DNA of 40,418 bases, taken from assembly GCA_028284935.1 (NCBI GenBank), contig JANQQQ010000002.1, positions 1 to 40,418 of the forward strand, read 5' to 3'. The DNA comes from Croceivirga sp. GTDB taxonomy: Bacteria; Bacteroidota; Bacteroidia; Flavobacteriales; Flavobacteriaceae. Every line of letters begins with the position of its first letter. Position 1 is the stretch's first letter. The notes under the pieces were generated by a model. The model was not told the origin of the DNA and searched no databases. It worked only from the letters and a program-made list of their open reading frames with translations. Of this stretch, positions 1 through 40,418 are shown in pieces. Made by a program: the position numbers and the translations under genes.

Positions 1-1
1 G

Positions 2-592
2 ACTTTTTCCAATAATATTTTTTTGATTCGGCGACTTAAAAATGGTGATGAAGCCGCATACACATATCTTGTAGATACCCATCATCAAAGGCTTTGCACT
101 TTTGCCAACAGTTTGGTCAATGACAGCCATCAGGCGCAGGATATTGTACAAAATGTTTTTTTTGGTCTTTGGAAAAAAAGAAAGGGGCTTCCTGATGATT
201 TTAATATTAGAAGCTTTCTTTCCAGCTCTGTGTACAACGAATTCATTGATCAATATAGAAAGAACCAATCTACCCTGGCTTTAGAAAAAAAATATATTGA
301 TGCACTTCAATTGGTCAATGAAGAAAATGATTCGGAAACCATTGAGCAATTGGTAGGCATCGTAAAGGAAGAAATCATGACTCTACCTCCTAAATGCAAG
401 AAAGTCTTTGTTTTAAGTAGGCAGGAGGGCCTAACGAATATTGAGATATCCGAATACTTAAAGATTTCTATCAAGACTGTAGAAGGCCACATAACCAGGG
501 CTTTCTCAATTTTACGAGAAAGAGTAGGAGATAAGACAGAAATACTTTTGTTTATTTTGTTTGGGTCAAGTAGAAAATTCAGAACCCATTAG
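2..592 (+). CDS. ECF-type RNA polymerase sigma factor, 5' end outside the window
   Basis: This is a sigma-70 family factor of the ECF group, which directs RNA polymerase to a small regulon, usually in response to envelope or nutrient signals. Region 2 is visible early (LKNGDEAAY, then QAQDIVQNVFFGLW), and region 4 near the end (LPPKCKKVFVLSRQEGLTNIEISEYLKISIKTVEGHI is its helix-turn-helix area). The frame is open back to base 2, and the codons before the TTG at 23 read FSNNIFL, which looks like normal sigma N-terminus, so I treat the gene as starting upstream rather than at the TTG. In Bacteroidota such FecI-like factors often precede a FecR anti-sigma gene and a SusC/D pair; here the next gene is a convergent permease, so any partner is elsewhere. 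The last 20 residues are hydrophobic and unusual. Confidence 0.85.
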   Translation, partial: TFSNNIFLIRRLKNGDEAAYTYLVDTHHQRLCTFANSLVNDSHQAQDIVQNVFFGLWKKRKGLPDDFNIRSFLSSSVYNEFIDQYRKNQSTLALEKKYIDALQLVNEENDSETIEQLVGIVKEEIMTLPPKCKKVFVLSRQEGLTNIEISEYLKISIKTVEGHITRAFSILRERVGDKTEILLFILFGSSRKFRTH

Positions 593-746
593 TTATTAAG
601 AAAAAGGCATTTACTGCATTCATAACATTCAAATTCGCAATTCACCATCCGCAATTAGACTTGCCAAGCGGTTCCACAAAACCAACATTTCTTGGGAATC
701 TATCCCTCCCGCCAAAAGAGTCTCATTAACTTGCCTCTTTATGGTC

Positions 747-3197
747 CTACTCAGACATTAAACTTTTTATTGGGTTGGTACTAGCAGCTTTGATTGCCTG
801 AAAACTTACTGTACATAATGCTATGCCAATCGCTAAAGCACCAGCCCCAATAAACACCCACCAATCTATGTTAATCCTGTAGGCGTAATCCTGAAGCCAT
901 TTATCCATGACATACCAGACAATGGGCGAAGCAATTACTATTGCAAATAGCACCAGTTCTGTGAATTCTTTGGATAATAATTTTGCAACAGACGATGACG
1001 AGGCTCCCAACACTTTTCGTATTCCAATTTCCTTTGTCCGTTTTACCGCGGAAATAGCAGCAAGACCAAACAAGCCAAGACATGCCAGAAAAATTGCAAT
1101 TAATCCCGCACTACCCGAAATTCGACCCCACCTTTCTTCGTCTTTATAAAAACTGTCAAAACTCTTATCAAGAAAAGCGTATTGAAAAGGTAAATTACCA
1201 GAAACCTCCCTCCATTTTGAGCCAATCAATGAAATTGATTCTGAAATATTCTTGGAATTCAACCTGATATATATTTTTCGGGCATTTAAAGATGCCGGCT
1301 GGATAAAAATCTGTGGTTCTACCCCTTTGCTCAATGCCCCAAAGTTGAAATCCTTAATGACCCCAACAATTGCACGTGTCTTAATTTCCCCATTCGGAAT
1401 CGGAACTCTATCCAGAACTAGTTTTCCAATAGCCTCTTGCCGAGGGATACCATATTCCCTTAAAAATGCCTCATTTACAATAACAGAATTTAGGGAGTCC
1501 GACGCGAATCGTGGATTGAAACTTCTACCCGAGACCATTTGCATACCCAATACGTCTACAAAATCTGCATCAATAGGATAAGTCACAACAGGTCCACTTT
1601 TATCGCCATATTCAAAGAACAAACGCATTGTACCCTGCTGCGCACCCATTCCCATTTCGGAAGCAGTAATTCCTTTAATGTAATTGACGGTTGCCAACTC
1701 TTGTTTTAATAACGGGTAAATACGTCTGGCATCGGTTCCGGTTGCGTCAACTACCAAAACGTTTTCTTTTTCAAAGCCAAGATCTTTCGATTGCATAAAA
1801 TTCAATTGCTGGAGGATGATATATGTTGAAACACCAAGAGCAATCGACAAAACAAACTGAAACGTAACTAAGGATTTAGTAAAGAGGTTCGATCCGCTCA
1901 GTTTTATAGTATTCTTTAAGGCCAAAGCAGGTTTGAGTCCGGACATGATAAATGCAGGATAGGTACCGGCGAGTATTCCAGTCAACAAAACTAGTGCAGC
2001 AAGATATAGTGCTAACTCAGGAAATTGAGTAAATGATAATTGTAGGCTCGTTTCAGCCAGGGTATTGAATATTGGCAGTAGCAACGGTAATATAAGAAGG
2101 CCCAAGAACGCTGCAATAAAACTTAAGAGTATAGACTCAGAAAGAAACTGATAGAGAAGCTGTTTCCTTTTGCCACCTATTACCTTTCTTAATCCAATTT
2201 CCTTGACCCTTTTAGCTGAACGTCCAATTGACAACGTTGTAAAATTAATACAGGCTATCAACAATATTCCAGATGCGATACCAATCAATAACCAGATATA
2301 TTTGGGTTCAATGGTATCGGCGACCCCATCGATTTTTGGATTGGTGTGCACCTCTGCCAAAGGTTGCAGTTGAAAGCTTATCGGAAATGCTCCTTTTCCA
2401 TCCCATATACCCATTTCCTTCGCCTCATTTTCTTCATTTGGGTAATACTTTTTCCTGAATTTTGCAATGCGTTCTGGCTGAGTCATTAAAGTACTTTGTT
2501 CACTCAATTGAACATAGGTTTCGCTATTGATACCCATATCCCAATTGTTGATTGTCTGTTTGCCCATTCCCGTGGATAGGAAATATTCATAACTACCCAA
2601 AACACTGAATTGGATAGATGAGTTACTTGGAATGTTCTCCGCCACCGCCGATACCTTGAACGGAACAAAACTGTCCTCAGTTTTAATTTCAATGGTTTGA
2701 CCAATTGCGTTTTTAGAGCCAAACAGCCGAATGGCTTCATTTTCAGTAAGGACTATATTATTTGGGTTGCCTAATGGATTTGAGCTATTGCCTTCAAGAA
2801 TTTCAAAGGAAAACACTTTAAAGAGTTCGGGGTCTGCGTAAGAAATTTCGCTTAGACTTATTTCGCCACCCGTTTTGAAGAATTTTTCTTCATCCCTATA
2901 AATCCGAACAAAATGCTCGATATCGGTAAAATCCGACTTCATTGAGGGCCCTAATGGCGTATAGGCGGAAGCAAAACCTTTTGGAGTCCTTCCCTTTATT
3001 CCTTCCGTCCATTCATACACTCTATAAATACTATCCGCGTTCGTATGAAAGCGATCATGATTGAACTCGTTCAATGCAAAAAGAAGAAAAAGGGTGAAGC
3101 AGGCAATGCCCATCCCCAATCCAAAAATATTAATAAAGGAGAACATGACGTTTTTCTTTAAATTCCTCCAAGCTGTTTTGATGTAGTTTTTGTACAT
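747..3197 (-). CDS. FtsX/MacB-type ABC transporter permease
   Basis: An 816-residue inner-membrane permease with the MacB layout: one membrane helix near residue 20, a large periplasmic (MacB_PCD) domain, a three-helix FtsX domain around 310-460, a second periplasmic domain, and a final FtsX domain from about 700 with the typical KEIGIRKVLGAS loop (compare KEIGLRKVIGGK in the first). Members use ATP hydrolysed by a partner ATPase to move substrates or drive tripartite efflux from the periplasm. I chose the ATG at 3197 because MYKNYIKTAWRNLKKN is the usual family start; the frame continues 15 codons upstream without homologous character. No ATPase partner is adjacent, which is common for these duplicated permeases in Bacteroidota. 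Substrate unknown. Confidence 0.88.
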   Translation of the reverse strand: MYKNYIKTAWRNLKKNVMFSFINIFGLGMGIACFTLFLLFALNEFNHDRFHTNADSIYRVYEWTEGIKGRTPKGFASAYTPLGPSMKSDFTDIEHFVRIYRDEEKFFKTGGEISLSEISYADPELFKVFSFEILEGNSSNPLGNPNNIVLTENEAIRLFGSKNAIGQTIEIKTEDSFVPFKVSAVAENIPSNSSIQFSVLGSYEYFLSTGMGKQTINNWDMGINSETYVQLSEQSTLMTQPERIAKFRKKYYPNEENEAKEMGIWDGKGAFPISFQLQPLAEVHTNPKIDGVADTIEPKYIWLLIGIASGILLIACINFTTLSIGRSAKRVKEIGLRKVIGGKRKQLLYQFLSESILLSFIAAFLGLLILPLLLPIFNTLAETSLQLSFTQFPELALYLAALVLLTGILAGTYPAFIMSGLKPALALKNTIKLSGSNLFTKSLVTFQFVLSIALGVSTYIILQQLNFMQSKDLGFEKENVLVVDATGTDARRIYPLLKQELATVNYIKGITASEMGMGAQQGTMRLFFEYGDKSGPVVTYPIDADFVDVLGMQMVSGRSFNPRFASDSLNSVIVNEAFLREYGIPRQEAIGKLVLDRVPIPNGEIKTRAIVGVIKDFNFGALSKGVEPQIFIQPASLNARKIYIRLNSKNISESISLIGSKWREVSGNLPFQYAFLDKSFDSFYKDEERWGRISGSAGLIAIFLACLGLFGLAAISAVKRTKEIGIRKVLGASSSSVAKLLSKEFTELVLFAIVIASPIVWYVMDKWLQDYAYRINIDWWVFIGAGALAIGIALCTVSFQAIKAASTNPIKSLMSE

Positions 3198-3606
3198 AGT
3201 ATGTGATTTATACTGATAGATGAGCAAAATAGTTTTGGTCAACTCTGGAAATTGAAAAATAAAACCCGTCTAATTTCAAAGCCACCTATATTATGCCAAG
3301 ATTATAATAATTTTAAAATCAATTACTTACAATTAAAACTTTGAATATGGATTAATCTTGATGTAAAAAATGTTTACACCCAATGTCAATTAATTGTACA
3401 AGCCGTTTTGCTAAAAGTATTGTATAACGTGTTAAGTATTGGATTCGACGAATAGAGAAGTCCTACAATAAGAACATTTCTTGGAACGAAAGAGAAAGTG
3501 TATGTTTTAAAATATCACTGAACTACGCTCAACAACATAACTATGAATTAGGTATGAGAGATTTTGATTTTAAAGGATTGTACATAATAGTTTACCCCTT
3601 ACAAAT
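3198..3606. other. 409-base intergenic stretch with no recognised gene
   Basis: This AT-rich gap lies upstream of the permease (minus strand) and downstream of gldA (also minus strand). I read both strands and found no convincing reading frame, RNA or repeat. A near-match to a minus-strand -7 element (CAAAATA on the plus strand at 3225-3231, one base short of the consensus) is the only promoter-like sequence close to the permease start. It should contain the permease promoter, but I cannot place it. Confidence 0.5.
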
Positions 3607-4500
3607 TCAAGAGGTAAGTTCTGTAAACAAGCTTTCAAGGTTTTTGTTCTTCCTGCTTAACTGCAAGGTCTTTAATTGATGGTCATGGGCAAAATCAAAC
3701 ACCGTGGGCCGCATATCCTTTTCTGTAGTAAACGTAATTTCATAAGCAAATCCCCCAACATTTTTCACTTGGGAGACATAAGGTAATTTTTCCAATAAAA
3801 CCTCTTCCACGCGATAATCGAATTCCACTTCCAGAACTTGTTCTTTTGTTTCCCTAAGGGCGGCCAGTTTTTTGTCGGCTACAATCTCCCCTTTGTTGAT
3901 GATGATGACACGGTCACAAACGGCTTCCACTTCCTTCATGATATGAGTGGAGAGCAAGATGGTTTTTTCTTTTCCAATTTCTCTGATGAGTTTTCTAATT
4001 TCAATAAGCTGGTTGGGATCTAAACCCGTTGTTGGTTCGTCCAATATCAATACTTTGGGATCATGGAGTAATGCAGCTGCCAGACCTATACGCTGACGGT
4101 ACCCCTTTGAAAGTTGGCCAATTTTCTTATGGGCTTCTGGGGTTAACCCAGTTTGTATAATGACTTCGGAAATCCTTGATTTAGGCGTTTTGTAAGTTTC
4201 GGCGTTGAACTTTAGGTATTCCTTGACGTACATTTCTAAATACAAAGGATTGTGTTCAGGGAGGTAACCAATGCTCTTTTGTACCTGTTTGGTCGATTCC
4301 AAAACATCAAAGCCATTGACATTGGCCTTTCCTTCATCGGCCACATAATAGGTGGTCAAAATACGCATCATGGTCGATTTTCCAGCGCCATTTGGACCTA
4401 GAAAGCCTACAATTTCCCCTTTTTCTATGTGGAACGATACATTGTTCAGGGCTTTTTGCTTTCCGAAGGTTTTGGTGATGTTCTGAACGGAAATGGACAT
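3607..4500 (-). CDS. gldA: gliding motility ABC transporter ATP-binding subunit GldA
   Basis: A 297-residue ABC ATPase. Walker A is GPNGAGKST at residues 35-43, the signature LSKGYRQRIGLA lies near 134, Walker B is VLILDEPTTG near 156, and the switch histidine is in LLSTHIM. The phrases GYLPEHNPLYLEMYVKEYL and TGLTPEAHKKIGQLSKGYRQR match what I know of GldA from gliding flavobacteria. GldA pairs with the membrane proteins GldF and GldG; in Flavobacterium johnsoniae loss abolishes gliding. GldF and GldG are not next door here, but gldB and gldC are in the same window about 20 kb away. The gene stands alone, transcribed divergently from the Phe/Tyr operon. A general ABC export ATPase is the alternative. 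Confidence 0.87.
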   Translation of the reverse strand: MSISVQNITKTFGKQKALNNVSFHIEKGEIVGFLGPNGAGKSTMMRILTTYYVADEGKANVNGFDVLESTKQVQKSIGYLPEHNPLYLEMYVKEYLKFNAETYKTPKSRISEVIIQTGLTPEAHKKIGQLSKGYRQRIGLAAALLHDPKVLILDEPTTGLDPNQLIEIRKLIREIGKEKTILLSTHIMKEVEAVCDRVIIINKGEIVADKKLAALRETKEQVLEVEFDYRVEEVLLEKLPYVSQVKNVGGFAYEITFTTEKDMRPTVFDFAHDHQLKTLQLSRKNKNLESLFTELTS

Positions 4501-4701
4501 GAAATCAATTTGCCGTAAAAATAAACCTTTTCACCTCCCGTCCCGTAAAAGTAATGGTGACTTTGCTATGCTACAATGGGTTTTGCCTTTAACTCTTGGT
4601 AGTCTTTTGATGTGATATTCATAGTGTTCACCAAAATAAACCGCGCAAAAGTCAATGAAAAGACCTTTTTTCCGTAAAATCGAAAAAATTCTATCTTTCC
4701 C

Positions 4702-4731
4702 TTTGAATTTTGATGGGAAACCTTAATCTTA
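4702..4731 (+). promoter_or_regulatory. Predicted promoter of the Phe/Tyr operon
   Basis: TTTG at 4702-4705, an 18-base spacer, then TAATCTTA at 4724-4731, matching the Bacteroidota housekeeping pattern TTTG-N(17-23)-TAnnTTTG at the -33 box and in four of six fixed -7 positions. Transcription would start near 4738, placing the leader ATG about 12 bases into the mRNA. Found by eye; no transcript evidence. Confidence 0.5.
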
Positions 4732-4749
4732 GCCACTAATTAGAACAAA

Positions 4750-4821
4750 ATGAACAATACGTATTTCTGGAACGGTTTTTATTTCTATTTCTTTTTTAGT
4801 AGTGGAAAGGGACTGTTATAG
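4750..4821 (+). CDS. Phe/Tyr-rich attenuator leader peptide
   Basis: A 23-codon reading frame from ATG 4750 to TAG 4819-4821. Ten of its 23 residues are aromatic: Phe at 6, 10, 12, 14, 15 and 16, Tyr at 5, 11 and 13, Trp at 7. The densest run, residues 10-16, is FYFYFFF. It sits just upstream of an operon making Phe and Tyr and ahead of a terminator, which is the layout of ribosome-stalling leaders such as that of enterobacterial pheA. Its likely role is to measure charged tRNA-Phe and tRNA-Tyr; the peptide itself probably has no function. The GGA CTG codons near its end contribute the bases of the antiterminator. Confidence 0.8.
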   Translation: MNNTYFWNGFYFYFFFSSGKGLL

Positions 4822-4844
4822 CTATACACAACTATAAAAAACGT

Positions 4845-4876
4845 AAAGTCCCGAGTTAATTCGGGGCTTTTTTTTT
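4845..4876 (+). terminator. Intrinsic terminator arm of the attenuator
   Basis: AGTCCCGA (4847-4854) pairs with TCGGGGCT (4861-4868), eight pairs including one G-T wobble, around a six-base loop, followed by nine T residues (4868-4876). It ends two bases before the pheA start codon, so when formed it would stop transcription and also hide the translation start. Confidence 0.82.
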
Positions 4877-4878
4877 GA

Positions 4879-5709
4879 ATGAACCTTAAAGTGGCCATAC
4901 AGGGAATAAAAGGAAGCAATCACCATCAGGTGGCCAAAGAGTATTTTGGCAATTCCATCGATTTGGTAGAGTGCCTTTCTTTCGATGTATTGGTTGACCG
5001 TCTTATGGAGGGGAATGCCGATATGGGTGTCATGGCCATAGAAAATTCAATAGCGGGATCCATTATTCCCAATTACAATTTGGTGTATCACAATAACATT
5101 CACATCATTGGCGAACACTACTTGAGTATTCATCATAACCTAATGGTCCTCAAGGGGCAAACTTTGGATCAAATTGAAGAAGTACGGACCCACCCCATGG
5201 CATTACTGCAATGCAAGGAGTATTTACGACAATATCCAGGGATAAAACTGGTCGAAGATGTGGATACTGCAGAAACAGCTCGTCAAATTCAACAAAAGCA
5301 ATGGAAAAGAGTTGCTGCAATTGCGCCAAAAGTAGCAGCTGAACTCTATGATTTGGAAATCATCGCCTCAGAAATTCAAACGATAAAAAACAATGCAACA
5401 CGGTTTATTATTTTGAAGAGACAGAACAAGGCGCTTCCCGAAACTGAAATTAATAAGGCTTCCCTCCGGTTTATTACGGACCACAAACGGGGAAGTTTAG
5501 CCACAGTACTTAATGTAATGAGTGATTGCAATATGAATTTGACGAAGATTCAATCTTTGCCCGTCATCGAAACGCCATGGAAGTACGCTTTTTTTGTGGA
5601 TATGACCTTTGATAAATATGAGGAATTCGCCAAGGCAAAATCATTACTAGACATTATGTCGGAGGATTTTAGGGTGCTGGGCGAATATAAAAATGCATTA
5701 GTAGGATGA
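4879..5709 (+). CDS. pheA: Prephenate dehydratase
   Basis: Converts prephenate to phenylpyruvate, the committed step to phenylalanine, in the cytoplasm. The 276-residue protein has a periplasmic-binding-like catalytic domain (1-180) with ENS at 55-57 and the catalytic NATRF motif (TRF at 174-176), then an ACT domain from about 195. The ACT motifs that bind Phe in other dehydratases (GALV and ESRP) appear here as GSLA near 205 and QSLP near 225, so feedback binding may be altered. It carries no chorismate mutase domain; that activity is fused to the DAHP synthase three genes down. It is the first structural gene after the attenuator and overlaps the next gene by four bases (ATGA), implying translational coupling. 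Confidence 0.95.
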   Translation: MNLKVAIQGIKGSNHHQVAKEYFGNSIDLVECLSFDVLVDRLMEGNADMGVMAIENSIAGSIIPNYNLVYHNNIHIIGEHYLSIHHNLMVLKGQTLDQIEEVRTHPMALLQCKEYLRQYPGIKLVEDVDTAETARQIQQKQWKRVAAIAPKVAAELYDLEIIASEIQTIKNNATRFIILKRQNKALPETEINKASLRFITDHKRGSLATVLNVMSDCNMNLTKIQSLPVIETPWKYAFFVDMTFDKYEEFAKAKSLLDIMSEDFRVLGEYKNALVG

Positions 5710-6848
5710 TTGTCGCGGACCGATTACACAGTGTAAAAGAATACTACTTCTCAAGAAAATTAAGGGAAGTACGGGGATTGATGGCGGATGGCAAGCCAAT
5801 AATCAATATGGGTATTGGAAGTCCGGACCTACCCCCACCTCCTTCTGCATTGGATGCGTTAAATGCAGTATTGCACCGGGAAGGTGCCCACAAGTATCAA
5901 AGCTACCAAGGGCTTCCTGAATTGCGAGTGGCGATGTCGAATTTTTATCGCGAACGGTTTGGTGTTGAGGTCAACGCGGAAAAAGAATTGTTACCCCTGA
6001 TTGGTTCCAAAGAGGGTATTATGCATATCAGCATGGCTTTTTTAAATGTTGGTGATGGGGTGTTGGTTCCCAATCCCGGTTATCCTACATATTCCTCTGT
6101 AAGCAAGTTGTTGGGTGCCGAATTGATGGAGTACGATTTACTTGAAAAAAACGGGTGGTTACCTGATATTCCAAGCTTGGAAAAACGGGATCTTCAAAAA
6201 GTGAAACTCATGTGGATCAGTTACCCAAACATGCCCACAGGCGCAAAGATTACTCCAGAAAAAATGCAGGAACTGGTTGATTTTGCCAAAAGCCACAATA
6301 TCCTTTTGATCAACGATAACCCGTACAGTTTTGTGCTGAACGATGCGCCTACGAGCATCTTTCAAATTGAAGGGGCCAAAGAGTGCGCCCTGGAACTGAA
6401 TTCTTTGAGTAAGACGTTTAACCTTGCGGGATGGCGGGTAGGCATGGTCATTGGTAGTCCCGCCCACGTTTTGGCTGTTCTTAAGGTAAAGAGCAATATG
6501 GATTCCGGAATGTTCTATGGCATTCAAAAGGGAGCTGTTGCCGCTTTGGAAAGCGGACAGGAATGGTTTGATGAACTGGATGGAACCTACTCCAAGAGAA
6601 GGGATTTGATGTTCCAATTGGTTGAAAAGTTGAATTGTTCCTATGACTCCAATGCAGCCGGAATGTTTATTTGGGCCAAACTTCCCAAAGGGGCTAAACC
6701 TGCCGAAGAATTTATTGACGAAGTGCTCTATGAAAAGAATGTATTCATTGCACCGGGAACTATTTTTGGCAGTAATGGAGAGGGCTATGTTCGATTTTCC
6801 CTATGTGTGTCATCAGCAAAAATCAAGGAAGCTATCAGTAGATTTTAG
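5706..6848 (+). CDS. Class I/II PLP aminotransferase, probably aromatic
   Basis: A fold-type I aminotransferase of 380 residues. The PLP lysine is K236 in SLSKTFNLAGWRVG; the cofactor region shows NPGYPTY near 123, YPNMPTG near 173 (a variant of NPNNPTG) and a DNPYS segment near 204. Position between pheA and tyrA, overlapping the former by four bases and abutting the latter, suggests it transaminates phenylpyruvate and 4-hydroxyphenylpyruvate to Phe and Tyr. By sequence alone it could also be an aspartate, alanine or LL-diaminopimelate-type aminotransferase, so the substrate rests on context. Confidence 0.88.
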   Translation: MIVADRLHSVKEYYFSRKLREVRGLMADGKPIINMGIGSPDLPPPPSALDALNAVLHREGAHKYQSYQGLPELRVAMSNFYRERFGVEVNAEKELLPLIGSKEGIMHISMAFLNVGDGVLVPNPGYPTYSSVSKLLGAELMEYDLLEKNGWLPDIPSLEKRDLQKVKLMWISYPNMPTGAKITPEKMQELVDFAKSHNILLINDNPYSFVLNDAPTSIFQIEGAKECALELNSLSKTFNLAGWRVGMVIGSPAHVLAVLKVKSNMDSGMFYGIQKGAVAALESGQEWFDELDGTYSKRRDLMFQLVEKLNCSYDSNAAGMFIWAKLPKGAKPAEEFIDEVLYEKNVFIAPGTIFGSNGEGYVRFSLCVSSAKIKEAISRF

Positions 6849-7718
6849 ATGGAAAGAGTAGCAATTGTAGGTATTGGTTTGATTGGCGGTTCTTTTGCAA
6901 AAGGGATAAAACGGTTGTATCCTACATCCAATATTGCTGGATTTGATACCAATGAATCCCATCTTGAAGAGGCCATGGCCTTGGGGTTGATTGATAAAAA
7001 AGGTGATGACAACACAATTTCGGAATCAGAAATGGTTCTTGTGACCATTCCTGTGGATGTTTTGGTAAAGGAACTTCCAGAAATCTTGAATAAGATCAAT
7101 GAGGATTGTGTGGTCATCGATGCCGGTTCTACCAAAGCATTGCTTTGTCAAACCGTTGAAGATCACCCCAGGCGAAGGAATTATTTGTCTTGCCATCCTA
7201 TTGCCGGAACAGAGTTTTCTGGCCCCTCAGCTGCTTTTGATGGGTTGTATGAGGGAAAGACGAATATTATCTGTGAAGTTGAAAAAACGGCATTCAAGCT
7301 TCAGGAAAAAGCCCTGAACCTTTTTCAGCAATTGGGTATGCGAATTCGGTATATGAATCCCGAAGCACACGATAAACACATCGCCTATGTTTCCCATTTG
7401 TCGCACATCAGCTCATTTATGTTGGGGAAAACAGTGATTGAGGAAGAGCAGAACGAACGGGATATTTTTGATATGGCAGGTAGCGGTTTTGAAAGCACGG
7501 TACGCTTGGCGAAAAGCTCTCCCGATATGTGGACCCCCATATTTGAGCAGAACAAGGCAAATGTGGTAAGGAGTTTACAAGAATACATTAAAAACCTGGA
7601 AGCCTTTAAGCAGATGATGGAAGAAGATGATTTCGTAGGCATTTATGATCAAATGAACAACACAAATAGAATACAACAAATTTTAAAAGGAATACCCCTT
7701 ACTAAAACCCCTAAATGA
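6849..7718 (+). CDS. tyrA: Prephenate dehydrogenase
   Basis: Oxidative decarboxylation of prephenate to 4-hydroxyphenylpyruvate, the tyrosine branch. The Rossmann loop GIGLIGGSF is at residues 8-16, the family HPIAGTE motif near 118, and the SHLSHISS segment carrying conserved histidines near 180. The length of 289 residues is normal for a dehydrogenase without an ACT domain, so Tyr control is more likely to come through the operon leader. It begins directly after the stop codon of the aminotransferase and is one base from the next gene. Confidence 0.94.
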   Translation: MERVAIVGIGLIGGSFAKGIKRLYPTSNIAGFDTNESHLEEAMALGLIDKKGDDNTISESEMVLVTIPVDVLVKELPEILNKINEDCVVIDAGSTKALLCQTVEDHPRRRNYLSCHPIAGTEFSGPSAAFDGLYEGKTNIICEVEKTAFKLQEKALNLFQQLGMRIRYMNPEAHDKHIAYVSHLSHISSFMLGKTVIEEEQNERDIFDMAGSGFESTVRLAKSSPDMWTPIFEQNKANVVRSLQEYIKNLEAFKQMMEEDDFVGIYDQMNNTNRIQQILKGIPLTKTPK

Positions 7719-7719
7719 A

Positions 7720-8802
7720 ATGGAAAACTCTAAAGAGCTAAGAAGTTGGTTGGATAATTTGGAACTACCGCACCCTTTGGTAATTGCAGGACCGTGCAGC
7801 GCGGAGACCGAAGAACAAGTACTGAACACTGCCCATGAACTTAAAGATTCGGATGTAAGTTATTATCGTGCAGGAATTTGGAAACCCCGAACGCGTCCTG
7901 GTAATTTTGAGGGGGTAGGTGCCATCGGTCTTAAGTGGTTGCAAAAAGTGAAAGAAGAGACCGGACTTCAAACAGCCACTGAAGTGGCCAACCGAACCCA
8001 CGTGGATTTGGCCTTGGAGCACGGGGTGGACTTGTTGTGGATTGGCGCCCGTTCCACGGTGAGTCCTTTTATTGTTCAGGAGATTGCGGATGCCTTGGAG
8101 GGTACGGATAAGGTGGTATTGATAAAAAACCCCGTGAATCCCGATCTTTCACTTTGGTTAGGAGCCGTGGAACGTTTGCATTCCGCCAATATTAAAAAAT
8201 TGGGGGTGATCCACCGCGGGTTTTCAACATACCAAAAAACCAAATACAGGAACATCCCGGAATGGCAAATAGCGATTGAACTGCAAAGTCGTTTCCCAGA
8301 TTTACCACTGATCAACGACCCCAGTCATATAACGGGGAAAAGGGATATGGTCTTCGATGTATCACAAACCGCTTTGGATTTAAACTTTGATGGGTTAATG
8401 ATTGAGACGCATATTGACCCAGATAATGCCTGGAGCGATGCGGCACAACAAGTAACTCCGTCAGTGCTCAAACAGATGTTTAAAGATTTAAAGATGAGAA
8501 AGGAAACCGATGAAGAGGCGGAATACAATGCAAACTTGGCCAACCTTAGGGCCCAAATAGATGTCATTGACAACAAACTGATAGAAATATTAGGAGACCG
8601 CATGAAGGTTTCGGATGGCATCGGTGAATTGAAAAAACAAAGAAACGTTGCCGTTTTGCAGACCAATCGTTGGAATTCAATTTTAGGGAAGATGATCTTG
8701 GAAGGGGAACAACATGGTTTGAGTGAGGAGTTTGTACTGCGCATGTTCAAAGCCATCCATCAGGAATCCATCAACCATCAAGAGAAAATTATCAATGCCT
8801 AA
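7720..8802 (+). CDS. Bifunctional DAHP synthase / chorismate mutase
   Basis: The N-terminal domain (about 1-265) is a type I-beta 3-deoxy-7-phosphoheptulonate synthase: AGPCSAET near 20, WKPRTRPGNFEG near 52, IGARSTVSPF near 107, and INDPSHITG near 197. It condenses phosphoenolpyruvate and erythrose 4-phosphate, opening the shikimate pathway. The C-terminal 90 residues are an AroQ chorismate mutase (LRAQIDVIDNKLIEILGDRM near 270-290, with the later lysine and arginine of the active site). Thus one protein covers the first step and the chorismate branch step. The fusion in this order is usual in Bacteroidota. It closes the four-gene operon; no clear terminator follows. Confidence 0.94.
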   Translation: MENSKELRSWLDNLELPHPLVIAGPCSAETEEQVLNTAHELKDSDVSYYRAGIWKPRTRPGNFEGVGAIGLKWLQKVKEETGLQTATEVANRTHVDLALEHGVDLLWIGARSTVSPFIVQEIADALEGTDKVVLIKNPVNPDLSLWLGAVERLHSANIKKLGVIHRGFSTYQKTKYRNIPEWQIAIELQSRFPDLPLINDPSHITGKRDMVFDVSQTALDLNFDGLMIETHIDPDNAWSDAAQQVTPSVLKQMFKDLKMRKETDEEAEYNANLANLRAQIDVIDNKLIEILGDRMKVSDGIGELKKQRNVAVLQTNRWNSILGKMILEGEQHGLSEEFVLRMFKAIHQESINHQEKIINA

Positions 8803-8946
8803 GTAAGGGAGTTTCATTCCTTCCCAGCTAATTCTGTGGTTTTCCTTGAATGAGGATATGAAGGTGCGCAAATATTGCATTTTTCCATGGTAGGACTGTA
8901 ACATTTTTAGAATCCAGTCATCTTTAGGAAAACACAAAAAAGTAAA

Positions 8947-9624
8947 ATGATGAGGAAAATAATTACACTCCTACTCGTGTCCATTTCTTTACAAACATTC
9001 GCTCAGCGCATCATTGATAGAGAGGTTGGCGACTTTCATGCGGTTAAGGTGTTCGACTTGATTGAGGTCAACTTAATTCAATCTGACGAAAATAAAATTC
9101 TAATCAAGGGAAGGAATGTGGATGATATAAAATGGGTGAATAAGGATGGGGTTTTAAAACTACGAATGCAGCTGGATAAGAAGTTCACTGGTGAGGATAC
9201 CCTTATCGAGGTGTGCTACCAAAACTTGGATTTGATAGATGCCAACGAAGGGTCCCAAATCACCTGCAATGAAATGGTAAAAAAGAATAAAATTGAACTT
9301 AGAGCCCAAGAAGGGGCTCTGATTAAAATAGGTATGGACGTTGCGGTAGCAGAGATTCGTGCAGTAACCGGTGGTATCGTTGCTGCTTCCGGCTTGGCTG
9401 AAAATCAATCCGTGGTCATCAACACCGGTGGTATTTTTGAAGGTAGCGATTTAAGAACAGCAAGCTCTGATGTAAAGATATCTGCTGGTGGAGAGGCTGA
9501 AGTCTTTGCTTCGGAACGTATCAATATTGATGTGAAGGCCGGGGGTGATGTTGTGGTGTATGGAAAACCAAAGTACGTCAACAAAAAGACTTTTGTAGGA
9601 GGTCGGATTAGAATCGTGGATTAA
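8947..9624 (+). CDS. Exported head-GIN-domain (DUF2807) protein
   Basis: A 225-residue protein with a signal peptide ending near residue 19 (LQTFAQ) and then a repetitive beta-strand pattern typical of the head GIN domain (DUF2807): FHAVKVFDLIEVNLIQSD near the start, and glycine/alanine-rich turns with alternating hydrophobic residues through the rest. Such proteins are predicted beta-helices in the periplasm or on the surface; their biochemical role is not known. It stands alone between the aromatic operon and a shared terminator. Confidence 0.8.
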   Translation: MMRKIITLLLVSISLQTFAQRIIDREVGDFHAVKVFDLIEVNLIQSDENKILIKGRNVDDIKWVNKDGVLKLRMQLDKKFTGEDTLIEVCYQNLDLIDANEGSQITCNEMVKKNKIELRAQEGALIKIGMDVAVAEIRAVTGGIVAASGLAENQSVVINTGGIFEGSDLRTASSDVKISAGGEAEVFASERINIDVKAGGDVVVYGKPKYVNKKTFVGGRIRIVD

Positions 9625-9641
9625 AACATAATTTGATGAAT

Positions 9642-9676
9642 AAAAAAGCCCCAGAAACCGTTTCTGGGGCTTTTTT
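9642..9676. terminator. Bidirectional intrinsic terminator
   Basis: A perfect inverted repeat, AAAAAAGCCCCAGAAA, loop CCG, then its complement, with A and T runs outside the GC core on both sides. It lies between two convergent genes and can stop transcription from either direction. Confidence 0.95.
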
Positions 9677-9693
9677 ATTTTTGGGAATTGATG

Positions 9694-10134
9694 TTACTTT
9701 TTGAATATGTAACGCGTAATAAAAATTCCTTTTCCATCGCCCTTTCCACCTTCACTTTCCACCGCGCTGATAACATGTTCCAAAGTCCACCCTTCAGCAA
9801 TCATGCTGTTGATCATATTGGTGATCAACGCATCGTTGGCAGCGATATTTTGAAAACGAATACCGCCTAAGTTGTAAAAGTTCAACAGCTTGGTTTCCTC
9901 AAAATTTTTGACACGAATATCCCCCCTGTCCGACTTATTTCGGGAGTTATCTTCCTCTGATCGAACGGTGGTGTACTCCTTATAATCTTTTTCCTCAAGG
10001 GCATTGATAATTCTGGAACGTCCCAGTCCGTTGGGAACAATGGATTCTACGCTGGTGATGACCTTGTACTGTTGGGCATTAACTTCAAAAGTGGCGGCCA
10101 TTGCCAATACCACTAAAAAAAGAAATTTTCTCAT
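9694..10134 (-). CDS. Small exported protein of unknown function
   Basis: A 146-residue protein with a signal peptide (lysine/arginine, hydrophobic core, cleavage likely after VNA at about residue 20). The middle is charged and carries many EED/KSD residues; the C-terminal part (NMINSMIAEGWTLEHVISAVES) recalls short DUF4177-like proteins in which a glycine-tryptophan motif is followed by a beta strand, but I would not assign the family. It converges on the GIN-domain gene over a shared terminator and diverges from rsgA. Confidence 0.7.
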   Translation of the reverse strand: MRKFLFLVVLAMAATFEVNAQQYKVITSVESIVPNGLGRSRIINALEEKDYKEYTTVRSEEDNSRNKSDRGDIRVKNFEETKLLNFYNLGGIRFQNIAANDALITNMINSMIAEGWTLEHVISAVESEGGKGDGKGIFITRYIFKK

Positions 10135-10180
10135 AATTGATTTGTGTTGATGTTTTTTTTGATTCCCAATGTTAAGGGGA

Positions 10181-10209
10181 TTTGGTAAGAAAAGAAAATT
10201 GTTTCTTTG
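10181..10209 (+). promoter_or_regulatory. Possible rsgA promoter
   Basis: TTTG at 10181-10184, a 17-base spacer, then TTTCTTTG at 10202-10209 (five of six fixed -7 positions). The -7 box overlaps the earliest possible TTG start at 10207, which argues that translation begins further downstream. Confidence 0.4.
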
Positions 10210-10242
10210 TTATTGTATGAATTGTTATTAACAGGCTATTTG

Positions 10243-11193
10243 GTGCAGGGAATTGTGTATAAATCGACAGGAAGCTGGTACACCGTAAAATCGGATGAGG
10301 GGCAGTTTTATGAATGTCGTATCAAGGGGAAATTCCGAATAAAGGGTATAAAAAGTACCAATCCTATTGCTGTTGGGGATGAAGTGACCTTTAAACTGGA
10401 AACGGTTGGGGATGAGACCTTAGGCATCATAACCGCCATTTCTGAACGCAAGAATTACATCATCCGAAAGTCTGTCAATCTATCAAAACAAGTTCACATT
10501 ATTGCTTCGAACCTCGATCAGGCCTTTTTGATGGTCACCCTGAATAATCCAATGACGTATACGAGCTTTATTGACCGCTTTTTGGTTACTGCTGAGGCCT
10601 ATGATATTCCGGCAATATTGTTGTTCAACAAAATGGACAGCTATGATGCAGATGAAAAAGTAGAGGTGGATTATTTATTGGAATTGTACCAATCCATAGG
10701 CTATAGGACCGTGGGCATATCCGCCAAAGAAGGCCAAAATATAGAAGAGGTCCGATGTATTATGAAGGGAAAAACCAGCATGTTCTCAGGCAATTCAGGG
10801 GTAGGGAAATCTACCCTCATCAACGCGCTGGAACCGGGATTGAACCTAAAGACAGCGGAAATATCGAATCAGCATCTCCAGGGACAGCACACCACCACCT
10901 TTGCCGAAATGTACGATTTGTCGTTTGGGGCAAAAATTATTGATACCCCTGGTATACGTGGATTTGGAATTGTTGAAATGGATAAATATGAGCTTGGTGA
11001 TTATTTTCCGGAATTCTTTAAGTTAAAATCGCAATGCAAGTTTAATAATTGCCTTCATTTGGATGAGCCAAAATGCGCCATTAAAAAAGCACTGGAAGAT
11101 AAAGAAATTGCTTGGAGTCGCTACAGAAGTTATTTGCAAATGTTGGAGGAGGATGTAACCGAAACCTATAGAAGGGATGAATATAGCAATTAA
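10243..11193 (+). CDS. rsgA: Ribosome small subunit maturation GTPase RsgA
   Basis: RsgA is a circularly permuted GTPase that helps late 30S subunit assembly and then leaves on GTP hydrolysis. The N-terminal OB-fold (VYKSTGSWYTVK onward) is followed by the GTPase motifs in permuted order: NKMD near 130, GNSGVGKST near 190, DTPG near 240; the C-terminal zinc-binding knuckle shows C, C, H, C in CKFNNCLHLDEPKC. The frame extends up to a TTG at 10207, but homologues as I remember them begin a few residues before VYKSTGSWY, so I prefer GTG 10243 (TTG 10240 is also possible). Followed by dtd and a MazG-like gene in the same direction. Confidence 0.93.
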   Translation: MQGIVYKSTGSWYTVKSDEGQFYECRIKGKFRIKGIKSTNPIAVGDEVTFKLETVGDETLGIITAISERKNYIIRKSVNLSKQVHIIASNLDQAFLMVTLNNPMTYTSFIDRFLVTAEAYDIPAILLFNKMDSYDADEKVEVDYLLELYQSIGYRTVGISAKEGQNIEEVRCIMKGKTSMFSGNSGVGKSTLINALEPGLNLKTAEISNQHLQGQHTTTFAEMYDLSFGAKIIDTPGIRGFGIVEMDKYELGDYFPEFFKLKSQCKFNNCLHLDEPKCAIKKALEDKEIAWSRYRSYLQMLEEDVTETYRRDEYSN

Positions 11194-11235
11194 AAGGACT
11201 CCCTATTCTTGTAGGAGAGCGCAAGGGTACAAGCT

Positions 11236-11688
11236 ATGAGGGCGGTTGTTCAAAGGGTTGGCGAAGCCAGTGTAACGGTTGAAGGAAAACGGGTCTCAGA
11301 GATAGGATGGGGGGTATTGGTCCTACTTGGGATTGAGGAAGCTGATAATGAAGAAGACATCAATTGGCTGTCCAAAAAAATCGCAAATCTTCGCATTTTT
11401 AACGATGAAAAGGCAGTAATGAACCTTTCGCTACTGGATAAGGGCTTTGAGGCCATTGTTGTCAGTCAATTTACCCTACATGCATCCACAAAAAAGGGGA
11501 ATCGCCCTTCCTATATTAAAGCGGCCAAACCATCCATTGCCATTCCCCTTTATGAGCGGTTCGTAAAACAATTGGAAAATGATTTGGGCAAACCTGTGGG
11601 CACTGGGATTTTTGGTGCAGATATGAAGGTGAAACTTGTAAATGATGGCCCTGTAACCATAATTATTGATTCAAAAAATAAGGAATAA
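11236..11688 (+). CDS. dtd: D-aminoacyl-tRNA deacylase
   Basis: Removes D-amino acids (and glycine mischarged on tRNA-Ala) from tRNA, protecting translation. The 150-residue length is standard; the N-terminus MRAVVQRV, the SQFTLHA active-site segment near residue 75 and the C-terminal NDGPVTI motif that enforces chirality are all present. The last base of its stop codon is the first base of the next gene's ATG, so the two are probably translated in a coupled way. Confidence 0.95.
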   Translation: MRAVVQRVGEASVTVEGKRVSEIGWGVLVLLGIEEADNEEDINWLSKKIANLRIFNDEKAVMNLSLLDKGFEAIVVSQFTLHASTKKGNRPSYIKAAKPSIAIPLYERFVKQLENDLGKPVGTGIFGADMKVKLVNDGPVTIIIDSKNKE

Positions 11689-12014
11689 TGAATATTCAAA
11701 ATGCACAAAAAGCGATTGATGATTGGATTAAAGACCATGGTGTCCGCTATTTTAATGAGTTGACCAATATGGCCCAACTAACCGAAGAGGTTGGTGAGGT
11801 CGCACGAATCATAGCTCGAAGATATGGCGAGCAAAGCGAAAAACCGTCTGACAAGGAAAAGGACCTGGGTGAAGAACTGGCTGATGTCCTTTTTGTAGTG
11901 CTTTGCTTGGCCAACCAAACCGGGGTAGATTTACAGGAATCTTTTGAAAAAAAATTGGATATTAAAACCAGACGTGACCACGACCGTCACCACAACAACC
12001 AAAAATTGAAATAA
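11688..12014 (+). CDS. MazG-like nucleotide pyrophosphohydrolase
   Basis: A 108-residue all-alpha NTP pyrophosphatase. The metal-binding helices are visible as TEEVGEVARII (near residue 27) and EELADVLFVVLCLAN (near 64), the EExxE and ExxD motifs of the MazG/dUTPase-like superfamily. Such proteins remove non-canonical or excess nucleotides; the exact substrate is not clear. It shares one base with dtd and precedes aroA by 61 bases that contain a likely new promoter. Confidence 0.88.
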   Translation: MNIQNAQKAIDDWIKDHGVRYFNELTNMAQLTEEVGEVARIIARRYGEQSEKPSDKEKDLGEELADVLFVVLCLANQTGVDLQESFEKKLDIKTRRDHDRHHNNQKLK

Positions 12015-12024
12015 ATCAATCCCA

Positions 12025-12057
12025 TTAGGTGATTTTACGGCGTTTTCCCTAGTTTTG
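12025..12057 (+). promoter_or_regulatory. Predicted aroA promoter
   Basis: TTAG at 12025-12028, 21 bases, then a perfect -7 element TAGTTTTG at 12050-12057. The -7 box overlaps the upstream TTG of the aroA frame (12055), which supports the ATG at 12076 as the true start. Confidence 0.5.
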
Positions 12058-12075
12058 AAGCTTCAAAAAACCAGC

Positions 12076-13305
12076 ATGAAACTCCAAATTTCCCCTCCGG
12101 AAAATTTACTGCTCAACTCCTCTATTAAGATAACTGGTTCCAAAAGCGAAACCAACCGATTACTACTGTTACAGGCGCTTTTCCCAAATTTGAAACTGGA
12201 AAATAGCTCTAATTCCGACGACGCTGAGGTTATGAAAAAGGGTTTGGCCGTTTCAAGGGGGACCGTGGATATCCATCATGCCGGAACCGCAATGCGTTTT
12301 CTGACCTCCTACTTTGCTTCGCAAGAGGGAAAGGAAGTGCTGCTAACCGGTTCCGCGCGTATGAGGCAAAGACCTATCCAAATTTTGGTTGAGGCGTTAA
12401 GGGCTATAGGTGCAAAGGTGGACTATCATGGTGAGGAGGGATTTCCGCCGTTAAAAATAAAAGGACAGCAATTGACTAAGGAAGAGGTAAGCCTTCCGGC
12501 AAATGTTAGTAGTCAATACATTTCCTCGCTTTGTCTCATTGGTCCTAGCTTAAGAAATGGTCTGACCATAACGTTGATTGGAAAAATAACATCAGTCCCC
12601 TACATTAAAATGACCTTGGCCCTATTGGAAGGGATTGGGGTGAACACCAATTTTGAAGGCAATAAAATTCAAGTATCCCCTAAAGAGCAAGTGGAAGCAA
12701 AAAACTTGGTGGTAGAATCAGATTGGAGCGCGGCGAGCTATTACTACAGTTTATTGGCGCTATCCGAAATAGGTTCCACTATTACATTATCCTCGTACAA
12801 AGAAAATTCTTTGCAAGGAGATAGTATTCTGCATGATGTATATGCCAATTTTGGAGTTACCACAGAATTTGGAAACCATCAAATCACCTTGACCAAAGTT
12901 GTACCCGCCAAGATTGCCTTTTTTGAAGAAAACCTTTCGGATGCCCCTGATATCGCCCAGACTATTGCCGTGACCTGTCTTGGACTTAACATGGCCTGTC
13001 GTCTTACAGGTTTGCATACCCTACCTATAAAGGAAACGGACCGTTTGGCTGCTATGAAAACCGAACTGGAGAAGTTTGGTGCCCAGGTCACCATTGACCA
13101 TGAAAGCTTGGAGCTAAGGCCCACGAAGACATATAACACAAATGTGGCCGTGGATACGTACAATGACCACCGTATGGCGATGGCTTTTGCACCGCTAGCT
13201 TTAAAAACTGATTTTGTCATCAATGATGCTCATGTAGTCTCCAAATCCTACCCCAATTTTTGGAACGATTTTAGGAAAGTAGGATTGGTCATTTCTGAGC
13301 TTTAA
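12076..13305 (+). CDS. aroA: 3-phosphoshikimate 1-carboxyvinyltransferase (EPSP synthase)
   Basis: Transfers enolpyruvate from phosphoenolpyruvate to shikimate 3-phosphate. Family landmarks are in order: GSKSETNR at 21-28, HAGTAMR at 68-74, RMRQRP near 87, SSQYISS near 144, SDWSAAS near 213, a DAPDIAQ aspartate loop near 292, KETDRLAAM near 320 and DHRMAMAF near 363. The usual NAGTAMRP segment reads HAGTAMRF, so the residues matching Asn94 and Pro101 of the E. coli enzyme are His and Phe. I chose ATG 12076 over TTG 12055 because the latter lies in a promoter element. It supplies chorismate to the Phe/Tyr operon 4 kb upstream. Confidence 0.94.
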   Translation: MKLQISPPENLLLNSSIKITGSKSETNRLLLLQALFPNLKLENSSNSDDAEVMKKGLAVSRGTVDIHHAGTAMRFLTSYFASQEGKEVLLTGSARMRQRPIQILVEALRAIGAKVDYHGEEGFPPLKIKGQQLTKEEVSLPANVSSQYISSLCLIGPSLRNGLTITLIGKITSVPYIKMTLALLEGIGVNTNFEGNKIQVSPKEQVEAKNLVVESDWSAASYYYSLLALSEIGSTITLSSYKENSLQGDSILHDVYANFGVTTEFGNHQITLTKVVPAKIAFFEENLSDAPDIAQTIAVTCLGLNMACRLTGLHTLPIKETDRLAAMKTELEKFGAQVTIDHESLELRPTKTYNTNVAVDTYNDHRMAMAFAPLALKTDFVINDAHVVSKSYPNFWNDFRKVGLVISEL

Positions 13306-13322
13306 TTTATTGTTGAAATTAC

Positions 13323-13354
13323 TTGACAACCCCTTCTGCTAGATTGTATATTTG
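13323..13354 (+). promoter_or_regulatory. Predicted queA promoter
   Basis: TTG at 13323-13325, a 21-base spacer, and a perfect TATATTTG at 13347-13354, 29 bases before the queA ATG. One of the best matches to the Bacteroidota consensus in the window. Confidence 0.7.
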
Positions 13355-13383
13355 CAGCCTTTGCAAAAAATCTAAACTCCAAT

Positions 13384-14433
13384 ATGAAATTATCCAACTT
13401 CAATTTTGAGCTTCCAAAGGAATTATTGGCTGAATATCCGGCAGAAAATAGAGATGAATCAAGGTTAATGGTGATTCATCGCGAAACGGGGAAAATAGAA
13501 CACAAGATGTTTAAGGACATGATTGACTATTTTGATGAAGGTGATGTTATGGTCTTGAACAATACTAAGGTTTTTCCTGCTAGACTCTACGGAAATAAAG
13601 AAAAGACCGGTGCCCGAATTGAAGTTTTTCTACTGCGTGAACTGAATGATGAGCAACGTCTTTGGGATGTTTTGGTAGACCCAGCACGAAAAATAAGGAT
13701 AGGCAATAAGCTGTATTTCGGGGAAGATGAAAGCTTGGTAGCGGAAGTCATTGATAATACCACATCACGGGGACGAACGCTTCGTTTTCTCTATGATGGA
13801 TCCTATCAAGACTTTAGAAGAAAACTAAGGGAACTTGGAGAAACGCCGTTGCCAAAATACATTAAGCGCGATGTAACTCCGGAAGATGAAGAGCGGTACC
13901 AGACCATATATGCAAAACATGAGGGGGCAGTAGCCGCCCCTACTGCTGGATTGCACTTCTCAAAGCATCTATTAAAACGCTTGGAAATTAAGGGTGTTGA
14001 CTTTGCGGAAGTAACTTTGCACGTAGGATTGGGTACTTTCAACCCTGTTGAAGTGGAAGACCTTTCCAAGCATAAAATGGACAGCGAGGAGTTGGTCATC
14101 GATGAAAAAGCAACTGAAATTGTAAACAATGCCAAGTCCAATAAAAAGAGGGTCTGCGCCGTGGGAACCACGGTAATGCGCGGTCTGGAAAGTGCCGTTT
14201 CTTCTGAAAGGACGTTGAATACGTTTGAGGGGTGGACCAATAAATTTATTTTTCCTCCCTACGATTTTAGTATTGCTGATGCTATGATTACCAATTTCCA
14301 TTTGCCAAAATCGACCTTGCTAATGATGATTTCAGCTTTCATGGGTCATGATTTGATGAAAAAGTCATACAAGCAGGCTATCTTGGAACAATATCGCTTT
14401 TACTCTTATGGTGATGCGATGTTGATAATATAA
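13384..14433 (+). CDS. queA: S-adenosylmethionine:tRNA ribosyltransferase-isomerase
   Basis: Adds the ribosyl part of SAM to preQ1 in tRNA, forming epoxyqueuosine at the wobble position of GUN anticodons. The 349-residue protein starts [24 protein letters not shown], with [10 protein letters not shown] near 60, AAPTAGLHF near 183, VGLGTF near 216 and [10 protein letters not shown]-like [11 protein letters not shown] near 308, all family landmarks. It has its own promoter and is followed by a hairpin terminator, so it is likely a single-gene unit. Confidence 0.95.
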
Positions 14434-14460
14434 CAACGCTTATCGTCGAAAAATACAATC

Positions 14461-14489
14461 AAAAAACCTGGTGCATCATCGGGATTTTT
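14461..14489 (+). terminator. Probable terminator of queA
   Basis: CCTGGTG (14467-14473) pairs with CATCGGG (14477-14483), seven pairs including two wobbles, around a CAT loop; an A run precedes it and ATTTTT follows. Confidence 0.55.
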
Positions 14490-14520
14490 GTCTTATGAAG
14501 CCCAGTCGTTGGGTCTTCCT

Positions 14521-14528
14521 TAAATTTG
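14521..14528 (+). promoter_or_regulatory. -7 element of rlmN, very close to its start codon
   Basis: TAAATTTG is a perfect TAnnTTTG, but it ends only four bases before the ATG at 14533. If used, transcription would begin at or next to the start codon, giving a leaderless or nearly leaderless mRNA. No good -33 box is seen at the expected distance. Confidence 0.45.
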
Positions 14529-14532
14529 CGCG

Positions 14533-15573
14533 ATGGCCCTTGTGAAAAAAGATATTCGTTCCCTTACCAAAGAGCAACTCAGGGCGTTCTTTGTTTCCCA
14601 AGGAGACAAAGCTTTCCGAGGTAATCAGGTGTATGAATGGTTATGGCAAAAATCAGCACATTCTTTTGATGGAATGACCAATCTCTCCAAAACTACCCGA
14701 GAGATGTTAGAGGATAATTTTGTCATCAATCATATTAGGGTGGACCAAATGCAGCGTAGCAATGATGGTACCATTAAAAATGCGGTACAGTTGCATGACG
14801 ACTTAATTGTCGAGTCCGTTTTAATCCCTACGAAAACAAGAACAACTGCTTGTGTTTCCAGTCAGGTTGGTTGTAGTTTGGATTGTAGGTTCTGCGCCAC
14901 GGCACGTCTTAAAAGGATGCGAAATCTAAATCCTGATGAGATATATGATCAAGTCGTGGCCATTGACAATCAGAGCCGCTTTTATTTTGATAGGCCCTTG
15001 AGTAATATCGTTTTCATGGGTATGGGGGAACCTTTAATGAACTACAACAACGTCTTAAAGGCCATAGAAAAAATCACTTCCCCTGAAGGATTGGGGATGT
15101 CACCAAAAAGGATAACGGTTTCAACTTCAGGCGTTCCTAAAATGATCAAAAAAATGGCGGACGAGGAGGTGAAATTCAACTTGGCGGTATCACTACATTC
15201 TGCAGTTGACCAAGTGCGCACTTCCATTATGCCGTTCAATACCACATTTCCATTAACTGATTTAAGGGAGGCACTACAATATTGGTATCAAAAGACAAAA
15301 AAAAGAATTACCTACGAGTATGTGGTTTGGGAGGGTATCAATGACACCCAAAAAGATGTGGACGCCTTAGTGAAATTTTGCAGGTTTGCCCCTTCAAAGA
15401 TCAACTTGATTGAATATAATCCCATTGATGATGGGGAATTCACCCAAGCATCCGAGGAAGCCATACAAAGTTACGTTAGCACCCTGGAAAGGAACAATAT
15501 CACGGTTACCATAAGAAGGTCAAGGGGAAAGGACATTGATGCGGCTTGCGGCCAATTGGCCAACAAAACCTGA
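14533..15573 (+). CDS. rlmN: 23S rRNA (adenine-C2)-methyltransferase RlmN
   Basis: A radical SAM enzyme that methylates C2 of A2503 in 23S rRNA and A37 in some tRNAs. The [4Fe-4S] cluster motif is CSLDCRFC near residue 115; a conserved cysteine in TTACVSSQVGC precedes it, and the methyl-carrying cysteine is in DIDAACGQLA at the C-terminus. Also present are GMGEPLMN near 162 and the SLHS segment near 225. The 346-residue length is normal. It is preceded by a terminator and its own -7 box. Confidence 0.95.
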   Translation: MALVKKDIRSLTKEQLRAFFVSQGDKAFRGNQVYEWLWQKSAHSFDGMTNLSKTTREMLEDNFVINHIRVDQMQRSNDGTIKNAVQLHDDLIVESVLIPTKTRTTACVSSQVGCSLDCRFCATARLKRMRNLNPDEIYDQVVAIDNQSRFYFDRPLSNIVFMGMGEPLMNYNNVLKAIEKITSPEGLGMSPKRITVSTSGVPKMIKKMADEEVKFNLAVSLHSAVDQVRTSIMPFNTTFPLTDLREALQYWYQKTKKRITYEYVVWEGINDTQKDVDALVKFCRFAPSKINLIEYNPIDDGEFTQASEEAIQSYVSTLERNNITVTIRRSRGKDIDAACGQLANKT

Positions 15574-15905
15574 CTTTGAGGGTATCTTTATGCGTTTCCG
15601 CACACGGGAATGACAATCAAATTCACTTTTCATTCGGTAGGCATATATCGACCAAATGGTATTCCCTTTTTGAAAGCTATCATCTTCTTCATCAGTTTTG
15701 CCTTGGGCCTAGCAACTGAAATGATGGTCTTCTCCCATTTTTTGCATGCGGCCATTATCTTCCGTTGAACGGATGACCCAGCTGCATAGTATTACTTGTA
15801 TTATTGCACTACTGAAATTTCCATGTCGATAAATCTAGCCAATAAGCGATAAATTCTCTGATAATGGGAAGTTAAAACCTTGGGATAAGTATCTTTGGAA
15901 ATTGC
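15574..15905 (+). other. 332-base intergenic stretch with a promoter at its end
   Basis: Between rlmN and the polyprenyl synthetase. Near its start, TTCCGCACACGGGAATGAC (15596-15614) resembles the widespread short palindromic repeats of the type CCCGnnnnCGGGAATGAC; only one degenerate copy is present. A 52-codon frame (15610-15768) is open and hydrophobic but begins inside that repeat, and I do not call it. The last 20 bases hold the -7 element of the next gene. Confidence 0.5.
15890..15897 (+). promoter_or_regulatory. -7 element upstream of polyprenyl synthetase
   Basis: A perfect TATCTTTG eight bases before the ATG at 15906, again implying a very short 5' untranslated region. No clear -33 element at the usual spacing. 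Confidence 0.5.
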
Positions 15906-16883
15906 ATGAAAGTAGCTGCGCAAATCCGTGAACCTATAGAGCAAGAAATGGAACTCTTTGAAAAGAAGTTTCATGATTCCATGTCTTCCAAAGTGGCACT
16001 ATTCAATCGCATAACGTACTACATTGTCAATAGAAAAGGGAAACAAATGCGACCTATGTTTGTTTTCCTTACAGCAAAGATTTTAAACAATGGGAAGGTG
16101 GAAGAGCGCACCTATACGGGCGCTTCCATAATAGAGTTGATCCATACCGCCAGTCTTGTTCATGATGATGTGGTTGATGAAAGCTATAAACGCCGCGGTT
16201 TTTTTTCCATCAACGCCCTTTGGAAAAATAAAATCGCGGTTTTGGTAGGGGATTACCTTTTTTCCAAAGGACTTTTGGTAGCGTTGGAACGGGAAGATTA
16301 TGATTTGCTCCAAATCATTTCGAATTCCGTGAAATCGATGAGCGAGGGCGAACTCCTCCAAATTGAAAAGGCCCGACTTTTGGATATCACCGAAGAAGTA
16401 TACTATGATATAATTAGGCAAAAAACGGCTACTTTAATTGCGGCCTGTTGTAGTATGGGGGCTGCTTCCGTAAGGCCTGATTCCAAGGAAGTTGAAGTCT
16501 TCAGAAGATTTGGCGAGCTCTGCGGTATGGCGTTTCAAATAAAAGATGACCTCTTCGATTATGGGACGGAACGTATTGGTAAACCTACTGGTATTGATAT
16601 TAAAGAACAAAAAATGACCCTCCCCTTAATTTATGCGTTGACTCATAGTGATGTTTCGGAAAGGAAATGGCTTATTAATTCCATAAAGAATCACAATAAG
16701 GACAAAAAACGGGTCAAAGAGGTCATTTCTTACGTAAAGGAAAAAGGAGGGTTGGATTATGCCGTTTCCAAAATGATGCAGTTTAAGGATCAGGCCCTGG
16801 AAATTTTGAATGATTACCCTGATTCTGACTATAAAGCTGCGCTGACCCTTATGGTGAATTACGTGGTTGATAGAAAAAAATAG
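15906..16883 (+). CDS. Polyprenyl diphosphate synthase
   Basis: A trans-isoprenyl diphosphate synthase of 325 residues. The first aspartate-rich motif is HDDVVDE near residue 80 and the second is KDDLFDYG near 215; the KTATLIAACC segment near 170 is also typical. It elongates farnesyl or geranylgeranyl diphosphate with isopentenyl units, most likely to make the side chain of menaquinone, as IspB/HepT-type enzymes do. No bulky aromatic residue sits a few positions before the first motif (TASLVHDD), which fits a long-chain product, but chain length cannot be fixed by reading. Confidence 0.9.
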   Translation: MKVAAQIREPIEQEMELFEKKFHDSMSSKVALFNRITYYIVNRKGKQMRPMFVFLTAKILNNGKVEERTYTGASIIELIHTASLVHDDVVDESYKRRGFFSINALWKNKIAVLVGDYLFSKGLLVALEREDYDLLQIISNSVKSMSEGELLQIEKARLLDITEEVYYDIIRQKTATLIAACCSMGAASVRPDSKEVEVFRRFGELCGMAFQIKDDLFDYGTERIGKPTGIDIKEQKMTLPLIYALTHSDVSERKWLINSIKNHNKDKKRVKEVISYVKEKGGLDYAVSKMMQFKDQALEILNDYPDSDYKAALTLMVNYVVDRKK

Positions 16884-16956
16884 TTTTTTTTACCACCTCG
16901 GGCAACTATATAAAATTTACTTTCGTCTATAGTCATAGAAGACAAATCGAGAACCA

Positions 16957-17523
16957 TTGAAAGTCATCTCTTTTTACAGTAATGAAAAGCAACTGATAAA
17001 GCGAGCAGTTTCTGGCAATCAGAAGGCACAACAGGCTATCTATGACAAATTTGCCCCTAAAATGTTGAGTGTCTGTCGCCAGTACATAAAGGATTTGCAA
17101 TATGCGGAAGATGTGATGGTAGGTGGATTTGTAAAGGTTTTTAAGGGACTGCACTCTTTTGAATATCGAGGAAGTTTTGAGGGATGGATTCGAAGAATTA
17201 TGGTAAGGGAAAGTATTTCCTTTTTAAGAAAACGTCAATTCGTAGTATATGATGATGCTATTTTGGAGAGCAATCAAGTGCAAATGACTTCGGACACTTC
17301 TGTATCGGATGTAGAGCATCTACAGGCTTTAATAGATGCCTTGCCCGAAGGATATAAAATGGTATTTGTACTGTATGCGGTTGAAGGGTATAAACATCAG
17401 GAAATTGCCGAAATGCTTAATATTTCGGAAGGCACATCAAAATCGCAGTTATTTAAAGCAAGAAAGCTTTTACAAGAAAATTTAAAGTTGAAAGGGTTGA
17501 ATCAAAAGACCACCCAGAAGTAG
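16957..17523 (+). CDS. ECF-type RNA polymerase sigma factor
   Basis: A 188-residue sigma-70 factor. Region 2 spans about 25-90 (KAQQAIYDKFAPKMLSVCRQY, then AEDVMVGGFVKVF), region 4 about 125-180 (LPEGYKMVFVLYAVEGYKHQEIAEML with the helix-turn-helix ISEGTSKSQLFKAR). The start is TTG at 16957, supported by the MKVI-type N-terminus that I recall for relatives; no ATG lies before region 2. A near-consensus -7 element, TACTTTCG (16918-16925), is upstream. Seven bases separate it from a membrane protein that is probably its anti-sigma factor. Confidence 0.9.
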   Translation: MKVISFYSNEKQLIKRAVSGNQKAQQAIYDKFAPKMLSVCRQYIKDLQYAEDVMVGGFVKVFKGLHSFEYRGSFEGWIRRIMVRESISFLRKRQFVVYDDAILESNQVQMTSDTSVSDVEHLQALIDALPEGYKMVFVLYAVEGYKHQEIAEMLNISEGTSKSQLFKARKLLQENLKLKGLNQKTTQK

Positions 17524-17530
17524 AAATGAT

Positions 17531-18256
17531 ATGGATAAATTGGAAAAGCATATAAAGAACCAGCTTCGAAATCGGGAGATTTCACCTTCTCCAGAAGCAT
17601 GGGGTAGAATTGCCAAAGAGCTGGGGTCCGAAAAAAACACCTCTCCAAAAAGCACCTATTGGTGGGCCATTGCGGCCGGAGTTATTGGACTTATTATGTT
17701 ATCAATAGGATTCTTTGGGACCGAGAATACGGTAGAAATCCCTTCAGGGACTATTGTTGTAAAGGGAGATAATAAGGAGGAAACTCCGGAGATTTCTGAG
17801 GAAGAGGGCGCTATGATTAATCCGGTGAAACCACAGAAAGAATTGGTCTTGGAAGTTCCTTTGACCGAACAGTTGGAACCAGAACCTGAAAATTTTGATA
17901 AAACCATTCAAGTAGCACAAAACGAGGCGCCCAGCAACAAAGAGCCTTTTAAGGATGTAGCGGAGGTGACAGATTTGGCGATCACCAATAAGTTGGAAGA
18001 AGTACTGGCCCAAGTCAATTCCATGGAGGAAAATTCCATTGCTGTTTCCGACAAAGAGATCGATTCATTGCTAATGGCCGCCCAAAAGGAGCTGTTGGTG
18101 CAAAAGACCTTGGGAGACAACGGAAAAGTGGATGCCATGGCATTGTTGGAAGAAGTTGAGCTGGAATTATACGATGACGAACGAAATCCATTGTTCATTA
18201 AGTTAAAAGAAGGTTTCTTTAGACTGCGCACTGCCGTGGCGGACCGCGATAATTAG
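17531..18256 (+). CDS. Probable membrane anti-sigma factor
   Basis: A 241-residue protein with a cytoplasmic N-terminal 40 residues (MDKLEKHIKNQLRNREISPSPEAWGRIAKEL style helix), one membrane helix at about 43-62 (WWAIAAGVIGLIMLSIGFF), and an acidic, low-complexity periplasmic part. This layout, directly behind an ECF sigma gene, is that of anti-sigma factors, where the N-terminal segment holds the sigma factor at the membrane. I cannot see a canonical zinc-binding anti-sigma motif, so the assignment rests on topology and context. Confidence 0.7.
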   Translation: MDKLEKHIKNQLRNREISPSPEAWGRIAKELGSEKNTSPKSTYWWAIAAGVIGLIMLSIGFFGTENTVEIPSGTIVVKGDNKEETPEISEEEGAMINPVKPQKELVLEVPLTEQLEPEPENFDKTIQVAQNEAPSNKEPFKDVAEVTDLAITNKLEEVLAQVNSMEENSIAVSDKEIDSLLMAAQKELLVQKTLGDNGKVDAMALLEEVELELYDDERNPLFIKLKEGFFRLRTAVADRDN

Positions 18257-18275
18257 TATTCATCAATCAAACCAG

Positions 18276-18312
18276 CCTTTGTTCGAGCCCCTTTGGAAGG
18301 GGCCGGCAAAGG
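18276..18312 (+). repeat. Strong intergenic hairpin inside the sigma cassette
   Basis: GCCCCTT (18287-18293), loop TGG, AAGGGGC (18297-18303) is a perfect seven-pair stem. It is extended by CCTTTG (18276-18281) with CAAAGG (18307-18312). No T run follows, so it is not a standard terminator. It lies 23 bases before the ATG of the next gene and could tune mRNA stability or expression of that gene. Confidence 0.75.
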
Positions 18313-18334
18313 ACGGTCAAAAATCAAAATCATC

Positions 18335-19414
18335 ATGAGAAAAATTACTGTACTCTTTTTAGTGGTATTCATAGCCGGATGTTATTCCAATGGGTATGCA
18401 CAAGAAGACAATGTTCAAAGACAGATTAAAAAATTGGAGCGCCAGAAAGAAGCGGTTACCAAACGTGAAAAGAATGCGTTAAAGGAAGAAGTAAAATCAA
18501 TCAATGGACGGTTGGAAAGGGGGTTGATTACTGAAAATGAGGCGAAAGTACTTAAGGAGGAAGCAGCTAGAAAACGGGCGATGAACATAGAAAACCTGAT
18601 GGCCATTTTGGACAACAAGATTGCTTTTTTGGAACGAAATGAGGTGGATCATGATTTGATCATGGAAGGGGACAATGCCATATTAATCGATTTCACGGAC
18701 GGCGATGATGACGATTACCGGATTTTGGGCATCCGTTTTAGGGAAAAAGATTGGGAAAGACCCGTGAAATATGATCGCAGGACACGTTCGGATTTTGTTT
18801 GGGCCATAGGTTTTAATAATGCTTTGATCGAGGGGCAGTCGTTGGAAGATTCCCCTTACCGTATTGGAGGGAGTCGGTTTTTTGAAATGGGTATTCAATG
18901 GCGGACCAGGGTATTTAAAAACTCCAATTGGCTCAGGTTTCATTATGGTCTGTCCTTTCAGTTCAATGGGCTAAAACCGGAGGGGAATCAATTCTTTGTC
19001 CAAAACGGAGATCAAACCGAACTACAGGAATTTGATGTGGAATTACAAAAGTCAAAACTTAGGATGGATAACTTGGTTTTCCCCGTACATTTTGAATTTG
19101 GTCCTTCCAAGTTCTATAAGACGGACGAGAAAATAAGGTACTCCATAAGACGGCAATTCCGATTTGGAATAGGCGGTTATGGCGGATTTAATATTGGTAC
19201 CCGACAAAAGCTGAAGTACAATCGCGATGGGGAAGAAATAAAGGATAAATTGAAAAGGGACTATAATACTAGCGATTTGATTTATGGTTTAAGTGCCTAC
19301 ACAGGTGTTGGTAACGCCCTTTTGTATGTAAAGTATGATTTAAATCCAATTTTTCGGGATGCCCCTGTGGAACAACGAAATATTTCCTTGGGGTTGCGAT
19401 TTGACTTGGATTAG
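18335..19414 (+). CDS. Exported outer-membrane beta-barrel-like protein with N-terminal coiled coil
   Basis: A 359-residue protein. I start it at ATG 18335 since the signal peptide MRKITVLFLVVFIAGC begins there; the frame's earlier ATG would add 14 non-signal residues. Cleavage could be lipoprotein type at IAGC (Cys16) or after GYA before QED. Residues about 25-100 are highly charged with heptad-like spacing (coiled coil, many K and E). The rest alternates hydrophobic and polar residues with aromatic girdles (FEMGIQWRTRVFKNSNWLRFHYGLSFQF; FGIGGYGGFNIG; YVKYDLNPIF) and ends LGLRFDLD, typical of outer-membrane barrels. It follows a sigma/anti-sigma pair and may be its output or sensor. Its stop codon overlaps that of the convergent gene. 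Confidence 0.75.
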   Translation: MRKITVLFLVVFIAGCYSNGYAQEDNVQRQIKKLERQKEAVTKREKNALKEEVKSINGRLERGLITENEAKVLKEEAARKRAMNIENLMAILDNKIAFLERNEVDHDLIMEGDNAILIDFTDGDDDDYRILGIRFREKDWERPVKYDRRTRSDFVWAIGFNNALIEGQSLEDSPYRIGGSRFFEMGIQWRTRVFKNSNWLRFHYGLSFQFNGLKPEGNQFFVQNGDQTELQEFDVELQKSKLRMDNLVFPVHFEFGPSKFYKTDEKIRYSIRRQFRFGIGGYGGFNIGTRQKLKYNRDGEEIKDKLKRDYNTSDLIYGLSAYTGVGNALLYVKYDLNPIFRDAPVEQRNISLGLRFDLD

Positions 19415-19650
19415 TCCAATGCCCTTTTCATTTCCTCAGTAAATTCTTCCTTATAATATACTCTTTTGCAATGGGAACATTCGGCATAGCGGGAGGTGTG
19501 TATTTTGAATAGGGGCAACCAAAACACATGGAAATAATTGGGCTGTGATACGGCCGTCAATGTATCTTGCCGATGGCAGTAATTGCATGTAGCACCAAAC
19601 AGTGGTTGTATGGTCTTTTTTCCAGGTCGGGTTCCAAAGAAAAGAATCAT
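19411..19650 (-). CDS. Small zinc-ribbon protein
   Basis: A 79-residue protein with two CxxC pairs, Cys22/Cys25 (CNYC) and Cys58/Cys61 (CSHC), separated by a hydrophobic strand-turn region (NYFHVFWLPLFKI). This is a zinc-ribbon fold of the zinc-ribbon_15 kind; the function is unknown, possibly protein or nucleic acid binding. It converges with the outer-membrane protein gene, their stop codons overlapping by three bases, and is divergent from dnaG. Confidence 0.75.
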   Translation of the reverse strand: MILFFGTRPGKKTIQPLFGATCNYCHRQDTLTAVSQPNYFHVFWLPLFKIHTSRYAECSHCKRVYYKEEFTEEMKRALD

Positions 19651-19714
19651 ACTGCAAAATTAAATAAATTGGAAACCAGTTTCCTTCCAAGTCCATATCA
19701 TTAACCGTAGATAT

Positions 19715-19736
19715 GGGCAGGGGTTAGGGTTAGGGG
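19715..19736 (+). promoter_or_regulatory. Predicted G-quadruplex motif upstream of dnaG
   Basis: Four runs of at least three G at 19715-17, 19720-23, 19727-29 and 19733-36, joined by loops CA, TTA and TTA. This fits the G3+N(1-7) quadruplex rule, and the core resembles the telomeric repeat TTAGGG. It is on the coding strand 25 bases before the dnaG ATG. A weak -7 box, TATTTTTA (19748-19755), follows, so the motif would lie either in the -33 to -12 promoter region or in the 5' untranslated RNA. Confidence 0.7.
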
Positions 19737-19761
19737 TTATTTTTCCATATTTTTACCAGTC

Positions 19762-21735
19762 ATGATTGCAAAAACTACCATAGACCAAGTGTATGAAACC
19801 GCTCGCGTGGAGGAGGTCATTGGCGATTTTGTGCAATTAAAAAAATCAGGTACCAATTTCAAAGGGCTCAGCCCATTTACGGATGAGCGTACCCCAAGTT
19901 TTATGGTCTCTCCGGTAAAACAGATCTGGAAGGATTTCAGCAGTGGCAAGGGTGGGAATGTGGTCGCTTTTTTAATGGAGCATGAGCATTTTAGTTATCC
20001 TGAGGCCATTCGCTATTTGGCTAAAAAGTACAACATTGAAATAGAGGAAACGGAGCAAACCGACGAACAAAAAGAACAGGCTAATGAAAGGGAAAGCATG
20101 TACTTGGTCTCAGAGTATGCCCAAAAGTACTATGTTAAGACGATGTGGGAGTCGGAGCGTGGAAAAGCCATTGGTCTCAGTTATTTTAAGGAACGTGGAT
20201 TTACGGATGATACCGTTAAAAAATTTGGGCTGGGGTATTCCCTGGATGAATGGGAAGCCTTTACCAAAACTGCGCTTGGAGATGGATATCAGTTGGAATT
20301 TTTGGAAAAAACCGGCCTCACCATTGTAAAAGAACAATCTGGTGGCAGCCAAAAGACCTTCGATAGGTTCAAGGGACGCGTATTGTTCCCCATTCATTCC
20401 ATGAGTGGTCGCGTTTTGGGTTTTGGGGGGCGCATTCTCACCAATGATAAAAAAGCAGCCAAATACCTCAATTCCCCAGAAAGCGAAATCTACCACAAAA
20501 GTAAGGTGCTCTATGGGATATATTTTGCGAAACAGGCCATTGCCAAGGAAGACAACTGCTTTTTGGTCGAAGGCTATACCGATGTCATTCAATTATATCA
20601 GAGCGGGATAGAAAATGTAGTGGCTTCAAGTGGTACGGCACTGACTCCAGAGCAGATACGACTAATCAATCGTCTTACTAAAAACATAACGGTTCTTTTT
20701 GATGGGGATGCGGCCGGAATAAGGGCATCACTACGTGGAATAGATTTGATTCTGGAACAGGGCATGAACGTAAAGGTCTGTTCGTTTCCTGAAGGGGAAG
20801 ATCCAGATAGTTTTGCCAAGAACAATGCCTACGAGGACATCGTCCTGTATTTAGGGGAAAACGCCAAAGATTTTATTCAGTTTAAGACCTCGTTATTGGC
20901 GGAAGAAGCGGCCAATGACCCCATAAAAAGAGCGGATACGGTACGGGATATTGTAAATTCCATTGCAAAAATTCCCGATCGGATAAAGCAAGAAATCTAC
21001 GTTCAGGAATGCGCAAAAATAATGCAGGTTTCAGAAGAGGTACTGTACAACACTTTGGCCCAAGTTAACAAGAAAGGGGTTTCGGACGCGGCAAAGAGAG
21101 CCAAACAAGAGCAAAAATCCTTTGAAGTGATTAAAAATGAACGTCCCATTGAAAAAGTGGATGTTCAAAATGAATTGGAGCGAAAAATAATCGAGATTTT
21201 GCTGCTTTATGGTAATGAAAAACAAGAGTTCGAAGATTTGGTGCTTAAAGAGAATGAGGAGGGAAATTTGATTCTTGAACCAGAAACCATTGAAGCGAAA
21301 GTGTATGAAAAGGTATATTTGGACTTACAGGAAGATGAAATTGAACTTTCCAATGAACGTTTTAGGGATGTGTATTATGGGCTTGTTCAAAAATTGAACG
21401 AGGAAAGCGATTTTTCCATTACAACTTTTATTGCTGGACTTGATCAAGAAATCGGTAACGAAGTTTCTTCCATTTTAATGGAGGAAGAAAAATATGTCCT
21501 CCACAATTGGGAAAGTAAGGATATCTACCCCAAGCCAAAAGAATACGGTATTGCACAATTGGTGAGCGAAACTATTCTGACGCTTAGATGTAATCTCATA
21601 AAAAACAGAATCGCACTATTACAAAAAGATACGGAGGACTCCAACGACCATAATCCCGAAGTGTTGGAAGAAATCATAAACTATCTTCAGTTGAACAAAT
21701 TGCTGAACGAAAAATTGAACAGGGTACTCTCCTAA
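19762..21735 (+). CDS. dnaG: DNA primase with degenerate zinc-binding domain
   Basis: Makes RNA primers for replication. The 657-residue protein has the N-terminal zinc-binding-type domain (1-95), the RNA polymerase core (RFKGRVLFPIHSMSGRVLGFGGRIL near 200) and the TOPRIM motifs (LVEGYTDV near 272; DGDAAG near 314; DPDSF near 352), then a helicase-binding region. Where standard primases show CPFH and YKCFGCGKGG, this one reads SPFT (37-40) and WKDFSSGKGG (56-65), so all four zinc ligands are replaced (Ser37, Thr40, Asp58, Ser61) while the surrounding fold residues are kept. The rest looks fully functional. It is followed by an intrinsic terminator. Confidence 0.95.
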   Translation: MIAKTTIDQVYETARVEEVIGDFVQLKKSGTNFKGLSPFTDERTPSFMVSPVKQIWKDFSSGKGGNVVAFLMEHEHFSYPEAIRYLAKKYNIEIEETEQTDEQKEQANERESMYLVSEYAQKYYVKTMWESERGKAIGLSYFKERGFTDDTVKKFGLGYSLDEWEAFTKTALGDGYQLEFLEKTGLTIVKEQSGGSQKTFDRFKGRVLFPIHSMSGRVLGFGGRILTNDKKAAKYLNSPESEIYHKSKVLYGIYFAKQAIAKEDNCFLVEGYTDVIQLYQSGIENVVASSGTALTPEQIRLINRLTKNITVLFDGDAAGIRASLRGIDLILEQGMNVKVCSFPEGEDPDSFAKNNAYEDIVLYLGENAKDFIQFKTSLLAEEAANDPIKRADTVRDIVNSIAKIPDRIKQEIYVQECAKIMQVSEEVLYNTLAQVNKKGVSDAAKRAKQEQKSFEVIKNERPIEKVDVQNELERKIIEILLLYGNEKQEFEDLVLKENEEGNLILEPETIEAKVYEKVYLDLQEDEIELSNERFRDVYYGLVQKLNEESDFSITTFIAGLDQEIGNEVSSILMEEEKYVLHNWESKDIYPKPKEYGIAQLVSETILTLRCNLIKNRIALLQKDTEDSNDHNPEVLEEIINYLQLNKLLNEKLNRVLS

Positions 21736-21738
21736 TAA

Positions 21739-21765
21739 GAAAACCCCAGCTTTGCCGGGGTTTTT
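21739..21765. terminator. Intrinsic terminator between dnaG and the response regulator gene
   Basis: AAAACCCC and GGGGTTTTT (21740-21747 and 21757-21765) form the outer stem; inside it GC/GC around TTT adds pairs. A runs on the left and T runs on the right suit both convergent genes. Confidence 0.85.
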
Positions 21766-21787
21766 CAATCCAATCGTTTATGGCATT

Positions 21788-22417
21788 TTAGTATAGCTCC
21801 AAGGCTTTTGCTTGCTGCAATAAATCTACAAGGTTGTCCACGTTCAATTTTCGCATCAAACGTGCCTTATACGTACTAACTGTCTTTTCATTGAGATTAA
21901 GACCTTCCGCTACTTCTTTGTTCCGCTTTCCACTGGCCAAAAGCTTCAGTACTTCAACCTCTCTGGTAGAAAGTTTTCTAAAGAACCGCCTTGGTTTTTG
22001 TGTACCTTCATCAAAGGCCAAGCGTTGCGCCAATTCATTGGTAATAAACATATTACCTTCTGCTACCTTTTTAATGGCAGAAATAATGTAATCTACGTCC
22101 GCAGTTTTGGAAAGATAACCAAAAGCTCCGGCTCTAATGGTACTAAGGGCATAAACGTCCTCAGATTGTCCACTGTACATTAAGACTTTGGTGCTTGGGA
22201 ATTCTTGTTTGATTTTTCGTAATGTCGCTATTCCATTGATTTCGGGAATGTCCATTTCCAACATTACAACATCTGGGGATACTTTTTCCAAGGTTGCGAA
22301 GAGTTCGCTGGTAGAAGATACATCACCGATGACTTCAAATCCTGAAGCAGAAGCTAGGACTTGTTTTACTCCCAAACGGACAATAGGGTGACTATCAGCT
22401 ATTAAAACAGTGATCAT
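21788..22417 (-). CDS. NarL/LuxR-type response regulator with Glu at the phosphorylation site
   Basis: A 209-residue regulator: receiver domain about 1-120, then a LuxR-type helix-turn-helix (LSTREVEVLKLLASGKRNKEVAEGLNLNEKTVSTYKARLMRKL, about 148-190). In the receiver, the lysine (K104 in YLSKTAD) and the switch serine (S82) are in place, but the segment PDVVMLEMDIPEINGI aligns Glu54 with the phospho-accepting Asp, and the acidic pair at the N-terminus is Asp8-Ser9 rather than Asp-Asp. It may thus act without phosphorylation. No histidine kinase is nearby. It is downstream of nadE, on the same strand. Confidence 0.9.
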   Translation of the reverse strand: MITVLIADSHPIVRLGVKQVLASASGFEVIGDVSSTSELFATLEKVSPDVVMLEMDIPEINGIATLRKIKQEFPSTKVLMYSGQSEDVYALSTIRAGAFGYLSKTADVDYIISAIKKVAEGNMFITNELAQRLAFDEGTQKPRRFFRKLSTREVEVLKLLASGKRNKEVAEGLNLNEKTVSTYKARLMRKLNVDNLVDLLQQAKALELY

Positions 22418-22582
22418 GTGGGTAGTTTTACTTTAGTTTATTGGTTTTGCGTACTTTTTAGTACTTAAATGCCTACAAGTACTGACAGGCAAGTTAACCA
22501 TTTAGCCCCACAAAACTCTCTTTTTTTTATGAAAACCACAGAATTTTTGGGGTTTTATTCGTCTTAATTGCGATAAATAGCG

Positions 22583-23380
22583 TTAAGATGCAGATTTTAG
22601 GGAATTGGGGATTTCACAAATGGGTATAGGAATCATCTTATGTTTATTGGCGGTATTGAATTTTTTATAGATGGTAAATACTTCTTTTTCCCTGTCAGAA
22701 AAGTCCTCTATGGTTTTTCCCTCATCGTCCATTTTCATGGCCCACTCCAATTCTGGATAGCTTGCACCAATCTGATCTTCATCGGTTCTGTGATCTCCCC
22801 AAAGGCCATCGGTGGGTGCTGCTTCCATAATATCTTGGTTAATGCCCAAAACCCTTCCCAATTCATATACTTCAGTTTTCAGGAGATCGGCAATTGGGCT
22901 CAAATCAACCCCTCCATCCCCGTATTTGGTGTAAAACCCAATACCAAAGTCTTCCACTTTGTTCCCTGTTCCTGCCACCAAATAGCCCTTTAGTGCAGCA
23001 AAATAATAAAGAGTGGTCATCCGTAATCTCGCTCGGGTATTCGCTAGGGACATAAAGCGTTCTTCCTCATTTTCCACCTTTGGTAACGCCGCAACCAGAC
23101 TATCAAAAACTGGGGTGAGGTTCACGGGCTCCCTACTAACATTGGAAAAGTGTTTTATTAACCAGTCAATATGCCTATCGGCTCTGGTAACTTGCTGCTT
23201 CCCCTGGTGAATGGGCATTTCCACACATAACAATTTCAACCCTGTTCTAGCACAAAGGGTGGAGGTCACAGCCGAATCAATGCCACCTGAAACCCCGATT
23301 ACAAAGCCTTTACTATTGGCATTCGTAGCGTAATCCCTTAACCAGTTCACAATATGTTCAATTACCTTTTCTGTTTGCAT
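22583..23380 (-). CDS. nadE: Ammonia-dependent NAD(+) synthetase
   Basis: Amidates deamido-NAD to NAD using ATP and ammonia. The 265-residue length lacks the N-terminal glutaminase domain, so ammonia is the direct donor. The PP-loop SGGIDSAV is near residue 30, and the GTGNKVEDFGIGFYTKYGDGGVDLSPIADL segment near 137 binds the substrate. It diverges from gldB; the two start codons are 67 bases apart and the gldB promoter fills that gap. Confidence 0.95.
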   Translation of the reverse strand: MQTEKVIEHIVNWLRDYATNANSKGFVIGVSGGIDSAVTSTLCARTGLKLLCVEMPIHQGKQQVTRADRHIDWLIKHFSNVSREPVNLTPVFDSLVAALPKVENEEERFMSLANTRARLRMTTLYYFAALKGYLVAGTGNKVEDFGIGFYTKYGDGGVDLSPIADLLKTEVYELGRVLGINQDIMEAAPTDGLWGDHRTDEDQIGASYPELEWAMKMDDEGKTIEDFSDREKEVFTIYKKFNTANKHKMIPIPICEIPNSLKSAS

Positions 23381-23381
23381 G

Positions 23382-23414
23382 TTGCTTTACTTATGATTCT
23401 AAAATTTACCTTTG
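23382..23414 (+). promoter_or_regulatory. Predicted gldBC promoter
   Basis: TTG at 23382-23384, a 22-base spacer, then a perfect TACCTTTG at 23407-23414, 33 bases before the gldB ATG. Confidence 0.65.
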
Positions 23415-23447
23415 CACCTTGTAAATTTAAACGCTGGGGTACTAAAA

Positions 23448-24416
23448 ATGAAGTGGGTACGAAAATACTTTCCAATACTTGCATTGATTCTGTTGATTTC
23501 ATGTCGCGAGGAAAACAAATTGGAGAAAGAAATTTCCAAAATCCCATTGGATCTAAGACTTGAACGCTTTGATCGGGAGTTTGGTCAAGCTTCGCCCCGT
23601 GATATTCCAAAGCTGAAATCAAAATATCCCTACCTATTTCCTAAGCAATTTCCCGACAGTATTTGGACGTTAAAATTAAAGGATACCATTCAACAAGAAC
23701 TGCTCTCAGAGGTTGACAAGGCGTTTGGGGACTTTAGCGAACAGGAATCGGAGTTGACTTCGCTCTTTCAACATGTAAAACACTATTTTCCAGGCTATCA
23801 TACCCCAAAGGTGGTCACCTTAACCTCCGAAGTACAATACGACAATCGTGTGGTTTTGACCGACTCCTTACTATTATTGGGGTTGGACAATTACTTGGGA
23901 GAGGACCATCATTTTTATAGAAGTGTTTCAAGGTATATCGCTAAAGGGTTGGATAAGCAATACTTGGTCTCTGATGTAACCGGTGCCTTCGCTAGGACCA
24001 TCAATCGATATCCACGAAATAGGACGTTCCTTTCCCGAATGGTATATCATGGAAAAGAACTTTATCTGAAGGACAAACTCATTCCCGCGGCATCCGATGC
24101 CCAAAAAATCAAGTATACCGGAGAGGAACTGGAGTGGGCCATTGAAAATGAAGAACAGATTTGGCGCTATTTTGTGGAAAATGAATTGTTGTACAGTACA
24201 GATTCCTCATTGGACCGTCGGTTTTTGGATCCAGCACCCTTTTCAAAGTTCCAATTGGAGCTGGATAGCGAATCCCCAGGTAGATTGGGGCGTTATATGG
24301 GGTGGCAAATTGTGAGGACCTTTATGGATAAAAATCAAGGTGTCTCTCTTACCCAACTTTTGGATATTCCTGCGGATGACCTCTTTAAAAAATCAAATTA
24401 TAAACCAAAAAAGTAA
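23448..24416 (+). CDS. gldB: Gliding motility lipoprotein GldB
   Basis: A 322-residue lipoprotein essential for gliding in Flavobacterium. The lipobox is LLISC with Cys at about 19 after a hydrophobic stretch; I start at ATG 23448 because the upstream 12 codons are not signal-like. The C-terminal segment LDRRFLDPAPFSKFQLELDSESPGRLGRYMGWQIVR matches what I recall of GldB. Its last base is shared with the first base of gldC, so the pair is translationally coupled. The family resembles a zinc-peptidase fold, but its biochemical role is unknown. Confidence 0.92.
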   Translation: MKWVRKYFPILALILLISCREENKLEKEISKIPLDLRLERFDREFGQASPRDIPKLKSKYPYLFPKQFPDSIWTLKLKDTIQQELLSEVDKAFGDFSEQESELTSLFQHVKHYFPGYHTPKVVTLTSEVQYDNRVVLTDSLLLLGLDNYLGEDHHFYRSVSRYIAKGLDKQYLVSDVTGAFARTINRYPRNRTFLSRMVYHGKELYLKDKLIPAASDAQKIKYTGEELEWAIENEEQIWRYFVENELLYSTDSSLDRRFLDPAPFSKFQLELDSESPGRLGRYMGWQIVRTFMDKNQGVSLTQLLDIPADDLFKKSNYKPKK

Positions 24417-24748
24417 TGGCGGTAAAGCACACTTCAGAAATAAGATTAAAAGTAGGATTGGATGAAAATAGGGTTCCGGAGGAACTAAGCTGGTCCGCAG
24501 AAGATGGAGGTATTGAGAATGAAGAAGCCAAGGCCATGCTGCTCTCCGTTTGGGATAGTAAAAACAAAGAATCCCTTAAAATAGACCTCTGGACCAAGGA
24601 TATGCCCGTGGATGAAATGAAGCTTTTCTTCCATCAGACTTTGGTTACGCTATCCGACACCTTCATGAGAGCTACCCAAGACGAAAAAATGACGGCTACC
24701 ATGAAGGACTTCTGTGAATATTTTGCGGAGAAACTGGAATTAAAATAA
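24416..24748 (+). CDS. gldC: Gliding motility protein GldC
   Basis: A 110-residue cytoplasmic protein, the usual partner of GldB. It starts MAVKHTSEIRLKVGLDENRVPEEL and carries the W(S/T)AEDGG segment, as in known GldC. In F. johnsoniae gldC loss impairs rather than abolishes gliding. Its stop is only four bases from the end of the convergent DUF2306 gene, with no visible terminator between them. Confidence 0.92.
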   Translation: MAVKHTSEIRLKVGLDENRVPEELSWSAEDGGIENEEAKAMLLSVWDSKNKESLKIDLWTKDMPVDEMKLFFHQTLVTLSDTFMRATQDEKMTATMKDFCEYFAEKLELK

Positions 24749-24752
24749 AAGC

Positions 24753-25589
24753 CTAACCGGTAATCCTAGGTAACCACATACCCATGGTTGCAGCAAAGAT
24801 ACCAGTTGCCGTAATCAAGGTTGAGATAACCAGTAGCAAGAACATGGCCAGCTTTTGTAATAAGGTTCCATTTTTGTTGGCCATTACGTAGAGTTCATAA
24901 ATAAGTAATGGAATAATGTATTGGCCAAAGCCCAGGAACACCAAAAATGGTCCCCTAAAAGTTTCTGGGTCAAAACCTACCGGACCACCATTGATGAGCA
25001 ACCAGAACATAAGCCCTACTCTAAAAAACCAGACACCATTGGCCACTAAAAACAATCGAAAAGCCCATTGGTTATGGACCTTAATATTTCGTTTTAAGGC
25101 GTAGTGAAGCGTTAGATAGGCAAAAATCAATATTAAGGCTCCATTGATGCTAACGCTAATATCACCTACCAGACCACTGATGGTACCTTTGGTGATTACC
25201 ATATAAATGCCGCTAAGACTCACCAGGGCCATAGTGGTAATATATACCCTTCCATTCCAACGGTGAAAAGCGGTAAACCTATTTCTTATAAAAGGTATAA
25301 ACTGCAAAGGGCCACCAAATAAAATGGCTACGGCGAAGAATACATGAATTCCCACTGCAATGTTTCCCATGGGCTCCCCTTCAACATAACCATGGGGTAG
25401 AACCCGGTTCCATTTCATGAAATCGTTGTTGATGGCCGCACCTCCATAAAACAGGGCCACATAGGTGGCAAATATCCATTGTCCGGCCACGGCAACCATG
25501 AACCAAAAGGAAGCTGCTTTTTGTAATGCGTTCTTAACAAAAAGGGATTTAGAATTGGAGTCAAGAAGTATTTGATCGTTGGTGTTCAT
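24753..25589 (-). CDS. DUF2306 multi-helix membrane protein
   Basis: A 278-residue protein with about seven membrane helices and the DUF2306 landmark FHRWNGRVY near residue 110, preceded by a histidine-containing helix (NIAVGIHVFFAVAILFGGPLQF). Histidines in several helices suggest a cofactor or metal site as in some di-haem-like proteins, but the function is unknown. It is the last gene of the minus-strand cluster. The 21 bases starting four bases upstream of its start codon are identical to those upstream of the next gene. Confidence 0.78.
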   Translation of the reverse strand: MNTNDQILLDSNSKSLFVKNALQKAASFWFMVAVAGQWIFATYVALFYGGAAINNDFMKWNRVLPHGYVEGEPMGNIAVGIHVFFAVAILFGGPLQFIPFIRNRFTAFHRWNGRVYITTMALVSLSGIYMVITKGTISGLVGDISVSINGALILIFAYLTLHYALKRNIKVHNQWAFRLFLVANGVWFFRVGLMFWLLINGGPVGFDPETFRGPFLVFLGFGQYIIPLLIYELYVMANKNGTLLQKLAMFLLLVISTLITATGIFAATMGMWLPRITG

Positions 25590-25592
25590 AAC

Positions 25593-25613
25593 GTTCGTTT
25601 TTTGATTGATGAA
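25593..25613 (-). repeat. 21-base leader repeat, copy 1
   Basis: On the minus strand it reads TTCATCAATCAAAAAACGAA plus C, followed by three bases and the ATG of the DUF2306 gene. An identical copy lies at 26319-26339 in the same position relative to the next start codon. Confidence 0.85.
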
Positions 25614-25628
25614 TATGTAAGTGATGAA

Positions 25629-26315
25629 TTATACGGTGCTCTGCAACAGGGAATTTTCCCTAAATCCTTTGATGATTAACCATGAAATGAAAAAAAGGAA
25701 ATTGATTCCGTTTTGGTAATAGGCATACATGCTCACCGATATTCCAAATATTTGGAGCCAACTGGCCGTAAAAACGGTAACCATGGCCAACATGCCCCAT
25801 ACTGCAAGAAAACGGGGGACCATTTTGCTTTTAAAAAGAAACCACAACAGTAAGAAATTGGCCGAGGAATAGAGAATCAGGGATAAAAGATGGGACCATA
25901 CGTAATCTTTAACCTTGATAAAACCCAAAACAGTAAACAGCTTGTTGTCAAAGTTTTCGGACAATGAAAATTTTTCTGCTAAAGAGATTAGGGATAGATG
26001 GCTGATATCTCCAAAAACTATAGTTGCCAGAAAAACGGTGAGCAACCCTAAAAAAATATAGGCCATGGGCTTGCTGTAGGTCTTGATGTGTTGTAGCATA
26101 ATACCCCCTACCACCAGCCATAAAGCTGAGGCTACCATATCAAATAAGATAGTGAACCGCATTTCTTGACCTCTTTCTAATATAATGCTAACAAAATCCG
26201 GTTTTTCGGCTAATGAGGTAGAAATGCCCCTGAAAAGGGTGGAAGGAATGCCCACTGAGATAATACCAAGCATTAAGAGGCCAATGGTTCTTCCCAATTG
26301 TTTTGTGTTTTTCAT
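25629..26315 (-). CDS. DUF4386-type multi-helix membrane protein
   Basis: A 228-residue protein with about six membrane helices. The N-terminal RTIGLLMLGIISVGIPSTLFRG and the spacing of helices fit DUF4386, a family of unknown role often found near regulators or ABC transporters. It belongs to the minus-strand cluster led by the ABC ATPase. Its 5' leader contains the shared 21-base repeat, so it may be translated by the same control as the DUF2306 gene. Confidence 0.72.
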   Translation of the reverse strand: MKNTKQLGRTIGLLMLGIISVGIPSTLFRGISTSLAEKPDFVSIILERGQEMRFTILFDMVASALWLVVGGIMLQHIKTYSKPMAYIFLGLLTVFLATIVFGDISHLSLISLAEKFSLSENFDNKLFTVLGFIKVKDYVWSHLLSLILYSSANFLLLWFLFKSKMVPRFLAVWGMLAMVTVFTASWLQIFGISVSMYAYYQNGINFLFFISWLIIKGFRENSLLQSTV

Positions 26316-26318
26316 GAT

Positions 26319-26339
26319 GTTCGTTTTTTGATTGATGAA
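26319..26339 (-). repeat. 21-base leader repeat, copy 2
   Basis: Identical in all 21 bases to 25593-25613 and at the same distance (three bases) from the next start codon. A shorter version of 15 bases is present at 31849-31863 before another minus-strand gene. Confidence 0.85.
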
Positions 26340-26357
26340 ATTTGATTGAATTGATGA

Positions 26358-26900
26358 TTATTGATTGATGAAAATGATGTTTTCCGTCTTTCCTTTTAGG
26401 TTTAGTCCCGAGCCCTTGGCCAAATCCACCTTAAGTGTTTGGGCGGCAAGGTTGAGGTTGCAATTACTGTCTTTGTCCATTGTTAAATGAAATTCCTCAG
26501 TGTTGAGTATTCCCTTAGTTTCAAAATACCCTCCCATCAATTCCAATTCCCTAAGGGTGTTATTGTGGACAAAGACTTTTACGGTATCCTTGGTTTTGAT
26601 TCGGGAGCTTAAGGTGATTTGTAGTTCATTTTCAACCACATGGGTTTGAATGGAGTCCAAAAGCTCCTTCGGTCCCCATATGCCTAAGGTGGTCATGGAA
26701 TCTTGGGAAAAAACGACCTTGATCTTTTTACCAACCTGTATGCGTTCAAAATGGGCTATTTGTCTAAGCTGTGATTCAAATGTTCCATAACCGGCCGCTT
26801 TTTCCTTTTTAACATGGTAATGTACCCTGCCCTGAAAGAACAGCGACATTGTAAAAAGTACGGCAGCTCCAATACCTGCAATAAGATTACTTGTCTTCAT
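26358..26900 (-). CDS. GIN-domain-like (DUF2807-type) membrane-anchored protein
   Basis: A 180-residue protein: one N-terminal membrane helix (SNLIAGIGAAVLFTMSLFF), then a beta-strand repeat pattern (ERIQVGKKIKVVFSQDS; ELQITLSSRI; LRELELMGGYFET) like the head GIN domain. I take ATG 26900; the open frame continues well upstream, and GTG/ATG 26915 is an alternative, but both lie inside the end of the GntR gene, overlapping it by 14 bases or more. Such proteins next to YtrA-type regulators and ABC transporters are recurrent in Bacteroidota; their role may be envelope sensing. Confidence 0.7.
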   Translation of the reverse strand: MKTSNLIAGIGAAVLFTMSLFFQGRVHYHVKKEKAAGYGTFESQLRQIAHFERIQVGKKIKVVFSQDSMTTLGIWGPKELLDSIQTHVVENELQITLSSRIKTKDTVKVFVHNNTLRELELMGGYFETKGILNTEEFHLTMDKDSNCNLNLAAQTLKVDLAKGSGLNLKGKTENIIFINQ

Positions 26901-27255
26901 CCAAATTTTGTTCATAAAGGCTTTTGACTTCTTCAAAAGTGACATCAAGTAGCCGCATTTTTTTAAATACATCGGGAAGAACAACTTCCTTAAACTCGTT
27001 TCTTCTAATGGATAGGACCTTTTGGTAGCCGTCTTCGGAAACAAAATATCCAATTCCCCTTTTGTTGTATATAATTTCCATTTCCTGCAGGTGATTAAAG
27101 GCCCTTATGGCCGTATTGGGGTTAACTTCTACGAGCACCGCGATTTCCCTCACCGAGGGAATGCGTTCCCCTTCCTGCCATTCCCGAATAAGAATATTTT
27201 CGTAGAAAAAATCTACGATTTGAAGGTATATGGGTTTACTGCCATCAAAGTCCAT
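26887..27255 (-). CDS. GntR-family regulator, YtrA subgroup
   Basis: A 122-residue regulator. The N-terminal winged helix (SKPIYLQIVDFFYENILIREWQEGERIPSVREIAVLVEVNPNTAIRAFNHLQ) is classic GntR; the short, helical C-terminal 50 residues without an effector domain place it in the YtrA subgroup, which usually represses a neighbouring ABC transporter operon. The 26-base palindrome upstream of the ABC ATPase gene is its likely operator. One base separates its start from the permease gene's end. Confidence 0.9.
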   Translation of the reverse strand: MDFDGSKPIYLQIVDFFYENILIREWQEGERIPSVREIAVLVEVNPNTAIRAFNHLQEMEIIYNKRGIGYFVSEDGYQKVLSIRRNEFKEVVLPDVFKKMRLLDVTFEEVKSLYEQNLDEDK

Positions 27256-27256
27256 A

Positions 27257-28009
27257 CTATCCTTCTTTTTCCCGGATTTTAAAATAGGTGGCCAACAACA
27301 TTCCAGGTCCCAAAATGGTCATAAAAATGAACTTCCCAAATCCGGAAAAATCCTTTTGGGCCAAATCAAGGGCCTTGGATCCCAATCCCGACTGGTCAAA
27401 AACATCCATTCCACGATTCAAAACCCCAAAGAGGAACATGTTAAAAAAGACAAGGCATAAAACAGTAGTTGCCACCAACAATACTGTCTTTGCCCTTCTA
27501 TTCCTTTTGAAGGTGGCAGCACCAAACAGAAAAATGGGTAAAATGAATAGGTAGGCCCTGACCATTTTCCAATAGCTATCCGCCGATAAATTCACAAAAT
27601 TGAACTCTGCTCCAAAGAGGACGCTCCCAAAGAAGATGGAAAAGCCACCAAAAACGATTCCAAGGAATAGAAAAATAAGGGTATGCCCAAGGGTAGAGCA
27701 CAGCCAAATGGCTATAAGCCGTTCTTCAGAGGAGAGCGGGAGGGTCAAATAAAGCACATTGGATTTATGATCATGAAACTCCTTGAAATAAGAGAAGGAG
27801 AGCACAATGCCAGAAATAATATAAAGGAACGCCAAAAGGCTAAAATATACATCACTTGACATCCCTTTGTTCCAAAAGAGGTTGAGTTGAACAACGGCAA
27901 ATAAGAGTACGGCGCAGATTGCTAAGGTGGTCAAAAGGATGCTTTTCAAAAGAATGAAGTCCCTTTTCATATGGTTCCAAACCCTATGTAGACTTATATT
28001 ACGTTCCAT
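27257..28009 (-). CDS. ABC-2-type transporter permease
   Basis: A 250-residue membrane protein with six predicted helices, an N-terminal amphipathic segment (HRVWNHMKRDFILLK) and the ABC-2 pattern. It follows the ATPase by six bases and precedes the regulator by one, so it is clearly the membrane half of that transporter. Substrate unknown; YtrA-controlled exporters often respond to cell-wall stress, but that is only analogy. Confidence 0.82.
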   Translation of the reverse strand: MERNISLHRVWNHMKRDFILLKSILLTTLAICAVLLFAVVQLNLFWNKGMSSDVYFSLLAFLYIISGIVLSFSYFKEFHDHKSNVLYLTLPLSSEERLIAIWLCSTLGHTLIFLFLGIVFGGFSIFFGSVLFGAEFNFVNLSADSYWKMVRAYLFILPIFLFGAATFKRNRRAKTVLLVATTVLCLVFFNMFLFGVLNRGMDVFDQSGLGSKALDLAQKDFSGFGKFIFMTILGPGMLLATYFKIREKEG

Positions 28010-28015
28010 AGTTGA

Positions 28016-28846
28016 TTACCTTTTTAAAATGGAATTGATTTGATTGGGGGCACTTAGAATACCTTGGAACAACAATTCAAGGTCCACCTCGGTTTCCTCC
28101 AAACCCTTTTTGGGGAGAATGGATTTTCCACCCAAACCGGTTTCCGAATACAATGCCCCTTCCTTACGTTCGGCGCTTGCTTTGCCAAACCATAATTTGT
28201 CCGTAACCGTGGCTAACGATTGGTCAAATACCACCTTGGCATGGTCAAGGACCATAACATGATTGATTAAGCTATAGAGATCCCTTACCTGATGGGTGGA
28301 AATGACAATACATTTGTCATCGGTAGCAACGGATGCCATTACCCTTCTAAATTGGCTTTTTGATGGAATATCCAGTCCATTGGTGGGTTCATCCATGAAT
28401 AGGAATCGCGTATTGGTGGAAAGTGCGAAAGCAATCAGTACTTTTTTTCGTTGACCAAAGGAAAGTGTACCAATGTTCGCCTTCGGTCGAAGCCCAAATT
28501 CCTCAATCAATTCATGGAACCGACTTTTTGAAAAGTTAGGATAAAAGGGGGCGTTGATGTTTTCATAACTGGATATTGGAATATTGGGGAGCTCAAAATC
28601 CTCGGGTACCAAAAACACCTGTTGTAGCCAGTAGGCCTTTCTTGTTGACACCAACGTTCCTTCAAGGGAGTAAGCACCCCGCTTTGGATACAACAAACCG
28701 GACATGATTTTCATCAATGAGGTTTTGCCCTCGCCATTTTTTCCAAAAAGCCCATAGATGTTTCCACATTCAAAATGCAAAGAGATGCCGTTGAGGACCT
28801 TTTGCCCTTTGGAATATCCGAATTCTAAATCCTTTAGGGTTATCAT
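28016..28846 (-). CDS. ABC transporter ATP-binding protein
   Basis: A 276-residue ABC ATPase: Walker A GKNGEGKTS near residue 35, signature LSFGQRKK near 128, Walker B FLFMDEPTNGLD near 149, switch His in ISTHQ near 184. The signature has F for the common G (LSGGQ) position, as is frequent in ABC-2 exporters. It is the first gene of a six-gene cluster; the promoter and palindrome lie immediately upstream. The C-terminal 70 residues beyond the ATPase core are family-variable. Confidence 0.9.
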   Translation of the reverse strand: MITLKDLEFGYSKGQKVLNGISLHFECGNIYGLFGKNGEGKTSLMKIMSGLLYPKRGAYSLEGTLVSTRKAYWLQQVFLVPEDFELPNIPISSYENINAPFYPNFSKSRFHELIEEFGLRPKANIGTLSFGQRKKVLIAFALSTNTRFLFMDEPTNGLDIPSKSQFRRVMASVATDDKCIVISTHQVRDLYSLINHVMVLDHAKVVFDQSLATVTDKLWFGKASAERKEGALYSETGLGGKSILPKKGLEETEVDLELLFQGILSAPNQINSILKR

Positions 28847-28849
28847 ATC

Positions 28850-28875
28850 TAGTGTATTAGATAACTAGTACACTA
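28850..28875 (-). promoter_or_regulatory. 26-base near-palindromic operator, probably for the GntR/YtrA regulator
   Basis: Outer arms TAGTGTA and TACACTA are perfect complements; 22 of 26 bases are symmetric. It lies between the -7 element and the start codon of the ABC ATPase gene, ending three bases from that ATG. YtrA-type GntR sites generally have GTGTA/TACAC-type arms, so self-regulation of the cluster is the simplest reading. Confidence 0.78.
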
Positions 28876-28906
28876 CAAATATAGAAAAGATTTCCTTGCC
28901 ACCAAA
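28876..28906 (-). promoter_or_regulatory. Promoter of the ABC/GntR cluster
   Basis: On the minus strand: TTTG (28906-28903), a 19-base spacer, TATATTTG (28883-28876). Both boxes are perfect. The operator begins at the very next base, so a bound repressor would cover the transcription start. Confidence 0.8.
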
Positions 28907-28960
28907 TAAATATCGTTTTCATGGATTTAATTCGTCCGCTATCGATGCATTGAGGGTAGG

Positions 28961-29545
28961 CTACTTCCGGTAACGGTAATGCCCAATGATTTTATAATCA
29001 AAGAGACAATCCTGTAGCACTTGTCCTGCGCCAATATTGTGGATAATTAAAGGTATTTCCTGATTTCTGGACTTTACATGGCTTACAATACCAATGTGGG
29101 TTAGGGCACCGCCTAAATTCCAACACACAATATCCCCCGGCATGTAGTCTTCTGCGCTTTCCGTTATTGGAAGCACCTCTCCTAGGCGCTTAAAAAATAC
29201 CATTAAGTTGGGCACCCGTCTGTGGTCAATATTGGTATCCGGTCTGTTTAGGCCCCAAATTTTAGGATAAGCCTTAAAGTTGACCTTCATATCTTCATGA
29301 ACCTCTTTCTGCAAGTCAACACCCATTTTTCGGTATGCCCTAATAAGCACATCGGTACATACCCCCTTGTTTGCCGGAATGGCTCCGTTAGGGTAGGAAA
29401 TGGAAAAATAACCGGGGTCGTAGGTCACGTTATCTTCAGTAAGGGTCAATGCTTTTTCAGCCAGTTGTTGATAAAAGTCCTCTTGGCCAAGAATAGGAGC
29501 AAGCGCAAAAAACGATACAAAGAATACTAAAAAAGACGTTTTCAT
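28961..29545 (-). CDS. Exported DUF1287 protein
   Basis: A 194-residue protein with a signal peptide (TSFLVFFVSFFALAPILGQ). DUF1287 landmarks: GVCTDVLIRAYRKMG near 60, DTNIDHRRVPNLMVFF near 95, GDIVCWNLGGALTHIGIVS near 131. A Cys, the HRR histidine and the THIG histidine suggest an NlpC/P60-like papain fold acting in the periplasm, although catalysis is not proven for the family. I start at ATG 29545 as the signal peptide begins there; three bases separate it from the upstream DUF3307 gene. Confidence 0.85.
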   Translation of the reverse strand: MKTSFLVFFVSFFALAPILGQEDFYQQLAEKALTLTEDNVTYDPGYFSISYPNGAIPANKGVCTDVLIRAYRKMGVDLQKEVHEDMKVNFKAYPKIWGLNRPDTNIDHRRVPNLMVFFKRLGEVLPITESAEDYMPGDIVCWNLGGALTHIGIVSHVKSRNQEIPLIIHNIGAGQVLQDCLFDYKIIGHYRYRK

Positions 29546-29547
29546 GA

Positions 29548-29898
29548 TTACAGGGCCAAAACATCCGCATTGATGAAAGTCCAGTATAGGCATGCTGTGT
29601 GAACAAGCTGGTCAAAGCCTAGAATGGGATAGAATATCCTAGGTTTTTCGTTGAATTTGGCCGCCAATTTACTGGTAAAGAAATCTGTAATTAGGTGCAG
29701 TGCCCCATTAAAAACGGCATAGCCCAACCCTACTTGCCAAGAAAACACGAATTGCGAAATGACCAACACTACAAAAGTGTAGGTGACCACATGAAACAAG
29801 AGCCATTTTAAGCTCTTGTGTTTTTCTACGGCCATTTTTCGTGATTGCAACAAAAAATCGCCGACCCAATGTGCGGCTAATAGTACCAAGAAATTCAT
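29548..29898 (-). CDS. DUF3307 membrane protein
   Basis: A 116-residue membrane protein with about three helices. LLAAHWVGDFLLQSRKMAVEKHKSLKWLLFHVVTYT at the N-terminus is the DUF3307 signature, with histidines and aspartates inside the membrane region. Function unknown. It is translationally close to the DUF1287 gene (two-base gap). Confidence 0.82.
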   Translation of the reverse strand: MNFLVLLAAHWVGDFLLQSRKMAVEKHKSLKWLLFHVVTYTFVVLVISQFVFSWQVGLGYAVFNGALHLITDFFTSKLAAKFNEKPRIFYPILGFDQLVHTACLYWTFINADVLAL

Positions 29899-29976
29899 GC
29901 TCCCAAGATAATTATAATTGGAACATACAATGACCTTTCAAAGAAGGATAGGCAAAACTTGGAAATCAATTCGAGT

Positions 29977-30516
29977 TCATTCCACCACTTCAACAATGGT
30001 CTCTACCTCACAGGCCAAATTCCAAGGAAGAGAACCCATGCCTATGGCCGACCGGGCATGTTTTCCCCGCTCGCCAAAAACCTGTATCATGACATCCGTA
30101 TACCCATTGATGACTTTGGGATGCTCCGTAAAGTTGTGATCGGCATTCACCAAGCCCAAGACCTTCACTATTTTGACCACTTTGTTTAAATCCCCAATTT
30201 TTGCTTTTAATACGGCCAGGTGATTGATGGCCGTCACCCTTGCCGCTTCATAACCTTCCTCCAAAGTCAGATCCTTACCCACTTTTCCCACCATCCGTTC
30301 TCCATTGGGCAGTATGGGACCATTGCCTGATAGGTAGATCAGATTTCCACTTTGGACCGCCAACTCAATGTTCAACCCCGGAGGGATATGAGGTGTGGAA
30401 AGTTCAATGCCCAGTTCCTTTATGCGTTCTTCCACATCATAATCATATAGGCCCTTTTGGGCATTCAGGAAATTGACAAATACTACGAGCAGTAAAAGAA
30501 AGCGCTTGGAGGACAT
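29977..30516 (-). CDS. Exported RidA/YjgF-like protein
   Basis: RidA proteins hydrolyse reactive enamine/imine intermediates, normally in the cytosol. This 179-residue member begins with a signal peptide (SSKRFLLLLVVFVNFLNAQ), so it should be exported. The Rid domain covers about 30-179: IYLSGNGPILPNG near 73, HARSAIGMGSLP near 157, ACEVETIVEV at the end. The residues matching the catalytic Arg105 and Glu120 of E. coli RidA (in HARS and CEVE) are retained. Start at ATG 30516; the 14 codons above it are not signal-like. A pure sequence call; substrate unknown. Confidence 0.82.
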   Translation of the reverse strand: MSSKRFLLLLVVFVNFLNAQKGLYDYDVEERIKELGIELSTPHIPPGLNIELAVQSGNLIYLSGNGPILPNGERMVGKVGKDLTLEEGYEAARVTAINHLAVLKAKIGDLNKVVKIVKVLGLVNADHNFTEHPKVINGYTDVMIQVFGERGKHARSAIGMGSLPWNLACEVETIVEVVE

Positions 30517-30605
30517 TGTTGTAAAATGGTCAAGATAAAAATAAAGGGTATTTGCCAATTTTACAGTTATAAATTATGGGCCTTGATAGCAGTAGCGCGT
30601 TACTG

Positions 30606-31841
30606 CTATTTTTTTCTCAATCTGTCCAAAAGCATTTCGGCTTCAATATTTGCACTGTCCATTTCTAAGGCTTTTTCCAAACGTTCAATTGCCTTGTCAT
30701 TTTCTTTTTCATAGAAATAACTCCTGCCGAGCAGGAAATTTAGGTAGGAGGACTCAATTTTCTTGTCAATAAGTTCTGTGCCCAAAGCAATTACTTCCAA
30801 TTCCCTGCCTAGATTACTCAACATCCCCATGGCACTTTCCCAATCCGTAACGCTAAAGTTTTCCGGTTTTAAAATTGATTCCATTTCTGGATGCTCCCGT
30901 AGAAAGTAAAAAGCAGGAAGATACACTGACCATTTTGGATTTTCTGCAAGTCCTTTTTTTATCCAGTCAATTGCCAAATCTTCATTTCCCTGAGCCACGT
31001 TCGCACGTGCTATTCGTGCATACATTCCCGTCCAACCGTTTAACATGGATTCCGCCTCCGTCAATTTTTGTTTTGCTCTTTGGGTATTGCCCTCTCGGTG
31101 GGCATAAATGGCTTGATTGAGACGAATTCTCCCATAGTGGTAATCCATTAAGGTTTGCAATTCTTCTATTGGATTTTTGGAATTGTCGACTCGAAGGTCA
31201 ATTTGATTGTACCATTCATTGTTTGCACCTTTGACTACAACGGCAGCTGACTGTTTCCCCGAGATTTGTCCTCCGGCTGTTTGCCCCGCTACCAAGCTTT
31301 TCAAAAGTCGTTGTGCCAAAGTTCCTGTTGTGCTTTCGAAGGTTTTTGACATATCAAAAAGTACATTTTCGTCAAGTTGATTGCCAATTACAGCATAGTT
31401 TTCACCTAATATCTCTGAGGCATTACCCTTCCAATATTTTAAAGAACTACCTGTAAAAGCAAAGACATTTCCATTTTTGTCTATTCCTGATATTTGACGA
31501 TAATTCGCTTGATTGTCCTCATTTCTCACTTCAAGTATTGCCTCTTCAACAGATTTCCCTAAACGAAGTTTTTCAATTCCCTTAATTCCATATTTTGGTT
31601 CGGTCTCAGCAATAACCGAAAACGCTCCCACTTCAGGTTCAATGTAAATTGTTGAATTTCCGACGCAAATGTTATTGGTGGCTACGGCAATTCCCCATTC
31701 TTGGGCGTTTTCATCGTAAGCCAAGATTGAAAAGGTGGAGTTAATATTCCTGTCCGTAATCAGACTTGGAAGATTTTGTCCAAAAGAGTACAGAGGGAAA
31801 ACAATTAGAATAAACAAAAGGAAGCATTTGTGATTTTTCAT
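30606..31841 (-). CDS. Exported DUF1028 protein with TPR-like C-terminus
   Basis: A 411-residue protein: signal peptide (HKCFLLFILIVFPLYSFGQ), a DUF1028 domain (Ntn-hydrolase-like) over about 25-250 with STFSILAYDENAQEWGIAVAT, GAFSVIAETEPKYG and KQSAAVVV, and a C-terminal TPR-like helical repeat region (about 280-405, e.g. SYFYEKENDKAIERLEKALEMDSANIEAEMLL). The Ntn fold would usually need a nucleophile exposed after cleavage; whether this one is catalytic is unclear. I place the start at ATG 31841, where the signal peptide begins. Its 5' leader carries a shorter copy of the TTCATCAATCAA repeat. Confidence 0.83.
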   Translation of the reverse strand: MKNHKCFLLFILIVFPLYSFGQNLPSLITDRNINSTFSILAYDENAQEWGIAVATNNICVGNSTIYIEPEVGAFSVIAETEPKYGIKGIEKLRLGKSVEEAILEVRNEDNQANYRQISGIDKNGNVFAFTGSSLKYWKGNASEILGENYAVIGNQLDENVLFDMSKTFESTTGTLAQRLLKSLVAGQTAGGQISGKQSAAVVVKGANNEWYNQIDLRVDNSKNPIEELQTLMDYHYGRIRLNQAIYAHREGNTQRAKQKLTEAESMLNGWTGMYARIARANVAQGNEDLAIDWIKKGLAENPKWSVYLPAFYFLREHPEMESILKPENFSVTDWESAMGMLSNLGRELEVIALGTELIDKKIESSYLNFLLGRSYFYEKENDKAIERLEKALEMDSANIEAEMLLDRLRKK

Positions 31842-31848
31842 TTGATTG

Positions 31849-31863
31849 ATTTTTGATTGATGA
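31849..31863 (-). repeat. Partial copy of the TTCATCAATCAA leader motif
   Basis: Minus strand TTCATCAATCAAAAA, then TCAATCAA directly before the ATG of the DUF1028 gene. It shares 15 bases with the 21-base repeats at 25593 and 26319 and, like them, sits in the 5' leader. Confidence 0.65.
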
Positions 31864-31980
31864 ATAGTTTTGGTGAGCGTTACTGCTAACTCAGAAATAT
31901 ACCAGTAAAATACAGATATATCCATCCACTTTGAACGTTATCATCTGTTTTTTTTACCCATAAAAGAAGTACTTCAAAAG

Positions 31981-33444
31981 CTAGTTTTCACTAGAAAGCC
32001 AGTTTTTGGCTTCAGCGGTATACCAAAAAGGGGAAAAGTTGTTCGCATTCACAATGGTTTCATAATGTACTCTTGCTTGTTCCATAGCTCCTTTTCGGTC
32101 ATGGTACGATCCCATATAGACATTGACATATGGATTGTTGGGATCTTCCTCCAATAGCTTAGTTGCAATGGCTTCAATTTGAGCATCAAACTCGGCAAAC
32201 GGTCCCAATTCCTTATAAAAATGCACACTTTTAAGAAAGGTAAGGATGTGCAATAGGTTGAGGTTCCCATAGTCCTTATAATTAGGGTACTGTTTAAATG
32301 CCTTCCGTAACAGTTGTTTGCTCTTTTCCAGCTCGGCATTATCAAATCGTGCCATAAAACTGGCCGCCAAAGCTTCGGCCAGCATCTTTTTTCGATGAAA
32401 TTCTGAGGTGTCATTCGACGGGGTATCTACCAATTCGAATAATGGCAACTCCTCCTGTTCCAACACATAATTCTTTAAAAAACTCATGGCGAACAGGGAA
32501 GAGGAGATATCGCCATTGATCAATCGGGCTGGGTCGCTCATCAGGTTGTTGTTGGCCAAAACAACAAGGGTCAGTTCTTCTTCTGGTACTTTTAGGAGTA
32601 AACTGGAATACGAATCGTACTGCCCATAGGCCCATACGATGTTCTCGTTGATGATTTCTTGGGTGAAAATTCCAAGGCCATAAGGGGAAGAAGGGGTAAA
32701 AGGCGTATACATCAAATTTTTTGAAGCGGATGTAATTATGGTGTTGTTGTCCAGGGCTCTGCTAAAAGCAACCATATCCCGTGTGGTACTGACAATTCCT
32801 GCAGAGGCGGAGGTGCCAAATTCCATGACGCCTGGAACAATAGTGCCATCAAAATTATACGGTTGTGCTATGGTTGATTTCACTGAGCTGGAATCGTTGA
32901 AAAAATAAGTTGAGGTCAATCCCAAAGGCCGGAAAACTTCATTTTGAAGGGATGCTTCAAAAGAGGTATTGGACGCTTTGGCAATAACAGGGGTCAACGC
33001 ACCAAAACGGTAGCTGTAATAGAAATGTTGACCTACTTGGCCTTGAGAGGTATGGGACAAGATATGTTTTACCTGGATGGAATCCCCAAAAGTGGGGGTG
33101 TTCAAGTAGGTGTCAATGGGGTCATCCAATGACATTTTTCCTTCTTCCACCAGTTTCATTAGGGCGACACCTGCAAATACCTTGGTAATGGAAGCAATGG
33201 GGAATTGTGTTGTGGAATACACCTTTTGGCTCTTTTCAATATCGGCAACCCCAAGGTACTCCTCGAACAACACGGAATCCCCTTTTTGAACCAACACGGC
33301 CAGCCCAGGGATATGAAAATAGTCCTTTAGCTTTTTTATCTCAGAGGCAAACCGAGTGTTGTTTTTTAGGTCGTTTTTCTTGCCTTGTGAAGTACATGCG
33401 GTACATAAGATCAGAACTATTAGGATAGCACAGCAGTTTTTCAT
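31981..33444 (-). CDS. Serine beta-lactamase-like hydrolase with altered second and third motifs
   Basis: A 487-residue exported protein (signal peptide with Cys17, possibly a lipoprotein). The beta-lactamase/penicillin-binding-like domain has the nucleophile motif SITK at 85-88. The second motif, normally YxN, reads YSY (in HFYYSYRFG near 143), and the third, usually H-x-G or KTG, reads AYGQYDSYSSLLL near 280. The C-terminal 140 residues are helical and TPR-like. These changes suggest an altered substrate or weaker hydrolase; D-peptide cleavage, esterase action or a binding role are all possible. Confidence 0.82.
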   Translation of the reverse strand: MKNCCAILIVLILCTACTSQGKKNDLKNNTRFASEIKKLKDYFHIPGLAVLVQKGDSVLFEEYLGVADIEKSQKVYSTTQFPIASITKVFAGVALMKLVEEGKMSLDDPIDTYLNTPTFGDSIQVKHILSHTSQGQVGQHFYYSYRFGALTPVIAKASNTSFEASLQNEVFRPLGLTSTYFFNDSSSVKSTIAQPYNFDGTIVPGVMEFGTSASAGIVSTTRDMVAFSRALDNNTIITSASKNLMYTPFTPSSPYGLGIFTQEIINENIVWAYGQYDSYSSLLLKVPEEELTLVVLANNNLMSDPARLINGDISSSLFAMSFLKNYVLEQEELPLFELVDTPSNDTSEFHRKKMLAEALAASFMARFDNAELEKSKQLLRKAFKQYPNYKDYGNLNLLHILTFLKSVHFYKELGPFAEFDAQIEAIATKLLEEDPNNPYVNVYMGSYHDRKGAMEQARVHYETIVNANNFSPFWYTAEAKNWLSSEN

Positions 33445-33483
33445 TTTATCTTTTTGTTTTAGTCAAGGTAAGGATAATACAAG

Positions 33484-33515
33484 TTGAAAAATGTTACGAT
33501 TATCCACTATATTTC
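33484..33515 (+). promoter_or_regulatory. Predicted promoter of the small conserved gene
   Basis: TTG at 33484-33486, 21 bases, then TATATTTC at 33508-33515 (five of six fixed positions). It sits seven bases before the ATG at 33523. Confidence 0.5.
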
Positions 33516-33522
33516 CGTACCC

Positions 33523-33894
33523 ATGGAAAAGGTTTTAAAACTCCTGTTTATCTATAATACCAATTCGGGTTCCCGGAATGCCATACTGGATAGTCTGCAC
33601 AAGGTGTTCAGTCCGCAAACCTATGATTGCAAACTGTGCGATATTACCTTTGGCCTGGTCTTGGAAAACAAGACTTGGAAGCGCTTTCGGAAAGAAAGTC
33701 GGCATGAGATGGTCTTTTTGCATAAAGATGAATTCGCAAAAAGATACAAAAGCAAGTTTGGGCACAAGTTTACCTTTCCCATTGTCCTTACGGAAGGTGA
33801 AAATGGGTTGGAGGTATTGATTTCTGCTCAAGAGATCAATGAGCTTAAAACGGTCCAAGCGCTGATGCGTTTGGTGAACAACCGAACGGAATAG
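33523..33894 (+). CDS. Small conserved protein with a CxxC pair, function unknown
   Basis: A 123-residue protein, probably cytosolic. It opens with a strand-like LLFIYNTNSGSRNAILDSLHKVFSP, then CKLC (a CxxC pair near residue 37) and ITFGLVLENKTWKRFRKES. I believe relatives occur across Flavobacteriaceae and are sometimes labelled GTPase, but there is no Walker A motif here. I start at ATG 33523; a TTG at 33484 opens the frame but lies in a likely promoter. The opposite strand encodes no better candidate. It is convergent with engB (two bases apart). Confidence 0.7.
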   Translation: MEKVLKLLFIYNTNSGSRNAILDSLHKVFSPQTYDCKLCDITFGLVLENKTWKRFRKESRHEMVFLHKDEFAKRYKSKFGHKFTFPIVLTEGENGLEVLISAQEINELKTVQALMRLVNNRTE

Positions 33895-33896
33895 TG

Positions 33897-34508
33897 CTAC
33901 AAATGCCCGGCTACCTGTTTGTTGATTTCTTCAATGTAGCTCAATACTTCTTCTTTTCCAAGATGCTTTGCAGAAGAGGTCACAAAATGGGGAGGGGCTT
34001 CTTCCCAAGCGACTTCCAATAGTTTTTTTAAATAGGTGTCCACTTGGTTTTGAATAGCCCCTTCTTTTAGTTTATCTGCCTTGGTGAAGACAATACTGAA
34101 AGGAATTCCGTTTGTTCCCAACCATTCCATAAACTCCAGGTCAACGGGTTGAGGTTCGTGTCGGATGTCAACCAGTACAAAACCGCTGACCAACTGTTTT
34201 CGTTTCAAAAAATAGTCGGTAATGTATTTCTGAAAGGTTTTTTTCTCCTTTTTGGAAACGCGGGCGTATCCGTATCCGGGCAAATCGACCAAAAACCAGC
34301 TGTTGTTGATCTTAAAATGATTGATGAGCTGCGTTTTTCCAGGTCTCCCTGAAGTCTTTGCTAGGTTTTTATGGTCCGCCAGCATATTGATAAGGGAGGA
34401 CTTCCCCACATTGGAGCGCCCTATAAAGGCGTATTCCGGAAGGGGTTCCTTAGGGCATTTGGCCACATCGGAATTGCTCATGACAAATTCAGCGGAAATA
34501 ATCTTCAT
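33897..34508 (-). CDS. engB: Ribosome biogenesis GTPase EngB (YihA/YsxC)
   Basis: A 203-residue GTPase needed for 50S subunit assembly. G1 is GRSNVGKSS near 31, G2 region TSGRPGKTQ near 53, G3 DLPGYG near 74, G4 TKAD near 141, and G5 SSAK near 179. It is transcribed toward the small conserved gene; a perfect -7 element lies upstream on the minus strand. Confidence 0.95.
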   Translation of the reverse strand: MKIISAEFVMSNSDVAKCPKEPLPEYAFIGRSNVGKSSLINMLADHKNLAKTSGRPGKTQLINHFKINNSWFLVDLPGYGYARVSKKEKKTFQKYITDYFLKRKQLVSGFVLVDIRHEPQPVDLEFMEWLGTNGIPFSIVFTKADKLKEGAIQNQVDTYLKKLLEVAWEEAPPHFVTSSAKHLGKEEVLSYIEEINKQVAGHL

Positions 34509-34526
34509 TTGTAAAATCTAGCAAGG

Positions 34527-34534
34527 CAAAGATA
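34527..34534 (-). promoter_or_regulatory. -7 element upstream of engB
   Basis: Minus strand TATCTTTG, a perfect TAnnTTTG, 18 bases before the engB start codon. No clear -33 partner, and it is only 21 bases from the end of the upstream hydrolase gene. Confidence 0.4.
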
Positions 34535-34555
34535 CGGAGACGAAAAAGTGTGCTG

Positions 34556-35320
34556 CTAAAACCCCCGCTTTTCCAACCAAGCATCCAATATCTGGTTGAA
34601 CTCCTCTGGATGTTCCATCATGGGGGCATGGCCACATTTATCGATCCAGAACAAATCGGAATCTGGTAGCAGTTCATGAAACTCCTCAGCAACATTGGGA
34701 GGTGTCACATTATCCTGTTTGCCCCAAATAATACAGGTAGGGTTATCCATATTGGGTAAGTCCTTGGACATATTGTGGCGAATGGCGCTTTTGGCAATGG
34801 CCAGGGTTTTCACCAATTTCATACGATCATTAACCGTAGCAAAGACCTCATCCACAATTTTTTTGGTGGCTACCTTTGGGTCATAAAAAACGTCCTCGGC
34901 TTTTTTCTTTATAAACTCATAGTCCCCACGCTTAGGGTAGCCATCTCCCATAGCGCTTTCATAGAGGCCAGAGCTTCCCGTGATGACCAATGCCTTAACT
35001 TTTTCAGGATACATTTTGGTGTGGAGAAGACCAATATGTCCACCTAAGGAGTTCCCTAAAAGGATGACCTTCTCTAGTCTTTTATATTCAATGAATTCAT
35101 AAAGGAATTTTGCGAAATTCTTTACCGTGGTCTTGAGCATCGGCATATCATAGATAGGTAGTTCGGGAACCAAGACCCGATACCCTTTCGTTGGAAAATG
35201 GTCAGTAACCCCATGGAAATTACTTAGCCCCCCCATAAGCCCATGTAGAATAATTATGGGCGTTCCTTCGCCAATTTCAATGTAACGGTACTTGCCGTCA
35301 ATAATGATTTCGTCTTCCAT
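34556..35320 (-). CDS. Alpha/beta-fold hydrolase
   Basis: A 254-residue alpha/beta hydrolase: HGLMGGLSNF oxyanion loop near 25, nucleophile elbow GNSLGGH near 88, catalytic Asp in GKQDNVTPP near 200 and His in CGHAPMMEHPEEF near 230. The triad is complete. The substrate is unknown; such proteins are carboxylesterases, C-C hydrolases or lipases. It is upstream of engB on the same strand and divergent from mraZ. Confidence 0.88.
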   Translation of the reverse strand: MEDEIIIDGKYRYIEIGEGTPIIILHGLMGGLSNFHGVTDHFPTKGYRVLVPELPIYDMPMLKTTVKNFAKFLYEFIEYKRLEKVILLGNSLGGHIGLLHTKMYPEKVKALVITGSSGLYESAMGDGYPKRGDYEFIKKKAEDVFYDPKVATKKIVDEVFATVNDRMKLVKTLAIAKSAIRHNMSKDLPNMDNPTCIIWGKQDNVTPPNVAEEFHELLPDSDLFWIDKCGHAPMMEHPEEFNQILDAWLEKRGF

Positions 35321-35343
35321 CTAAGTTGGTTCGGCATCAGCGG

Positions 35344-35351
35344 CAAATATA
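35344..35351 (-). promoter_or_regulatory. -7 element upstream of the alpha/beta hydrolase
   Basis: Minus strand TATATTTG, a perfect -7 element 23 bases before the start codon at 35320. The nearest TTG (35368-35366) is only 14 bases further, shorter than usual spacing. Confidence 0.45.
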
Positions 35352-35477
35352 GGCATTTCAGAAAACAACATTTGAGGCACTTCCAATCCCATAAAACTGC
35401 AAAAAAGCGTCATTTTATGACCTAAAGTGCAATATTTAACCAAAAAAAGCTGTTATTTATCAACATTGTGTTTTTTA

Positions 35478-35511
35478 GTGGTAAAATGTGGGAGGAATAT
35501 TTATATATTTG
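35478..35511 (+). promoter_or_regulatory. mraZ promoter region with a candidate MraZ box
   Basis: A direct repeat with a ten-base period, GTGG (35478-35481) and GTGGG (35488-35492), giving TGGTA-N5-TGGGA, resembles the tandem TGGGN-N5 boxes bound by MraZ in other bacteria. A perfect -7 element TATATTTG lies 11 bases after it (35504-35511), so the box would overlap RNA polymerase binding. No good -33 element is evident. Confidence 0.55.
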
Positions 35512-35538
35512 ATTTTGTAACTGATAAACAACCAAGCT

Positions 35539-35997
35539 TTGAGTGCCATATTCATGGGGACATTTGATTGTAAGGCAGATGCCAAAGGACGCATCATGTT
35601 GCCTGTTGCCCTAAGAAATCAAATGGCGCCAGTGCTACAGGAGGGGTTCTTTGTCAAAAAATCCTATTACAGTGACTGTTTGGAGTTGTATCCGGCCAAG
35701 GAATGGTTAAGGGTAATAGAGGAGTTGGATGAAAAAAGCAGATTTGAGGAGGACAATCTGGATTTTAGGCGTATGTACACTGCGGGTTTACGGCAGGTGG
35801 AACTGGATGCTACCGGAAGGTTATTGATTCCAAAGACCATTACCGCTTTGGCTGGTATTGTTAAAGAAGTAAAGATTGCCCCAATGGGCAAGTACATGGA
35901 GATATGGGATTTGGCCAAGTATAATGAAAGTATCTATGCTCCCAAGGAGAAGAAAAAAACACTTGCAAAGAAAGTGATGTCCGGCAAAAAAGAATAG
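35539..35997 (+). CDS. mraZ: Transcriptional regulator MraZ
   Basis: A 152-residue AbrB/SpoVT-fold regulator, first gene of the division and cell-wall cluster. Two DxxxR-type half motifs are visible: DAKGRIMLP near 14-22 and DATGRLLIP near 93-101, which dimerise into DNA-binding units. The start is TTG 35539, though ATG 35554 is possible; the residues from GTFDCKADAKGR match the family. The C-terminus is lysine-rich. It probably represses its own operon through the box described upstream. rsmH begins five bases after its stop. Confidence 0.93.
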   Translation: MSAIFMGTFDCKADAKGRIMLPVALRNQMAPVLQEGFFVKKSYYSDCLELYPAKEWLRVIEELDEKSRFEEDNLDFRRMYTAGLRQVELDATGRLLIPKTITALAGIVKEVKIAPMGKYMEIWDLAKYNESIYAPKEKKKTLAKKVMSGKKE

Positions 35998-36002
35998 TCG
36001 GT

Positions 36003-36896
36003 ATGTATCACGAGCCAGTGTTGTTAAGCAAGTCTGTTGAAGGGCTTGGGATAAAAAAAGATGGTGTTTATGTGGATGTTACGTTTGGAGGAGGCGGCCA
36101 TTCAAGGGAAATTTTGAAGCATTTGGGTGACCAGGGCAAATTGGTAGCCTTTGATCAGGATAAGGATGCGCTTGCCAATACCATTGAGGATGATAGGTTT
36201 CAATTGATCAATGAAAACTTTCGATTTCTCAAACGATTTTTAAAGTTCTATGGCATTCTGAAAGTTGATGGGATTTTGGCAGACTTTGGAGTGTCCTCAT
36301 ATCAGTTTGACGTGGCGGAAAGAGGATTTTCCACAAGGTTTGAAGCAAAACTTGATATGCGAATGGACCAACGAACTTCAAAAAGTGCATTGTATTTGGT
36401 CAACTCATATTCCGAGGAGGAGCTGGGCAGGGTTTTCATGGAGTTCGGGGAATTGCGAAGTGCGAAAGGAATGGCTAGGGCTGTTGTTTCGCAAAGGTTA
36501 AAAAATGAAATCAAGACCACTGGAGATTTGAAAAGGGCAATTTCAAGTTTTTTGCCAAGGGGAAAAGAAAACAGGACGTTGGCACAGGTGTACCAAGCTT
36601 TGAGAATTGAGGTGAATGAAGAGATTACCGTGCTCAAGGAGTTTTTGACCCAGGTTCCTGATGTGTTGAGGGTAGGTGGTAGACTTAGTGTAATAAGTTA
36701 TCATTCTCTAGAGGACAGATTGGTAAAACGATTTATAAGGGACGGAAAATTTGAAGGACAGGCCGAGAAGGATTTTTATGGAAACCCCCAGGTGCCCCTA
36801 AAAAAAGTAGGGGGATTGATTGTTCCATCAACAGCGGAAATAGCAAGTAACAATAGGGCGCGAAGTGCCAAGCTTCGCATAGCGGAGCGGATTTAA
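36003..36896 (+). CDS. rsmH: 16S rRNA (cytosine1402-N4)-methyltransferase RsmH
   Basis: SAM-dependent methyltransferase acting on C1402 of 16S rRNA. The 297-residue protein has the SAM-binding TFGGGGHSREIL near 28, DQDKDALAN near 51, GILADFGVSSYQFD near 95, RTLAQVYQALRIEVNEE near 191 and ISYHSLEDRLVKRFIRD near 225, all standard. The gene (mraW) is always second in this cluster. Confidence 0.96.
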   Translation: MYHEPVLLSKSVEGLGIKKDGVYVDVTFGGGGHSREILKHLGDQGKLVAFDQDKDALANTIEDDRFQLINENFRFLKRFLKFYGILKVDGILADFGVSSYQFDVAERGFSTRFEAKLDMRMDQRTSKSALYLVNSYSEEELGRVFMEFGELRSAKGMARAVVSQRLKNEIKTTGDLKRAISSFLPRGKENRTLAQVYQALRIEVNEEITVLKEFLTQVPDVLRVGGRLSVISYHSLEDRLVKRFIRDGKFEGQAEKDFYGNPQVPLKKVGGLIVPSTAEIASNNRARSAKLRIAERI

Positions 36897-36925
36897 TCCA
36901 AACTAACGAGAGAATACAACAGAAA

Positions 36926-37243
36926 ATGAAAAAAGGATTATTGGATATCTTAAAGGGTAAGTTTTTGGTGAGTGGGGATGCTCCCAAAAACTGGCTTTTT
37001 CTTCTTTTTGCCTCTTTTCTGGCTGCATTGATGATTTCCAGTAGTCATCAGGCCGATAAAAAGGTCACTCAAATTTCATCACTGACCGAAGAAGTTCGTG
37101 CGTTGCGAAGCGAGTTTGTTTCCAAGCGACAAGAACTTCAGCAAATTCGATTGGAATCTACCTTGAGACGGGAGGTCGCGGATAATGGACTTATTCCAGC
37201 GGCAATGCCTCCCCAAAAAATAATCGTAAAGACAGCGGAGTAG
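36926..37243 (+). CDS. FtsL-like cell division protein
   Basis: A 105-residue bitopic protein: short cytosolic N-terminus, a membrane helix at about 23-41 (NWLFLLFASFLAALMIS), then a coiled-coil periplasmic part (KVTQISSLTEEVRALRSEFVSKRQELQQIRLES). Size, topology and position between rsmH and the septal transpeptidase mark it as FtsL, a bridging part of the FtsQLB-FtsWI complex; sequence is too variable for certainty. The final base of its stop codon is the first of the next gene's GTG. Confidence 0.8.
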   Translation: MKKGLLDILKGKFLVSGDAPKNWLFLLFASFLAALMISSSHQADKKVTQISSLTEEVRALRSEFVSKRQELQQIRLESTLRREVADNGLIPAAMPPQKIIVKTAE

Positions 37244-39252
37244 TGGCTATCAGTGAAAAAAATATCATGAACAGATTGTACCTCGTTGCAGGGGGACTGC
37301 TTTTTTTTGCTATTGCGGTAGTCGTAAAACTGGTAGATATTCAGATGGTTAAGGGAGAAGCCTATAAGGCTAAGGCGGTTCAGAAAACAGAACAAATGTT
37401 TACCATTGAACCGAACCGAGGGAATATCTATGCGGATGATGGTAGTCTTCTTGCTGCCTCAGTTGCAAAATATGAAATTCGATTTGATGCGAATACCGTA
37501 AAACCCAAAGTTTGGGAAGAAAACATTGGACCGCTTTGTGATTCCTTGGGGAAATTATTTCTTAAGCCCTCGTCTCATTATCGGCAGATGTTGCGAAAGG
37601 CCCGTGCCAATAAAAATGGATATAAACTTATTGCGAGGAACGTTTCCTATTTGGATTATGCTCGAATGCGAAAATTCCCCATGTTTAGATTGGGGCCTAA
37701 CAAAGGGGGGTTCATTGAAAAACATAAGGTAGTTCGGGAGTACCCCTTGGGAAAAATGGCGGCAAGGAGTATAGGGTACGAGCGTATAGATGAAAAGGGA
37801 TACTACACCCGTGTTGGTCTGGATGGGGCTTTTGGAGCGCCCTTTCTTCGAGGACAGGAAGGAAAGCGACTAAAACAAAAAAGTGCCGGTAGCCAATGGA
37901 AGCCGGTTGGGTTTGACAATATAGTGGAGCCCAAAGATGGGCAGGATATTGTCACCACGATCAATACCAACATTCAAGATATTGCCCACCATGCCCTATT
38001 GGGACAGTTGGAGAAATACAAGGCGGACCATGGGTGCGTGGTAGTCATGGAAACCAAGACAGGGGAGATTAAGGCAATTTCCAATTTAGGAAGAACCGAA
38101 GAAGGTACGTATTACGAAAAACTGAATTATGCCGTTGGAGAGTCCCATGAACCGGGATCTACTTTTAAATTGATGAGTTTGGTGGCGGCCCTGGAAGATA
38201 AGGTTGTCGATACCAGTACCGTGGTTGATACTGAAAAAGGAAAATGGCGGGTGTACGATCGTACGGTAAAGGATTCAAAATGGGGTGGCTATGGAAAAAT
38301 CTCGGTTTCTGAGGCTTTTGCCGTTTCCTCCAATACCGCCTTTGCCAAAATTATTCATGAGAATTATAAGGAACATCCCGAAAAGTTTGTTAACCGATTG
38401 ATGAATATGGGGCTTCACCAAGATTTGGAACTTCCTATTGTGGGTGAAGGACAACCCATACTTCGTTATCCTGGTGATAAAGGATGGTCAGGTATTTCAC
38501 TGGCTTGGATGTCCCATGGGTATGAAGTGGCGATGACACCCATTCAAACCTTGGCGTTTTATAATGCAATTGCCAATGACGGCGAAATGGTTCGCCCCCG
38601 TTTTTTGAAAGAAGCCAGAGTGGGGGGTAAAGTAATAGAGCGATTTGAAAAGGAAGTGGTTAACCCTTCCATATGTTCCAGGGAAACCGTAAAGAAAACC
38701 CAGCAACTGTTGAAGGATGTGGTTGAAAAAGACTTTGGAACCGGAAGTGGACTCTATTCCAAAAACTTTTCAATGGCGGGAAAAACGGGAACTTGTCAAA
38801 AGAATTACGTTGCACAAGATCCCGATAAATTGGCGTATATCTCATCCTTTGTGGGGTACTTTCCAGCTGATAATCCCAAATACTCTTGCATTGTAGTCAT
38901 TCATGAACCGGATAAAAGTGTGGGGTATTATGGTGCCGACGTTTCTGGTCCTGTCTTTAAGTCAATGGCGCAAAAAATATATTCCAACTCACCAGTAGTG
39001 GATAAGGTGGTTCCCAAAAGTTCCATTGGTGGGGAATTGGACGAGAAATATAACACCTTCTATGCCAAAGCCAGGGAGGAGTACCAAGGTATTCCTAATG
39101 TAAAGGGAATGAGTGGTATGGATGCCATTTCCATCCTTGAAAATATGGGTATTCAAGTGGAGGTAAGAGGTAACGGAAAGGTAAAAAAGCAATCCATTGA
39201 GATTGGGAAAGAAATTAAGGGCGTAAAAAAAGTAGTGCTGGAACTTTCATGA
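37243..39252 (+). CDS. ftsI: Septal peptidoglycan transpeptidase (FtsI/PBP3) with PASTA domain
   Basis: A 669-residue class B penicillin-binding protein. One membrane helix at about 10-32 (LYLVAGGLLFFAIAVVVKL), a dimerisation/pedestal domain (EPNRGNIYADDGSLLAAS), then the transpeptidase domain: nucleophile motif STFK near 306, SSNT near 363, KTGT near 516. The C-terminal 60 residues are a PASTA domain (IPNVKGMSGMDAISILENMG). The start is GTG 37243, sharing one base with ftsL; ATG 37267 is an alternative. It cross-links septal peptidoglycan; followed by murE with a four-base overlap. Confidence 0.95.
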   Translation: MAISEKNIMNRLYLVAGGLLFFAIAVVVKLVDIQMVKGEAYKAKAVQKTEQMFTIEPNRGNIYADDGSLLAASVAKYEIRFDANTVKPKVWEENIGPLCDSLGKLFLKPSSHYRQMLRKARANKNGYKLIARNVSYLDYARMRKFPMFRLGPNKGGFIEKHKVVREYPLGKMAARSIGYERIDEKGYYTRVGLDGAFGAPFLRGQEGKRLKQKSAGSQWKPVGFDNIVEPKDGQDIVTTINTNIQDIAHHALLGQLEKYKADHGCVVVMETKTGEIKAISNLGRTEEGTYYEKLNYAVGESHEPGSTFKLMSLVAALEDKVVDTSTVVDTEKGKWRVYDRTVKDSKWGGYGKISVSEAFAVSSNTAFAKIIHENYKEHPEKFVNRLMNMGLHQDLELPIVGEGQPILRYPGDKGWSGISLAWMSHGYEVAMTPIQTLAFYNAIANDGEMVRPRFLKEARVGGKVIERFEKEVVNPSICSRETVKKTQQLLKDVVEKDFGTGSGLYSKNFSMAGKTGTCQKNYVAQDPDKLAYISSFVGYFPADNPKYSCIVVIHEPDKSVGYYGADVSGPVFKSMAQKIYSNSPVVDKVVPKSSIGGELDEKYNTFYAKAREEYQGIPNVKGMSGMDAISILENMGIQVEVRGNGKVKKQSIEIGKEIKGVKKVVLELS

Positions 39253-40418
39253 AGTTGCTAAAGGACATATTGTATAAGGTTGGGCTGACCGCTGTGAGTG
39301 GCGATACCAATGTCATGATCAATGAGATTCATTTTGATTCCAGAAAAGTGGCTTTGGATGATGTTTTTGTAGCTATTTCCGGTACCCAAGTGGATGGACA
39401 TACATTTGTTTCCAATGCGGTGAATGCTGGTGCTAAAGCGGTGGTTTGCGAGGCGATGCCGGAAATAATGGTCAGTGGAGTAACCTATTTGCAGGTGGGT
39501 GATAGTCAAAAAGCTTTGGCAATAATGGCAGCCAATTTTTATGGTAATCCCTCCAAAAACCTAAGACTTGTTGGGGTAACGGGTACCAATGGTAAAACCA
39601 CGGTAACAACATTACTATACAATCTTTTCAAGAAGGCAGGGTACAAAGTTGGATTGATATCTACCATCAAAATTTTGGTCGATGATCAGGAATACCCAAC
39701 AACACATACTACGCCGGACTCCTTGACCATCAATCGATTCTTGGATTTGATGTGCCAAGAGGGTGTTGAATTCTGCTTTATGGAAGTTAGTTCCCATGGC
39801 ATTCACCAAAAAAGGGCAGAAGGCTTACAGTTCCAAGGGGCCATCTTCACCAATTTATCTCATGATCACCTGGATTACCACAAGACGTTTGCAGCCTATA
39901 GGGACACAAAAAAACTATTGTTTGATGGTTTGCCAAAAACGGCATTCGCTTTGACCAATGCCGATGATAAAAACGGTATGATAATGCTTCAGAATACCAA
40001 GGCGACCAAAAAAACCTATGCCTTAAAATCTTATGCCGATTACAGGGGACAGATACTGGAAAGACAGTTAAATGGTCAGTTGTTAAAGATTGATGACAAT
40101 GAGCTGTGGTCCAAACTCATTGGGGATTTCAATGCGTACAATATGTTGGCCATTTACGCTACGGCTGATATTCTGGGGTTGGAAAAGCTCGAAATCCTAA
40201 GACTTTTAAGTGAATTGGAAACCGTTGATGGGCGGTTTCAATACTTCATATCGAAAAAGAAAATTACAGCAATTGTTGATTATGCCCATACACCGGATGC
40301 GCTAAAAAATGTATTGATAACTATCAATGCATTGAGGACTGGAAATGAAAACGTCATCACCGTAGTGGGGTGTGGTGGTGATCGTGACAAGTCGAAGCGT
40401 CCGGTTATGGGTCATATC
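39249..40418 (+). CDS. murE: UDP-MurNAc-L-Ala-D-Glu:meso-diaminopimelate ligase, 3' end outside the window
   Basis: The first 390 residues of MurE, which adds diaminopimelate to the peptidoglycan precursor in the cytoplasm. From ATG 39249 (overlapping the ftsI stop by four bases), the frame runs to the window edge without a stop. The N-terminal domain has FDSRKVALDDVFVAISG near 29; the ATP site GVTGTNGKTT is at 109-118; EVSSHGIHQKR near 180 and NLSHDHLDYH near 203 are Mur ligase motifs; IVDYAHTPDAL near 340 begins the last part. The residues that set the added amino acid (DNPR) are beyond the window, but DAP is expected for this group. Confidence 0.95.
   Translation, partial: MKLLKDILYKVGLTAVSGDTNVMINEIHFDSRKVALDDVFVAISGTQVDGHTFVSNAVNAGAKAVVCEAMPEIMVSGVTYLQVGDSQKALAIMAANFYGNPSKNLRLVGVTGTNGKTTVTTLLYNLFKKAGYKVGLISTIKILVDDQEYPTTHTTPDSLTINRFLDLMCQEGVEFCFMEVSSHGIHQKRAEGLQFQGAIFTNLSHDHLDYHKTFAAYRDTKKLLFDGLPKTAFALTNADDKNGMIMLQNTKATKKTYALKSYADYRGQILERQLNGQLLKIDDNELWSKLIGDFNAYNMLAIYATADILGLEKLEILRLLSELETVDGRFQYFISKKKITAIVDYAHTPDALKNVLITINALRTGNENVITVVGCGGDRDKSKRPVMGHI

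Follow-up and report, generated by a model that had tools for sequence, protein, structure and literature searches.

The window (the whole 40,418-nucleotide stretch of DNA that was analysed) carries an aromatic amino-acid operon on its forward strand. The following genes were assigned in and around this operon.

3607-4500, reverse strand: GldA, gliding-motility ABC transporter ATP-binding protein (461.3 bits, cut-off 402.6)
4879-5709, forward strand: pheA, prephenate dehydratase (Pfam PDT, E 2.8e-58)
5706-6848, forward strand: class I/II aminotransferase (Pfam Aminotran_1_2)
6849-7718, forward strand: tyrA, prephenate dehydrogenase (NCBIfam NF006307, 380.5 bits, cut-off 295)
7720-8802, forward strand: DAHP synthase-chorismate mutase fusion (Pfam DAHP_synth_1 and CM_2)
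8947-9624, forward strand: DUF2807 (head GIN domain) protein, downstream of the operon (domain match)

The gldA gene lies upstream on the opposite strand and is divergent from the operon. Across the loci L002-L040 and L257-L336, an aminotransferase gene was found anywhere in the locus in 119 of 119 cases and tyrA in 114 of 119. The space between gldA and pheA holds a short leader frame and a set of RNA arms, all on the forward strand.

4725-4732, forward strand: likely -7 promoter box AATCTTAG, one mismatch from TAnnTT[TA]G, identified by eye 25 nt before the leader ATG
4750-4821, forward strand: leader peptide ORF of 23 codons with six Phe, three Tyr and one Trp codon, conserved in relatives with a coding pattern
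4771-4779, forward strand: segment 1 (AACGGTTTT), forming the 5' hairpin (1:2) with segment 2 (minimum-energy fold, RNAalifold, synonymous-codon control and pair counts)
4809-4819, forward strand: segment 2 (GGGACTGTTAT), the antiterminator 5' arm within the leader ORF (pairing tests)
4843-4854, forward strand: segment 3, comprising the antiterminator 3' arm (4843-4852) and the terminator 5' arm (4845-4854)
4861-4876, forward strand: segment 4, the terminator 3' arm and the T-run

The leader ORF translates as MNNTYFWNGFYFYFFFSSGKGLL, followed by the stop codon. Its Phe codons start at 4765, 4777, 4783, 4789, 4792 and 4795, its Tyr codons at 4762, 4780 and 4786 and its Trp codon at 4768. The final Phe codon occupies 4795-4797 and the stop codon 4819-4821. 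The terminator is a 10-pair stem (4845-4854 with 4861-4870; -13.9 kcal/mol, calculated with our own script) with a run of nine T at 4868-4876, and two bases separate the end of this T-run from the pheA ATG at 4879. In the antiterminator, GGGACT (4809-4814) pairs with AGTCCC (4847-4852), and the computed duplex also takes in 4816-4819 with 4843-4846. Antiterminator and terminator use the same bases of segment 3 and are mutually exclusive by sequence. An earlier note on this DNA had described the 23-codon frame, the terminator and the antiterminator, and upon recomputation all of its coordinates for them were correct.

Folding of the 151-nt leader region yielded -34.4 kcal/mol (z -3.0), and 2 of 200 shuffled sequences folded equally well. 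A consensus scan for terminators between 4500 and 9000 did not reveal an excess (4 found, the leader terminator included, versus 5.0 expected). Therefore, the weight rests on the combination of leader and terminator. The window was divided into half-overlapping tiles of 600 bases, both strands counted, and the combined test was positive in one of 266 tiles, the forward tile starting at 4501. Among the other tiles of 39 related loci, one of 312 was positive.

These 39 loci came from the own genome, 10 further members of its genus and 28 additional family members, with pheA identities of 73-100%. The leader was located within 300 nt of pheA in 38 of them; in the remaining one (L033) it lies further upstream. 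Leader and terminator were likewise detected in 116 of 118 additional family loci. For a strict test, we demanded an ATG frame of 8-45 codons, at least six aromatic codons in 12 and a terminator within about 110 nt. The family set for this test combined three groups: a first set of 148 loci (30 plus 118) out of the 178 genomes of the family in which pheA had been found, nine more loci of the genus and five family loci contributed by a search of the class (including G129 and G183). This gave 162 loci; two near contig ends (G058, G045) were left out. The strict test was passed by 160 of the 162 Flavobacteriaceae pheA upstream regions. As controls, 1620 dinucleotide shuffles and the 162 reverse complements were run, of which five and one passed, respectively. 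Raising the demand to at least eight aromatic codons left 153 of 162 real regions versus none of 1620 shuffles. The class search found a PheA match in 89 of 296 genomes, 78 of them outside Flavobacteriaceae, and 55 of these were examined. Here, 37 of 55 passed the strict test (25 at eight or more aromatic codons) with no pass among 550 shuffles and 55 reverse complements; thus the range of the element extends beyond Flavobacteriaceae to the pheA regions of other Bacteroidia families. In a named set of relatives (the best 80 of 287, partly overlapping the first set), an ATG leader frame was present in 79, and the same frame with a GTG start was recognized by eye in L304.

The leader was missing in two of the 162 family members. 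In one of these (L132) the region upstream of pheA is full of repeated inverted-repeat units and, by eye, seems to retain a remnant GTCCCC arm. In the other (L157) the stretch directly upstream of pheA looks protein-coding by eye.

The codons of the leader were compared in 36 leaders of equal length. Over codons 5-16, 13 differences from the consensus fell on the first codon position, 47 on the second and 77 on the third. Of these 77, 56 were C/T, and codons that are aromatic in the consensus stayed aromatic in 355 of 360 cases. By this coding-type pattern of codon positions, the leader frame is translated. Phe codons arise easily in T-rich DNA, and one might take the frame as a chance product of AT-rich sequence and the hairpin with its T-run as the mere end of an upstream or antisense transcript. 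However, the combination appeared in only the few family shuffles and in none of the class shuffles given above, the codon positions vary as they do in coding DNA and the upstream gldA sits on the other strand. We consider this reading extremely unlikely.

Both Phe and Tyr codons occur in all 197 passing leaders (160 family, 37 class), and the strict test requires aromatic codons of any kind, not Phe plus Tyr. Trp codons occur as well in 102 of the 160 family leaders and in 9 of the 37 from the class. Therefore, on this codon evidence, the conserved signal comes from Phe and Tyr, with Trp being optional; in some members, the Trp codon might conceivably add Trp sensing. The earlier note had matched the codons to an operon making both Phe and Tyr, and pheA and tyrA are both present in the operon.

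Next to the frame, the arms were compared. In the close set (38 distinct sequences of 39), the first five GGGACT/AGTCCC pairs were kept in 38 of 38 and the sixth in 34 of 38. A G-C to A-U paired change was found in L027 (GAGACT/AGTCTC), several G-U intermediates occur in the close set and L309 has GGAGC with GTTCC (pairing by eye). By their sequences, L027 and L309 are separate paired changes among close relatives. Within the family, the arm GTCCC is accompanied by GGGAC or GGGGC in 46 of 47 members and the arm GTCTC by GAGAC, GAGGC or GAGAT in 76 of 82. Pairing of segment 2 with its own segment 3 reached a family mean of -12.18 kcal/mol versus -9.47 kcal/mol for permuted partners, with none of 2000 permutations as good, although kinship inflates this comparison. 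In order to control for the peptide, natural leaders were compared with synonymous versions drawn from the leaders' own codon pool. Natural codons favored the 2:3 pairing with a mean z of -2.05 in the close set (39), -1.36 in the rest of the family (121) and -1.96 in the class (37). For the 1:2 pairing the mean z was -2.42, -0.91 and -0.80 in the same three sets. The synonymous-codon effect was weaker beyond the close set. The earlier note had stated that missing conservation of the leader frame or arms in relatives would refute it. The outcome was favorable: the leader frame, the terminator and the antiterminator all recur in relatives, and the arms change in a paired manner across the family members that pass.

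The same comparisons bear on a different role of the peptide. The nascent chain, perhaps together with free Phe or Tyr, might itself stall the ribosome in a TnaC-like manner, instead of empty A-site codons doing so. The peptide is indeed strongly conserved in close relatives (YFWNGFYFYFFF...GTGLF). Beyond the close set, however, F, Y and W interchange and their number and spacing drift (by eye). The C-terminal residues follow the RNA arm, GTGLF going with GTCCC and NETLYV with GTCTC, and the conserved Asn-Gly and Gly-Leu codons are explained by arms 1 and 2. An arrest peptide is thus improbable, and we favor stalling on the codons.

Hairpin 1:2 consists of 4771-4779 paired with 4809-4817 plus flanking pairs, i.e. 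the leader arm AACGGUUUU with GGGACUGUU, and is present in the minimum-energy fold as well as in the RNAalifold consensus. A MAFFT alignment (A1) shifted the terminator by 1-2 columns, and pairs were therefore counted with an anchoring script. Each of six counted pairs of hairpin 1:2 was kept in 30 to 38 of 38 leaders and a C-G to U-A change was seen; since the script applies one register to all leaders, including a few whose length differs, some 1:2 pairs are undercounted. The hairpin would perhaps act as a protector or pause hairpin. A pairing of 4773-4782 with 4834-4843, which the earlier note had suggested as a third stem, can form (-5.4 kcal/mol) but does not surpass shuffled linkers (mean z -0.02 over 39 loci, -0.44 in the window). 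This suggestion was dropped, and hairpin 1:2 was supported instead. A linker self-hairpin had a mean z of -0.5. The linker motif ATAT...ATAT was found in 16 of 39 close loci (2.5 expected), 28 of 160 family leaders (20.9 expected) and 4 of 37 class leaders (1.5 expected).

We also looked for a promoter. In 143 of 160 family leaders, TAnnTT[TA]G was found no more than 70 nt ahead of the leader ATG (median distance 25 nt), versus 18.8 expected from shuffles. PMC9723704 gives TAnnTTTG as the flavobacterial promoter consensus. The conserved -7-like box fits this consensus and would place the leader first in the transcript.

Based on these observations, the locus very probably controls the aromatic amino-acid operon by ribosome-mediated transcription attenuation. 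The conserved frame and arms, the covariation and the synonymous-codon controls make attenuation that senses Phe and Tyr well supported at the level of sequence. In the proposed mechanism, transcription would begin just upstream, with a ribosome following RNA polymerase and translating the leader peptide. A shortage of charged tRNA-Phe or tRNA-Tyr would stall this ribosome on the Phe/Tyr run, where it would cover segment 1. Segment 2 would then stay free to pair with segment 3, blocking the terminator, and pheA, the aminotransferase gene, tyrA and the DAHP synthase gene would be transcribed. With both Phe and Tyr plentiful, the ribosome would reach the stop codon and cover segment 2, segments 3 and 4 would pair and transcription would end at the T-run before pheA.

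This course of events was examined with a geometry model in which the RNA downstream of the ribosome is folded before arm 4 emerges. For every ribosome position between Tyr 4762 and Phe 4795, both included, the model predicted that 7.0 bases of segment 3 of the window pair within the antiterminator; a ribosome at the stop codon lowered this to 0.2. The model thus agrees with the earlier claim that a stall on Phe/Tyr frees the antiterminator arm and that a ribosome at the stop masks it. The same pattern was predicted for 155 of 160 leaders in the family and for 34 of 37 in the class. As a control, a foreign segment 3 was swapped in, and 799 of 800 family and 182 of 185 class combinations still passed; therefore the model tests geometry (spacing) only. 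In the window model lacking a ribosome the antiterminator was still favored (6.8 bases versus 7.0 with a stalled ribosome), so that this model does not support classical superattenuation, even though hairpin 1:2 is conserved.

The T-run of the window ends 2 nt before the ATG, and nine of 11 genus members have a gap of 2-3 nt. This position would suit a mainly translational control, in which the hairpin keeps the start codon of pheA covered until translation of the leader exposes it. In 160 family leaders, however, the gap between the T-run and the PheA match had a median of 20 nt and a 95th percentile of 87 nt, and reached 332 nt in L033. The T-run is conserved and nearness to the start codon is not, which makes translational control very unlikely compared with termination at the T-run.

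T-box elements or metabolite riboswitches control aromatic genes in other phyla and could sense the amino acids here as well. In the window, no Rfam family scored at its cut-off and neither kind of element was among 25 permissive matches; the T-box family in particular gave no match at either level. Such an element would leave the leader ORF unexplained, and the consensus fold contains hairpin 1:2 and the terminator only. We give this possibility next to no weight. The Rfam comparison proposed earlier did return Phe_leader (RF01859) as the nearest attenuator family, but its 27.1 bits (E 0.012) lie below the cut-off of 55, and an unrelated sRNA family reached 27.3 bits in the same list. Therefore, the element is not filed as a Phe_leader member. 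A covariance model (R1) was built from 37 leaders and is too close to one lineage, and its matches at E <= 0.01 in at least 35 of 395 genomes of the order mark only a minimum. Applied to the own genome, the model recovered the window site with an E value of 3.2e-17; eight other matches (E 1.01 to 8.29) resemble, by eye, ordinary terminators and other sequence.

Outside Flavobacteriaceae, 18 of the 55 class members failed the strict test, among them three (L213, L222, L227) that were scored as failures despite leader-like frames by eye. In family f27 the leader was missing in all five members examined (L209, L210, L216, L218, L221), of eight with a PheA match, which is perhaps a clade-wide loss or absence. 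The f27 genomes lacking the leader still have pheA and tyrA close together. Proximity of tyrA as a predictor of the leader was tried by hand count and does not discriminate: tyrA lies within about 4 kb of pheA in 19 of 37 class genomes with the leader versus 13 of 18 without it, and many genomes have no TyrA match at all in the search used for this count. Beyond the class, a leader with a terminator-like hairpin was seen by eye in 3 of 20 loci (L339, L340, L341). Their PheA proteins are the most Bacteroidia-like of the 20, with 42-47% identity versus 38% or less in the other 17. The leader thus accompanies a Bacteroidia-type pheA outside the class in 3 of 3 cases versus 0 of 17 others, a further such gene in G960 not being in this count. 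Judged by sequence, either transfer of gene and attenuator together or old shared descent would account for these three loci. Whether an attenuator for Phe and Tyr (in some members also Trp) is ancestral to much of Bacteroidia, kept with pheA while its arms were rewritten pairwise, we regard as evenly balanced.

Gammaproteobacterial pheL consists of a short Phe-rich leader ORF, a protector, an antiterminator and a terminator before pheA, and the E. coli leader peptide contains Phe codons and no Tyr. The element described here resembles this architecture in its Phe-rich leader ORF, antiterminator and terminator before pheA. In contrast to E. coli pheL, Phe and Tyr codons are mixed in the 197 leaders, and the operon also makes Tyr. 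Candidates in Bacteroidetes/Chlorobi are reportedly mentioned by Vitreschak in 2004. Leader-peptide attenuation has mainly been studied in Proteobacteria (see also PMC2965389). A 2021 transcriptome study of Flavobacterium psychrophilum (PMC9723704) reports structured 5' elements ahead of pheA and hisG, which also occur in other Flavobacteriaceae genera and have no Rfam matches, and sees strong indications of attenuation by leader peptides in front of operons for amino acids. That element shares gene, family and lack of an Rfam match with ours, and the two are likely the same. In the relevant passages of PMC9723704, its sequence, arms and codons are not given, nor is any range outside the family. 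The earlier view that the element was undescribed in Flavobacteriaceae holds for its anatomy as far as these passages go, but they already mention an element upstream of pheA. For Bacteroides thetaiotaomicron, passages of PMC7366714 describe short leader-peptide-like frames in long 5' UTRs and leave pheA unnamed. The pheA motif of Weinberg 2010 (PMC2864571) shares the gene name and is listed there for Actinobacteria, marked '?'. PMC9723704 apart, our literature search, with most subscription papers lying outside it, turned up no account of a Phe/Tyr leader preceding pheA in Bacteroidia. Judging from the sequences, the pheA element is real and conserved and almost certainly functions as a ribosome-mediated attenuator; it has been partly described before.

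Two further leader candidates were found in the same genome.

L338:1329-1382 (own genome C19): Trp leader MIRTNKTWWWINLRQTS, followed by a stop codon, before trpE
L337 (own genome C35), reverse strand, ATG at 1221 of the reversed locus: His leader MRNLHTHHHTASIAQAR, followed by a stop codon, before hisG

Directly ahead of trpE, the Trp leader is followed by a hairpin (GGCTTGTC...GACAAGCC) with a T-rich tail. The best antiterminator candidate for this leader is weak, at -7.2 kcal/mol. The Trp leader is probably a second attenuator of the same kind. The His leader has a terminator before hisG and a candidate antiterminator of -14.3 kcal/mol near the leader end. One copy of each was examined, and both would follow the same principle as the pheA leader with different codons and arms.

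In summary, one readily recognized element lies before pheA in nearly all examined Flavobacteriaceae and in many other Bacteroidia, and these leaders would allow the missing Rfam family to be defined. A single leader would read two amino acids whose branches share the operon. For organisms in which Shine-Dalgarno initiation is little used, the pheA leader would provide a clear test of transcription-translation coupling.
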